Shown one piece after another: positions 1 to 64,000 of a stretch of DNA of 64,000 nucleotides (positions are counted from its first letter, which is position 1; every line of letters begins with the position of its first letter). Origin of the DNA: Chrysoperla carnea (taxonomy: Eukaryota > Arthropoda > Insecta > Neuroptera > Chrysopidae). The stretch spans positions 69,212,368 through 69,276,367 of the forward strand of contig NC_058337.1 of the NCBI RefSeq assembly GCF_905475395.1, read 5' to 3'. The notes beneath the pieces are model-generated. The model was not told the DNA's origin and ran no database searches. It saw only the letters and a program-made list of their open reading frames with translations. A program made the position numbers and the translations under genes.

Positions 1-547
1 TTAAATGATGGTTTGGCAATGATTGAAATCCTGAGAGATGTAGTAACATTGCATGCATGTCGCGTACATCACCAAGTCATAAGTCCTCTTATATTTTATA
101 CTACACTATAAACTGAGACGAATGGGCGTCTCATATTATACGCGTTGTTGTTTTGTTTTTTTTTTCCTCAAAGCAACAAAACAATTGACAGTAGTAAGTA
201 AAAGCAAGCAACTGAACTGATACTACTACATTCATATGAGTATTTAAACAATTGCGAAATAAAGAAACATCACAATGGGTCCGGTGGTAGTGATCACACA
301 TATAGAGTAAAGCGGGCCGGTTTGACTTTTTAAAAACTAAACCACTTTAATAATATGATACCGTGTGTGCCTCTCCACACTTCCCTACACTGTAATAATA
401 TATTGCGAGTAGAGTACCTTATAGTATGATGTGTGGTTCGTTTGTATGTTGTCTCTGTATTTAAAAAGAATTGCCTTATTGCCCCCATCAAGTTCAATAA
501 GTGATTTCAATGAAGTTTGATTATAGACATAAATGTTGTGTTGATTT
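1..547. other. Upstream region of the FAS1 gene
   Basis: This stretch lies before the first FAS1 exon. It is AT-rich with short homopolymer runs and contains no convincing open reading frame. It probably holds the promoter and 5' untranslated region of the FAS1 gene, but I can assign no specific TATA box or initiator. Confidence 0.4.
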
Positions 548-3500
548 ATGGCGCGGCAAAACATTCTATTATTGTTGTTACAGTGCGGAAGTGTTTATAT
601 TACACAATTTTTATATTTAAAAATGTTCATATTTTTATTAGTAAATAGTGTTCTTATACAAATAATATCTGGTGATGTTTTATTAACACCTACAAATCAA
701 CAACAATCAACCTTATCGTTATTATTACCTGACACATCTGGTATTGATGGACAATTAACGGCTAATTATAATATTGATAATTTTTTTTCATTATGGTTGG
801 TTTTTCATAATGATGATATTAAAGTTTCAGGTAAATTTTTGATTTTTTTAATCTAAATAAAAACCGTCAAAAATACAATTAAATAAGAAAAAAATTATTT
901 AAAGTTGTTAACATAGTAAACCTAGTCAACTCATTAAATTCTCTTAACTTTAAAATAATTTCCTTAAGATTCATTTTTTTCTTTTAAGTTACATTGAAGG
1001 AGTTTGTTACAAAATTATTTTTAAGTGAAATTTGTTCAAATTGTTAATTTAAAGTGACTTTAATTATAAAATATTTCTCAGAAAATTCAAGTTTCCCAGA
1101 ATAGTTTTCGATTTTGAAATTTCGAAATTTCGATATATCATTATCATAAGATTGTGAATAAGTTGAATATTATTACTTTACTCATTTGATCGAATTTCGA
1201 CCACGAGCGTCTCTAGTTATTTCTTAAAAGGACATAATAAGGAATCATTTTTTAACAGAATTAGTGAACGGACGGAAAATTTTGATTTTTTTTAATTTTC
1301 AAAATGACCTAGAGGGGTGTTCTGCCCTCTCAATCGTAATATGTCTGTATTCGATGTGTGTGTAGTCATGGTAGGGACAATAAAATCGATGCCAGCGCTT
1401 CCAGTCAAAAATTTTGGCGATAAAGGAGGCTGTTATGACTAATTTACAATTCTTTACATGTTAATGTCATAGAAAATGTCTAATTAAAATTATTGAAAAA
1501 CACTAATTAATTAAACTTATAATGCATTAAAAATTGTGAAAATAAGAAATCAAATTGCACAAATATTATTTTTCAAATGTAAATTATCATAATTATTTAT
1601 TTAAATTTGTGAGACAATAATATTAAAATATCAATGTAAGTGATAATTGCAATCCATACAATTATATATGCATCCATACAATTATATAATTAGTGTATCG
1701 TTACCATGGAAACGCCTCCAATAAAACTCACACACGGTGCCAATACCTAATTTAAAAAATTTTCAAATTGGCCTGGGGAGGGAATAGTTATGCCCTCTCC
1801 ATCGTAAAATGCCGCTATAGTTATTTCTTAATCATTTTGTATCAAAATTAGTGGACGGGCACAAATTTTAAAAAAAAAATTATTTTCAGTCAATAACTAT
1901 AGTCGGAACTTCATGAATTTAGCTTCAATAGTTTACCAATTTCCGCGGGTTTGAACTTTACATTTATAGCTTTATAAGCACTGTTTCAAATTTTTGATAA
2001 GAGACATTCCTAACATACTGCTTGTGAGAATAATATTTAATTGCTCATACTGCTTGTGAGAATTACCTTTTATAAATATAATAAATCACATGAAATTAAA
2101 AAAAAACCTTAGTAACACGATATTTAGGCATACGTTGATCTGTACTTGTCTATAAAATTATTTACATGAGTTGCCATATACAAAATTGCATCCTCTGTTC
2201 CACCCCCTCTCTTCGTTAAATATAGATAAAACCATCCTCGAAACAGGTTGTATATCGTGTACAAATTTGGGCTCAATTAATCCAGAACTTTTTGAGTCCA
2301 TAAGCAATACAAAAACGAACATTTTTATATATATAGAAGATTGTAGATATTCAAAAAATATTGTAAATATTGTAGAAATTGAAAACATCGAACGAAGTTT
2401 TCATAATATTTTTAACTGTTTTAAATAATTGAAATATTCATTAAAATCTTAATTAAATTTTTTATTAATTCTCATATTACATGATAACATTAATTAATTT
2501 TTTCTAATTTTAATTATTAATATTCATTTTACTAAAATTATTCTGGCTTTACACAACTCAAAAAATAGAAACAAGCTGAAGTTGTTGGAACGTATAAAAC
2601 GTTGTTAGACAATTCTGAGCAACTTAGTTTTATCAAATGGGGGTACTGGCCCACTGTAAAGTTAACGGAACATAAAAATTTTCTACCTTTTCTATCCAGA
2701 AAAACCTTGTTTGATTCTACTGATGACAAACTCAAATGTATTTTTTTCGAGAGGTTTGTTAAAATGACTGTAGTATTTGTAATTAATATTATCAACATTT
2801 AAAAATGTAATTTAATAGTAAAAAATTTTTAAAACAAAAAGCTATTAATTTTTAGAAACTTATTTAAAATTATTAGAATTACTTAGCATGATTAATTATA
2901 ATTTTAAATTGAAAAATTAAATAAAAATTACGTTTTAGAAAAGGTAAACTTTAAATTTAAATTTATTTTAAATATATATTATTTTTGCATTTTTATTATT
3001 TAATTATTATACTATTTATTTAATTATCGTCTTTGTTGGTCTTTTAGAAATTTTTTTAAATTTAAATTTAATTTAAAAAAGCGTTTTTCACCCTTTTTTA
3101 CCCATTTTCGGCATGTGCATACAATATACTGACCCACTCCGTCTTAAAAGCATATCAATATTATTTTCTGAATCCGAACTTTAAGGGCAACTCTCAAAAA
3201 CTGATAAACAAAAAATTTTAAAATAATATATTTTAACATAACTTTAAATATAATTTTGTGAAAAGTTGAATTATTTACAAACTAATTAGTAATCACCACA
3301 CCTATTTGTTGTAATTAATTATTATAAACATCCCTAAGGGTAAGGTTTAATTAATCATCCCGTGACTCATGAATGTTAGTTCTAAACAAATTTTATAAAA
3401 CATTCTTTAAATATTCTGCCCGTATATTATACTTTTAATCCCCTTTAGTACTAAATTTAGATGATAGGTATTAATATAAAGCAACGGCCAGACAGGAAAA

Positions 3501-6500
3501 AGATAGATAGTATGTTAGACCAAAAACGGCTCAATTTAAGCCAAAAATCCTTTAGGAACTTTTGATTTTAGCTACACGTATTATGAACCAAAATCATACC
3601 GGTCAGACGAAAGGTGTTTTTGCAGCCCCTGAAAAAGTATATTGGGGGTAACTTAAGCACATTTAAAACTGGCATTATACATTTTTTTGTTTTTACCTCT
3701 TAACAAAGTGCTTAGAAAATTTTTCTTTATACATCAGTCATCACTTATCGTCATCAATTTTTGGTCTCTCAAATGCCAAAATCCTAGGCTTTCTACCTTA
3801 AAATTAATGATCGAGATGTCCGATAAAATGGACCAAAAACACTACACTACACAGGGAAAAGGTTGCAAGCTCTGAACTGCAGGAATTAAATGAGCGAACA
3901 GTGCAGGAATTTCAACTCTCTAACCTTTTCATATACTATTCCATATATTAAAAATTCGGCGCCGCTCGGTGCCGAACTATTTACATACTTTATTTTAAAA
4001 TAGTTTGTAAAAATACGACTCCATGTTCGATAAATGATCTATCGATATGGCGAATGACTAAAATTGTAATATCAATACTACTTATCCAAATATAAAAACA
4101 AATTTACGTAGAATAAATATCCGAATATGCTTCAGTTTTGACGATTTGAGCCCGTATTCACAAGGTTATCTGGTTTCAAATAAATAGTCTACTTTCTAGT
4201 ATGATACTGATTTCTAAGTACTTAATAATAAAAATCTAATGATCCCGGAACAAGTACGATTTACATAATGTGTACCTAAACATTTATATAATTTTCTTAA
4301 ATATAATTTGACCGATGTTATCTGTCTTACAATATCTCAAAGTGGTAAATAATATTTTTTTTAAATTAAAAAATCAGGTTCAGCCGAGAGGGGATTCTAG
4401 GACGATCTCTCCCATGTCAGTGAATTTGCTGCCCTACCCTTTTCACGTCAGATCAACCTGATTGTGTTATTCAGTGCAGCCTGACTGAATGAGAAAACAC
4501 TTCAATATGGATGTGTTCTACTGTAACCTTTCGTGTTAGGTACAGATTCGGAAACATCCACTCATTGGAGCAAATATTTCCACCTGAGTCGCGAATTGAC
4601 CAAGGAGAATCGTTTCTTTTATTCTAGGCTCAAAAACCCCTGCTTTAGCATACGCTGAATATACAAAGTATGTTATCCCTTTTTCAACGAATTTTCCTCC
4701 TTGTATTAGTATAATAATATAATATTCAAATAATATGTATATCAATCCAGTTTGTGGGTACAAAGATATTATACCGATTGTAAGCTATCTTCTTAGCCAT
4801 ATAAAATATATGAAATAAGAAGAGTTTTTATGTGCGTTCTTATGTATAAAACAAAGAGGGATTGTGTATTGATTGGTATAGGTTTTTTTCTACTAAGAAT
4901 TAATCGGGTAGGTATAAGTTTCTAATGATTAATCATGATATGTAAATAACAAAACTCAAAATTATTTTTAATAAAATATAAGGATAATTATTATTTTTTT
5001 AAATAAATTCTATAAAATTAACTAGTAAGTCACGTGATATCAAACGCCAATCACAAAGTGTGACGCCAGTCCCTGACAAGCACACAGCCTTATGGATATA
5101 TAATAACATATGACTGTGGCCAAACACCATTTTGTTGTTGACATTTTAATAGAACGAAGCAAATAAATTGGCGTTTTAAGAGATGTAATTTTACACTGAG
5201 GCACTATACAGTTCTTCAAACACGAAAAATTCATTTTTAATTAAAGTTAACCTACAACTGTCATGCACAAAAATTATTGTTTACTTAGAACTGTCATAAC
5301 AAAAATGATTCTTTGTCACGGTTTGACGTCATTCCACACGCCATGACAGTGTAAAGTGTTTTCGAAGTAAATTTGAATTGGTTTTTTCAAATGTAAAATA
5401 ATTAATGCAATTAGTGTTTTTTTTTTAAATAACACTTTTTTGGTGTAAATCAGGTGTTAAGGTAACATATAAACCAATTTTTCAAATTTAGGACAAAAGC
5501 CTATTGTATGTAAACACTTCAAGTGACGAGTCTGACCGGCTGGGTTCATGTATACACATATATACAATGTCTCTTTGTTTTATAAATAAGAACGTCCGTA
5601 AGAACTCTTCTTACTTCGTATAATATAAATGGCTAACGATATGGTTTACAAATTGTATAGTCAGTCAAAGTGATATGTTAGAAGGAACAGTGTAATGATC
5701 CATATACAAAAACAAAATTAACAAAATGTTATTTATGAGCGTGCCAATTGTATTTCGAGTACAATTACCTTTATATTGCACAGATGTATTTACTATCTAG
5801 ATTCTAGAGTGTTCTATTTAAATTGAACTATTTCAAAGTGGAAAATCTGTCTATCTATAATAATATTTATGCCGAGCTATGTAAATTATAGGACTCATTA
5901 ATTCATTCTAGACCAGGTACTGAGAGAAGTTGTTTATGCAAAACATGACGAAAGTGATTTGATGACTTATTCGTATATCTTTAGAAATCCAAAAACTAAT
6001 ACATATCTATAGACAGAAAAATACCAGTTCCCACCACCAATTGTTTTTGAAGATAGATATTAATTAATTTGAGAAGTTATTGAGAAATTGAACCCCGAAG
6101 TTAGAAAAGTTGATTTTTTTCCTGCTCAGTACAAATTTTCGAATAAGATGAATCTGCTTATGTTTCTAAGGTTTATGTAGCGTTTACAATGTATTACTTC
6201 AAAGGTAGTATGAAAAGATTCACCAAAGATCTAGTTTTTCAATTTTATTATGTTTCTATTATAGATACATAATCAGTTTTCATATCAAAAGCTTGTACTG
6301 CCTAGAACTACCTGGAAAAAAATTTTCAAAATATGTGGTACAATATTTCGAACACGGCTCAGTTTACGCAAATAAACTTTTAAATCGTTTCTCATATTTT
6401 GAACACTCGATTACCATCAGAACCTTAGTCCACTCTATTTCATTCGTAATTACTTTCATTGTTGTTGCGATTTTTTCATTGATGTTTGTTCCAAACTATT

Positions 6501-9500
6501 TGATCTAAGTCGTTGCATTAAGTTTCGAATATTTCCCCTTATAACTTAGACTGGTAAAAAAAAACTATTTGAATAATCGACGCTACTCTTAACGAAACTT
6601 AAAACGAACAATAAAGAAACAAAAAATAAAAATATAATACTACATCAATTTTATAATTTCCGCTACTCTAAAAATATTTTCAACATTTTTTATCAAATTT
6701 TCTTTTTAAATAATTTATATGGGAGGTTTATAATTAAACACCCGGTATAATAATTGTGTGTTTATTAAATGTGAATTATTTATTATCAGTTCTTGTTGTT
6801 TACTTCCATTTTGCAAATTAGTTTATAGTCACAGCTACAGAGGTAATGTTGGACCTTGGGAATTTTTATATTATTTCAAATTATTTAGATTCTTTGCCAT
6901 CTCGAAGTAGGTACTATTCAATTTTTGTCGTATAGTTTCCAAGAAAATTGATTGTTTTTCAACTTTATTCTGCATATAAATTTTTAGACAGCTTCGAATA
7001 ATGGGTCTACAGATTCTAATATCATATTTAGTAGCTCAACCGATAAAATTAAGCTTCAAATTTGAGAAAAATCTTTAATTTCCAATTTCTCCGAAACTAT
7101 CTATTACATATATTATGTAAAAGAAAACTCGTGAGGAACAAAGCTCCGGCGCTCAAGTCATATTTCCACCCCATTTAATGTTTCTTACTGTTGATGCTTT
7201 GTATTGAAATATAAATCACGAAATGGTATTTTTGAATGGATTTTTTTTCCGTAAAAATACCGAAAGAAAAATCTATTATATATCTGTGTTATAAAAAAGA
7301 GGAAAGGGCATTTGGGAATTTCATACTCCCAAAAGGCACATACTTAGTATTAACTTAATTTAATATCATACATTTTATATTTTTAAATAATTAAAGGAAA
7401 AATCATGGAAAATTAGTAAGAGAGCTTTTATGGAATCAATTTCAGTTTTTTTCCTGTGTATGACAAATAATTATAAAAAATCAAATTCTTGATTAAAAAA
7501 TGTGAAATATAAGGCAGGAAATAAACGAATAATTTAGAAGAAACATCTGATTAGAAATGATTATTGTGGTTAAATTAGCGTATTGTTTCAAGATACAAGG
7601 TCATTGTATATTATAACTATATTATAAGTATTGTATAATAAAGTGTAATCATAATAATGTTTATGTCAACAATACTTACTAGTCGAGGAGGATCATTGGA
7701 TTATTCCTTATTACTTTAATTTAAAATATAAGTTTTTTAGTCTAGTAAATTTTATTGAAAAGTTTTCATTTTCCAGTTTCTTGAATGGGAATTATTTCTG
7801 GAAAAGCATATTACATGCTTAAATTTATTAATTTTTTCGTTAAACGTCTCCGACAAAATTAATAGTATAAAAAACACTTTTCTTTTTCTTTTTTAAATGT
7901 GTACTAAAAAGTAAAAAATATTATTTTAATGCAAAATAAATTTAACGTATAAAAAAGTATAGACTCATTTTCAGGAGATAATAGATAATACAACACTTTA
8001 CTACATTGCATCAGAAAATTTATGTATATTTAATATCGTTCACATTTTAATAAAAACCATAATTTTTTAACCGTTTGACTTTTTAATTTAAGCACCCCCT
8101 TAATAAATAAAAATAATAAAAGAAACCTCCTGCTATCATAAAACGTATTTTCACGTAAAATGACTCAAACAAGCATTGTAGGAGCTATTTATAGGCACAA
8201 CATGGGTTTGAAACTAGGTCATTTGCAAATTTTTTGATATAGAAATTCATCTTTGACAAAAAATATGAAACTTTTATTGAAAATTTTTTTCCTACAAAGT
8301 TAACAAATTAAGAATTTTGCATAATTTTAATATCTATTTTTTGTAAAGTTTACATAAAATTTCTCAAATTTTTGAATTCTAAGAAATAAAGAAAACAAAT
8401 TAGAATACACGTTTAGAATGCAAATTTTTTGAATTTTAAAAAGTTTTAATTATTTGCTATTATTCCTAATATTACTACCATTTTTATATCTATCAAAAAT
8501 CTACCGTTATCTGTGTTGAGCGTAGTTTTATTGCATACATGACTCTTCGTCCGTCAGGAGACCTTCATGCCCAATCATGTCATTTATGAAGTCACTTCTT
8601 TTCACCTCGATCCATATAGTTGTGTTATTTTAGTATTTCATAAAGAAATTTTTTTGTACCTCAACCTACCGGGCCAGATTTTTTTTTTTTTTTAATGACC
8701 AAGAAAGTCCATATATCAAAATCTACATCTAACTTTTTGCCGCTAGAAAGTTTTGGTATTTGCTATGGGCAAAATGAGCCAATCATAAGAATCCATTTCT
8801 GAGGTGATTTTTTAATATTTTAAAACCTTGAAAATATGGACCAGAAACGTATACTCGGGGGTTTTCGGGGTCTCTGCTTTCCCCCTCTCTTGGGGAAATT
8901 CACCTCACTGGTCCAAAATTTCAATATACTATAAATATTCAACAAATTTTACCTTCAGAATCCACATTCTACCTTCAGAATCGTGATCAGCAACCCCAAA
9001 AACCCCCGAGTATTCTTTTTTGGTCCATTTTGTTGAATATATACAGAATATTGAAATTTTGGACCAGCGGGGCAAATGACTCCAAGAGGGGGAATTATAT
9101 CGAAATTCTGACTTGGGAATTGTGATCATCGACCCCGAAAACCTCCGAGTTTGCGTTTATTGTCCTTTTTGTTGCATATTTTCAAGGTTTTCAAATTTTC
9201 AAAAATCATCTCAGAAATGGATTATAGCAATTGGCTTATTTGGCCCATAGCAACGGTCAAAATTCTAGCGGCAAAAAGTTAGATGTAAATTTTGATATAT
9301 GAACCTTCCTAAACATTTTTTTAAAAAAAACTGGCCTGATAGGTTGAAGTACTTACACAAAAATTCTTCATTTAAGCCTTTTTTGATCTTAAATAATTCG
9401 TCTGATAATAAATTTCTGTGTTACCGCTTTACGAGACATTTGAATACCAGAGATGAAAATGTGTAAACCGGATTTTAAAAAATAATTTTTTGTGAAAATA

Positions 9501-12500
9501 AAATTCGAAATATTATAATTGTGTAACCACTTAGAAGTTTCTGTTATTGAATGGTAATGTTTCATGTTAAAATAACATTTGATTGAAAGTCATGTTTATT
9601 AATTGCAGGAATTACCCACATTAATTAGTATTCGTTATTCAATTAATATTGACAACTATAAATTATTATAAATTAATTAATAATAATGGTTTGAATAAAT
9701 CAATAAATGTACTCCACCTAATAACTAAATATATTGTCGTAGATAAGTATATATTAATTAAAAGCAAATAAATAAAACCGGAAACGAATGTCAAATAATA
9801 AATTTAACTTTTAACGTTTGGTATTTAAATGTTATTTCAAAATTATCCATATTAATAAAAAAAGTGTAATATTAAAAAAAAAAAAAAAATATTAAAAAAA
9901 GTTATTGAAGTCGAAAAAATTTTAGCACCCCTTCACAAGTTTTGGGTTTTTACATTTGAGAAGACGTAGATTACGAAATGGGAAAATAAATCTGCCCGCC
10001 GTACAACAGCGTATTTTTTAGCGTAAACGCCAAAAATTTTTTCTTCTAAATTATAGGAGATAGAGAGTTGAAAATTGGTATTTAGTTAAAGTATTGAAGT
10101 TTAATTTTTCAAAAAATATTAACCCTTTTTGACTCTTTTAATGTAATTAATCCGGGTTAGTTTGAAATTGAGCACAATAAACCACAAACTTAAACTTCCC
10201 TACCAAACCAGAACCTTCTGACTCTTATAGTTTCGGAGTTCTGGAAATCTCAGATCACTAACTTGCTTAATTTAGTTTGTAATCGGTATGTAGCTTTAAC
10301 TTGTTGGTCTATAGTGCTTAATTTCATACCAACCCTTTCTGATATTATTGACATGATGAAACGCAGTAGAAGGAGGATTAGGAAGATGAAAAGAGGATTT
10401 TCCAAGTTTATTTTCGATAGATATTTTACGAAACTATAAAAAGAAGAAGGTTGCAAAGTAGAGAGCTTCGAATTGTAGGTTTATTGATCTTAATATCAAA
10501 TCATCCCCATTTGATAGTTTTAAGGAGCATGAAAACGAAGGGAGTTGAATAAAAAGTATTTGTTTTTTAACGGTTCGGCAGAGACTTTTGGGGCACAATA
10601 AAATGCTTTTAGCTTATAGTTCGAAATATGGAAGTAAAAACATCAAAGAGCTTTGAGTAAAAAAGATTTTTTTTCAAAGCGTTTGTCCAATAATGACAAA
10701 CTGTTTTTTCGAAATCTTTCGAAAAACTAGAAAACATAAGCCTTTGAATGTGCTGCTTATTATTCAAACTTTTCTCGCTGAGATATAGCCGTTTGAAGTT
10801 TTCCAAAAATATGAAAATTTGAAACTGTTCCACTTACTTACTTCGACAGTTGAGTAATACTTTAAAAAAATTCTTGGTGGAATTTTTATTTTAAATTCTA
10901 AAAACGCTTGAAATCATTAAAAAACTAATGCTCTAAGTAATATTTCACTCCGATTATGATGGTATACCTTCGACAACAAATTTATTTCATTTTTTCATTT
11001 CATTTTGTCTTTTAATTTGTTGATTTTAATATCGTTGTTGCGTGGAAGTAAAATAATATTTTAATAACATAAATTAGAAGACATTATTAGTACCTAAGCC
11101 GAACTAGGTATACCAATATTTAATATATTTAATATAGGAAGCCGGTTTATTTATCAATTTAAAATATCAGTAACGATTGATCAACATTGCTTTCTTTATA
11201 TGGAGAAAGATTTCACTTTAACAAAAAAAACATTCGTTACCTTCAAATACAAATAGGGGAGATCTGGTACAGATATACCTACCTTTAAAAATATAAATAA
11301 ACTTACTTAAAACTAATTAAAATCACAGAAAGCTTATATTATTGGTAACTCTCGGGGTAATAAAAACAAAATAATATTAACTGAGGGAAAAAAATACAAT
11401 TGCAAAAAGTTGAAAAATAAAATTGACAGCCTGACTTGCCGTGCACATTTGATAGGCCTTTTTAGGCATAAAAGTTAACAAGTTTTTTGTTTTGCAAATA
11501 TGTCGACGACAGTGTCGAAATCAGTAGCACGCGAAATATCCTGAGCCATAGTTGATCTCAAATAGTTTTTGATCAATTTTAATTTTGAGAACGATCTTTC
11601 AGCACTCGTTTTCACGTTTTTTGAACACTCTAGATCATTTAAATTACTCACCTCTTGTGTGTGAAGAGGCCTTTCTTAGTGCGAGGCCCTGTGCGGTGGC
11701 CTAGGTTTGCCACACCTGAAACCGTCACTGATTGTACGCTAGCTGTGCTGCCTCTTAAAAAGTTTTTGGTCAATTTTATCAGTAAATTATACAGAGACAT
11801 AGAGTCTAATATAAAATAAAAATATTTTTATAGTTACCCCTTTTGATCAAAGCAGGTCACACTGTAAGGTTAACTAATTATTTCATACCCATTATTTGGT
11901 ATAGTAAAGTCTATCTATGCATTGTTAGTAACTAGTTCCTACTAAATTACCTACGCTTACCCACGAAAATGACTTTAATGAAGTTTCCTTACTTTGACAT
12001 AGGGGTTTTGAGTTCAACGCTATTCGAACACACTTTTCCATATACGTAAAATTGATGTTGTTCTGGTTATAATACCCTATGTTTACTTTATATTTTTTGA
12101 TTTTTTACTTATTTTTACCAAGAACTCACCCAGACGTTAAAAAATGTTTAAAAAATGTACATAATAATTTAAATATTTGAACGAAGGTACCTACACTAAA
12201 AGAATTTGTTAAAATCATTTATGGTAGAAAAGTAATTACATGATGTTGTCATATCGTGATGTCACGAATATAGTCATAGTCATCATGTTCTTATAAAAAT
12301 AATATCATTATTAAGAATATTTATATTTAAGGTATTGAAATGAGGTTTTTATTTCATTTAAAATGAATATGAATGAATAATATAAATTAAATAAATACAT
12401 AGAAAAATAATATTGGTTTTTTAATAGATTCGTAGATATTTAAACAAAATTATTCAAATAAAATATTATTTAAATGTATACAGGTCTGGTACATATATAC

Positions 12501-15500
12501 ATAAATTTATTTATGGTATCATTTATTATATGGTATATAATAATAAAAATATAGTTTAAAAAACTAAAAAACATGCTTGTTGCTTCTTCTAAGTATATAT
12601 GTATAGTATGGTTATCGGTAGTATAATAAATGTATATAACTGCGATGATGTCCTATGCATGTGTATGATATTAGAGAGTTACATACAAGCATACAAACAT
12701 ACATACATACAGGTGAAGCTAATATAAGCATGTTAAAAGAAGAAACACAGCTGAAATCGCTAAGTTTAGAAATTTTGCACAAACGTTCCTTAAATGTCGT
12801 AAGTGTGTAGTAGGGCGTGATTTTTGGCATCCGCTAAGGGGTTAAAATGAAGGTTGTAAATTTGTATGAACCTCAGTCAATTTTGAAGTTAGAAATGTTA
12901 AAAATAATATATGAGGTCATGGTTCAAAACAGAACTTTACTGTACTGTACAAAGACCAATGGTACGAATATAATTATTGGGAAAGATTCGTAGACAAGTT
13001 TTTATAGATTTATACTACCTACATAAAATTAAAAAAGTACGCTTTTATTAACGCTTAAAACTCATTCTTCATTTGAAGTTAAAAGAGCCAAAATTACAAT
13101 TCACCACAGATTTTTTTGAGACTTCAATCTATACCATAAAAATATGCTCATTTAATTAATAATGTAAATTAGTCGCAAAAATGAAGCAATGAAGTTCAAA
13201 AAATTTGAACAGTAAGGATGAATAGTAATGGATTTCAATGCTGTTTTCAGCATTCGATTCGTTAAAGCGTCAAGTTAAAGTCATTTTAAACTAACCGTAA
13301 ATATACAAAATTCACAATTCGGTTAATAGCGATGAAAATGATTTCAAACTTGTTACTTCTGGAGTTTTCGGGAAATTCATTATATAATCGGTCTCAATCG
13401 TTACTCGGGGGTTTTTCAAAATTTATCTCCGAGGTACTTTTTACCAAATTCTGTCGCGATATTCTTTGTTCAATGATCCCAAAAGCTCCCGAGTAACGAG
13501 TTTGGATCGATTATATAACGAATTTCGATTTTTTAACGTTTACCCTGGACACCAGGTACCTTGGAGATCATTTCGTTCTCATATTCTTGTTCAGCGACCT
13601 TAAAAACCCCAAGTAACAAGTTTGGAATCATTTTAATCGCTATTAACCGAATTGTGAATTTAGTATATTTACGGTTGTAAATATACTAAATCAATTTAAG
13701 TCACAACATTTCTTGACGCTCTAACGAATCGAATGCCAAAAACCGAACCAAAATCCGTTTTAAGTGTTTCGTTTCTGCGACTATAAATAGAGCTCCGTGC
13801 ATAACATTTTGGATAGGTACGGAATTCTAGTAGAATATATAATTAATACTATCACCTTCAAGGTGTAAAAAGAGGATAGATGCGATTTTTTTAAATTAAG
13901 TAAGTCAATGATTTTATCATCTGCACATGATTGATTATTCTTAGAAATCAAGAAATGTTTATATTTTTAAAAAAATATAAAGATTCATTCCCACAGTTTT
14001 CATAAAATTTCAACTCACGCTTAGATAATTGCTAGAAATTTAAAATATTTTAATTTTCTTATCTTATTTTCTTATGAATAATTTAAAAACTAAACAATCT
14101 AGTTAATTAATAAATATATAACAGTTTAATCAATAGTTTTAACTTACAAATAATCACGAACTTAAATAAATTATATTTCATTTTAAATTTGAAATGGGAC
14201 AATTAAAGAAAGTTACGTGACGATATATTATAGAACGTTGATACATATATTATTGTTCAATGAATAAGAAGTCTTTCTTACCTGTTTAATAATTATTAAA
14301 ACCAAGTGAAAACAAACAATTGACTGAGTTAATTGTTGAAATACCATGCATAGACAGTGTTGATTACTCTATCACATTACACATACATGCATGTCACACC
14401 ATACATAACTGATATTCCCATATAATACATACTATACAATTTACGTATAATTTGCGCCCTAACGGGTAAACAGTAATATTTACGAAAAAAAGTTTCAAAC
14501 AAAAATTTGTTATTATTATAAGGAATATTTTTTATATTTAAACTTTTGTTCTATCTCTAACGGTTTACAAGATGGAGCCTACGGACCCAAGATCCAATTG
14601 ACCTATGTTGCTCATTTACGAACTCGACCTCACTTTTTACGTCCTGAGCACGCTGTAAAAATTTCAGCTTGATATATTTTTTCGTTTTTGAGTTATCGTG
14701 CTCACAGGCGGACGGACGGACGGACAATTGAAAATGAACTAATTAGGTGATTTTATGAACACCTATACCAAAATTTTGTTCGTAGCATCAATATTTTAAG
14801 CGTTACAAACTTGGGACTAAACTTAGTATACCTTGCATATTACATATATGCATGGTATAAAATATGTGTTAATATTCAAGCTTTGATTGTATTAAAAAGT
14901 AAAAAATAATTCTTTCACTTAGTAACAATCTAGAAAAGCTTGAAACAAACAGACAGACAAACAAGAAAGCATGTTGATAAAAAGCTTAAAATAAAGCAAC
15001 CGTCTAACGATTAAAAACGTCAATAAAATCAATATATAAATATAAAAATAGATATATTTCCGTGATGAGTTCAGAATTGATTTGCGTGGAGATGATTACG
15101 CCATAAATCATCGCATTTGTTGACACAAATTTGTATGTTGTTTAAATAGTGTGCCGTACAGTCAGGCAGAGGCGGATTACAAAATTTTACAAAAAAGAAA
15201 AAAAAATTAGCACCTCTCGTAATAAAAAAATTTATCAAGAAAGACCTTTTTAAAGTTTAGTTTCAAGTTTTTTTTTTTTTCTTTAGAATCTGTAAAATCT
15301 ATTGTTGATAAAAACGGATACATTCACCAACAAAGCAGTTTTCTAAATCACCAAAATAGATCATTACTAACATACTTGCTCTAGTGTCCAAATTGCTTAA
15401 AATCTAAAATTTACCTACTCTAAAAAGTGCTGAAAAATTCTCACTTCTTTTGAAGTTCAACCACAAGTCTGTGTATAATTACTAGATATAAGCTGTTACT

Positions 15501-18500
15501 ATGTTTCCCGGATAACGAAATAACATCTTCGTCATATTCATCTGAAGTGGGCTATTTCTCCTTTTGTGTTCTTTTTATATTCTTTGACTGTTGAGAGTTC
15601 CAAGGCTTGCTGCTAATTTTTTTTAATTTTCCCTTTCCGTAGAAATTATGTGAATTAGACTGTCATACATTTGAATAACTGTACAAATGTCAATATCAAC
15701 GGACTGTAAGTTTTTGCATACTTACACAATTAATTTTATTAAGTTTAAAAACTTCCACACGCGCGTCTTTTTGTAATCTCGCGTCTGTAGGCACGCGCCT
15801 ACTTTGCCTTATGGATAATCCACCTGTGCGGACAGGTAGGACAGTGATCCTAAGAATTCCGTTTTTCCCTAGGATAATGGAATATTTCACGAAATTCGTG
15901 ATGTTTTTAGTCTGAAAAGCAGCAGAAGACAAGCAAATAGAATAAAAAAACGTGAACATTCTGTATTCGTATGTAGGTAACAATACAATTTAGATATTAA
16001 ATAATATTTATAATTTAATATGCATATATTGTAATTTTTTGACATAACTGTGAATCATTAACATAGCCATAAATAGCAAATTGTTATTACAAAAATGACT
16101 CATAACATAAAAATCAATTTAAAAAAACCTAATGGTGCTTATAAGGTGCTGCAAAACGTTACCACAAAATCTTAATTCCAATTCTTTTTGTAACCTGCAG
16201 ATCAGAAATTGTTTTGCTGAATCTTTAAGGAATATTTTTACTATCCAATATATAAGTTTTTTTATAGCTCGTTATCTCATATACCATACTTATAAGTAAT
16301 AGTTAATATAACAAATATTTATTTTTATGACCACTGCTAACTATTTTAAAATTCATACACTGTCAAACCCATTCCAAATAAGCGTTACTGGTTAAAACAA
16401 ATGTTGTTTCCTTGATCCTTTTTTATAGGAAAAGTTTTTAAGCCGTAGTTTTTACAATCAGTCCACCAATCATATCTTTCGGCTTTAAATACTAGAATTA
16501 GTTGCATAATCTGCGTAATAATTGTTTTCGGTAGGCATCGGATTAACCTGAAAGTCATTTCTGCCTTTTCCTATCACCGAATATTTTCTCTCGATTAGCA
16601 GTTCATGTGCTAGAATGTTAAAGGGTTAATTGAGTGATTTATTTTTAAATTTTTCTAAAAAGAAATTACCGTCGTTAATTCGTCATACACGAAGATGCAT
16701 TTTGCTACAACGTCTATAAAATTTGAATGTTATGCCTGCAGAATAATACTTTAGCTGTATATTCAATAACAACACTTAGCAAAATGTCTTATTGGTATAC
16801 CTATTATAAAGTTGATTTCTAGTAATGGATATATACAGTTTTTTTTATTATTAATCATTATTTGAATATTTTTAAAACTTACCATAGTTGTTTTTTTTTT
16901 TTTTTTGTCACGTCTTTAAAATTAAAATGATAATTTTCACTTACTGGTATTTCAATAATTGCGGTAAACTACAGAAATGAACTGAATATTTCTCGAGAAA
17001 TTACTGACGCAGTTATCTATAACTATGATTGATATCTACCATGAAAATATTATCAATATTACACGGTTTGATTGTTGTTACACATTTCATTAGCGCCAAA
17101 TTTGTTAAATATTCGTCATATTTAAAAAAATCGTTGCTTTTTTCCGCACCTTTCTATTGCTTAAGATCATCGGTGGCCACTTTTATGTAGGCTCCAAGTA
17201 ATTAGACTCTTAAAATATTTAGTAGGTAACTATTCTCTTTGAATTCAGTCGCCTCGTCACCTTAACGCTGAATATAAAATAAATCTATCGAACTTTTTAT
17301 GTGCACCCTGTATATTTATTTAAAAGATTTTTAATGAGCTAATTGCTAAATGCCCATTAATTGTAATTTAGAATAAACTTTTTTTTAAATAAAAAAGTTT
17401 TTTACTCTATTTCCTTATATTTTTATTTTTTTAATTATTATGACATATTTTTAACAGTTTAGTGGTATTATCTATGATCACTATTCATGTCTTCAATCAA
17501 TTGATTTTAATAATAATAATATTTAATTGTTTTAAAATTATTTACTTGGAAAGATAATATCATTTATTGTATTTTATAATTTCGTAGAATTCGTTTTTAA
17601 CAAAATTATAATTTTATAAGCAAACACAAGTTATCCTAATTTAAGTATTATATTACACCGACAAATTTAATTTATAAAACTTTTTTTACTAAGAATTCCA
17701 TATGTGTTAATAAAACATATTTATTAATGAATTCGTATTGATTTGAATGTTTTTTAAAACAAATTGTATTCATTAATTGGAAACATCTGGCCAATTGCTT
17801 AATAAGACTTATTAATTAAAGTATACCAATGATCTCTAAAGAAATAATAAAAAAGCAAGATAAACACCCGCCCCGTCCATGTTATTTGGTATTAAATTAA
17901 GGGCCAGCATTCACAGATGAACCCGTCCGCCGGATTTGTGGCGATATCCGCGACAACCTTAATATTCGTACTTTTGCTAAGACAACCTTATACCATCATA
18001 CCTGAAATATTATTATTCAATTTGTGGTCACCCTGTATATTCAATGTCAAAAGAGAATAGCTGAATGTTAATATTTTTGAAAGCAGAGCTTTTTATAAAA
18101 AATACATTTTTTCGTAAACCTTATAATAAAAAAGTTTTCAATCTGTAGCCAACCTAGCTAGCACCCTGTACATATACATAGAAACTTGATGAAGATAAAT
18201 GACTATCCTTTATTCCGGAACTTGAAATTTCGGCAATCCTAAGATTTGAATTGGATGTGTTTCACAAAATCCGATCTAAATTTTGCAAAATTTACTAATT
18301 TAATTTACATTATTTATTTTATTTTATTTTTTTCATTCGTCATTTTTAATCTTTTTAGATCAGCCATTTACAATTTTTGCTCCAATCAATTCAGCAACAA
18401 AAGATACAAATAGTTATTTAAGAAATTCCGAACATGTAAAAAATTTACTGTTAAGTCATATTGTACTGGGCACACAAATTGATGTTGAAAAACAAAATAC

Positions 18501-21500
18501 TACCGAAGAAAATTATGAAACGCTGAGTGGTCGAACAATACACATTACAAAGAAAAATCAAAAGCTTTACGCAAATGATGCATTAATTATTAATCAAAAA
18601 ATACAATTACCTGCTGGTGTTATTATTATCATAGACAATTATGTTTTGGGTAAAGCAAATTTAAATAATACGCAACATCCAGAAAATATTCCTGTTAATT
18701 TGTTGACAACAATTTCTGGAACAAATGGTATTAATTCATCGGCATTAATTCAACAAACTAAAAATACAAATAATACAAAATTTATTGACAATATTTATCA
18801 AGTGTTATCTTTTTTCAAAGAAGGCGTTCGAGTATTTCAACATTTTCTGTCGAAATCCAACGTCTCGAAAGTACTTAAGGATGGTAAGTTTTAAAAAATT
18901 TTATCGGTTTAATTTTAGTAGGTATACATACATAGGATTATATGTTAAGCCTACATAGGAGTATAGTGTACATAGGATTAGTGTTAAGCCTAAAATTTTT
19001 TTTTTTTTTAATTTAAACAATTCGAAAATATAATCAAATATTTCATAAGTACTATAACAAGTATTTTTTTAAGGGTAAAAACGTCGAGATTAAACACATT
19101 GGAAAGCTAATTTTATAACATTTATGTTTTAAGATTATTTTGGGTTGGAGACCTTTTGGATAGGTTGCATGAAGCGTTGTCTGTGAGGTAGTATTTTTGA
19201 CATTTTTAACGAGCAGCTAAGGTATTTCTCCCAAAAAGATTCACAGGTGAAATTTTTCACATTTTTGAAGCATTATTCTGGCGAAAACTATTTACAGGGA
19301 TATAACCAAATCTTCGAACAGAAATCATATTTTAAAAAAAGATATAAAATTAGCTATCCATTGAACCCAAAATAATGGGGAATGATATTAATTTTACGTC
19401 TTTAATTTTGATTTAAAGTTTTTAACTTGATACCTTAAAAAAATATCCTTTATAAAAAAATAAGCAAGGCAGTCCCCTTGCTCCCTTACAATTTAGGTAA
19501 TATTATTTTTTATTTTAATCGACTTAGAGTAAAAATGTGATACCCTCGACGTACATCCTATGCTATTTTAATTTCCAAAAATTTTCTATGAAACTATAAA
19601 AGATACAAGTTTGCAAATTTTTAGATACCTTCAAATAATGAATATATTGATCCTTATTCTATGCCTGTTCTAAACGATAATATTAAGGGATTAAAATAAG
19701 GAATTAAATTTCTAGACAAGAGTTTCTAGCTAAGATTCGTTTCAAATCGAGTCTAAAAAACGACATACCTACTTTAAAGATCATAACTACTTCTTTACTT
19801 GCTCCTGTGATATGTATACAATTTTCTCCCCGACGGAGGCGGAAAGCGCCAGCTTCGTTTTGCACAGTGGATAGAAAGTTGACACTTTCCGCACGGAGAT
19901 GAGAAAACATATTATTGCGTGGATCAAAAGTGGTTAAAATATAATATGTATCTAAGAACATTTTTTCTAAAAATAATATATTAAGGGTAGGGGTGGGTAA
20001 TGGGAAGAAGTAATAATTTAAAGCTCTCCTATATTAATTAGGGTTTTTATAAAACATTACTGGACTTTTCACCACTTTTCTTCTTAAGTTAAAGTACAAT
20101 ATATTTATTTAATATATTTTAATAATTTAGATAAACGAAATGCATATCATTGCTTAAATTACCTACCACCTTTTTAACTATTTGAATTTTCTATTTCAGG
20201 TCAAGAGTATACAGTATTAGTACCATGCGATTCAGCATTCCAAAGATGGCACCCTATAGATTGGGGATTTTATCCATTTTCAGTTCCAGAATTTACTGAA
20301 GACGTTATTCGTAATCATTTTATAATTGGAAATATTCGACAAAACAGTATAAAAGGGGAAGAAGAAGTAAAAACTTTAGGAGGAAGAATTCTTAAATTTA
20401 GCTTAAAGCGTAAGTTTTTTCATCCTCCGCAGAAGCTTTACGTAAAACAATCACATCTACGTATGTTTAAATGTAGTATGTCGCGGATCTAGATCATTCC
20501 TTGGTTTTTAGAATCAATCTACATTAATGCGAATAATGTTTAGACGCTTTGTTAAATAAGTACAACCCTTCTGAGAAAGATATGTGGTTGTTTTATTCAG
20601 AAAGTTTTTTGTAGCCCTCCTTTTCTTATTAGCAGACCTAATAAAATACTCTTTTCGATTACTTTCAGCGACTCTCAATGTGAATGGTGTAACAATTGCA
20701 AAAGGTGATACTGCTGTAAAAGGTGGGAATTTAATGTTTATTAACGAAGTTTTATTCGTAAGTGAAAGCATTGTATCACGGTTACATCAACAGCACAAGG
20801 ATAAAGAAACACCACCTTTGTTAGCCTTTCCATGGTTTGGAGCACAATTTTTATCACACGCATTTCTAGCATTAGAGGGTGACAAACGTTTTACACAAAT
20901 GACTAGATTTTTGAATTTAGCTGATTTGGCGCAGCATGTTTCGGGTACGGGATATACATTTTTTGTACCGATTGATACAGCATTCGAAGCTCTTGGATTG
21001 AACAACATGCCGGATAATTATTTATCAACTGGTGATGGTTTGAAATTACTTTTGAATCATTTTGTTAAGAAACGTTTATACAAACGTGATTTTATTAATA
21101 ATACTACATTGACGACGCTTGGTGGAGATAGTATACGAGTCATCGAGGAAAATGGTAATTATAAGCATATTCACTGTAGAATATACACTTTTTTCTGACT
21201 ACTGATCCCAAATTCTTATTTCAAAAGTTTAACAAAGCAGAACGCAATAACTTGGAATATTCGCGTGAGGTTTATATACCCAAATCTGACCCGAACTATA
21301 GTGATGCTAAAGATTTCAGAACTATGAGTCTGATATCATTCCTATTTAAAACTTTTGATAAACTTATTGTCGGATACTCTTACACTTTATCCAGTAGTAG
21401 AGTTGTGAAGAAAACGTTTGCTAAAACAGCTATGGATTTGGAGACCTCTTTTTTTATATTGAGAGGTCTTCACCAATATAAATGTTGGGGCGGTGCCTAG

Positions 21501-24500
21501 TTTATGCATCAAATGTTTGGAAAGATGGAAGTGTAGCATGTTCGATGCAAGTTGCATCGGCAAAAATTTTAAGTGTCAAGTCAATTTGTGGCGTTGTTGG
21601 TTGCCTGAGACAATTGTACAACTACTGTGCTTGTGATTCCTTGGCTGATCTCAAAGATTTAGAATACTTGTTCGTGTAAATAGTAGAGCCATGCATTTAT
21701 AGCAGAGACGACGTGAACTAAAATGGTTCCTGCATGTAGCCAATCTCCTTAGTAAGTTAGGGGTCTTGGTAATTCTGGATATTATCTAAGCAGTGAAAAA
21801 TGGAAATTTTTAAGTTTATAATGAACCAGGTCCGTAAGAGGCATCCGCCACCGCCGCATAAGAAATAGAGACGCAAAACAAAACTTATGTTTTATACGTA
21901 AAACAAAAAGTTAGAAAAGAATCATGTTAAAGGCGCTCATTAATTTACATAGTCATTTTATTTTTTTGATAAATTTGATCCGATCTTATTAGCATTTTTT
22001 TTGAAACCCAATAATTTTGGGTGGCTCTTTTCAGCTGTGATGTCATTTTTTCACCAGCTATCGCTTAAATGCTTAATTCCGAAATCAGGACTCTACATTC
22101 TTGAAACCTATTAGAGCTAGGTTAATTTTGATAACAAATTTGAAAAGTATGACCCAAATTTAGTAGGATTACATACTTGGTTTATCAAAATTGGATAAAA
22201 TTTGAATGTGATAGAGCAAACTTAAATTTTTTGGATTCTGATGACGTCATCAAGTTAAAAAATTTGATTTTTTTGATAGCACAGGCAAATTTGATCCGAT
22301 CTTATTAGAATTTTTTTTGAAACCCAATAATTTTGGGTCGCTCTTTTCAGCTGTGATGTCAATTTTTCGCCAGCTATCACTTAAATGCTTAATTCCGGGA
22401 CCAGGGCTCTACATTCTTGAAAGCAATTAGAGCTAGGTTAATTTTGATAACAAATTTGAAAAGTATGACCCAAATTTAGTAGGACTACATACTTGGTTTA
22501 TCAAAATTGGATAAAATTTGAATGTGATAGAGCAAAATTAAATTTTTTGGATTCTGATGACGTCATCAAGTTAAAAAATTTGATTTTTTTGATAGCACAG
22601 GCAAATTTCATCCGATCTTATTAGAATTTTTTTTGAAACCCAATAATTTTGGGTCGCTCTTTTCAGCTGTGATGTCAATTTTTCGCCAGCTATCACTTAA
22701 ATGCTTAATTCCGGGACCAGGGCTCTACATTCTTGAAAGCAATTAGAGCTAGGTTAATTTTGATAACAAATTTGAAAAGTATGACCCAAATTTAGTAGGA
22801 CTACATACTTGGTTTATCAAAATTGGATAAAATTTGAATGTGATAGAGCAAAATTAAATTTTTTGGATTCTGATGACGTCATCAAGTTAAAAAATTTGAT
22901 TTTTTTGATAACACAGGCAAATTTGATCCGATCTTATTAGAATTTTTTTTGAAACCCAATAATTTTGGGTGGTTCTTTTCAGCTGTGATGTCAATTTTTC
23001 GCCAGCTATCACTTAAATGCTTAATTCCGAGACCAGGACTCTACATTCTTGAAACCTATTAGAGCTAGGTTAATTTTGATAACAAATTTGAAGAGTATGA
23101 CCCAAATTTAGTAGGATTACATACTTGGTTCATCAAAATTGGATAAAATTTGAATGTGATAGAGCAAAATTAAATTTTTTGGATTCTGATGACGTCATCA
23201 AGTTAAAAAATTTGATTTTTTTGATAGCACAGGCAAATTTCATCCGATCTTATTAAAATTTTTTTTGAAACCCAATAATTTTGGGTCGCTCTTTTCAGCT
23301 GTGATGTCAATTTTTCGCCAGCTATAACTTAAATGCTTAATTCCGGGACCAGGGTTCTACATTCTTGAAAGCGATTAGAGCTAGGTTAATTTTGATAACA
23401 AATTTGAAAAGTATGACCCAAATTTAGTAGGATTACATACTTGGTTTTATCAAAATTGGATAAAATTTGAATGTGATAGAGCAAAATTAAATTTTTTGGA
23501 TTCTGATGACGTCATCAAGTTAAAAAATTTGATTTTTTTGATAGCACAGGCAAATTTGATCCGATCTTATTAGAATTTTTTTTTGAAACCCAATAATTTT
23601 GGGTCACTCTTTTCAGCTGTGATGTCAATTTTTCGCCAGCTATCAGTTAAATGCTTAATTCCGGGACCAGGGCTCTACATTCTTGAAAGCTATTAGAGCT
23701 AGGTTAATTTTGATAACAAATTTGAAAAGTATGACCCAAATTTAGTAGGATTACATACTTGGTTTGTCAAAATTGGATAAAATTTGAATGTGATAGAGCA
23801 AAATTAAATTTTTTGGATTCTGATGACGTCATCAAGTTAAAAAATTTGATTTTTTTGATAGCACAGGCAAATTTGATCCGATCTTATTTGAATTTTTTTT
23901 GAAACCCAATAATTTTGGGTCGCTCTTTTCAGCTGTGATAACAATTTTACGCCAGCTATCACTTAAATGCTTAATTCCGGGACCAGGGCTCTACATTCTT
24001 GAAAGCAATTAGAGCTAGGTTAATTTTGATAACAAATTTGAAAAGTATGACCCAAATTTAGTAGGACTACATACTTGGTTTATCAAAATTGGATAAAATT
24101 TGAATGTGATAGAGCAAAATTAAATTTTTTGGATTCTGATGACGTCATCAAGTTAAAAAATTTGATTTTTTGATAACACAGGCAAATTTGATCCGATCTT
24201 ATTAGAATTTTTTTTGAAACCCAATAATTTTGGGTGGACCTTTTCAGCTGTGATGTCAATTTTTCGCCAGCTATCACTTAAATGCTTAATTCCGGGACCA
24301 GGGCTCTACATTCTTGAAAGCAATTAGAGCTAGGTTAATTTTGATAACAAATTTGAAAAGTATGACCCAAATTTAGTAGGACTACATACTTGGTTTATCA
24401 AAATTGGATAAAATTTGAATGTGATAGAGCAAAATTAAATTTTTTGGATTCTGATGACGTCATCAAGTTAAAAAATTTGATTTTTTGATAACACAGGCAA

Positions 24501-25672
24501 ATTTGATCCGATCTTATTAGAATTTTTTTTGAAACCCAATAATTTTGGGTGGACCTTTTCAGCTGTGATGTCAATTTTTCGCCAGCTATCACTTAAATGC
24601 TTAATTCCGAGACCAGGACTCTACATTCTTGAAATTATTAGAGCTAGGTTAATTTTGATCACAAATTTGAAAATTATGACCCAAATTTAGTAGGATTACA
24701 TACTTGGTTTATCAAAATTGCATAAATTAGGATGTGATAGAGCATTAATCAGATCGTAATGCAAAATACCCCAGTATCATTTAGGAGGGTAATGAGTTCC
24801 TTGTTTTGCTCGGAAACGTAGAGAGAAGCAATACTTTTATTTGATACTCTATCATTTGAATAAATTTAAAAAGTTTATCAATTAAATGTACAGACTCTGT
24901 AAGGTAAAATGACACGATTATGGCGTCTCTCCCCCATTTTGCCTTTACTCTTATATTAAATACTATCAGTATACGAATTTTCATCAAAATCATTAGAGCC
25001 GACCCCGATATATATAAGGCGCAAGCTAAATACTTGCCACCGGCGCTATATACCCTCGTTACGGCCTTGTTATGAGCAATCTGAAAACCGTGAACCTTTC
25101 GTAGCAAATACGACCGCTTTAGAAATTTCTATCCATCTTTAATTTTGGTAACGATACTTGATACCATTGCCCAAATAATATCTAAAGTCTCTAAAGTAAA
25201 AAAATCTGACAACATTAAAATTCGAACTTTATGAAACTCACATTCGCAAATCTTACATGATTATCCATTGAATATCCAGATTTTTCCTTACCATTCAGAA
25301 TTTCTTTTTCAGAAACAATTTTTTTTTTAAATACATATTTTTACAGGAAATATAACATTGAATGAAGCTCATGTGGTCGAAGGTGAAGTGTTCGTCTATA
25401 ATTTGGGAACGATGTATTTCATTGATAAGTTACTGTTTCCTCTTCCGAATACTCTACAAGAAGTGATTCCCACATCTTCAACAACTATTACAACAATGAT
25501 AACAAGTACGAGGAAACAGAGTACAGAAACAATTCCAGAAGAATTAGATGTAGAAGTTGGTACATCCACGGATTTACTATTAGAAGAAAGTACAGATGAT
25601 GGCCAATCAAATACATATCAAGTACCATTCATTTTATCGAATAAACTTAATATTAGTAATCCAATCAAATAA
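548..25672 (+). CDS. Secreted fasciclin-domain (FAS1) protein, five exons
   Basis: Exons are 548-830, 18359-18883, 20200-20409, 20669-21154 and 25347-25672. All four introns are phase 1 with GT-AG ends, and the exons join in frame to 609 codons plus a stop. The N-terminus has a hydrophobic signal-like segment (a second Met at residue 26 could also be the start). Three FAS1 repeats follow, at about residues 75-215, 230-372 and 402-532. Each has the family's central motif: FTIFAPINSA, YTVLVPCDSAF and YTFFVPIDTAF. The tail (about 533-609) is rich in Thr, Ser and acidic residues, with no terminal hydrophobic segment, so I infer a secreted rather than GPI-anchored protein. FAS1 proteins (fasciclin-1, midline fasciclin, TGFBI/periostin) act in cell adhesion and extracellular matrix. 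A poly(A) signal AATAAA lies at 25719-25724. The orthology to a named fasciclin is not settled, and the 17.5-kb first intron is inferred from phase and domain continuity. Confidence 0.85.
1341..1746 (+). repeat. Dispersed ~400-bp repeat, copy 1
   Basis: This copy matches 54147-54551 in the same orientation over about 400 bp with scattered substitutions and small indels. Shared landmarks are GATGCCAGCG near the left, a doubled ATCCATACAATTATATA near the right, and CCATGGAAACGCCTCC close to the right end. It has no coding capacity and no obvious terminal inverted repeats. Related sequences of about 140 bp flank this copy on both sides (about 1205-1345 and 1755-1895), which suggests that it sits inside an older repeat. 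Confidence 0.7.
3955..3976. repeat. GC-rich hairpin in AT-rich DNA
   Basis: TTCGGCGCCG, a 2-base spacer and CGGTGCCGAA form a near-perfect inverted repeat with one mismatch per arm. Its base composition contrasts sharply with the surrounding AT-rich intron. It may be the terminal hairpin of an unidentified mobile element. No function can be assigned. Confidence 0.6.
4760..5665. repeat. Fold-back element of about 0.9 kb
   Basis: The sequence at about 4770-4890 is repeated in inverted orientation at about 5545-5660. Shared landmarks are TTAGCCAT, AAGAAGAGTT, CGTTCTTAT and TATAAAACAAAGAG. The arms are about 120 bp and clearly diverged, so the insertion is not recent. The interior holds no coding region I recognise. 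The family and target duplication are not determined. Confidence 0.6.
8635..9375. repeat. Fold-back element with ~300-bp inverted arms
   Basis: The left arm (about 8635-8935) pairs with the right arm (about 9050-9375) at roughly 75-80% identity by eye. Outer landmarks are CTCAACCTACCGGGCCAG on the left and CTGGCCTGATAGGTTGAAG on the right. Inner landmarks are the inverted TAACTTTTTGCCGCTAGAA and CCATTTCTGAGATGATTTTT. The core has three copies, in both orientations, of a GC-rich module centred on ACTCGGGGGTTTTCGGGGTC. There is no transposase gene, so this is a non-autonomous fold-back element. The ORF at 8929-9129 lies inside the palindrome and is not a gene. Confidence 0.85.
11475..11639 (-). 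pseudogene. hAT transposase C-terminal remnant
   Basis: On the minus strand a 54-codon open stretch ends in a stop and contains SAERSFSKLKLIKNYLRST, the signature of the hAT dimerisation region near the transposase C-terminus. In intact members the motif is normally followed by a conserved Glu-Arg-Leu and Leu-Ser-Ile segment, which is missing here. Everything upstream of the dimerisation region is also absent. This is a dead fragment of a plain DNA transposon inside the FAS1 first intron. Confidence 0.8.
11650..11730 (-). mobile_element. hAT element terminal region
   Basis: Reading the minus strand from 11730, the sequence starts CAGTGACGGTTTCAGGTGTG and continues through a GC-rich stretch with GGCCACCGCACAGGGCC. 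This resembles the CAGTG-type terminus of hAT elements. It abuts the transposase remnant at 11475-11639 in the same orientation, so both are probably what remains of one internally deleted copy. I found no matching opposite terminus, so the other end is lost or diverged. Confidence 0.6.
12694..12712 (+). repeat. Short CATA microsatellite
   Basis: Tandem CATA/ACAT tetranucleotides form a short microsatellite inside the first FAS1 intron. It is a marker only, with no functional implication. Confidence 0.7.
13230..13765. repeat. Second fold-back element with GC-rich core modules
   Basis: Inverted arms run from about 13230-13370 and 13610-13765. Shared landmarks are CATTCGATTCGTTA, AGCGTCAAG, CACAATTCGGTTAATAGCGA and AAACTTGTTACT. 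The core contains several copies, in both orientations, of a module built on TTACTCGGGGGTTTT followed by a GATC- or GGTCGCTGA-like segment. The same module occurs in the fold-back at 8635-9375, although the outer arms of the two elements differ. There is no coding capacity. Confidence 0.8.
14540..14860 (+). mobile_element. Mobile-element tail with CGGA run and terminal hairpin
   Basis: The block contains four tandem GGAC units (14707-14726), followed by AACTAATTAGGTGATTTTAT. It ends in a near-perfect inverted repeat at 14827-14859: TATACCTTGCATAT, a 5-base loop, then ATATGCATGGTATA. The pattern of GGAC repeats before a conserved AT-rich segment and a terminal hairpin looks like the 3' part of an interspersed insect repeat. 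The left boundary and class are uncertain. Confidence 0.5.
21212..21720 (+). pseudogene. Truncated Jockey-like LINE fragment
   Basis: Translation of 21252-21500 gives VYIPKSDPNYSDAKDFRTMS followed by LISFLFKTFDKLI. This matches the start of the reverse transcriptase domain of Jockey-clade non-LTR elements. A second frame (21482-21679) gives LVYASNVW and VASAKILS, then a cysteine-rich segment, which resembles the region downstream of that domain. The central reverse transcriptase motifs, including the catalytic YxDD, are missing, so the copy is internally deleted and frame-shifted. It lies 58 bp after the donor of FAS1 exon 4, just before the satellite array. Confidence 0.75.
21971..24745 (+). 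repeat. Satellite array, 316-bp unit, ~8.8 copies
   Basis: Units start at 21971, 22287, 22603, 22919, 23235, 23552, 23869, 24184 and 24499, giving spacings of 315-317 bp. The last unit is truncated near 24745. Each unit starts at AAATTTGATCCGATC, or AAATTTCATCCGATC in some copies, and then runs through ACCCAATAATTTTGGGT, CAGCTGTGAT and TAGAGCTAGGTTAATTTTGA. The eight complete units end with the palindrome TGATGACGTCATCA. Units differ by only a few percent. The array lies in the last intron of the FAS1 gene. The identical ORFs at 24083-24277 and 24398-24592 are repeat copies, not genes. Confidence 0.97.
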
Positions 25673-28600
25673 ACGTCCGACAACAAAGTAATAAGTCTTA
25701 ATTTTGTGATTAACGATGAATAAAAAAGAAATGTTTTACAAAGTGCCTCAGAATAAAAGCAAATTTTCAAAATTGGTCCTCGAATTCAAGAGTCTCTAAT
25801 TACAGACGCTGTCTTATAAAAAAGTTCATAATCAACAATGAAGCAAAAGCATAATTATAATTTTTTTTAAATTACTACTTATAGTTAATAAATAATTAAT
25901 TATTAAACAACAGACAAACCGCAAATATAATCTTATTATATCTCGAAACGAAAACATTTCTTGAAAAATGTATCGCTGATAATTTTTATTTTATCAGTCC
26001 TGGAATGACAATTATTCTGAGACATTTTGTGCGTACTTTTTAGTGATTATGTAAATTGCAGTATTCATTGGAAAGTATCTTTTGCATCACTTTTTGTGTT
26101 TTGGAGATTAAAATTGGTTGTTACTGTATTTAGCCACAATATTCTTTAACAACTGAAAGACATTTTTTCTACTAAAAACAGTAAAATTAATTAAAAAGAT
26201 ACCTATTTATAAAAATTTTATGCATCTCTAAAATATATTGTATGTAAATTATTGATTTTATAATCTACTCCCCTATTCTAAAACCTTTGTTAACAAATCA
26301 AAATTTTTACCACAAAAGGAAATGATAAACATTGAATTACACCTTGGGACCATGACATTCAAAGTTAAACTAAAACCAATAGTTAAATGAGGAGAAAAAT
26401 AAGTTTTAGTATTGGGAAATTCCCTTCTTCGAATTAAATGAAAAATATTGAAATCCAAATTGTAATAACAATTTGTTGTAAAGAGCTTTTTGTGGAATAT
26501 CATTGTTATAAATATATAATTTCCAAAATTTATTTTTTCAAAGTTCGCTTCATTGTAAAATTGTTAATGACATGTTTCGGTGTTTCGTTCTTTTTAAAAT
26601 GGTTTAACACCTCGAAACATATCGATTATACTATAAGTATAAATTTTTGAAATTATACATGTAATTTTAAGTCAAATCATGTAGGGGTTTTTTTTACTTT
26701 TATGGGGATTTATGAAAGATAACATTCGACCCAAATATCTCCCATTTAACGAAATTTCGAACTACAAAAATCGCCAAGTGATCACACTTCAACATTATGC
26801 CTGGAATAACTTCTTGATTAATCTATTTGTTTCTTTTTCATATTTTAATATTGATTCATAGATATAAAGCATATAGTTTTATTTCAGTGAATTCATGTCA
26901 GATGGTTGTGTGGCAATAATTAAAAAGTCTCTTTCTACCACATATCAAAAACTAATATCGAAACAAAATGCAAGTAATTTCTGTTGGGAAAAAGAAAAGA
27001 CAAATGTAAAAAAATTATCTGTAAATTTATGTTAGTACAGTTGCCAAAGGTATTTTTGTATGAAAATCTCATATTGTATGGTGAAATATGCTGAAAATTT
27101 GAGAATCCGGGCCTTTAATGAGCCATAATATGTGCCATCCTTACCGTCCTGTTTCAATTCCGTTTTCAGACAACAAAATTTTAGCTTGAAATAACCGTCG
27201 AAAGAATACAAAATACGATAAAAATTTTCAGTTACTTTCAAATAATTAGCAACATTAAACCTTGGGTAACGGTATATTATGTTAAGAAGTAATAAATAAG
27301 ACAAAATTGCCATTTAGGTATTTGTTAAAAATGAAGAAAAAAAAAATGTCCATTGTTGAATATTATACTGGATGCTAGAAAAGTACCGAAACAATCAAAG
27401 AACTGAAAAAATAATAATTTTAGAAAAAAGTTGTATACAAAAGTCCCAGATTTTTTTAAAAGTATTATTAAATTCAGACCTTGACTTTCAAAGTCATTAA
27501 AAATCAACTCTTGCTGATAACCAGCAAGTGATAGAGAAAAACTTTAAATTAGAAAGATACCACAACAAAAAAAAACACTTAAACAAGAAAAAATGTTTTT
27601 TACAAAAGCTCCTGGGTTTTGAAGAGGAGTAGTATTCTAATGCAAAGTTTTCCTCCTCTTCTAACTATTGTGAACTTTTTAATGACCTTTAAAGTCCGAT
27701 ACTTTTCTAACACCTGTATATGTGTAGTTATAATTTATATACAATAATGGTTTATTACGATAAATTACCGTAATCTTTTATATTAATAATAAATTATATT
27801 TAATTTCAGTTATTTAATAAAACAAAATTTAAACACGTTCCGTTTTTGTTATAGTGAATTTAGGATAAGGGATATTGCAGCAGTGAATGTTTGTGTTTTG
27901 AAAACCTGCAATTAAGTATGAATTGATAAGCACGAAATCACATCAAAGCCAGATTATTTCTCTAGCAAAAAAAAATAACCATAAGTTCAACTTTAGTAAA
28001 CAGTTCGATAAATCTAAAAACTAAAACCTCTGAACTTTGTTCTAACGCTTTATTATAACGCAGTTTGATCTTTTTATCCGATTTACATTGAATTTATTTT
28101 CTAGATCACCCGAAAGTTTTTGACCCTAATATATACATGATAACGATTATCAGAGAATTAAACTTTTAAAAAATTTTTTTGTAGAAATTTTGAATAATTC
28201 TGTTGATAACTAAAAAAGTTAAAATAAAATTATCGATTCGGGACTCTTCTAATTATGAATCGTAGACAATTAGTACTGTCTATTGTTTTATTTTTTTTCT
28301 GTAAATTCTAAATAACTATGGTTTAATTGCGATAAGAGTACTTGTCGCAATTAAACTGACGCAACGGTAAACAAATATTGGCTCTTTATTGACTTGATCA
28401 CAATGTATTGTAAAGCTAGTTAAATTTTTAACTAAAAATAAAATATATCAATCCGGGTAGGTAAGTATATCAAAGATTATGTGTCCGTTGTACACAGTAC
28501 ATTTCGCCCTGATATAGTGGTTCTGGATAAATCTAGTAAAAATCATCAACATGCATTTCATTTAAAGGTATCCTGGATACTCTAATGATTGCTCGGTGGT

Positions 28601-29435
28601 AAAAGCTCGATAACTATAACCAACTTGCTGCTGAGTTAACCTCGAAGGGCTATAGGGTCTCGTTGGATGCATAATACACAATAGAGAATAGCAAAGATCG
28701 AAATCTTTAGGAGTAATCTAAAAAAACATAATCATACCACGGCATTGTTGATTGTACCGTACACGATCCGGTGCTCACATAAAATTTACATTGAACATAT
28801 AATGGAGTAGAGAGTGAGCAAACTCACCGATATCGGATGACGCCATCTGAACCATCCTTCCCCATTTGTGAGTGACTTATCAAAATTGTTTTTAATTATG
28901 AGTTATGTGATAATTTTCTGTTATTGACACTCTCATTTATTATTTTACACTTTATTTTCTTTTTTGGTCTTTTGTAGTATACTTTTTATGGCAATTTTTC
29001 TATAACTTTTTAAAATTGTTTTATTGTGTATATATTTTTTGTGACTATTTTCCATAATTCTGCAACTTTTTTTAATACTCTGGTAATCAAGATCATTATA
29101 ATAAACGTCTTCATTCATCTTACATGGCCCAAAAACCGAGAAAATAGTTATTTGACTCCTTAGTTTCATATATTCCTTCTTGACAGATATTGATATTTTT
29201 ATTCGGTTTTAAAAAAATATAAATTTTTCGATTACTTATAATAAATTTGTCAGAAATACTTTAGAATTGCAACAGCAATTTTTTATTAAATAATTCTATT
29301 TACAAAAAATTATTTCAAAAATACAAATCACAAGTTTAGTAGAATTATTTACGGTATAACTTAACAAAATGAACATTAAAAATTCACTTTTTTAATAAAT
29401 TAATTAAATCCTGGCACTTAACAATTACAATAAAT
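25673..29435. other. Intergenic region, FAS1 to PITHD1 (convergent)
   Basis: Two genes end towards each other here. Beyond the FAS1 poly(A) signal I see only AT-rich sequence. A 74-codon minus-strand ORF at 28945-29169 is Lys-rich and matches nothing I recognise. I cannot support any gene or named repeat in this interval. Confidence 0.5.
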
Positions 29436-30421
29436 TTAATGAATATGATATTGTATTTGGTCTTCAATTGGATTTTTATGATCTGAAATATTTGCTCGTG
29501 CTTCATATGTAGCAATAACAACGCCTTGCTGATGTTGCTTGAAAAAATCACCTCTTAAACCGATGTAATAAATGCGTGTTGTCTCCGAACCAAAATTATT
29601 TGGAAAGTATAAAGTTAAATGATAAACTGATGAAAATGTTACGATCCTTTGAAAATAAAATTATTATTGAAATGTTATTTACCCAGGACTTTAATTGAGA
29701 CTAAAACAATTAAAAAACAATCTATCCACCCTTATAAATTCGCGAATTATTGATTATAGTGTCATTTAAAAACAAATTATTAAAATGATACGAATAAATC
29801 AAAGCTTCTAATGAAAGAATTATTTTAAACTTTCTTTTAAAAGTCTTCCCTAATCTTTTGTATACTAGGCCAATTCTTAATTAGATAACTTACTTTGTAG
29901 GATACTCAATGGACCCATCAACATCCTTTTGTAACTCAAATTCTTGATCGCTTTGAATATTAACATCGTCAAATGTCATATGTGGTCTATTCTTAAATCT
30001 AAAATAAATTCCAAACTAAAACTAGCTTATTTATTTAAAAAAATATTAAGAAAGATCTTACATTTTAACGCTAGCTGGATGACATTCAGAATCACCACCG
30101 ATTATAACAATTCCCTTTAATTTCACATTACCAGCAAATGGTATGTTAAATAACAGTTCTTGATCAACATCACTTTCGACATACTATAAATAATTAAGGT
30201 AATTAGGTTCTAATAAGAATAATTTAGCTATATAAATTTTTTACCGTGTTAAAATCTAATCTATCTTCCCATGCTTTTAAAATACTTTTACCGGAGCCTT
30301 CAGTTGCTTCATTTAAACATTCGACATTTTCTTTGTCAATTTTTTGGTATAAACTATACTTGATCCCCAATTCAGGGCTATCATCGTGATCGTGATCTCC
30401 TTCGCAAGTATGATGTGACAT
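29436..30421 (-). CDS. PITHD1: PITH domain-containing protein 1
   Basis: Exons on the minus strand are 30421-30245, 30183-30062, 29998-29894 and 29646-29436. They join in frame (phases 0, 2, 2) to 204 codons plus stop; human PITHD1 has 211 residues. The His/Asp-rich start MSHHTCEGDHDHDD is typical of the family. The PITH domain fills the rest, with CLNEATEGSG, ELLFNIPFAGNVKLKGI, HMTFDDV and YHLTLYFPNNFG, then TRIYYIGLRGDF and IATYEARANISDH. The family is related to the C-terminal domain of thioredoxin-like protein 1, which docks on the 26S proteasome. The vertebrate protein has been linked to proteasome function and to RUNX1 regulation. It has no catalytic residues, so an adaptor role is likely. 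All exon boundaries are GT-AG. Confidence 0.95.
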
Positions 30422-31891
30422 TTTACTTTAAATTCTCAAAATCTCAATTACAATTTTATTTAATATAATTATAAATCGTATTTCAAATTGAATGACAAAC
30501 AAAATTGTATAGTCCTTTTTTTAATACAATCAATACGTCATGAATCTTTAACCGATATTCATATTTTCTTAAAATATTGGTGGAAATAAATGACTATGAT
30601 TATGATAGTACTATATTAGTAGGATATCAGAATTCAAGTTGATGAGTTTTATATAAAATAATAAAGAAACCAATTATTTTCTAGTTTCATTTTATTTAAT
30701 ACGACGCAACCATCAAAACTTCTTATTTATATTGTAGTTTTACAGCTAAACTTCGTCTTCACTGCCTTTAATAATTTTACTAAAATGCAAAAACTTAAAA
30801 AACTTGGTCTTTTTACACTCATAGTATTTTGTTTCTACAAATTTCACAGTTATAAATAGGGTTGCCACCTCTTCAGATTTAATCGGAAGACTTAAGAAAT
30901 CGTGTAGTTTCTTTCGATTCCCGATATCTACCATTAAATATAATAGTGCTATTGTTATCAATTCACATCGAAAAGCAACTTTACGCTGCATTTTTGGGAG
31001 CAGCTATGAAACTTTATACATAGTTTTTTTGAAGTATAAAATGAAATTTCATTCGATGAGATCAAATTTTTTTCTATGAAATAAATATTTCGGTTCTTTT
31101 TCTCAAAATACCTATTCCTAAACTAACTTAAACGATAGAAATTATAAACGTAAAATTGACGACCAAAATATCGTCATCGTCAAGTATCGTCTTATGTTTT
31201 GAGCATGACAAGTCGAATAAAACCACATCCTTGCTCAACCTAATCCGTAATTTGGCCAGACGATCCGCTTTTCAGTAAATGTTCACTTTTTTCGAAAAGT
31301 GAAAGGGACACTTAACCAATGGTCGAATCGCGTGATATGTTTTTATTCATTCGACTCAAAATATGTACATTTAGATCGCCAATTTTGTCCATTACTTAAA
31401 CTTGGTGGACATTAAAAAAAAAAAAAACTTGGCTTATATAGCCATTTCCATGGGAAAAAATTGGGCCATTTTAAACACTAAATGCCAAGTTTCAGAGCTC
31501 TGGCTAAAAATCCAGTATCGAAAAGCACAACAGCCAGACTCAAATAGAAAATCGGCACAAAAAGAATTCTATGAAAATCAATACATATAGTCATTTATAC
31601 GATAAAAATGACAGCACGTGAAAAAAATATCACACTTTCATATCAGAAATAATAATTCGACATCTACGATTAATATTAAAGCAACAGAACAATATTTTTT
31701 ACAAAATTAAAATTCATAGTTTTTTAAATGAATAGTACTTTTTACAACATTATTATTTTTTTGAATAATCAATTTGTTATTATTGATTCAGGAATTCTTG
31801 TACGAGATCTGCTGTGGTAGAACTATACATGGTTTTACTGTACCATACACATTTTACATGAGTGTTGTGAAGTTAGAAGAAAATAAATTGT
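30422..31891. other. Intergenic region, PITHD1 to eIF3h (divergent)
   Basis: The two genes are divergent, so both promoters should lie in the interval 30422-32527. The 81-codon minus-strand ORF at 30746-30991 ends in GSEDEV and has an AG dinucleotide before it that could act as a splice acceptor. I do not recognise the protein and cannot connect it to other exons. Otherwise I see only AT-rich sequence up to the mobile element starting at 31900. Confidence 0.4.
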
Positions 31892-32444
31892 AGTTTGACC
31901 ACGGACGTATATATATGGACAAGTAATACCATTATAAAAAATGCACACCGCATGTAAGCTGACATGTTGTGACTAAATTTCATTGGCTGTCTTGAAATCC
32001 AATCATATTGTATGATTTTAATGTGGGAAGTTTTAAATATATATTATTTACATTTGAAATTGTATGTACTATACACTAAAAAGTATTAAAAAATATTAAA
32101 AGTATAATATTAAAAAATAAAAAAAAATATTAAAAGCGTCAATAATAAAAGCGTCAATTAATATTAAAAATATTAAAAGCGTCAACAGCTATTTGGTTAG
32201 GATATCCGTAAACAAACAAGGTATTAGATAAACTGTACAAACCAGTACAAACTATGAACCAATCAGATAATAATAAATTCATAATACCAACTTAAAATTC
32301 TTATGTTACCACCTAATAAAATCCAAACATATCTAAATTTGACCTTGAAAGGTACATCGTGGCGACTTACATACAGTTTGCATTTTTGTATAAAACGCCT
32401 ACTTATATTACTTGTCCATCTATATATACGTCCGTGAGTTTGAC
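31892..32444. mobile_element. Non-autonomous DNA transposon with 8-bp target duplication
   Basis: The element runs 31900-32436 and is bounded by AGTTTGAC at 31892-31899 and 32437-32444, a perfect 8-bp target duplication. The ends are inverted: CACGGACGTATATATATGG on the left, CCATCTATATATACGTCCGTG read as one strand on the right, with similarity continuing inward for about 80 bp (ACAAGTAATA, then AATGCA, then CATGTAAG). Internally there are TATTAAAAGCGTCAA-type short tandem units at about 32080-32190. No transposase is encoded. An 8-bp duplication fits hAT-like, P-like or Merlin-like mobilisers; the terminus alone does not settle which. Confidence 0.9.
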
Positions 32445-32527
32445 ATACAAATCGACATGAAGCTAGCCTTTCAAAGTGTAGTTTTGAAAGGTGTTTTAAC
32501 TCAACGTGTTTGTTAAATTGTTACAAT

Positions 32528-34455
32528 ATGGATTTGGCGGCTCGAAAAATTCGTGATGCGGATTCTACAATTGCATACGTTCAATGTGATGGATTAGTAA
32601 GTTCTTAAAATATACTCCAAATGATTAACTTTTGATTACTTTCCTCAATCGGAATGCAACTAACCTCAATTTTGGGCGCAACCAGGGACGTATCGATAAA
32701 ACTAGAAGTATTAAAAATTTTGTGTATCACGACGAATTCTAATAAAAACTACTTTAAAATTGTCCACTTCATGAAATTTATAAACCAAGGACTGTGGGTA
32801 CTAACTGTTTATAACTCTTGAAATATACGCTGTTATTTAATTTTATCTGTTGAAATAAAGATAAAAAATATTAAGAAAGATTGCCAAATTTTTTAAACTC
32901 AAATTTTGATGGAAATCAGTAGCTTAGGCGATTTTGACCTAAGACAGTTTTCTAACGGAAGGTGTACTGCGTATACCTTGTGATTTTATGACAAGTTAGC
33001 GTATAACTACCATAGAATAATATTGGCGTATACTCAGTGTTGATTTTTACAGCTTGTATACCGTATACCTTCTGCTGATTTTACGATTACAGAACTGCCT
33101 AAAAAATAAAAAAATGTTACAAAAATAATTTCAGAATCACGTTTTCGGCGTAATTGGTCTCCAAAGAGATGATTTTGATATCTTGGAATCCCTTAATGTC
33201 GGTTAATTTGGAAATTAAATTTCTGCAATCTGAAGACATGGTTTTTAGCAAATGAATTTTATGAAACAAAATTTACATTTTTTGATTTCCTTCTTTTAAA
33301 ATTATTAAAAAGTGATTCTAATGAAAACGCAAAAATCTTAATAACTATTCCTTGTTTTAATGTATTATTTTGAGTTTAAAATACCTTAGTACCTAAATTA
33401 TTAAAAGATAAATTTTTTTAAATAATATTTTATCTTGGTAATGTTCTTCCTTTCAAAATAATTATTAGTCACTTTTATCTTAAAGTATTTATAATAAAAA
33501 ATTGAATCACTTATTTCAGGCTGTAATGAAAATGGTAAAACATTGCCATGAAGAATCATCAAGCAACATGGATATCGCACAAGGTGCTCTTCTCGGCTTA
33601 GTTGTTGATAATCGTTTAGAAATTACAAATTGTTTTCCATTCCCTAAACATAATGACGAGACAATGGATGAAGAAGAATACCAATTAGCCATGATGCGTC
33701 GATTACGTCGCGTGAATGTTGATCATTTCCATGTTGGGTGGTATCAAAGTGCAGATGTGGGTAATTTCTTAAGTCTTCCACTTTTAGAATCCCAGTACCA
33801 TTATCAGACCTCAATAGAAGAATCTGTTGTGGTTATTTATGATACACAAAAATCAGCTCGTGGTTTCTTGACTCTTAAAGCGTATCGATTAACTCCACAA
33901 GCCATTGAAATGTACAAGGAGGGTGAATTTACTCCAGAAGCTTTGTTAAAATTAAAAATTGGGTATGAAAATTTATTCATTGAAGTGCCAATTGTTATTA
34001 GAAATTCTGCATTGACTAATATAATGATGTCAGAACTATCTGAAATGGTACCAGAAGAAGATGGAACGAATTTCTTGGATTTGGGAACTGCATCAGTATT
34101 AGAAGGTCAATTAAGATGTTTAATGGATCGCGTTGACGAATTAAATCAAGAAGCAATTAAATTCAATCGTTATCAACAATTAGTTAATCGTCAGCAACAA
34201 GATAAACATCGTTATCTCCAAAAACGTGCTCAAGAAAATGCAGCTAGAGCAGCTAAAGACGAACCGCCACTACCGGAAGAAGATATTAATAAACTATTCC
34301 GCCCACAACCAGTTCCACCAAGATTGAATCCAATGATTGTAGCTGGTCAAATTGATACGTACAGTCGGCATATTTCTCAATTTTGTTCACAATCTTTGGC
34401 TAAACTTTACATTACTCAAGCACTTCAAACAGCTAAAGAGGCTAAAAGCACATAA
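32528..34455 (+). CDS. eIF3h: Eukaryotic translation initiation factor 3 subunit h
   Basis: Exons are 32528-32596 and 33520-34455 (phase 0 intron of 923 bp), giving 334 codons plus stop, near the usual length of about 340. The first exon encodes [20 protein letters not shown], and exon 2 continues with [14 protein letters not shown]. An MPN domain occupies about residues 12-150 ([31 protein letters not shown]). As is usual for eIF3h, it lacks the JAMM metal ligands, so it is structural rather than a protease. The C-terminal half is helical ([20 protein letters not shown] and [14 protein letters not shown]) and packs into the eIF3 octamer that binds the 40S ribosome. A poly(A) signal AATAAA is at 34528-34533. 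A mobile element ends 91 bp before the start codon. Confidence 0.97.
32944..33105. repeat. Small inverted-repeat element in eIF3h intron
   Basis: ACAGTTTTCTAACGGAAGG and TGCGTATACC on the left are mirrored on the right by GGTATACG-type and ACAGAACTGC-type sequence (33061-33099). A smaller hairpin, CTTGT to ACAAG, lies between them. This looks like a decayed palindromic MITE of about 160 bp inside the single intron of eIF3h. The family is unknown. Confidence 0.4.
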
Positions 34456-34774
34456 TTTTTACAGAATTTGTTTAATTTATACTTTGATCGATCTGTAAAT
34501 TGAAGTGTAAGTGAAAAATTTATAATCAATAAATAACAAAGATAACTTTCGAAAAAATTTGTATTCTTATTCCAAATTACTTTTTTTTTTTTGTTTATTT
34601 AAATTAAATTGCCAAAATTTTTTTATTCATCAAGAAAATTTTAATTAAAATAAAATCAACATTATCATTAACATTACGACACATCCGTTGATTAATTTTT
34701 GTTAACCAGGATATTAAAGTTATTTAAATGCAGCTATTCGCTGTGATATGCTTCAGATTAACTTAAAAGAATAA

Positions 34775-35181
34775 TACAGTGCAACCTCGATATAACGAAT
34801 CTGAAGGGAACCAGTAAATATTCGTTATATCAAGTAATTCGTTGAACTGAGGTTCGTTATGTTGAGGTTAGATTGGTCTAAAATTCGTTATAAAGAGGTA
34901 AAAGAATAGTTTTATTCACCTCAATATGTATTACGTACTTATACTAATAAATGATAACACATTTTTATCAAATTACTACATATGTATATGTATTTGCTAT
35001 GTATTTATACTATTTCTTGATAGTTGAAAATTCGTTATATAGAGGTTGTACGCAAAGAATATTCGTAATGTAGAGGTATATTTTATATTGACTCTTATGG
35101 ACAATTCAAGGGGATTACGAAAAATTCGTTAAATCGAGGAAATCGTTATATTGAGGTTCGTTATATTAAGGTTGCACTGTA
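34775..35181. mobile_element. Tc1/mariner-type (pogo/Tigger-like) MITE
   Basis: The element runs 34777-35179 and is flanked by TA on both sides. Terminal inverted repeats start CAGTGCAACCTCGATATAAC on the left. On the right, read inverted, they start CAGTGCAACCTTAATATAAC. Internally it repeats variants of TTCGTTATATNGAGG at least seven times in both orientations. CAGTG-type ends with TA duplications fit the Tc1/mariner superfamily, and the style is pogo/Tigger-like. There is no transposase. It lies about 240 bp after the eIF3h poly(A) signal. Confidence 0.88.
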
Positions 35182-36454
35182 TTGGTAAATTGATGCGAAA
35201 TGGTTTTTTTATGAAACACTTAGAAAAAGATTATGAAAGTAATTATAATTGTCCTTAAATAATATCCGAGCAATAGTTACGCATAACGTCAAATTGTGTA
35301 TTTTTAAATTTTAAAGTTAATTTAATAACTTATGACATCATGAATTACTATTATCATATACATTTGTTTACAATTTGAAAGTTGTAAAGAATGTTTGTTT
35401 AACTTGACATATGTGGGAACCTCGAAAAATGAGTTTAATCGAAGAAAATGGATCAATTTCTCGTTTTCAATTTTTGAAAGAAGTAGAAGATAGAAAAAAC
35501 TCTAAATAAAAATAAAAAAAAACTTGCTTTAAAAATTTTTTTGGAAAAGTTCCTAAATTTCGCACAATAAGTACGAAAAACCATTTTTAGATAAAATTTT
35601 GCAGTCACTTTTTGCCTAAACTTTTTCAAAAGGAACAATTTTCATTTTTAAAATTTGGAATCATTTTTCTCGATAAAACTTATTTTTAACGTTTCCAGCA
35701 TATGTCACTTAAAATAATATCTTTCATCGAAGGCAGTAAGAAGATCGACCATTTTCAATAGTAGATTTAAAATTCATATTCTTTTTTTGATGAAATCATA
35801 TTGTTAATAGATTCATCGTTGAACTTATCCTCTTAAACCCAACCTTACGATACCATACGGCCTTCTTAGGATAAAAATGCGCATCTTTTAAAAGGTAATA
35901 TTCTATGTTATACTCTTATTTTCTGTACCATTATATTTCTGTGTGAGTATAAAATGGAATATTTCCTATTTAATTAAAGGTACGTTCATTCTTTTTACTT
36001 AAGATAATGACACCCATATAAAATAAGAAGAAATTAAATATTACTTGATGAATAATTTTATTCTTTATAAAAATTTTGATCGAATTATATATTAATTTAA
36101 AAATTATTGTACTAAAAATACTGAGTACGAAAAATACTTTTCTGTGTTATTAGCCTCATTTTCCAAAATTGCACTGAAAAATTTTACAAATGCTAAAATT
36201 CTTAATTTTATATTTTTTTATCACAAAAACATATTATACAACAGCAAATATTTATCACAAACATAAAAAAATATATTGTGCTTTTACAAAATTCATTCGA
36301 GTCATTATGATTATCGATTTTAGGCCCTTATAAAAATGTTTGATATTGGTAGAATTTTTTTATAAATTACTTTTAAAAAAAATTGATATTACATTTCTAA
36401 AACAATTTAGCCCTCTTGAATTTTCTGTTTTGAGGGTAATACGTAAAAATAATG
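35182..36454. other. Intergenic region before the DM4/DM12 pair
   Basis: AT-rich sequence between the MITE and the 3' end of the first DM4/DM12 gene. The short minus-strand ORF at 35453-35638 is Phe/Lys-rich and is a product of base composition. I see nothing else in it. Confidence 0.5.
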
Positions 36455-37027
36455 CTATATACCCATCCATGAAACCATATCTAAGACACTAATTCCACAT
36501 TTGGAATGATATTTAGTACAAATGCCATAAGTTTTACCATCATTTTCTGCTTCATTATATATTTTAGGTAATTGTTCATCTTCGGACGTTGAAGGTTCAA
36601 AAACTACTTTAAGTATTTCTCCCAAAACACCGTTATGCTCAATTGAGGAAGCGGATAATTCACAAATTGTACGTAACAAACAAGCTTGCCCAGGATAACC
36701 ATGATTTTCCATTTTAGATTCCAATAACTTGTATGCTATTGTACGATTAAAACCAATTTTTGATCGTGCTTCGGTTGCATCAACAGTTTGCCAATTTAGG
36801 CCGTCTCCTTCAATAGTTTCATTATATGGTAAATTATAGCTAGCTTCAAAGTTATATGCCATAAATACATTATTTCTTGCCGATCCAACAGGCACGGACA
36901 CAGCAAGAAATAACCCCATTGCACCACCTTTTGGAAATTCTACATAACGTTTTTCTCTTACGAAACTTTCAATTTTACTTGTGGAAAAAGTTATTAGCAA
37001 TAAAATTATAAAGTTTGAATTTTTCAT
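36455..37027 (-). CDS. DM4/DM12 family secreted protein (copy A)
   Basis: A single open frame of 190 codons starts at the ATG 37027-37025. Residues 1-21 form a signal peptide (NFIILLLITFSTS). A basic dibasic site REKRY follows at about 25-29 and may be a furin-type cleavage point. The DM4/DM12 domain (PF07841 type) occupies the C-terminal half: CLLRTICELSASSIEHNGVL, then GEILKVVFEPSTSEDEQLP, then YNEAENDG, with the paired cysteines of CTKYHSKC near the end. The segment GGAMGLFLAVSVPVG near the N-terminus is also typical. The family is restricted to arthropods and its function is unknown. A tandem paralogue lies upstream at 38005-38610 in the same orientation. Confidence 0.92.
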   Translation of the reverse strand: MKNSNFIILLLITFSTSKIESFVREKRYVEFPKGGAMGLFLAVSVPVGSARNNVFMAYNFEASYNLPYNETIEGDGLNWQTVDATEARSKIGFNRTIAYKLLESKMENHGYPGQACLLRTICELSASSIEHNGVLGEILKVVFEPSTSEDEQLPKIYNEAENDGKTYGICTKYHSKCGISVLDMVSWMGI

Positions 37028-38004
37028 TTTGTGAACTGTACTAAAAACGCTAACACGATAATTTTAAAAAAATTAATTACTTTTCTTAAATAAGTTCAAA
37101 CTGTTATGTTATTAGGCTCAATATGTTAATTTTAAAAGTAAATAAAACATTTTGGTAATGATTTAAAAATATTTGTAGTGTTACCATATCTTCACAAGAC
37201 CATCATATACAAAAATAAACAAAATTTTTTTTTTAATAAATCAAGATTTATTACATTACAGACCCTAATAAGAAAATCTAGAACCTATATGTATAAGATT
37301 TCTTTTTAATGCATTATTTTGAGATGCTTATAAACACATTATTGTTAAGTAAATGGCATATCATTTTAAAATAGTGGAGAAAAAAGTCATGTAAGTCTGA
37401 AGCATAGTCATAAAAAAAAATCAAATGCGCTCTATGTCTATGTGCTTTACACAAATTAATTTTAATTCCAACAATTATTTTAAGGCTGTTGTCTAGCTAC
37501 ATTATTGTAAACAAATTTTAGATTATATGCGCGGTAAGAATATATAAACTTGTAGTGAAACAAGGTACAATTTTTATTTTTACTGTATACCACTCACTCA
37601 CTACTGTTTCTACAATATACAAGTGTACGATGAATTCTTTTTTTAACTCAGAACAAATACATCAATGAACAGTTACTTTTGTGAAAATTTCTGACAATTA
37701 CTGCTTGAATTAAAAAAATTGTTAAAAACAACCTCTCAAATGCTTTCCGTTTTAACGATCCGAACTTTAATTAAATTTGTCTAGATTTAGAGACGATCTA
37801 GAAAAACGATCTAATCTATCGATGGTAATTGCATTGTAACTTAGATGGTATTGTAAGTTAGAAAGTAAGCAAATAGTCTAAAAAGATAATTCCAAGCTTT
37901 TGATAGGTGTTATTTTGGGAAGTTAAAAATATTTGTTATGACACACCCTGTATTTTTATAAGAAATGCAAACAAAGTGATGCAATGATTATTTGATTTAT
38001 TTTT
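37028..38004. other. Spacer between the DM4/DM12 paralogues
   Basis: About 1 kb of AT-rich sequence separates the two same-strand genes and should contain the promoter of copy A. A CACCCTGTATTTTTATA string near 37943 resembles short ends seen elsewhere in the window (17304, 18029), but I cannot define an element. No other gene is visible. Confidence 0.5.
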
Positions 38005-38610
38005 TCAATTTTTATATGTCAAATTATCAACCCACGTAACCAAATCCATGAAACTAATTTCACACAAACTATTGTACTTTTTACAAATTCCATGTGTTTT
38101 ACCATCAATTTCCGCCTGATTATATTCTTGAGGTAACTTTTCATCTTCTGATGTAGATGGTGAAAAAATGACATGAAGCAACTCACCCAAAACTCCATTA
38201 TGTTCAAGTGTAGAAGCTGACAGCTCACAAATTGTACGCAACAAGCATTCTCGTCCTGGATATCCATGAGTTTGAATTTTTCGTTCTAATATTTTATATG
38301 CAATAGTTCGATTAAATCGTTCCACATTCGATCGAGCTTCTTCGGATGGTTGTTGTTCAACAGTAAACAAATTTACACCTTCTTCGATTGTTTCATTCGT
38401 GGGTAATAAATAATTTGCTTCGAAATTGTACGCAACAAAAACATTTTTTCTTGGTAAATCGATAGGCACGGCTACAGCAAGAAATAGGCCCATTGCAGTT
38501 CCAGTTGGATATATTAGAAAACGTTTTTGTCGCGATAAATTTTGGCAATTTACTAACAATACTAAAAATAAAACACAAATTAAAATATTCGTGTTCATTA
38601 TTCTTAACAT
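38005..38610 (-). CDS. DM4/DM12 family secreted protein (copy B)
   Basis: A single open frame gives 201 residues from the ATG at 38610-38608; a second in-frame Met at 38598 would remove four residues. A signal peptide (ILICVLFLVLLVNC) is followed by RQKRF, a furin-type site at the same place as REKRY in copy A. The domain is shared with copy A: GTAMGLFLAVAVPI, VFVAYNFEANYLLP, FNRTIAYKILERKI, HGYPGRECLLRTICELSAS, EHNGVLGELLHVIF and STSEDEKLP. The end is CKKYNSLC. The copies are clearly diverged, so the duplication is old. A possible poly(A) signal (TTTATT on the plus strand, 37996-38001) lies just after the stop. The ORFs at 38019-38267 and 38393-38623 are shadows. Confidence 0.92.
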   Translation of the reverse strand: MLRIMNTNILICVLFLVLLVNCQNLSRQKRFLIYPTGTAMGLFLAVAVPIDLPRKNVFVAYNFEANYLLPTNETIEEGVNLFTVEQQPSEEARSNVERFNRTIAYKILERKIQTHGYPGRECLLRTICELSASTLEHNGVLGELLHVIFSPSTSEDEKLPQEYNQAEIDGKTHGICKKYNSLCEISFMDLVTWVDNLTYKN

Positions 38611-39114
38611 CAAGAAACAATGACTCTTTGGTTGATTAAGACAATTGAATCTAGTGCATATAAATTTATATAAATATTCGCTAATTACAAAAATAAATAT
38701 ATCTTAACGGGTTTTTTTCAGAAATGCAATATCTGCAAATATTTGCAATTATGTTTAGCACTATGCTAGATTAAAACACACAAAAAAGTTAGGCATTCAT
38801 TCATACTAGGCGACAATTTTATTTAAATAAAAAATATATTATTATACCAATTTTATAGCCCATATTAAAATTCTACTAACATAAAAATTTTGGGAAGATA
38901 ATGTTTACGAATGATATTTATTGCACAAAAATACAAAAAACAATGAGGACTTTTTATTTAATTAAGTACGAGTTTCGAAATCACTTCTTTTTTGCAATAA
39001 AACTGAAATTTACACCTTCTTTGATTTTCACGACCTTCATAAAAAAGTGAGATAATATATGTTTGAATTCAAAACAATGACTATTATGAATTTGAGAATA
39101 TTGTTTATAAAACA
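38611..39114. other. Upstream region of DM4/DM12 copy B
   Basis: AT-rich sequence directly upstream of copy B; it should carry that gene's promoter. I see no gene or defined repeat in it. Confidence 0.4.
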
Positions 39115-39725
39115 TGGTAGTCTTCTCCGATTTTTAAAAATTACGATTCAATGTGAGTATTATTAAATTAGAGCCCTTTACCTTTCTGTATTAATGAGAA
39201 TGATTAAATCGTCAGCCACCCGAGAACCGAGAATGAATTGAACCGAATTCAAAAACATAGTTTTGGTTTCAAGCTCATTTTCTTTAATGGTTCTATTCTT
39301 TATAGTTTGTCAATACATTACTTAACAGTAATGTACAGTTACAATACAGTACATTACTTTCAAGTTTAACAGTCCCGATATTTCATTGTAACGATCATTA
39401 TTAGCATTTTGGAGTTAACACAACCTACGACCGCCACTGCCTATACTAACCTTTGTTGTGAATTCGTTTCAATACTTTTAAATAAAAAAACGGATACAAA
39501 ATTCGCATTCAATACGACTTTTGTATCCTTGAATCAATCGACGTATTGATTCATATTAAATTTTTAAGCCGGTATAATTCATTCTCAGTTATATTGCATC
39601 TGTATGTCTATTATATCACTATGATTATCGATGATTAAATAGAATCAATTCTGTCCAAACTAATATAGCACATTTTTTTATTCGAGAACTGTGTATTCTT
39701 AAAAATCGGTGAAGACTCCTCTTTT
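39115..39725. repeat. Degraded fold-back element
   Basis: GTAGTCTTCTCCGATTTTTA on the left (near 39119) is mirrored by an inverted AAAAATCGGTGAAGACTCC on the right (near 39701). Further in, GAGAATGAATTGAACCG (near 39219) is mirrored near 39570-39595. Spacing differs between the arms and identity is patchy, so this is an old, worn copy. The interior has no coding region. Confidence 0.5.
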
Positions 39726-40602
39726 CTCTGTAATTATCTATATTGTTTAACCGTGATTGCCGATTATAAAAAATTCTCTAGTTTTGTTATAGAAATTAAA
39801 TTTCAAGATAAGATTTTTATTCAAAAATATGTTTGACTGCGAACAGCTCTTTTGACTAGAATAAAGTTTTCGATTTGTGGAAGGATTCATTATTTAAAAT
39901 AACGAATATTTGAAGCTAATTTTTTTTGGAATATTAAGATCCTTTTGTACAGAGGTGTCCATAGGCTTCATTATTTTCAGACAGTCTTAATCGAATATCG
40001 TTACGTATAACATAAATTAGTTATTAAAATGGTCCGGTCATGCTTACCCAACACAAAACCAGTTCCGTTTTTTTAAAAAGTGCAGAGCTTTGTAATTATG
40101 CACACCATATATAGATTATTTATTTTTTCTTAAAAATACGTAGGGGTGCTAAATTAACGGATAAAACGGTCACTTATAACAATGTGCGGCATATCAGAAA
40201 ATTACATAGTCAATATCGATTATTATTAACAGTAAAATTGTATGGTTCCAGCCGATAAATTGGCTGAAAAGTAATACTTTTGAACTTGTTCTTTCACTAT
40301 TTTTAGCTGTAAAGTTGAAACTGTTGAAAATAATGGCGCCTATGGTATTTGTAACTGTGTTTATGTGTAATTGAACGTTTGATCGACGCCAAAAATCAAT
40401 TTTGTAAGATGTCTTCATGAAAACAGTGATTAAACAACACAGTGTGATGTCTTAGGCAATTTAAGAAAAGGACTTTTCTGTTAGAATATTTGTTTGTTAA
40501 TTGTAACGCCTCCAAGAAACCTTTTCTACTCCTAGCACTATGTTGTTAATCACTGTGCCGAAAAATATAATTAAAATTACAACTAGAAATAAGTAAAATA
40601 AA
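39726..40602. other. Region downstream of SPSB3
   Basis: AT-rich sequence between the fold-back element and the 3' end of SPSB3. The minus-strand ORF at 40194-40418 is short and matches nothing I know. I see no supported feature. Confidence 0.4.
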
Positions 40603-41367
40603 TTACACAGAATGTAAAACACAATTAGTATTCACAGGTAGAAAAGGCTGCGCCTTCTCTAAAATTGCCTCTTCCAAATAATGTTTTAAAGGCATAGGTA
40701 AATATAATTTATCTATATCCTGTTTATTATTTATGCGTTTAATAATTTCCGCTCGACATCTATCTTGCAAATTCACAAAATCACGACGCATACAACACAG
40801 AGTCATTTCAGTTTTCGCCGCTGTAGAACATATCATTGGAAATAATGGTTCCCGCACTTCATGCAAATCTTTGAATGCAACGCCCAAACATTTACCATCT
40901 TTATAATACGTTAAAGTACCTTCAACTCCATCAAATAATATTCCAATCAGCGTTGCACGATTTTCTTTGAACGGTTTTATAAAATGTTTCCATCGTCCTC
41001 CATGCCACAGCAACCCTTTATGTGACAAACCCCAACTATGTTTATCTTCCCCTAATAAATTTACAAATGAATCGGCATGTAACCGTGCTTTTCTTGTACC
41101 GATACCAAACATCATACTGGTTCCAAACACACGTTGCGATACTTTCAACTCCCAGTAATATCGACCGTTATTTAATACTTTGGTACCTCTTACCCCAGCT
41201 GTTCCACTACTCCATGTTGGATGGAAATGTGCAATACGTAATCCAGGACCATATAAACGAGCTTCTGGACTTCGTTCACGGCGATTCCATGTCCACTGGT
41301 CATCACAACCACCTTTTAAAGGTTTTGGATCGCAGCTTATTCTGTATGCGTAATTTTCGTCAAACAT
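40603..41367 (-). CDS. SPSB3: SPRY domain-containing SOCS box protein 3
   Basis: A single exon encodes 254 residues from ATG 41367-41365. A B30.2/SPRY domain spans about residues 25-190, with LRIAHFHPTWSSGTAGVRGT, RYYWELKVSQRVFGTSMMFG, SWGLSHKGLLWH and GILFDGVEGTLTYYKDGKCL. The C-terminus (about 205-254) has CRAEIIKRINNKQDIDKLYL and then PMPLKHYLEEAI, matching the SOCS-box end through which SPSB proteins recruit Elongin B/C and a Cullin E3 ligase. Human SPSB3 (about 355 residues) has a longer N-terminus. Known substrates of the vertebrate protein include SNAIL and nuclear cGAS; whether these apply here is unknown. It is divergent from Dr1 across about 500 bp. The plus-strand ORFs at 40967-41158 and 41022-41417 are shadows. 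Confidence 0.93.
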   Translation of the reverse strand: MFDENYAYRISCDPKPLKGGCDDQWTWNRRERSPEARLYGPGLRIAHFHPTWSSGTAGVRGTKVLNNGRYYWELKVSQRVFGTSMMFGIGTRKARLHADSFVNLLGEDKHSWGLSHKGLLWHGGRWKHFIKPFKENRATLIGILFDGVEGTLTYYKDGKCLGVAFKDLHEVREPLFPMICSTAAKTEMTLCCMRRDFVNLQDRCRAEIIKRINNKQDIDKLYLPMPLKHYLEEAILEKAQPFLPVNTNCVLHSV

Positions 41368-41870
41368 TGTTGTTGCTTATTTTACGTCATTTTATTAATT
41401 TATCATTAAAAAAATAATTCCTTAAATTAAACAAGTAACACAGTTAAAATATCGCATTTTTCAATAGATACAGACTCATTTAAATACATTTTAAATGTGT
41501 TTCAAGAAATCAATAATATACAAGATTGTAGATTATGCACATTTAGAGACAACCCCTTTTTTAAATTTAGGGTTGTTTTTAAATCTTTCCCGCCACTAAT
41601 AATTTTCATTTCCATTTTAAATATTAATTAAAAATTATAATAAAATTTGTTTGAAATCAAATACTATTATATTTTTACCTTTAATATTTATAGTAAATTC
41701 AAATTAAATTAAATTTGCTTTAATAAGCTTTTAAAAATAGATTTGTTTAGGAATTTTTTTTTTTTAAGCGATGTCACTGTCGCTAAGTTTGACATTTGTC
41801 AGATAATGTTTTCAGTTTTTACATTAAAGGTTATGTTTTCAAAAGAAGTAATTTCTAAAGAATTTTCGAT
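41368..41870. promoter_or_regulatory. Shared divergent promoter region, SPSB3 and Dr1
   Basis: Only 503 bp separate the two start codons on opposite strands, so this interval should hold both promoters. It is AT-rich. I see no canonical TATA box in a decisive position. A run of T residues lies at about 41755-41766. Shared regulation of the two genes is possible but only inferred from spacing. Confidence 0.55.
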
Positions 41871-42662
41871 ATGAGTAACTCATCAACGGGTGTTAGTGGA
41901 GCTGGTTTAGGTACGACCGAAGATGATGAACTTACTTTACCCCGAGCTAGTATTAATAAAATGATAAAAGAACTTGTACCTACAGTTCGAGTTGCAAATG
42001 AAGCTCGTGAATTAATTTTGAATTGTTGTACTGAGTTCATACATTTATTAAGCTCCGAAGCAAATGATATTTGTAATCAACATAATAAGAAAACAATTAA
42101 CGCCGAACATGTCCTACAAGGTATATGTTAAGTGAATAGAGAGGTCATTATAAAGATTTACGAATTTTTAGCAAATGAATCGTTAGAAAATTACCCTGAT
42201 TTTGAGTAACGTAATAGCTGTAATGAAATTAATGGATGTTAAAATACTCAGGCGCTTTATTAAAACACATTTTCTAGTTTTAGTATTGCTCTTGGTGTAG
42301 TTCAACCTATTTAAATTCGTATTGCTTTATGTGGACCTGCATAACTAGAACAAAAATTGAGAACTAATTAACTTATTTCAGCTCTAGAACGGTTAGGTTT
42401 TGGAGATTACCAAACAGAAGCTGAAGCGGTATTAAGAGATTGTAAAGCTGTTGCTGCTAAGCGTAGACGACAAAGTACACGATTAGAAAACTTAGGAATA
42501 CCTGAAGAAGAATTATTGAGACAACAACAAGAGTTATTTGCTAAGGCACGAGAACAACAGGCTTGGGCTGAACAACAACAATGGCAACAGTTACAGGCTG
42601 CAGCTCAGCAAGCACAAGCGTCGTCATTACCTTCCTCAAACGATGATGAAGACTATTCATAG
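41871..42662 (+). CDS. Dr1: Dr1 / NC2-beta transcription repressor
   Basis: Exons are 41871-42120 and 42382-42662 (phase 1 intron, GT-AG), giving 176 residues, the same as human DR1. The histone fold covers about residues 17-95, with LPRASINKMIKELVPTVRVA, ANEARELILNCCTEFIHLL, SSEANDICNQHNKKTINAEH and VLQALERLGFGDY. A basic linker follows (AVAAKRRRQSTRLENLGIPE), then a Gln/Ala-rich region (QQQELFAKAREQQAW onward) and an acidic end. Dr1 pairs with DRAP1 (NC2-alpha) to form NC2, which clamps TBP on promoter DNA and blocks TFIIA/TFIIB. NC2 also activates some DPE promoters in Drosophila, and Dr1 is a subunit of the ATAC acetyltransferase complex. A poly(A) signal AATAAA is at 42994-42999. Confidence 0.97.
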
Positions 42663-43985
42663 TTTTAAAAATATTTATTATTATAATTTACATAAAAATA
42701 TGAATGGTATTGTAAACGACAGATCTTTGCGTCTATTTCATGCTAAAAATAACTTTTATGGCCGTAATAATTTTTCCAACATTGATGCTAATAAAACTAA
42801 CTAATCGATATGCATTGTTTTAAAAAGTGACCTTGCACGATTTTTTGTATTTGTTTCTTTTTAAATTATCATTTCGGGATGAATTATTCAATTATTGTAT
42901 TTTTTTGTATGAAAACTGTGAAGTATTAAACCTTTTCTTTTGTATGTTAAATTATTGTGATTTTATTTTGTATCTTATGATATAAATTATTCGAATAAAA
43001 GTTTATTTTCCATATTTCTATGAAAATTCTCTATCCCAAATAATACAATTTTAGTAATCATAAATTCTAATCATTTTTTATGATATACGACTTTATTCAC
43101 TCTTTGACATGTAGATATCTACTCGGCTGCAAGGAGCTGAAGGATTTTATACTCAATCACATTATTATCAGTTTCATAACGTCTAGGTTTCAGTGAACAA
43201 ACCATAAATTCGGTTCAATATTTTAAGCATCAAACGATCGAATAGAACCAAAGTTTAGCATATTGTTTACGAAGCTTCTTGAAACATTATTATTTTTTAC
43301 ATATTGGGATAGGATTATTGTAGCAAAAGCTTAAAAATACGTAGTCTTTCACTCAAGTGTTTGACCTACATTATATAGGATTTATTTAGAAGGTTTAATT
43401 AAGTCTTCAAATAAATAAAAATTCCAGTAAATTTTGCAAACGAATTAATAAATCAAAAATTGGAACCCCACTAAAACTTATATTTTACAGTTATTATTTA
43501 TTTTATCTGTAAAAGTATTCAACTTATAGGAAATAGACTCCAATTTAATATTATTTTAGAACAAAGATAGATAAATTAGGTTATATAACAATAAAAAGAG
43601 ATAAACACCCATACAAGAGTGGTTTCGAAACTCCGCACATGCGATCCTTTTAATTTTAATTTAACCTTCACAAAATATTTTTTTACCGATATATTCTCTG
43701 ATATCTTTTTTAAATTTTGTATAATCTGTAGTGCTATCAACTAGTTTCAAACCACATTTTGATTAAAATATTCGTAATGAAGGAATGCATGTACAGTTAA
43801 TTAAGGAAATGTAATTAATTCCTTTATATTTTATTTTAGTCTCATAATCTCGTGTCAAACTGTTTTTGTACAATTATATGATTTAAAGACTTTAAACTTG
43901 CTAAAAATTTATATTTTAATAATTATTTAATTTACCAATTAGTTTTTATATTTAAAGTTTAAAAAACGTGTTTGTCAAAGTTGAA
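42663..43985. other. Intergenic region, Dr1 to the TFIIIC110 gene
   Basis: The Dr1 3' UTR ends near 43020. The rest is AT-rich sequence with no supported gene or repeat. A perfect B-box at 43986-43996, listed separately, follows immediately. Confidence 0.5.
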
Positions 43986-43996
43986 GGTTCAAGTCC
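43986..43996 (+). promoter_or_regulatory. TFIIIC B-box match upstream of GTF3C2
   Basis: GGTTCAAGTCC matches the Pol III internal-promoter B-box consensus GGTTCRANTCC at every position. It ends 55 bp before the GTF3C2-like start codon and is followed by a run of nine to ten T residues from 44010, which resembles a Pol III terminator. Only three of five T-stem pairs could form and I see no A-box at the normal spacing upstream, so this is not an intact tRNA gene. Whether it binds TFIIIC is inference. Confidence 0.5.
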
Positions 43997-44051
43997 TAAC
44001 CATGTAAGAATTTTTTTTTAAAATTTGTTTTATATTTTAGATATGTAAAAT

Positions 44052-47000
44052 ATGGATTCTAAAAGTGAAAATTCAAAAAATAAGAAAACAAGGGTCGATG
44101 AAAATAAATCAACGGTATCCAAGATAAAAGTTGTCCCTTTGGAAAAATTAAGAAATCCGAAAAATAGTAAGTAGTTTTGGAATATGTTTATTATCTTTGG
44201 ATTTAAATTTTGAAAATATTTCCAGGTACATTGCCTTCTCCTACAAGGCATAGTAGTAGATCGAATGCGGGTAATAAATTAAATTCTATTTTATCTGCTA
44301 CACACAAATTGAGAAAAGAGAAAATAGAGTCCACTAAAACACCTGAAACGAAATCTAAAACACCAGAAACGAAAGCTAAAACGCCAGAAACGAGAACTAA
44401 AACACCTGGAACGGGGACGAAAGCTAAAATATCAGAAACGAAGGCTAAAATACCGGAAAATAATTCACTAAATTCAGGAAAGACGAATATACAATTTATT
44501 AAAAAAGAACCTAATGAAGATCATACACCTGTAGAAAGTCTTAGAAGCATAATAAAACTGGAACCCCTAAGCGAAAATACAGAAAATGAATCAAATGTAG
44601 ATACTACGGGGAGAAAACGAAAACGAAATGCTACAACGGAATCTAATAATAGCATTGAAAATGAACCTAGACGTAAAAGAAAAATTGATAACATAATAAA
44701 GAAGAAATCGGTTACATTTGCGATTGAAACGACAGAAATTTTAAGTAAAAATGATAATCGAAGAGAAGAATCAAATGTGAACAGTGCGATCACTCCGTAC
44801 AAAACAAACATATCGCCAATGTCGAAAAAAAAGAAGAGAAATACAAAGCAGGTAGAAGTTGAAGATACGCCTTGTGAACAAATGTACGTGCATGATATGT
44901 TGGAGTTAAATCTTGGTGAAAATAGTGGAGATCAGCAACTAACAAGTCATACGGATACCGATGAGGATTACGTTATAAATGAAATAAAACCTTTAAAAAA
45001 AGTTAAGAAAAAAGGACGAAAGGCTAAAATAGAAGGTAAAGTTGAGATTTACATAGTATGATATTTAGAAAAGTACAGAAAAATTTGAAAATAATTATAA
45101 TTTTAATAACACTAAATCAGTCGAAAACATTATAATAAATACTTAAGTAATTTTTAGTTTTTATATACAATTAAAGATCATAATTTTTTCTATCAGAAAT
45201 ATGAGTTCTGGAAATTTGTCTTACAATTAGATATTCTAGTTATTATAACCGAACAGAAACAGTTAAACTGACATTATATATTCATAAATTTCAAATTTCA
45301 GATGACGACGTACTATCATTTGACGAAGAAACTGGACAAGAATCAAGTAATATTAGTTTGGATATTAATTTTGAAATTGAAGTCGGTGCGGAGAAAAAGG
45401 GTAAACGTGGCCGGAAACCTGCATCTTTTCAAAAAGAAGACACTTTACAACCACCATTATACTATAAAATGAAAGATCGACCTGGACGGGGTGTACGATG
45501 TATCAAATGTAACACCTTAGTCCCAGAAGCGTTTTGGTTGAGACATAATTGTCAAATGCATAACAATCTAGCTTGGAGAGAGGGTGAAACACCTGTGGTA
45601 ATAAAAATTTTCTGCTGCGAACTTAAGAATGTTCTATTAATTTTAAAATATTTGTAGGATTTATCTAGTCGGGAGCAAGTATTTCGACTATGGAATCAAG
45701 TAATTAAAAGTCAGTTGCCTTTAAAATGTGGACGTTGTGGCGATAAAAAGCTTTCGGCTATTGGGTTTTATTCTCACGTTAAATTGTGTGGTAAAGATTT
45801 AAATGTATGTATAAAACACGTTTTCTAGAAGGATAGCTAGTTAATTTCTTACCGTCATTCATAGCTACAATAATATGTTTTCAATTGGCGAATTCATTTC
45901 ATTATATAACTTTTTCAATGCGATGATCGGGATTGGTGTTGCTACTTGTTCTAAATTTCTTACTTAAAATTAGCATACTTAAGTATTAATAATATTTATA
46001 TACATATGCATCTGAGTAAAAATATTTCGCACCAGAGTATAGGATGAAACGAAATGGCGTGAAATACGCACTTTTCTCTGTGTAGTGCTGTAGTTTTTAT
46101 TTTTAGTAACCAGTACATTATAACGTAGAATGTGTAAAGTACATTTTGGTTGAAAAGATCGTTTAATTCAAAATTTGTCTGTTCTTCCTTCAAAACAAGG
46201 TAAAAACACTTTTTTGGTTCGTCGAATTTCCATTATAAAAAATTTAAGAAGTTTATCTCTTTTTTGTTTGATGCATATTAAATATTCATAAAAATTCCTT
46301 TTTCAGGAGATTGAATCACAGCGAACAAGTTGTAAATTATGTGGGGCACGTTTCTTGGTTGTAAGCTTAAACGCACATATGCAGAATGTCCATTATAAAA
46401 ATAAAGAAAAAGAGGATAATAACCATATTACCACAGATAATATAATCGACAACGCAATAAAACGACAAGCTGCTAACAAGTGAGTAATTCAATTAAAAAA
46501 TCCTTGTCCTTATTAAACTTGCGTGTTCAGTTAGCTCTGCATTTGATTGGTACAGTGTGTTAATAGCTCTTGTTTATGCCTAGCAATTATAATCGATAAC
46601 GATTGCAATAAAATTTTGATAAATATTTTAGTAAATTTAGCAAATTGACTAAAAAAGAACTTATAAAAGAAAAAATTAAATTAATGTATTTCTTTGCTTA
46701 GAAAACGATTACAAGGTACGTTACAATGAACTCTGAATTTGGATAGATATAGCTTTGCGTCGAAAAGGATTGGAGAATGGTAGAAGGGGGGGGGGTGTAA
46801 TGGCATTCAAGCTATGAAAATTTTCATTTTTGGTGTCAGAAGTCTGTCATGATTTGTCCATTATCAAGGAATTCATTCAGTATAAGTTTTGCATTGGAAC
46901 GAAAATCAACAACTTTGAAAGAGACATCGCATAGCGCCTGTGCATTGTCGGTTTAATCATATGGGCGATTCAAATAAAAGTTCGGTAATCAGGCTGTATG

Positions 47001-50000
47001 CATACTAATTTATTGACTGTATAATTTGTTCTTGTACAATTGTTGCCACAATTTTAATGAAAAATTCGAAAGAATTGTAGTATTTTTGTAGTATTTAATC
47101 ATTTTTGTTTTTAAACATGATGTGCTGTTTGAAAATATTGTTTATAGAGCCGACAATGTTAAAGGGTTTACGTTGTTTTATGTCTGAGCTACAAATGACT
47201 GTTAAATCATTCATATTGATATTGCCGAATCTCCTACTGTAAGAGCTTGATTGGGCCGACCATATAGTAATAATGAAAAAATCCAATAATACTTAAAGAC
47301 TTTAAATTCAATGTTTCAAAATTATTTATACTCATCTTTAAAATTTAAAAACCAAACAAAAAATGATATATTTTCTTTACAATTTTTCAGAGCGTTGAAA
47401 ATTTTTAAAACTTTAGACAAAGAAACAGATAATATTACCGTAAGTATGATCACATTTATCGAACTTTATGATGTTATCGGAATGCTTTTGAATAATAAAA
47501 ATGAACGTATAATTAGAAAGAAAAAGAGCATTTTAAATTAACATTTTTTCGAGAGAAATAATTTTAGCAGAAATTCAATGCGAAAATAAAAGTTTCACTC
47601 TCTTATGAGTATTTTAAACTGAATTCAAAAAGCACATTTCAAATAAAATATGTTGGTGTTTTGAAAAGGAACAACTTTTTAATCTTAAGTATTCTTCTAC
47701 TTTTACCAGTAACGAGTCCGAGATGACTTTTCAAACAAAAGATGCTCGTGTTTTTATAAGGAACAACATTCTAATTTAAAGTGTTGCTTTTACCAGTAAC
47801 GAGTTCGAGCTGACTTTTAGATGATCCTGGTGATGAAGGTCAAATTCAAGATGACTGAAAGATATCTCCCTTTAAGCCTAACATTTTTGATTTGAAAAGG
47901 TTTTTTGTATTTTAGTTAACCCACAAGATTTTTCTTATTATCGATTAAAACGGTTCATATTCAGGATGGATATTTACCTTTATTACAAATACAGAAAATT
48001 AATTCCCTTTTGAGGGTCTGCCCTTGCTTAGTTTTGCTTATAACTTTTGAATTTGATTTTTAATAACTAGATTTAAATTTTTATAGGATATGTACATGGA
48101 TAATAAACGCGGTGCTAAAGCACCAAGATATTATATAAATGTATGGAAAAAACAAATTGCAAATGAAAAAGGTATGGCAAAATGTTTTTCACCGATTTGT
48201 GATTATCAAACGAAAATTCTTGATGAAATCTTAAAACACTACGATGAATGTAAATTTGCACCACAAAAAGTGTTTACATGTAAAAAATGTAATTACGAAA
48301 GTGCGCAAGAAGATGAAATTGTTTCGCATATAAAAACAGCACATCCGTGTGAAGAAAAACCCCGTGTGAAAAAAGAGATAGATAAAGAATTCATTGTAGA
48401 AGAGCATGCTGATAATGAAGAACAAGCTAATGATAAAATGCTTAATCAAGATCTAGAAATGTTACGATTAAATGAAAGATATATAAATTCACCGAAAATT
48501 CAAAGTAAAATATTTGTTTTTATTTGATTAGTGTTAAATTTTTATTATAGTATACAGATTACAACCAAGTATTTATTAAACATAGACTTTTTTATAACGT
48601 TGAAGTACTTGTACGAGATTCGGTAGTAAATCTAACCTACCTACTTCTCTCATAGCGTGAAGGTGGGGATGATTTCATTTGAAAGACAGGGAGTACTCTT
48701 CATTTTTTCTAATAATCGTCTCACCATGAAGAATTCATCTCAGGGTGTTGTTGAGAATGCCCAGAGAAGCTGTATTTTCGCATACAGATTCCTTGTTCGT
48801 GATGAAATCATATTTTCACTTCTTCCGGATATGTTGATCCAGGAAATAATCGATTGCTTTCTAGGAACAATAGAGTGTTCTTTCCTAGTCCAACAAATGC
48901 CAGTTGCTGAAAATAAATGATGTTACGAAATGAACAAAACTTAAGAGACGGTTTTTCAAATGAGATTGTCCACTATCTTGTCCGATCACCCTTTCTCATT
49001 TGAATACAAGTACAAGAAATAAAATACGTATTTTATTTCGTATTAATGAAAAAGATAAGACAATTTATTTGTAAAAATTATTTTTATTTATTATAAATCC
49101 AGAAAGGTAAATCGGAACGGAATTCCTAAAATTGAAAATTAATTTTGGTACATATACTCAAATTCATTGCTATAAATTTTATTTACTGTCTAATTTTTTA
49201 GCGCTACATGGACATTCTGTCCTGTATGACGAGAAAGAATGCGGAAATATGTCTGACTTGTTATTTTAATTACTATTATGATCATTTTCTGTATTCATTG
49301 TGCGTACCAGGATTCTGAGGCTATTTTGCAAATAATTTTTATTCTGACGAAAAATTATTTGACTCAAGAATCAGTAATACTTTACAATATTCAAGTTTTG
49401 CATTGTAGTCTGTATATATATGTCAAGTGAGCTTGATTCTATAATTTTTTTCATTTGCATCTTTTTTCAGAACAATGCTATAAATTTGACTTTCTATTGC
49501 AATCTAAAGAAGCAACATTACCAATGTATTCATTTTCTGGTATTATTTTATGGACAAGACAATTGTAAGTAACTTAAAAAAATTTATCTTTAGATAGGAT
49601 TGGGAACATACATTAATTTAGAAAGTAATAGATTGGAAAAACGAACTTGAATATCTGTTAGAAAATAGTTCAATTCAAATCGATTAAAAATTTTCACTCG
49701 TAATGAATAGGAATGATTCGGAAAATAAATTTAAGTATACTTTACATTCCAATTTAATCCCATTCAAATATTGAAGCGAAATGAATGCGAATGTATAGGG
49801 AAAAAATTCTAATTATGTATTTTTTCGATTCAAAGTCAATCAAATAATTTAGCGCCGAGGGCATTTTATTTTCCAGCTTATTTTATATGGTCCTTGCATT
49901 TACTACAAGCCCATACAAATGCTCGTGGGAAAAAATTTGTGACGAAAATAAGTAGTTGAAATACGAAGATGCGCGAATGTTCCCGAGCGTGCACATTTGA

Positions 50001-53000
50001 GCCCTAATTGTATTGACGATTCGTGATCAGTGTGTACACTGTACATAGCAGGTGTTGACAGTTATTGCGCACTTGGGTATAATTGCGTATGGTCGTATTT
50101 GATCTAACTACTTATTTTCGCCCCCAGATGTTTTATTACGAAATTTGGCTGACTAGCGGTCCATGTACAGGAATTCTCAACCTTTTTTTGTTACCGCACA
50201 CTTTTAACCATTATATAATTTTTACTATATTTCTAAAATTGGGCGGCGCACAAAAGTGCCGCAGTACAGTGGTTGAGAATCACTGTACTTGAAAGTCAAT
50301 GGGTCTTTGTCAATTTGTTTGTTTGAATTTGATCAATTAGACTTATGGGCTATGGCGTTTGTGGTTCTATCATGGCGGCGGTGCCATGTCACTCATAGCC
50401 TTTCTCATAGCTCATTTTGATATCGCCAGGTCAGGAATCTCCTATATTACGTAGGGGATATATTTTCGGAAGAACCAGAGTCTATTGGTTAGAATGATGT
50501 TTCATACACATTGTTAAAGACTTCATAATCTAAACTAACTCATAAACTAAAAACTCTAAAATTATGTTACATTTAAATTGGGTTGATAAAAAAAACATCG
50601 GCTTTGGACGTAAAGTGTTCACTATTTTTTCCGTCCAAAATGTTTACATTACTTGAAATAACTTACTACAAACTAAAGTAAGAAGACTTAAAAAGAAGAT
50701 TCATGAATTTTACATGTTTTAGCCGAGAATTGCATTACTCAAACTTGTTGTTTACGGAATATCTAAAAACAAAATGGTTGCCTGTTGATAAATATCAAAT
50801 TGAAAAATATTTACCCGAAGTCAAAAAGTCAATACATACATCACAAATATTAATGAGACAACAAATTCCAGATATTCGTACATATGAACATCGATGGAAA
50901 GAATACAATTTATTTGAGACAGACGTTACATCGAATATTGCAACAATATTTTGTGGTGGACCTGTATGTAGTATGGCATGGGTGCCGATGTTGTCATCCT
51001 TAGATAAAGAGCAATATTTAGCTGTATTTTGTAAACCAAATATGAAAGATTCTTTTAAACTTGGTTACTCATATACAGGAGCTGGTTTAATTCAGATTTG
51101 GAATTTTGGTGTTTTAATTAACAAGTAAGGAACAATTCGGTCTCTCAAAAATCAATTTTTAATATTATTAATTTGTAAAGGTCTACATGTGAAACAACAC
51201 CTAAGCTGGCATTGGGAATTGCACACGATTATGGTATAATTTGGCATATGGAATGGTGTCCATCAGGATGTTATCAAGAAAATGAACGGCTTGGTTTACT
51301 AGCGTTAGCAACGTCCACGGGATTTGTTTATATTATTTCAGTCCCTTTCCCGAATCAATTAAGGTGGGTGGAAAACTATTATTTTTGAACACAGTTTAGT
51401 CCAAGTCTTGAGTTCCATTTATACCACTTCCCGTTATCAAGTTGAAATTTAATAAACTGCAGAACTTTGTGAAGTCAAATTTATCAGGCTCATGTTGGCT
51501 TACTTTTTGTTTTCAAAATAAAATTTTGATTTCATACAAATGTTTTAACATTGTTTGTGCCACATTTTTACAAATGTTTTAATGTCCATTGCTCACACGG
51601 GGATGCGTAATACAATCTACGACGAAATGATCCAATTGATATTTTCGACAACTTTGAAGAAAGCAATTAAGGCAACAAATATACAAGATTTTCAAATTAT
51701 TTTTTAATTTTGAATCCGGGAAAAAGTAACAATTTTAGCATGCCGTTGTGATTGATAAATAATTAAAACATTAATTTTTTTATTTTTAATATATTTTTAC
51801 AATGATTTCAGTCCAAAAAGTAAATGAATTTGAAAACGCATAATTAAAAATATATATCAACATTTATCCTCATAAAGCATTTTTGACTAAAAATGGCGTC
51901 GTTGCCTTGATACATTTTTGAGGAATCTGGGGTTAGTTACAGAGGCGAAAAAATTTTTTAATTGAAAAAAAGCGTATAAATGTTAAAAATATTTTTAAAA
52001 GCAAGGATATATTTATTTTAAAAATATTAAACAGACTTCAGTCGATTTGAGCTAATGGAAAACTCCCAAAATTAGGTCATTTTTCATATTTTACTAAATT
52101 TTGCTTGTATTATATTTCTGGGTTGATATTATTGTATAAGTTTAGTCTGTGCCTTGCATCAAACTTATATAAATAATGTATTATATATGTATTATATAAA
52201 AAAGAAGATTTGAAAAAAATCTTCTCCACTGGATATAAAAATTTAGTAAACCTTGTTACTGTTTTTTCACATGATACAAAGATGATTGAAAATAATTTTT
52301 TGTCTTTCTTATTTTAGTGCTACTAATACTAATTTACCAGTTTACAAAACTAAACCAATATATCAATTAAAACTTCAAGATAAGACTTCGAAATTATTAG
52401 GTGATACTGAAATGCAAGTTACAAAATTAAAATGGAGTAAACAATCGGGGCATGATGTTTTAATCGCTGGATATTCAAATGGAATGGTTGCAATATGGAA
52501 TTTAAAAAATACATCACCATTATTACACGAAATTAAAGATGAGTGTATACATTTATTGCCATATGTGTGTTTTCAAGCACATGCTTCAGCTGTGTTAGGT
52601 ATAGAAAATTTCATGTTCAAGCGTTTATTTATTTTTCATTTTATTTATTTTTTTGTATAAAACAGGGAAGGGTATAGGCAAAGTGCGGTTTGGGCTAAAG
52701 ACATGCCGCATAGCTTTAATTTTGTAATAGACCTAATATAAAATATATTAGAAACATTTGTCACAGGTAACGAAAGAACGTTTTCAAATCAATTTGATGA
52801 AACCAATTCTTCTTAAATTGGATAATTTTTGCGAATAATTTGTATTCTTTGTATAAAATTCTATGTTTCTTAAATTTATAACTTATATATTGCATAATAA
52901 TGGGGTTTAACCTCCGTATCTCTGACATATACGCCTATAACAGAGGCCACCCACATCATTATTTGTGAATCTTTATTTATTTAATTACAAATTATATTAG

Positions 53001-56000
53001 AGCCTAAAGTGGCCGAGCGGTCTAAGGCATTAGTTATAGACCGTTAGTTTACTTAGACTTAGGTTGCGGGTTCGAATCCAGGCAGCGGCAGTGTGAACAA
53101 TTATAATGGGAGGGCAGAATTGATCACATTGTCGTCGCTTGGATAAGAACGTAGTAACCGACTCCACCCACATCAAAAATGTAATTGTAAATATAATTTT
53201 TAAATAAAGAGTCACAAATAATGATGTGGGTGGCCTCTGTTATAGGCGTATATGTCAGAGAAACGGAGGTTAAACCCCATTATTATTTATTACTTATATA
53301 TTCGTCTGTTTTCATAAGTTTTCTCTCAAAATTTTGTTACCAAGATCCGTTCTTTACTGTACTAAGCCTAAATCCACCCCTGGTTTAGAGAATAGAAATA
53401 GGAATAAACACTTTACACTTTGAATTTTTAAGTTGTCGATTTACCAAATACTAATGATGTACGATGGCTATTAACTGCATCCCATGATCAACTCACCAAA
53501 TTTTGGGATTTAAATGATACGCGATATCCAATTGGCGACTATAAACGTGGTATTGTGACCGATGGATATTGGTGTCCCCATTGGAATTGTGCTATTGTAT
53601 GCTTTGATGATGTTTTAATGCAATGTAAGGATTTATTTTTAATTATTTTTAAATATTCAATTTTTTTTCCAAACAATAAGATATGATAAGATTATAAGCT
53701 GTGATAAAAATTGGCTTATTTTGCTGATTACTAAAATTTCCATTTAAAAAAATATTAATCCGGAAATTTAAAATTTTATGTTTTCCTCTTACAAAGTAGT
53801 ACGCGGTCTCATGTTTTATTATGTAAAAAGTTATTAGCAGAAACGTTATTGTCATATGATACAAGTGAAACTATTTTATTTTGTAAACAGTGGAATATCC
53901 AGGAAAACGGTAAAATTGGAATTCTGGATTATTACGAACTATGTTTTCATAATTAATAACACAACACTTTCGATTCGATCGTTTTTACTCATTTTATTTA
54001 CTCATTTTAAATCTTTATTGAATTCCACTTGTAACATATGACAATGACGTTTCTGCTAGCCACTTTTTAGGCTAATCAACCCTCATTTTTCTGAAATAAA
54101 ACACGAGATGGCGCAAAGGTCACCCGCCAAAAATACTTTACTAGTGTATGTGTATTCGTTGTATGCGTAGTCATGATACAATAAAAGCGATGCCAGCGTT
54201 TCCAGTGAAAAGTTTTGGCGTGAAAAGAGGCTGTTATGACTAGTTTTCAATTCTTTACATGTTAATGTTACAGTAAATGTCAAATTAAAATTATTGAAAA
54301 ACACTAATTAATTAAACTTAATGCATTAAAAGTTGTGAAAATAAGAAATCAAATTGCGCAAATATTATTTTTCAAATGTAAATTATTATAATTATTTATT
54401 TAAATTTGTGAGACAATATTATTAAATTTTCAATGTTAGTCATAAATGCAATCCATACAATTATATATGCATCCATACAATTCTATAATTAAATTAGAGT
54501 ATCGTTACCATGGAAACGCCTCCAATAAAACTCATACACGGTGCGAATACGATATATCAAAATCAATTCATGCATCAAATTTCATTTCAAGAAGACAAAA
54601 TTGTGGTCGCTAGAGTTAGCTAGAGTGTGTACATTTTACAGGCTCATATGTCTATATACCATAATTACTGCTTTTTGACCAAATAATTGACTTTTATCCA
54701 ATAGGTTTAAAAGTACAATATACGTCCTAAATCTTCCCACGGAGAGAAATGTTTTTTTTTTAAGATTAACAAAATAATTATGCATAAATTTGATTTCCAA
54801 AAATGTTACCAATTTCTCACTAAAATATGCTAAAAAAGGACGAATCTCGTAATGTTCAATAATCCTTAGAAGTTATTTTGATATAAAAAATACTGACTTG
54901 TATGATGACACAAAATATTAAAATATTTTTTTTTTGATTATCCAAATGAACCCTTCCCCCATGCATGCAAAATCCCCCTTACTTAAACTTTTTTGGGTTT
55001 ACTTTTGTTAGTTATATGTTTTTTTTTTTTTTTTTTTTTTTTTAATCATTAAGATTTAATTAAACCAATGTATTGGGCTAATTCTAAAATGTTTCAAGCT
55101 GAATAATAAATGTAATTTTATTTTGTAGCTTTAACCGTTACAACTTTAATATCATGCCGTGATTTTGGCTATAAACCAGTACCATTACTTCGAAACAATT
55201 CACCATGTAAATGTTTAGCTGTTAATGAATGGATGAATGGAATTGCTCAAGGGTCGGTTGCTGGTGAATGGCAATTAACATTTCCAACACAAATGTTTTA
55301 TGGTTTAGAAAATGAAAAAAATTTAAGGCATAGACGTTCAGTAAGTGTATGGATTTTAAATTTTTTTTCGAAATAGGCTTATGGTTTTTATTTTTAGCTA
55401 GGTGGATTTACTGAATATCTTGATCGTACTAAAACACCCGAAGAACTAATAAAATATGATGAAAAGAAAAAGAAATTAGCAAAAACAGATTTGCAAGAGT
55501 TTTCAAAATTATCTGATGATGATATTGAAGTTTTACCATTTCTTTATGAAGATGCTGTGGAAAAATATGGCGTTGTATTCTGCGATTTTGATTTGGTATG
55601 TTTTATTTTCAATGTATTAAGATTTTTGTAAATGTGATGTAGGCAATTAATTCGAAAAATAACTTTTATCGTGCAAAATGTTTAAAGAAACGTTGTTAGA
55701 TCAAAGAAGCATGTCCGAGTGATGTTGATTATAGCCCTTATCTTCAGCATCATTTTGAATTGACGAGCACCAATTTTTTGTTCATAAATGGAAGGATAAA
55801 ACGTATATATAAATTTTATAATAAAAACGGTTTCAATTTTTATTTTTTCATATAAAAGGTATATACAAATTTTAGTCTTATCTCTTTCCTAATGAAGTTG
55901 TATTTCTACAATTATGTAATTATGTGCTTATTTACACTTTTTTGCATGTTCCTCCTGTTATTACTTATATTTTCTGAAACGTAAATCTTCAATTTATTTT

Positions 56001-56309
56001 GAGTAGTTAAAATTCGGTTGAGTAGAATTACACGACGTCATCCGTTGGTGGTATAGCACGACAACTTCATGTGAATAACTGCTTTTTTCTTTGCAGAGTA
56101 CAAAAGATGCGATACCAAAACAAGCATTCGAACGGATTCATAATCCGGAGTTATTAAAAGACTTTCCCTATGATATGTATCCTATTATATCATTGAATAA
56201 ACTTGCATGGAATCCAAACGAAGATAGTTATCGATACATAGCCATTGGATATGAGGCTGGTTTTGTACGATTACAATGTGTTAAATTTATGCGTAGTAAA
56301 ATTGATTAA
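44052..56309 (+). CDS. GTF3C2: TFIIIC 110-kDa subunit-like protein with zinc fingers and WD repeats
   Basis: Fifteen exons: 44052-44166, 44226-45035, 45302-45597, 45658-45804, 46307-46479, 47391-47439, 48087-48504, 49471-49564, 50723-51124, 51181-51363, 52318-52598, 53433-53624, 55129-55340, 55398-55595, 56097-56309. All are GT-AG and join in frame to 1,260 codons plus stop. In order: a basic disordered region; seven-residue KTPETKX repeats (about 74-115); a bipartite-type basic cluster; an AT-hook GKRGRKPA (342-349); zinc-finger-like pairs near 375-395, 431-451, 465-485, 563-585 and 595-616; then a WD40-type C-terminal half from about 700. The diagnostic part is FCGGPVCSMAWVP, LIQIWNFG, GIAHDYGIIWHMEWCPSG and RLGLLALATSTGFVYIISVP, matching the TFIIIC110 propeller. 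TFIIIC binds the B-box of Pol III genes and recruits TFIIIB. Human GTF3C2 has 911 residues, so this protein is longer. The poly(A) signal is at 56967-56972. The tiny exon 47391-47439 is the least certain. Confidence 0.9.
44334..44465 (+). repeat. Coding 21-bp tandem repeat in GTF3C2 exon 2
   Basis: Tandem 21-bp units encode seven-residue blocks KTPETKS, KTPETKA, KTPETRT and KTPGTGT-K, then diverged AKISETK and AKIPENN. The periodicity at DNA level (ACACCTGAAACGAAATCTAA and variants) shows that the segment grew by unit duplication. Thr-Pro steps make it a candidate proline-directed phosphorylation region, which is inference. Length may vary between individuals. Confidence 0.85.
47650..47830 (+). 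repeat. Imperfect tandem duplication in a GTF3C2 intron
   Basis: Two units of about 95 bp share AAGGAACAAC, TTTTACCAGTAACGAGTYCG and GACTTTT in the same order. They lie in the intron between exons 6 and 7. No coding or structural RNA signal is seen. Confidence 0.6.
50168..50285. mobile_element. Small hAT-type MITE
   Basis: The left end CAGGAATTCTCAACCTTTTT and the right end, read inverted, CAGTGATTCTCAACCACTG form terminal inverted repeats of about 15 bp in a 118-bp element. CAG(T/G)GNTTCTCAACC is a common terminus of hAT-derived MITEs. A clear 8-bp duplication is not visible; only GTA and TAC flank it. It sits in the intron before GTF3C2 exon 9. Confidence 0.65.
52881..53302 (+). mobile_element. 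tRNA-derived SINE enclosed in long inverted arms
   Basis: The element (52892-53291) is flanked by the 11-bp direct repeat ACTTATATATT at 52881-52891 and 53292-53302. Its two ends are inverted copies of each other: 52894-52968 mirrors 53213-53287 with one mismatch in 75, and weaker similarity reaches about 105 bp. Between them lies a tRNA-like head (53000-53088) with an A-box TGGCCGAGCGG (53010-53020) and a perfect B-box GGTTCGAATCC (53069-53079), spaced as in a class II tRNA such as tRNA-Leu. A further body segment leads to the right arm. A target duplication longer than 10 bp suggests LINE-driven insertion. It lies in the intron between GTF3C2 exons 11 and 12, in sense orientation. Confidence 0.85.
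54147..54551 (+). repeat. Dispersed ~400-bp repeat, copy 2
   Basis: This is the partner of 1341-1746 in the same orientation. It lies in the intron between GTF3C2 exons 12 and 13. The two copies are more than 50 kb apart, so the family is interspersed. The best-conserved block is the last 60 bp (GTATCGTTACCATGG, then AAACGCCTCCAATAAAACTC). Confidence 0.75.
55019..55043 (+). repeat. Poly(T) run in a GTF3C2 intron
   Basis: An uninterrupted run of about 25 T residues lies some 85 bp before exon 13. It could be the tail of a minus-strand retroposon or a simple homopolymer. No element body is recognised beside it. Confidence 0.8.
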
Positions 56310-57167
56310 CAAGTGGGTAACTTTAACGTTGCATACATAAAGTATGCTTATATTATAAAGACTGAATCAGGATAATCTTTCCACAAATCAGAGGAATATT
56401 CTACACACGGAACCATCAAATTTTACTAAGATTATCGAATTTATCTAAATCGGAAACTATTGGGATATAAGCTAAAACTAAGAACACTTAATGTTCTTGG
56501 CTTAATATCTATCTATATTTTATTAAACGCCTGCTGAAACCAAATTTAAGCTTGTTATTGTAGAATGTTTACTTTACATATGGTGTGTTTATCCTGATTT
56601 CCGGTAATATAAAATAAGGTATTCTTATTGTGGGGGCAGTATCAAGCAGAGGCAAATCTTGTATGTACCAAGTTTATTTAGTTATTCAATATACTCGAGT
56701 TTGCGGTCTGATACAATTTCTATTATGTATTTAATCATTGGGATACCGTGTATTATCTTATACAAGTTAATCTAATATTTGTAAAATTGTATTTAATTAA
56801 TAATTAAGCTTCTAAATATCAAATGATTTCATATGGAACATTAGGTATATTTTCTATAACTTAATAATGTATAGTTTTAGTGTACATTCTGTATAAATTT
56901 AATGAACTTACAATGTTTTAATTGTACGAAATTATCCAATTTTTGTGATAATTGTATTTTTGTAAAAATAAACTTATTTGTGTAAGAATCTAAGTTACGT
57001 TTTTAAGAATTGAAAAAATCTTGTTCAAAAAAACCTGACTATGGAATGTTTGCTTTGGGAAATATATCATCCCGGTAAAGATAGATTATGTGTTTCACCC
57101 TAAATAATTTAATACAGGTTCGTAACTTATGAGGACACCTCTTTTCGGTATCATAATGGACCATATA
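56310..57167. other. GTF3C2 3' UTR and following spacer
   Basis: The untranslated region probably ends soon after AATAAA at 56967-56972. I see no gene in the remainder. The minus-strand ORF at 57039-57230 overlaps a MITE and is not supported. Confidence 0.5.
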
Positions 57168-57313
57168 CAGCGCCGGATCTACCCCCAAATCAAGGTAGAG
57201 CGAGATCGTCTTTCGGCGCCTTTTTTCCAAAAATTAACTTGTATTTCAATAATAAACACTTAAAATGCTCCACTTTCTCCCGCTTCACTTGCTCCTTTCT
57301 TGGTTCGGCGCTG
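57168..57313. mobile_element. Small MITE with CAGCGCCG ends
   Basis: CAGCGCCGGATCTACC on the left and TTGGTTCGGCGCTG on the right form short terminal inverted repeats around a 146-bp body that is richer in GC than its surroundings. Flanking octamers ACCATATA and ACCCTATG share five of eight bases, so an 8-bp target duplication that has since mutated is possible, which would suggest a hAT origin. Confidence 0.55.
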
Positions 57314-58685
57314 ACCCTATGGTCTAAGAGTGTATCACCCCAGGACAGCCACTTTTAATCTTATTTAATAATGAAGTCTCGTTCAACTTGTTTCAGCTGG
57401 TTCTAGAAAAGCATGAAAAGCATGTGAACTTTCTCCCACTATTAGATCAATTAAGATATAATTTAGTCATAGATCATAGCCTCCTTGTCTTGATCTGGTC
57501 ACAAAACTTTTTGAACAACTCTGAATTTGCTTCTTTTGAATAGGATCGTATTAAAAAAACAAACGAAAATAAATACAAATTATTTTATTAAAAAATTAAT
57601 TTAAAAAGAAAATTTTGTGGCTGCATTCTATTTTTATGTGGTAGGTTTTTAACGTTGCGTTCAGAGCTGTACTTCATATTTTTTATAATGCTGATTCTAT
57701 AAATTCATCTAAAACATAAAACTCGTTTATTAAAAGAAATCAGAGAAATTAAAATTGTAATAATTAACTTACATTTGATATCAAACTCTGAGTGTAGAAT
57801 CTTTTCACAAAATTGAATAATTTGATCTTGAAATATTCCTCAAACTTTAGCTAATAAAAGAAAAAAGATGGATAAATTATATCACATAACGAGTTTTTAA
57901 GCGGTAAATATTGTTAAAAATTTTAATTGAGCAGTAGTTTTAGTATTATTTTTCCAGTGTTCATACTCTCCATTGAAGCACTCTTTACAACAGAGAAGTA
58001 TGTTGCACGCCGAATATCGGTAAAAGTATAGTAATTTTCGAAAGTTCTTTAGGTGAATTTTTGAATTTTATTAGATGCTAACGAAGCTTTTTTATTTCAC
58101 CCCAAGCTTGTATTGCTTAGAATAAGTAAGTAAAAATTGGTTTTTTTAAAATTCCAGATCCAGGTGCAATATCTCGAAAAATTTGATAAAAATCTCTTTG
58201 GGGATCTTTGACAGGGGCTACCAAGATTATGTAAATAAATTTTTAGGCTGATCAAACGCAAGACGTTCCAACCTTCTAAAAAGTGGTGAGGGTCATTTTC
58301 CAATTTTCAATCTACAAAATTCTGAAGTCTCAGGAATTACGAATCAGCTACAGATTTCGTTCCTTATATTTTGCACGCGCAAATCTCTTCAGAACCTGCT
58401 ACACTAAATATGATGTTTAAAAATTATTAAAATAAAAAAGTATATTTACCAAAATTGTACAAACATTCGGATACCTTTTAAAATATATGATCGATCATAA
58501 GATGAATTATGATTCAATAACTCAGTTATGATTCCATATTCCCCACTTTCAACACATTATAATCCGTTAGAATAATCATCGAATAATTAATAAAGAATAG
58601 ATTAAAATTTTACAATTAATTTTCGAACTAAGTTAATAATTAAATTTTTCTTAAACTAATGCTGAATTAAAATGTAGAGTTATTA
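57314..58685. other. Intergenic region without recognised features
   Basis: AT-rich sequence between the MITE and the 3' end of the unrecognised 139-residue gene. The short minus-strand ORF at 58097-58303 shows no known motif. I see nothing else. Confidence 0.4.
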
Positions 58686-59105
58686 TTATTTTTTAATACT
58701 ATTTCTTAGATCGTATGTTTGTAACACGTTCGGATGTATAGGCTCCCTTGATTTTGGTTCACTATGCTGTTTACGTAAACTTAAAAAACGTCGTTTACTT
58801 CGCGATTGTCGTTTTTTATTTTCATATAATTTCGTATCATCGACACTAGATTTTTTAGTTTCTGGTACTGTATAACATAAATCGGTGTTAATCGTTTCAT
58901 CATCCAAAAGTAATTCTTCATTAGCTGCGATTAATTTTTTTTCCTTGTATGAATCGTGCAAATGTTGTGATGCCTTTGAAAATCGTACGGGTCGTAAACG
59001 ATTATATCCTTGATTGAAAGTTAACAATTGATTAATTCGATACGATAAAACATCTGCTTCTTTTGTACACCAATTTAATGTTTTTGAATTAAATTTTAAG
59101 GCCAT
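58686..59105 (-). CDS. Uncharacterised basic protein, 139 residues
   Basis: A single open frame starts at ATG 59105-59103 and ends in two consecutive stops. I do not recognise the protein. The N-terminal half (MALKFNSKTLNWCTKEADVL, SYRINQLLTFNQGYNRLRPV) looks like a folded helical segment with balanced composition. An acidic stretch follows (NEELLLDDETINTD), then a strongly basic region (NKKRQSRSKRRFLSLRKQ) that could be a nuclear localisation or nucleic-acid-binding segment, and finally EPIHPNVLQTYDLRNSIKK. There is no signal peptide or membrane segment. Length and composition stand out from the random ORFs of this AT-rich window, so I think it is a real gene, either intronless or the last exon of a longer one. 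Confidence 0.55.
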   Translation of the reverse strand: MALKFNSKTLNWCTKEADVLSYRINQLLTFNQGYNRLRPVRFSKASQHLHDSYKEKKLIAANEELLLDDETINTDLCYTVPETKKSSVDDTKLYENKKRQSRSKRRFLSLRKQHSEPKSREPIHPNVLQTYDLRNSIKK

Positions 59106-60353
59106 ATTTATTATGTTTATAAATATTTCTCAAAAGAGTGTTCAATTCGTTTAAGTTATTATAGACACCACTAATGAATTTAACTAAAAGGTAATTTAAA
59201 TAAATTGTATTATATTATACTAGAAAAACTAATGAAAAGTGCGCGTATATCCACGTTTTTTTTCTATTTAAAGGTAATTTAATTATTCTACTTAGTCAGT
59301 AGCGAACTTCATCGAAACAATTATTTCTCTAGGTATTTAATAATTTTGCAACAATATTTTCTAACCGAAAACTTACTTTGATTAAAAAAACATTTTCCTG
59401 AATAAAATTTTTTTAAACTTATTAAAAAAATGAATATTTTTATTGATATGATTTTTGGAATCTACATGTTTTGAAAGAAATTTTTTGGTCTCAACTCCTG
59501 GTTATCATTTCTTCTATCGACGCATACATTTGAATACTTATATTCCCTCAGTTTTGTTTTTATTAAAGGGATGAAAATTATAAAAATATTCGAGGTAAAA
59601 AATATTTATATTATATTACAAACTCCAAAAACCGCCTTTGAAATAAATTTATTAATAGTATTGTTACAAGAGAGAAGCCTTAGCAAATTTTAATAATTGA
59701 AAATTATATATTTATTAAAAATATTAATTATGTAATATTTTACCAAAAACCGATTTAATAAGATTTACAGATGATCATTACGACAAAATTAAGTGTAGGC
59801 TGGGTTAAATCATTTCTTATTAGGTAATTCAATATTTTCTTTCCTTGAAATTAGTTTGACGTCAAACTCAATTTATTATTTTGATGGCTCATTATTTTTT
59901 AAAGCCAAAAAGCGTTAAAGTAATAACAACGTAATTAACTAATACCTACTTATATATTATTATTAGAGTTAAAAAATCGATTTAATAAAAAAAAAGGGAA
60001 ATTATTTGTGTGAGCATCAAGAGTCGCAGCTGACCCACCCCACGGCTTGTTTGTAGATGTTTAGATATCGAAATGATTAATCTAAAATAGAGAAAGTGAT
60101 ATCGAAATAATTTTTTGTATTTACCAAAATAGCAAGAAGAGCCGATACAGAAGGTCTGGTGATTAGATAGGAAAATAAAAACTCAATTTGATTAATTTTA
60201 AAAAGAATTATAGGTATAATATTAAAAAAAATGGCAGGTTGATGATTATTTAACAAAATAATACAAAAATATTTTTAAAATCTAAAAATAATTGTTCTCT
60301 TAAAAATTACTAAAAATTATATATACAGCACTTCACATTAAAAATTTGTCCTT
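59106..60353. other. Intergenic region between the orphan ORF and clarin
   Basis: AT-rich sequence that should include the promoter of the 139-residue ORF. No ORF of note, RNA gene or defined repeat is visible. Confidence 0.4.
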
Positions 60354-60391
60354 TTTATTTTACACATCACAATAAATAACGAATCGTTTTG

Positions 60392-63300
60392 TTAATATAA
60401 CATAATCGCACCATTTGTTTTTTCCTCAATTACAGGTATAACAGGTTCAATTTCACGAGTATCACTTGTTCCGATATATATGATTAATAAGTTCACAAAT
60501 GATACTATACTGGCTCCCACTACAAACCTGGAACCGAAAACAAAATAATAAATTAATAAGTGAATGGAATAAAATGTTTTTGAATAATAATGATGATGAT
60601 CTGGTATCGGGAACAATAATTTTTATACCCTGTATACATGAAGTATACAGTTAGTAGACCATTTTAATCTATTATGGTTTATAGTTGGTTTTGTAGTTAT
60701 TGGTTTTTGTATAGTTGGTTTTGTAATTAACCATATGTTCTAACATCAGATTGGACTTAGTTTTCTGGGTTGTTTTAATTAGTAGTTAATTTAGATCCAA
60801 AAACGAACAAATCGCATATGTTTATTTTTTTGAAATGACGTATCTTAGGATACTTCGTCTATTAGAAAAATCTAACGATAACTTAATAAATAAAAATCAT
60901 TTATAAATTTCTATCGAAATGTTTAAAAATATTTTGTATTAACAATTACTACGATAAGCTATGCAATATGATTGCATGTAAATTACTGCATAACCCAGAA
61001 TGCTTTTACCATACGGTCAGAACTGTTACGGCCTATAATAGTCGAATCAATGAGTGTTTTTACTGAGGAGTCCTCAATAGCAGCTCCGATTTTGATGATT
61101 TTTTTAAAAATTATTCTTTTTGTATATTATTTAAAATCAGAAACATTTCACTGAGGGGAATAATCTGGAGGGGGAAAAAGCAATGTTCCGACTGATATAT
61201 CGACGTCCAGCCTAAATTGCTAATGGTACAAGTTTGAAATTTCGACAGGATATTGATTTTATACTGTAGGTGTCATTTAAGAAAAGATTTTTCGAAATTC
61301 ATCCCCTAAAGAGGTGAAATAGGGGATACAAGTTGGTATGAAAATATATACAAATGAGTTCAAAAAAATTAAGGTTCAGCACTAAAGGTAAAATCCATTA
61401 AATAGTGAAACCGACATTTTTGAGTTCACTACGTAACCGATTTTAAAAATTATTTCATCAACAGAATACTACATTATCAGCAAGTGACATGGTCGTATTT
61501 TCTTTTCAAAACAATTAGGGATCCACACTGAAAGTTCCAAATCCATTAATTAGTGAACAAAAGTAAAGGTAAGAGAATTGAAGGCTCTAACGTGTATATA
61601 ACTGCTAATTATTAATTAATTGTTTAAACAATATTTGTATTTTAACTCAAACTTTAACTATTTGTATTAAGTAATTTTTTCCACAAAAAAATGTATTTTA
61701 ACTCAATAACATTAAAAATGGACTTTTACATTTGGTGCGGAACCCAACCTTTTTTGAATATAAAATACAACCCATGTTACTTGGTGATAATGTAGCATTC
61801 TATAGGTGAACGAATTTTTAAAATCGGTTTAGTAGAGATCTCTAAAATTAACATTTGTTTATACATTTTCATACAAACTTTCATCCCCTATTTCATCCTT
61901 TTAGGGGATAAATGTCGAAAATGCTTTTTTAAATGACACTTACAGTATAAAATCAATATCCCCTCGAAATTTCAAACTTCTATCATTAGCGATTTAGGCG
62001 CGGCGTTCGTATACCAGTCGGGGCCAGTCTTTGGAAGTTTTCTGATTTTAAACAATATATAAAAAGCAAGATTTTTTTTCAAAAAATCATCATCAAAATC
62101 GGAGCTATTAATGAGGACTCCCTAAGAATGGCTATTTTATGGATTCCTTTATGCGAGTAATATACTTCTAGTCTTCTACTACAATATTTTTAAAAGATTT
62201 TAATTAATAAATTATAAAAATAACATAAATATTTACCAAAATGAGTATCCAAATTCAGCCATACCATCTGATGTCCACATTAAATTTTTATCCTCTTTTG
62301 TCATAACATTGTATTGTAATTTTAAATAATATTGTGCTATCCAACATCCAACTGCACTTAAATCTGATAACACTGAAACAAAATTAAGAAATATATTATA
62401 TATTTTACGTCGCTGCTAGAACTCTTGAAAAAAATGTTTTTTCCTTCTGTCAAAATATCATTACAAAAATAGCCCTGTAATAATTAGTTAAGTAAAGGAA
62501 ATAGGTTTTGTTAATTCGCAATTGCCTGAATTAGCCTTTTTCCTTTGAAGATTAAAAAAAGATCCTTTTGATGGCAGGATATATATGTACCCCCTCTAGT
62601 GTTGCCATCTAGCGGATCTTTTTATAATCTTCTTAGTAAAAAGGCTAATTAAAGCATTGTATTTTTTAAATAATACTAATAAAAATTGTTAACTAATTAC
62701 ATAAGAGAAATTATGAACATTATCATATTATCATTAAATCCGGGCATACAATAATTAATAATTCCAGGCCTTTTTCCTCTGAAGATTAAAAAAAGATTCG
62801 CTAGATGGCAACATTAGGGGGGGGGATATATCCTGCCATCTAGAGGATCTTTTTTTAATCTTTAGAGGAAAAAGGCTAATAAGCTTTTCTAAAATTCTAA
62901 GCTTTTCTAGTTGGCTAAAAGTTATTTTAGATTTTCAAAAATAACGAAAAATTTAATTACCAATTCTTCAGCTCTTACGAATGGTTTACTTAATTTATAC
63001 GTTCACAGAGAAAAAATTTTCTGTATTTTTATCACTGTAATTAAATGTGTATCCAAATTTTACTAAGAATATAATTAGATTTTGATGTTTTAAAATATAT
63101 TTTGTTTCTGCGAGTCGTATTGTTCAAAAAATGGTCCTCCTAAGATTTTCTGATATGGGATCTCCTTTAAAGCCACTGAGTTCCACTGAGTTTTTAACTA
63201 ACTTACGAGTCGTGTGGACCAATAAACATAAGGCATACACTGAGGTTTTGCTACTATAGGTTAAGGCTGTATAACTGAAGTCACCAAGTTTATTTAATTT

Positions 63301-63614
63301 TTTTTAACAAAATGATTTAAAAACTACCATAAGTGCATAAACTAACTAAACTTCAATGCTCTTAAATTGAAAAGTAATTGATTGTAACCTCCTTTCTTAA
63401 ATAAATGATTTTTTAAGATACTTACTGGCTAATGTATTCCATAAATATAAACCAGGTACACTGGCCATCGTACATATTGGATTCGATGCAGTATTAATAA
63501 CGGCAAATATAGCTGAAAGACCAGCAAATAATAACCCACCACAAACGGTACCGACCGTAGCCAACCATAAACTAAACACCATATAATCAGGATCTTCTCG
63601 GAGGATTGTTATCA
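60392..63614 (-). CDS. Clarin-family four-transmembrane protein (3' part)
   Basis: Three exons on the minus strand, 63614-63426, 62372-62237 and 60527-60392, join in frame (ending phase 1, then phase 0-compatible TGG) to about 153 codons. The upstream exon or exons, with the start and first membrane helix, lie beyond the window. Visible features: a membrane helix VFSLWLATVGTVCGGLLFAG; the clarin hallmark AVINTASNPICTMASVPGLY followed by LWNTLAS; a second helix region LSDLSAVGCWIAQYYLKLQY; the strongly conserved NVMTKEDKNLMWTSDGMAEF with GYSFW; a last helix FVVGASIVSFVNLLIIYIG; and an acidic tail. Clarins are tetraspan-like proteins; human CLRN1 is mutated in Usher syndrome type 3. A likely poly(A) signal (TTTATT on the plus strand) is at 60354-60359. 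The last two introns carry a 1.1-kb fold-back and two palindromic MITEs. Confidence 0.88.
61040..62148. repeat. Large fold-back element, arms of ~500 bp
   Basis: The left half (about 61040-61555) and right half (about 61670-62148) are inverted copies. Landmarks in order are GGAGTCCTCAATAGCAGCTC, CCGATTTTGATGAT, GTTTGAAATTTCGACAGG, ATATTGATTTTATACTGTA, GTGTCATTTAAGAAA and ATCCCCTAAAGAGG, then GGTATGAAAATATATA, CCGATTTTAAAAATT and GAATACTACATTATCA. Identity is about 80% by eye. The loop is roughly 100 bp. There is no coding capacity. The element lies in the clarin intron between the last two exons. The plus-strand ORF at 60972-61154 lies within it and is not a gene. Confidence 0.88.
62529..62650. 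mobile_element. Palindromic MITE, copy 1
   Basis: The 122-bp element starts AATTAGCCTTTTTCC and ends AAAAAGGCTAATT. Both halves also contain a GAAGATTAAAAAAAGATCC-type block and TGGCAGG / TGTTGCCA-type segments, so the whole can fold into one hairpin. A related copy lies 115 bp further on in the opposite orientation. Confidence 0.8.
62766..62881. mobile_element. Palindromic MITE, copy 2 (inverted)
   Basis: GGCCTTTTTCCTCTGAAGAT on the left and GAGGAAAAAGGCTAAT on the right bound a hairpin-forming unit with ATGGCAACATTAGG and ATATATCCTGCCATC in its loop region. Compared with the element at 62529-62650 it fits best as the reverse complement. Both are in the clarin intron between the second- and third-last exons. 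Confidence 0.8.
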
Positions 63615-64000
63615 CTGAAAAAATTAAAATAAAAATTTATCTCAAAATATTAAACTTTCGTATTAATTAAGTCTGGAAAACATCATAAATAAGAAGTCTT
63701 GCACCTATTACACCTATTACACCTTTTGAGATTAATTAAATATGAGCATATTCTGGAAGGAATGAGCATGCCAGATATGTGGGCCGAATCAGTTGACTGA
63801 TTCGTATATTTGAGATCCTCGGGAACCCAAATACCCATGTTAGGAGGTTGAAAGTTGTTGCATACCCCCTCCTGTTCAAGGGGTAGAGTAATATTTCTTA
63901 TCTGGCTGGCCTAAAAACTTTATACGTAATTTTTGTTACTTAATCCAAAGATTCTAACCAAAACTCAGCCGTTTTCAAGATACAATATCTTAGATTTTAA
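63615..64000. other. Clarin intron continuing past the window edge
   Basis: This is the 3' end of the intron upstream of the first visible clarin exon (acceptor CAG at 63617-63615). I see no exon with a start methionine and membrane helix, so the gene's 5' end must lie beyond 64000. Confidence 0.55.

Follow-up and report, generated by a model that had tools for sequence, protein, structure and literature searches.

Our analysis showed that the DNA immediately upstream of a GTF3C2/TFIIIC110-like gene of the lacewing contains a perfect B-box match, GGTTCAAGTCC, and that this match is real and isolated: 11 bp of consensus sequence in A+T-rich, seemingly single-copy DNA. The leading explanation, which we put at about even odds, is that it arose by chance and has no dedicated function; this grading, like those given for the other readings below, is a judgement and was not computed.

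The B-box match and the gene beside it

The site was found in a 64-kb window, by which we mean the whole stretch of DNA that was analysed. The features that surround it are as follows.

Minus strand: SPRY and SOCS-box gene (Pfam), on the opposite strand
From 41871, plus strand: open frame of a histone-fold gene (PF00808) of Dr1/NC2-beta type, the same-strand neighbor that precedes GTF3C2
43986..43996, plus strand: perfect B-box match GGTTCAAGTCC, with flanks for which no second genomic copy was found
44002..44007, plus strand: mini uORF ATGTAA (start-stop), 5 nt past the B-box; a uORF only if transcribed as leader
44011..44019, plus strand: T9 run, starting 14 nt past the B-box
44043..44048, plus strand: second mini uORF ATGTAA (start-stop), like the first within 50 bp upstream of the GTF3C2 start codon
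44052..44166, plus strand: coding exon 1 of the GTF3C2/TFIIIC110-like gene, with an in-phase splice to exon 2
44226..45035, plus strand: coding exon 2 of the GTF3C2-like gene, with an in-phase splice from exon 1
50703..51128, plus strand: open frame with a WD-region exon of the GTF3C2-like gene, matching human TFIIIC110 when joined

The sequence-only reading had described a B-box that agrees with GGTTCRANTCC throughout, ends 55 bp before a start codon and is followed by a T-run, and our analysis bears this out in full. The match at 43986-43996 on the plus strand fits the consensus at every position, and 55 bases (43997-44051) lie between its end and the ATG at 44052-44054, which is a credible start because exon 1 joins exon 2 in phase. 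The T9 run at 44011-44019 may represent a terminator of the Pol III type, a polypyrimidine tract or a chance run; runs of nine or more Ts beginning no more than 25 nt downstream are found for only 0.6% of window positions, and the local DNA is A+T-richer than the window. The B-box lies in the 1.4-kb interval between the Dr1-like gene and GTF3C2, which has a G+C content of 24%, and it may belong to the GTF3C2 promoter. An acceptor-like TTTTAG ends at 44040, and if this acceptor were used, the B-box would fall in a 5′ UTR intron.

The same reading was right to call the downstream gene TFIIIC110-like. A peptide from 50703..51128 and part of the next frame (from 51179) matched the human GTF3C2/TFIIIC110 chain PDB 8cli_C with E=5.6e-21, and for another GTF3C2-like exon 8cli_C was the best of 76 matches (E=1.4e-10), the remainder listed being mostly other WD-repeat proteins. 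Three GTF3C2 peptides were also tried against Pfam, and none scored above the cut-off. The PF00808 neighbor is Dr1-like, and Dr1 is a repressor of TBP. It stands back to back with the SPRY/SOCS-box gene at 40603-42660, the former on the plus strand and the latter on the minus strand.

The gene and the window also contain several tandem structures. Within exon 2 of GTF3C2, 21-bp tandem repeats at 44333-44459 encode a series of TPETKAK-like heptads, and a 92-bp tandem duplication lies at 47637-47818 between exon-like open frames of the gene. Elsewhere in the window, a 316-bp unit forms a tandem array of 8.8 copies with 96% matches (21971-24744).

Chance expectation and the genome-wide census

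To gain insight into how often such a match should occur, we considered the window, the position and the genome separately. The 64-kb window contains two perfect GGTTCRANTCC matches, compared with a mean of 0.10 in shuffled sequences, and at least two were present in only 1 of 100 shuffles. As one of the two (at 53069) is inside a SINE, the non-repeat count is one against 0.10 expected, which is unremarkable for a whole 64-kb window. Only the position beside GTF3C2 is unusual, and it was a priori unlikely. For the 66 bp that run from position 43986 up to the start codon, Markov models predict 0.00006-0.0001 perfect matches on either strand, and the real B-box density of the genome gives 0.001; the corresponding values per 200 bp are 0.0002-0.0003 (Markov models and reversed-pattern control) and 0.003.

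We then turned to the genome (559 Mb in 337 contigs), in which GGTTCRANTCC occurs 8636 times, compared with 499 times for the reversed pattern. In the loci that were read, this surplus consists of tRNA-derived SINEs of several families together with some tRNA genes. The exact sequence GGTTCAAGTCC occurs 232 times, compared with 63 for its reversed control. A census of 91 of these 232 copies, all taken from the first 100 listed and lying on contigs C1 and C2, was performed with self-matches and BLAST rows at 100% identity over more than 100 bases skipped. In this sample, 58 copies show similarity to a SINE profile or to another of the copies retrieved; the other 33, among them the window site, are unique, and this is an upper figure because one of them (L020) appears tRNA-like by eye. 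Scaled to all 232 copies, the unique class would number about 84, while the reversed control gives 63 and Markov models 37-76. The unique copies are therefore near the chance number genome-wide, and the share that exceeds chance can be about half or fewer. Part of this excess is probably decayed tRNA-like DNA, as L020 illustrates. In the same genome, (TTAGG)8 was counted 192 times (overlapping counts) compared with 0 for its reversed control, as suits an arthropod; of the 100 places listed, on C1, C2 and C3, none was at a contig start, and none was at the ends of C1 or C2.

With unique copies of GGTTCAAGTCC near chance numbers, the presence of the match does not in itself attest to binding. 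Taken singly, a unique perfect B-box counts as weak evidence, which the position next to GTF3C2 strengthens. The chance reading follows from these numbers together with the lack of an A-box, a T-arm and any recognizable SINE or tRNA at the site (see below). If it is correct, the location beside a TFIIIC gene would be a coincidence that was picked out for its meaning. What speaks against chance, besides the unlikely position and the rarity of such a T-run downstream, is that the yeast counterpart of this very gene has a B-box site in its own promoter. In open chromatin, a B-box that arose by chance may still be bound, given the nanomolar affinity with which the tau-B module binds the B-box according to PMC12409998.

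A possible extra-TFIIIC site at a TFIIIC gene

A less probable but still substantial possibility is that the match is a promoter-proximal extra-TFIIIC (ETC) site that is bound by TFIIIC. The perfect consensus, the flanks with no second copy and the 55 bp to the GTF3C2 ATG are all consistent with this, as is the low positional chance of 0.0002-0.003 per 200 bp. The site has the B-box motif of an ETC locus (GGTTCAAGTCC, 43986-43996) and, as judged by ARAGORN and Rfam, is located outside a functional tRNA gene. The near-chance number of unique 11-mer copies argues against this reading, as do the other TFIIIC genes, although with little force. Profile searches of the genome for PF04182 (B-block) and PF09734 (Tau95) each gave one place above the cut-off, and from the families alone these are likely the genes for the TFIIIC220 and Tau95 counterparts; PF04182 also matches in 4 of 14 prokaryote control genomes, and the PF09734 match contains one stop. 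No perfect or 1-mismatch B-box was found in the 3.2 kb around each matching exon, but these loci may miss the promoters, and this control consequently says little.

The closest precedent is that of budding yeast, in which TFIIIC is reported to repress TFC6 through the ETC6 site; the title of a 2011 paper by Kleinschmidt describes a Pol II promoter as autoregulated by TFIIIC. Like ETC6, the lacewing site is a B-box that closely precedes the gene for the tau91/TFIIIC110 subunit, with no surrounding tRNA gene. The sequence-only reading had appealed to this precedent, and PMC4228148 agrees, in that it locates ETC6 in the promoter of TFC6 with a citation of Kleinschmidt 2011. The difference is that ETC6 is reported to be bound and to affect its gene (PMC4228148), whereas the lacewing site is known from sequence alone. 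PMC3622031 likewise describes TFIIIC as repressing Pol II transcription at one gene. In yeast, a mutation of the TFC6 promoter at a point upstream of ETC6 moves the start site and lowers the protein about 17-fold, according to PMC4228148, and a similar coupling between start site and mini uORFs at GTF3C2 is conceivable, although speculative.

Sites of this kind also exist in animals, as PMC4226948 for Drosophila and PMC6950938 for C. elegans indicate. The former describes thousands of ETC loci, 348 of them (14.5%) with a B-box motif, and the latter reports that 504 of 1029 TFIIIC sites have little or no Pol III. The site described here resembles the ETC loci known from Drosophila, C. elegans and mammals in being a B-box outside a tRNA gene and perhaps close to a Pol II promoter (PMC4226948, PMC12409998). 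It differs in how it was recognized, as those loci are defined by TFIIIC ChIP without Pol III and this one by its letters. Our literature search, which was judged by titles and the beginnings of abstracts, recognized no case of TFIIIC autoregulation in animals.

If the match is an ETC site, TFIIIC would bind it through tau-B, as has been shown for B-boxes generally, and TFIIIC110 itself is reported to contact DNA downstream of the B-box (PMC12409998 and PMC11811891). With neither an A-box nor TFIIIB, no recruitment of Pol III and no transcription by it would be expected, and the best A-box, which has 3 mismatches, also makes the use of Pol III at the site less likely. TFIIIC bound so near the ATG could obstruct or move Pol II initiation on GTF3C2, and abundant TFIIIC would then lead to less mRNA of its own subunit, by extension from yeast ETC6. 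The ATGTAA mini uORFs downstream might even make a shift in start site matter for translation, which is speculative. The whole of this scheme is in our view unlikely: it combines an ETC site at the animal's own TFIIIC subunit gene, repression or repositioning of Pol II by TFIIIC at the GTF3C2 start in TFC6-like autoregulation, and start choice tuned against the mini uORFs.

Repeat origin, leader signals and implications

It is unlikely that the site descends from an old tRNA-derived SINE or tRNA pseudogene of which the B-box and T-run were kept while the rest decayed. In favor of this idea, the genome is rich in tRNA-derived SINEs, to judge from the 8636 perfect B-boxes compared with 499 for the control, and one such element is present in the window itself.

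53008..53291, plus strand: tRNA-derived SINE of family D (HMM E=3.1e-72), between exon-like frames of the GTF3C2-like gene
53069-53079, plus strand: second perfect B-box of the window, GGTTCGAATCC, inside the family-D SINE

This SINE is accompanied by fragments at 52893-52990. Its B-box is a possible second TFIIIC site in the GTF3C2 gene and would confound occupancy studies.

In SINE families A-D, as at the site, a T-run follows the B-box at a comparable distance, and this 14-nt spacing, which resembles that of repeat-borne copies, is the sole feature that favors a decayed element. In the census, a T-run of six or more within 25 nt was present in 37 of the 58 repeat-borne copies and in 2 of the 33 unique ones, including the window site. 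Runs of nine or more were found in 4/58 and 2/33, respectively, so the length of the T-run is not a pointer to a repeat. An A-box with no more than one mismatch accompanied 32 of the 58 repeat-borne copies compared with 5 of the 33 unique copies, and two or three of the three further T-stem pairs formed in 49/58 and 11/33.

Unlike the SINEs, the window site showed no similarity to other copies outside the 11-mer in our searches and has no A-box or T-arm, and its flanks were found only once. The best A-box 25-65 nt upstream has 3 mismatches, and only one of the three further T-stem pairs forms. Across the whole 100 bp upstream, the best A-box has 2 mismatches and lies 13-14 nt before the B-box, and an equally good one occurs in 928 of 1703 sampled 100-bp windows. 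ARAGORN detected no tRNA at the site, and Rfam found none in 43600-44400 at E up to 10, where it gave only four unrelated matches; the whole window had no Rfam match at the gathering score. A 116-bp query matched only itself in the genome in a search that skips very common words, and the site showed no likeness to 90 other sites or 57 further loci at E 0.001. The 16-mer GGTTCAAGTCCTAACC, allowing up to 2 mismatches, has 69 genomic copies including the window site compared with 81 for its control, which indicates that no longer element has been multiplied.

SINE profiles gave a similar result. The first-look candidates numbered 1324, 1883 and 2779 for families A, B and D, with 40 scored per family. 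At the site, the profiles of families A and D reached only E=110, and that of family C, built on only 3 sequences, gave nothing. The family B profile, built on only 6 sequences, covered the 11-mer plus a single base (E=8.9), while its top match in the window (E=3.9) was the other B-box at 53069. A true copy in the window was available only for the D profile, and those of A, B and C were validated by the sites they recognized in the census. We therefore rejected a recognizable SINE or tRNA, as the 116-bp search, the four profiles, the census, the 16-mer, ARAGORN and Rfam show nothing beyond the 11-mer. The sequence-only reading had offered a decayed tRNA-SINE remnant as its alternative and had proposed looking for a recognizable SINE shared with other loci; no such SINE was found, and the remnant reading, which has little support from these searches, is weakened.

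Some of the repeats are of interest in their own right. ARAGORN predicted a tRNA in 4 of 38 B-box loci, of which two were tRNA-Gly and two were in or beside family-B elements. The tRNA-like elements of family B are frequently arranged in inverted orientation, two copies being separated by tens of bases (e.g., loci L024 and L029), and such pairs resemble a foldback element whose arm is tRNA-like.

It is very unlikely that the T-run and TTTTAG (ending at 44040) form the 3′ splice site of a 5′ UTR intron, with the B-box an incidental part of the intron or leader or a site for another Pol II factor: the pyrimidine-rich TTTGTTTTATATTTTAG a little before the ATG and a donor-like GTAAGA at 44004 are compatible with splicing, but a 44004-44040 donor-acceptor pair would define an intron of 37 nt, which we judge to be too short.

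If the B-box match is not functional, it serves as a warning: where SINE B-boxes number in the thousands and chance ones form a background, little is proved by a perfect B-box that happens to adjoin a suggestive gene. If it is bound and functional, feedback control of the Pol III machinery would act on one and the same subunit gene in yeast and in an animal. Such feedback would have been conserved for about a billion years or would have evolved twice, and it would offer a simple means of studying how the level of TFIIIC is set.
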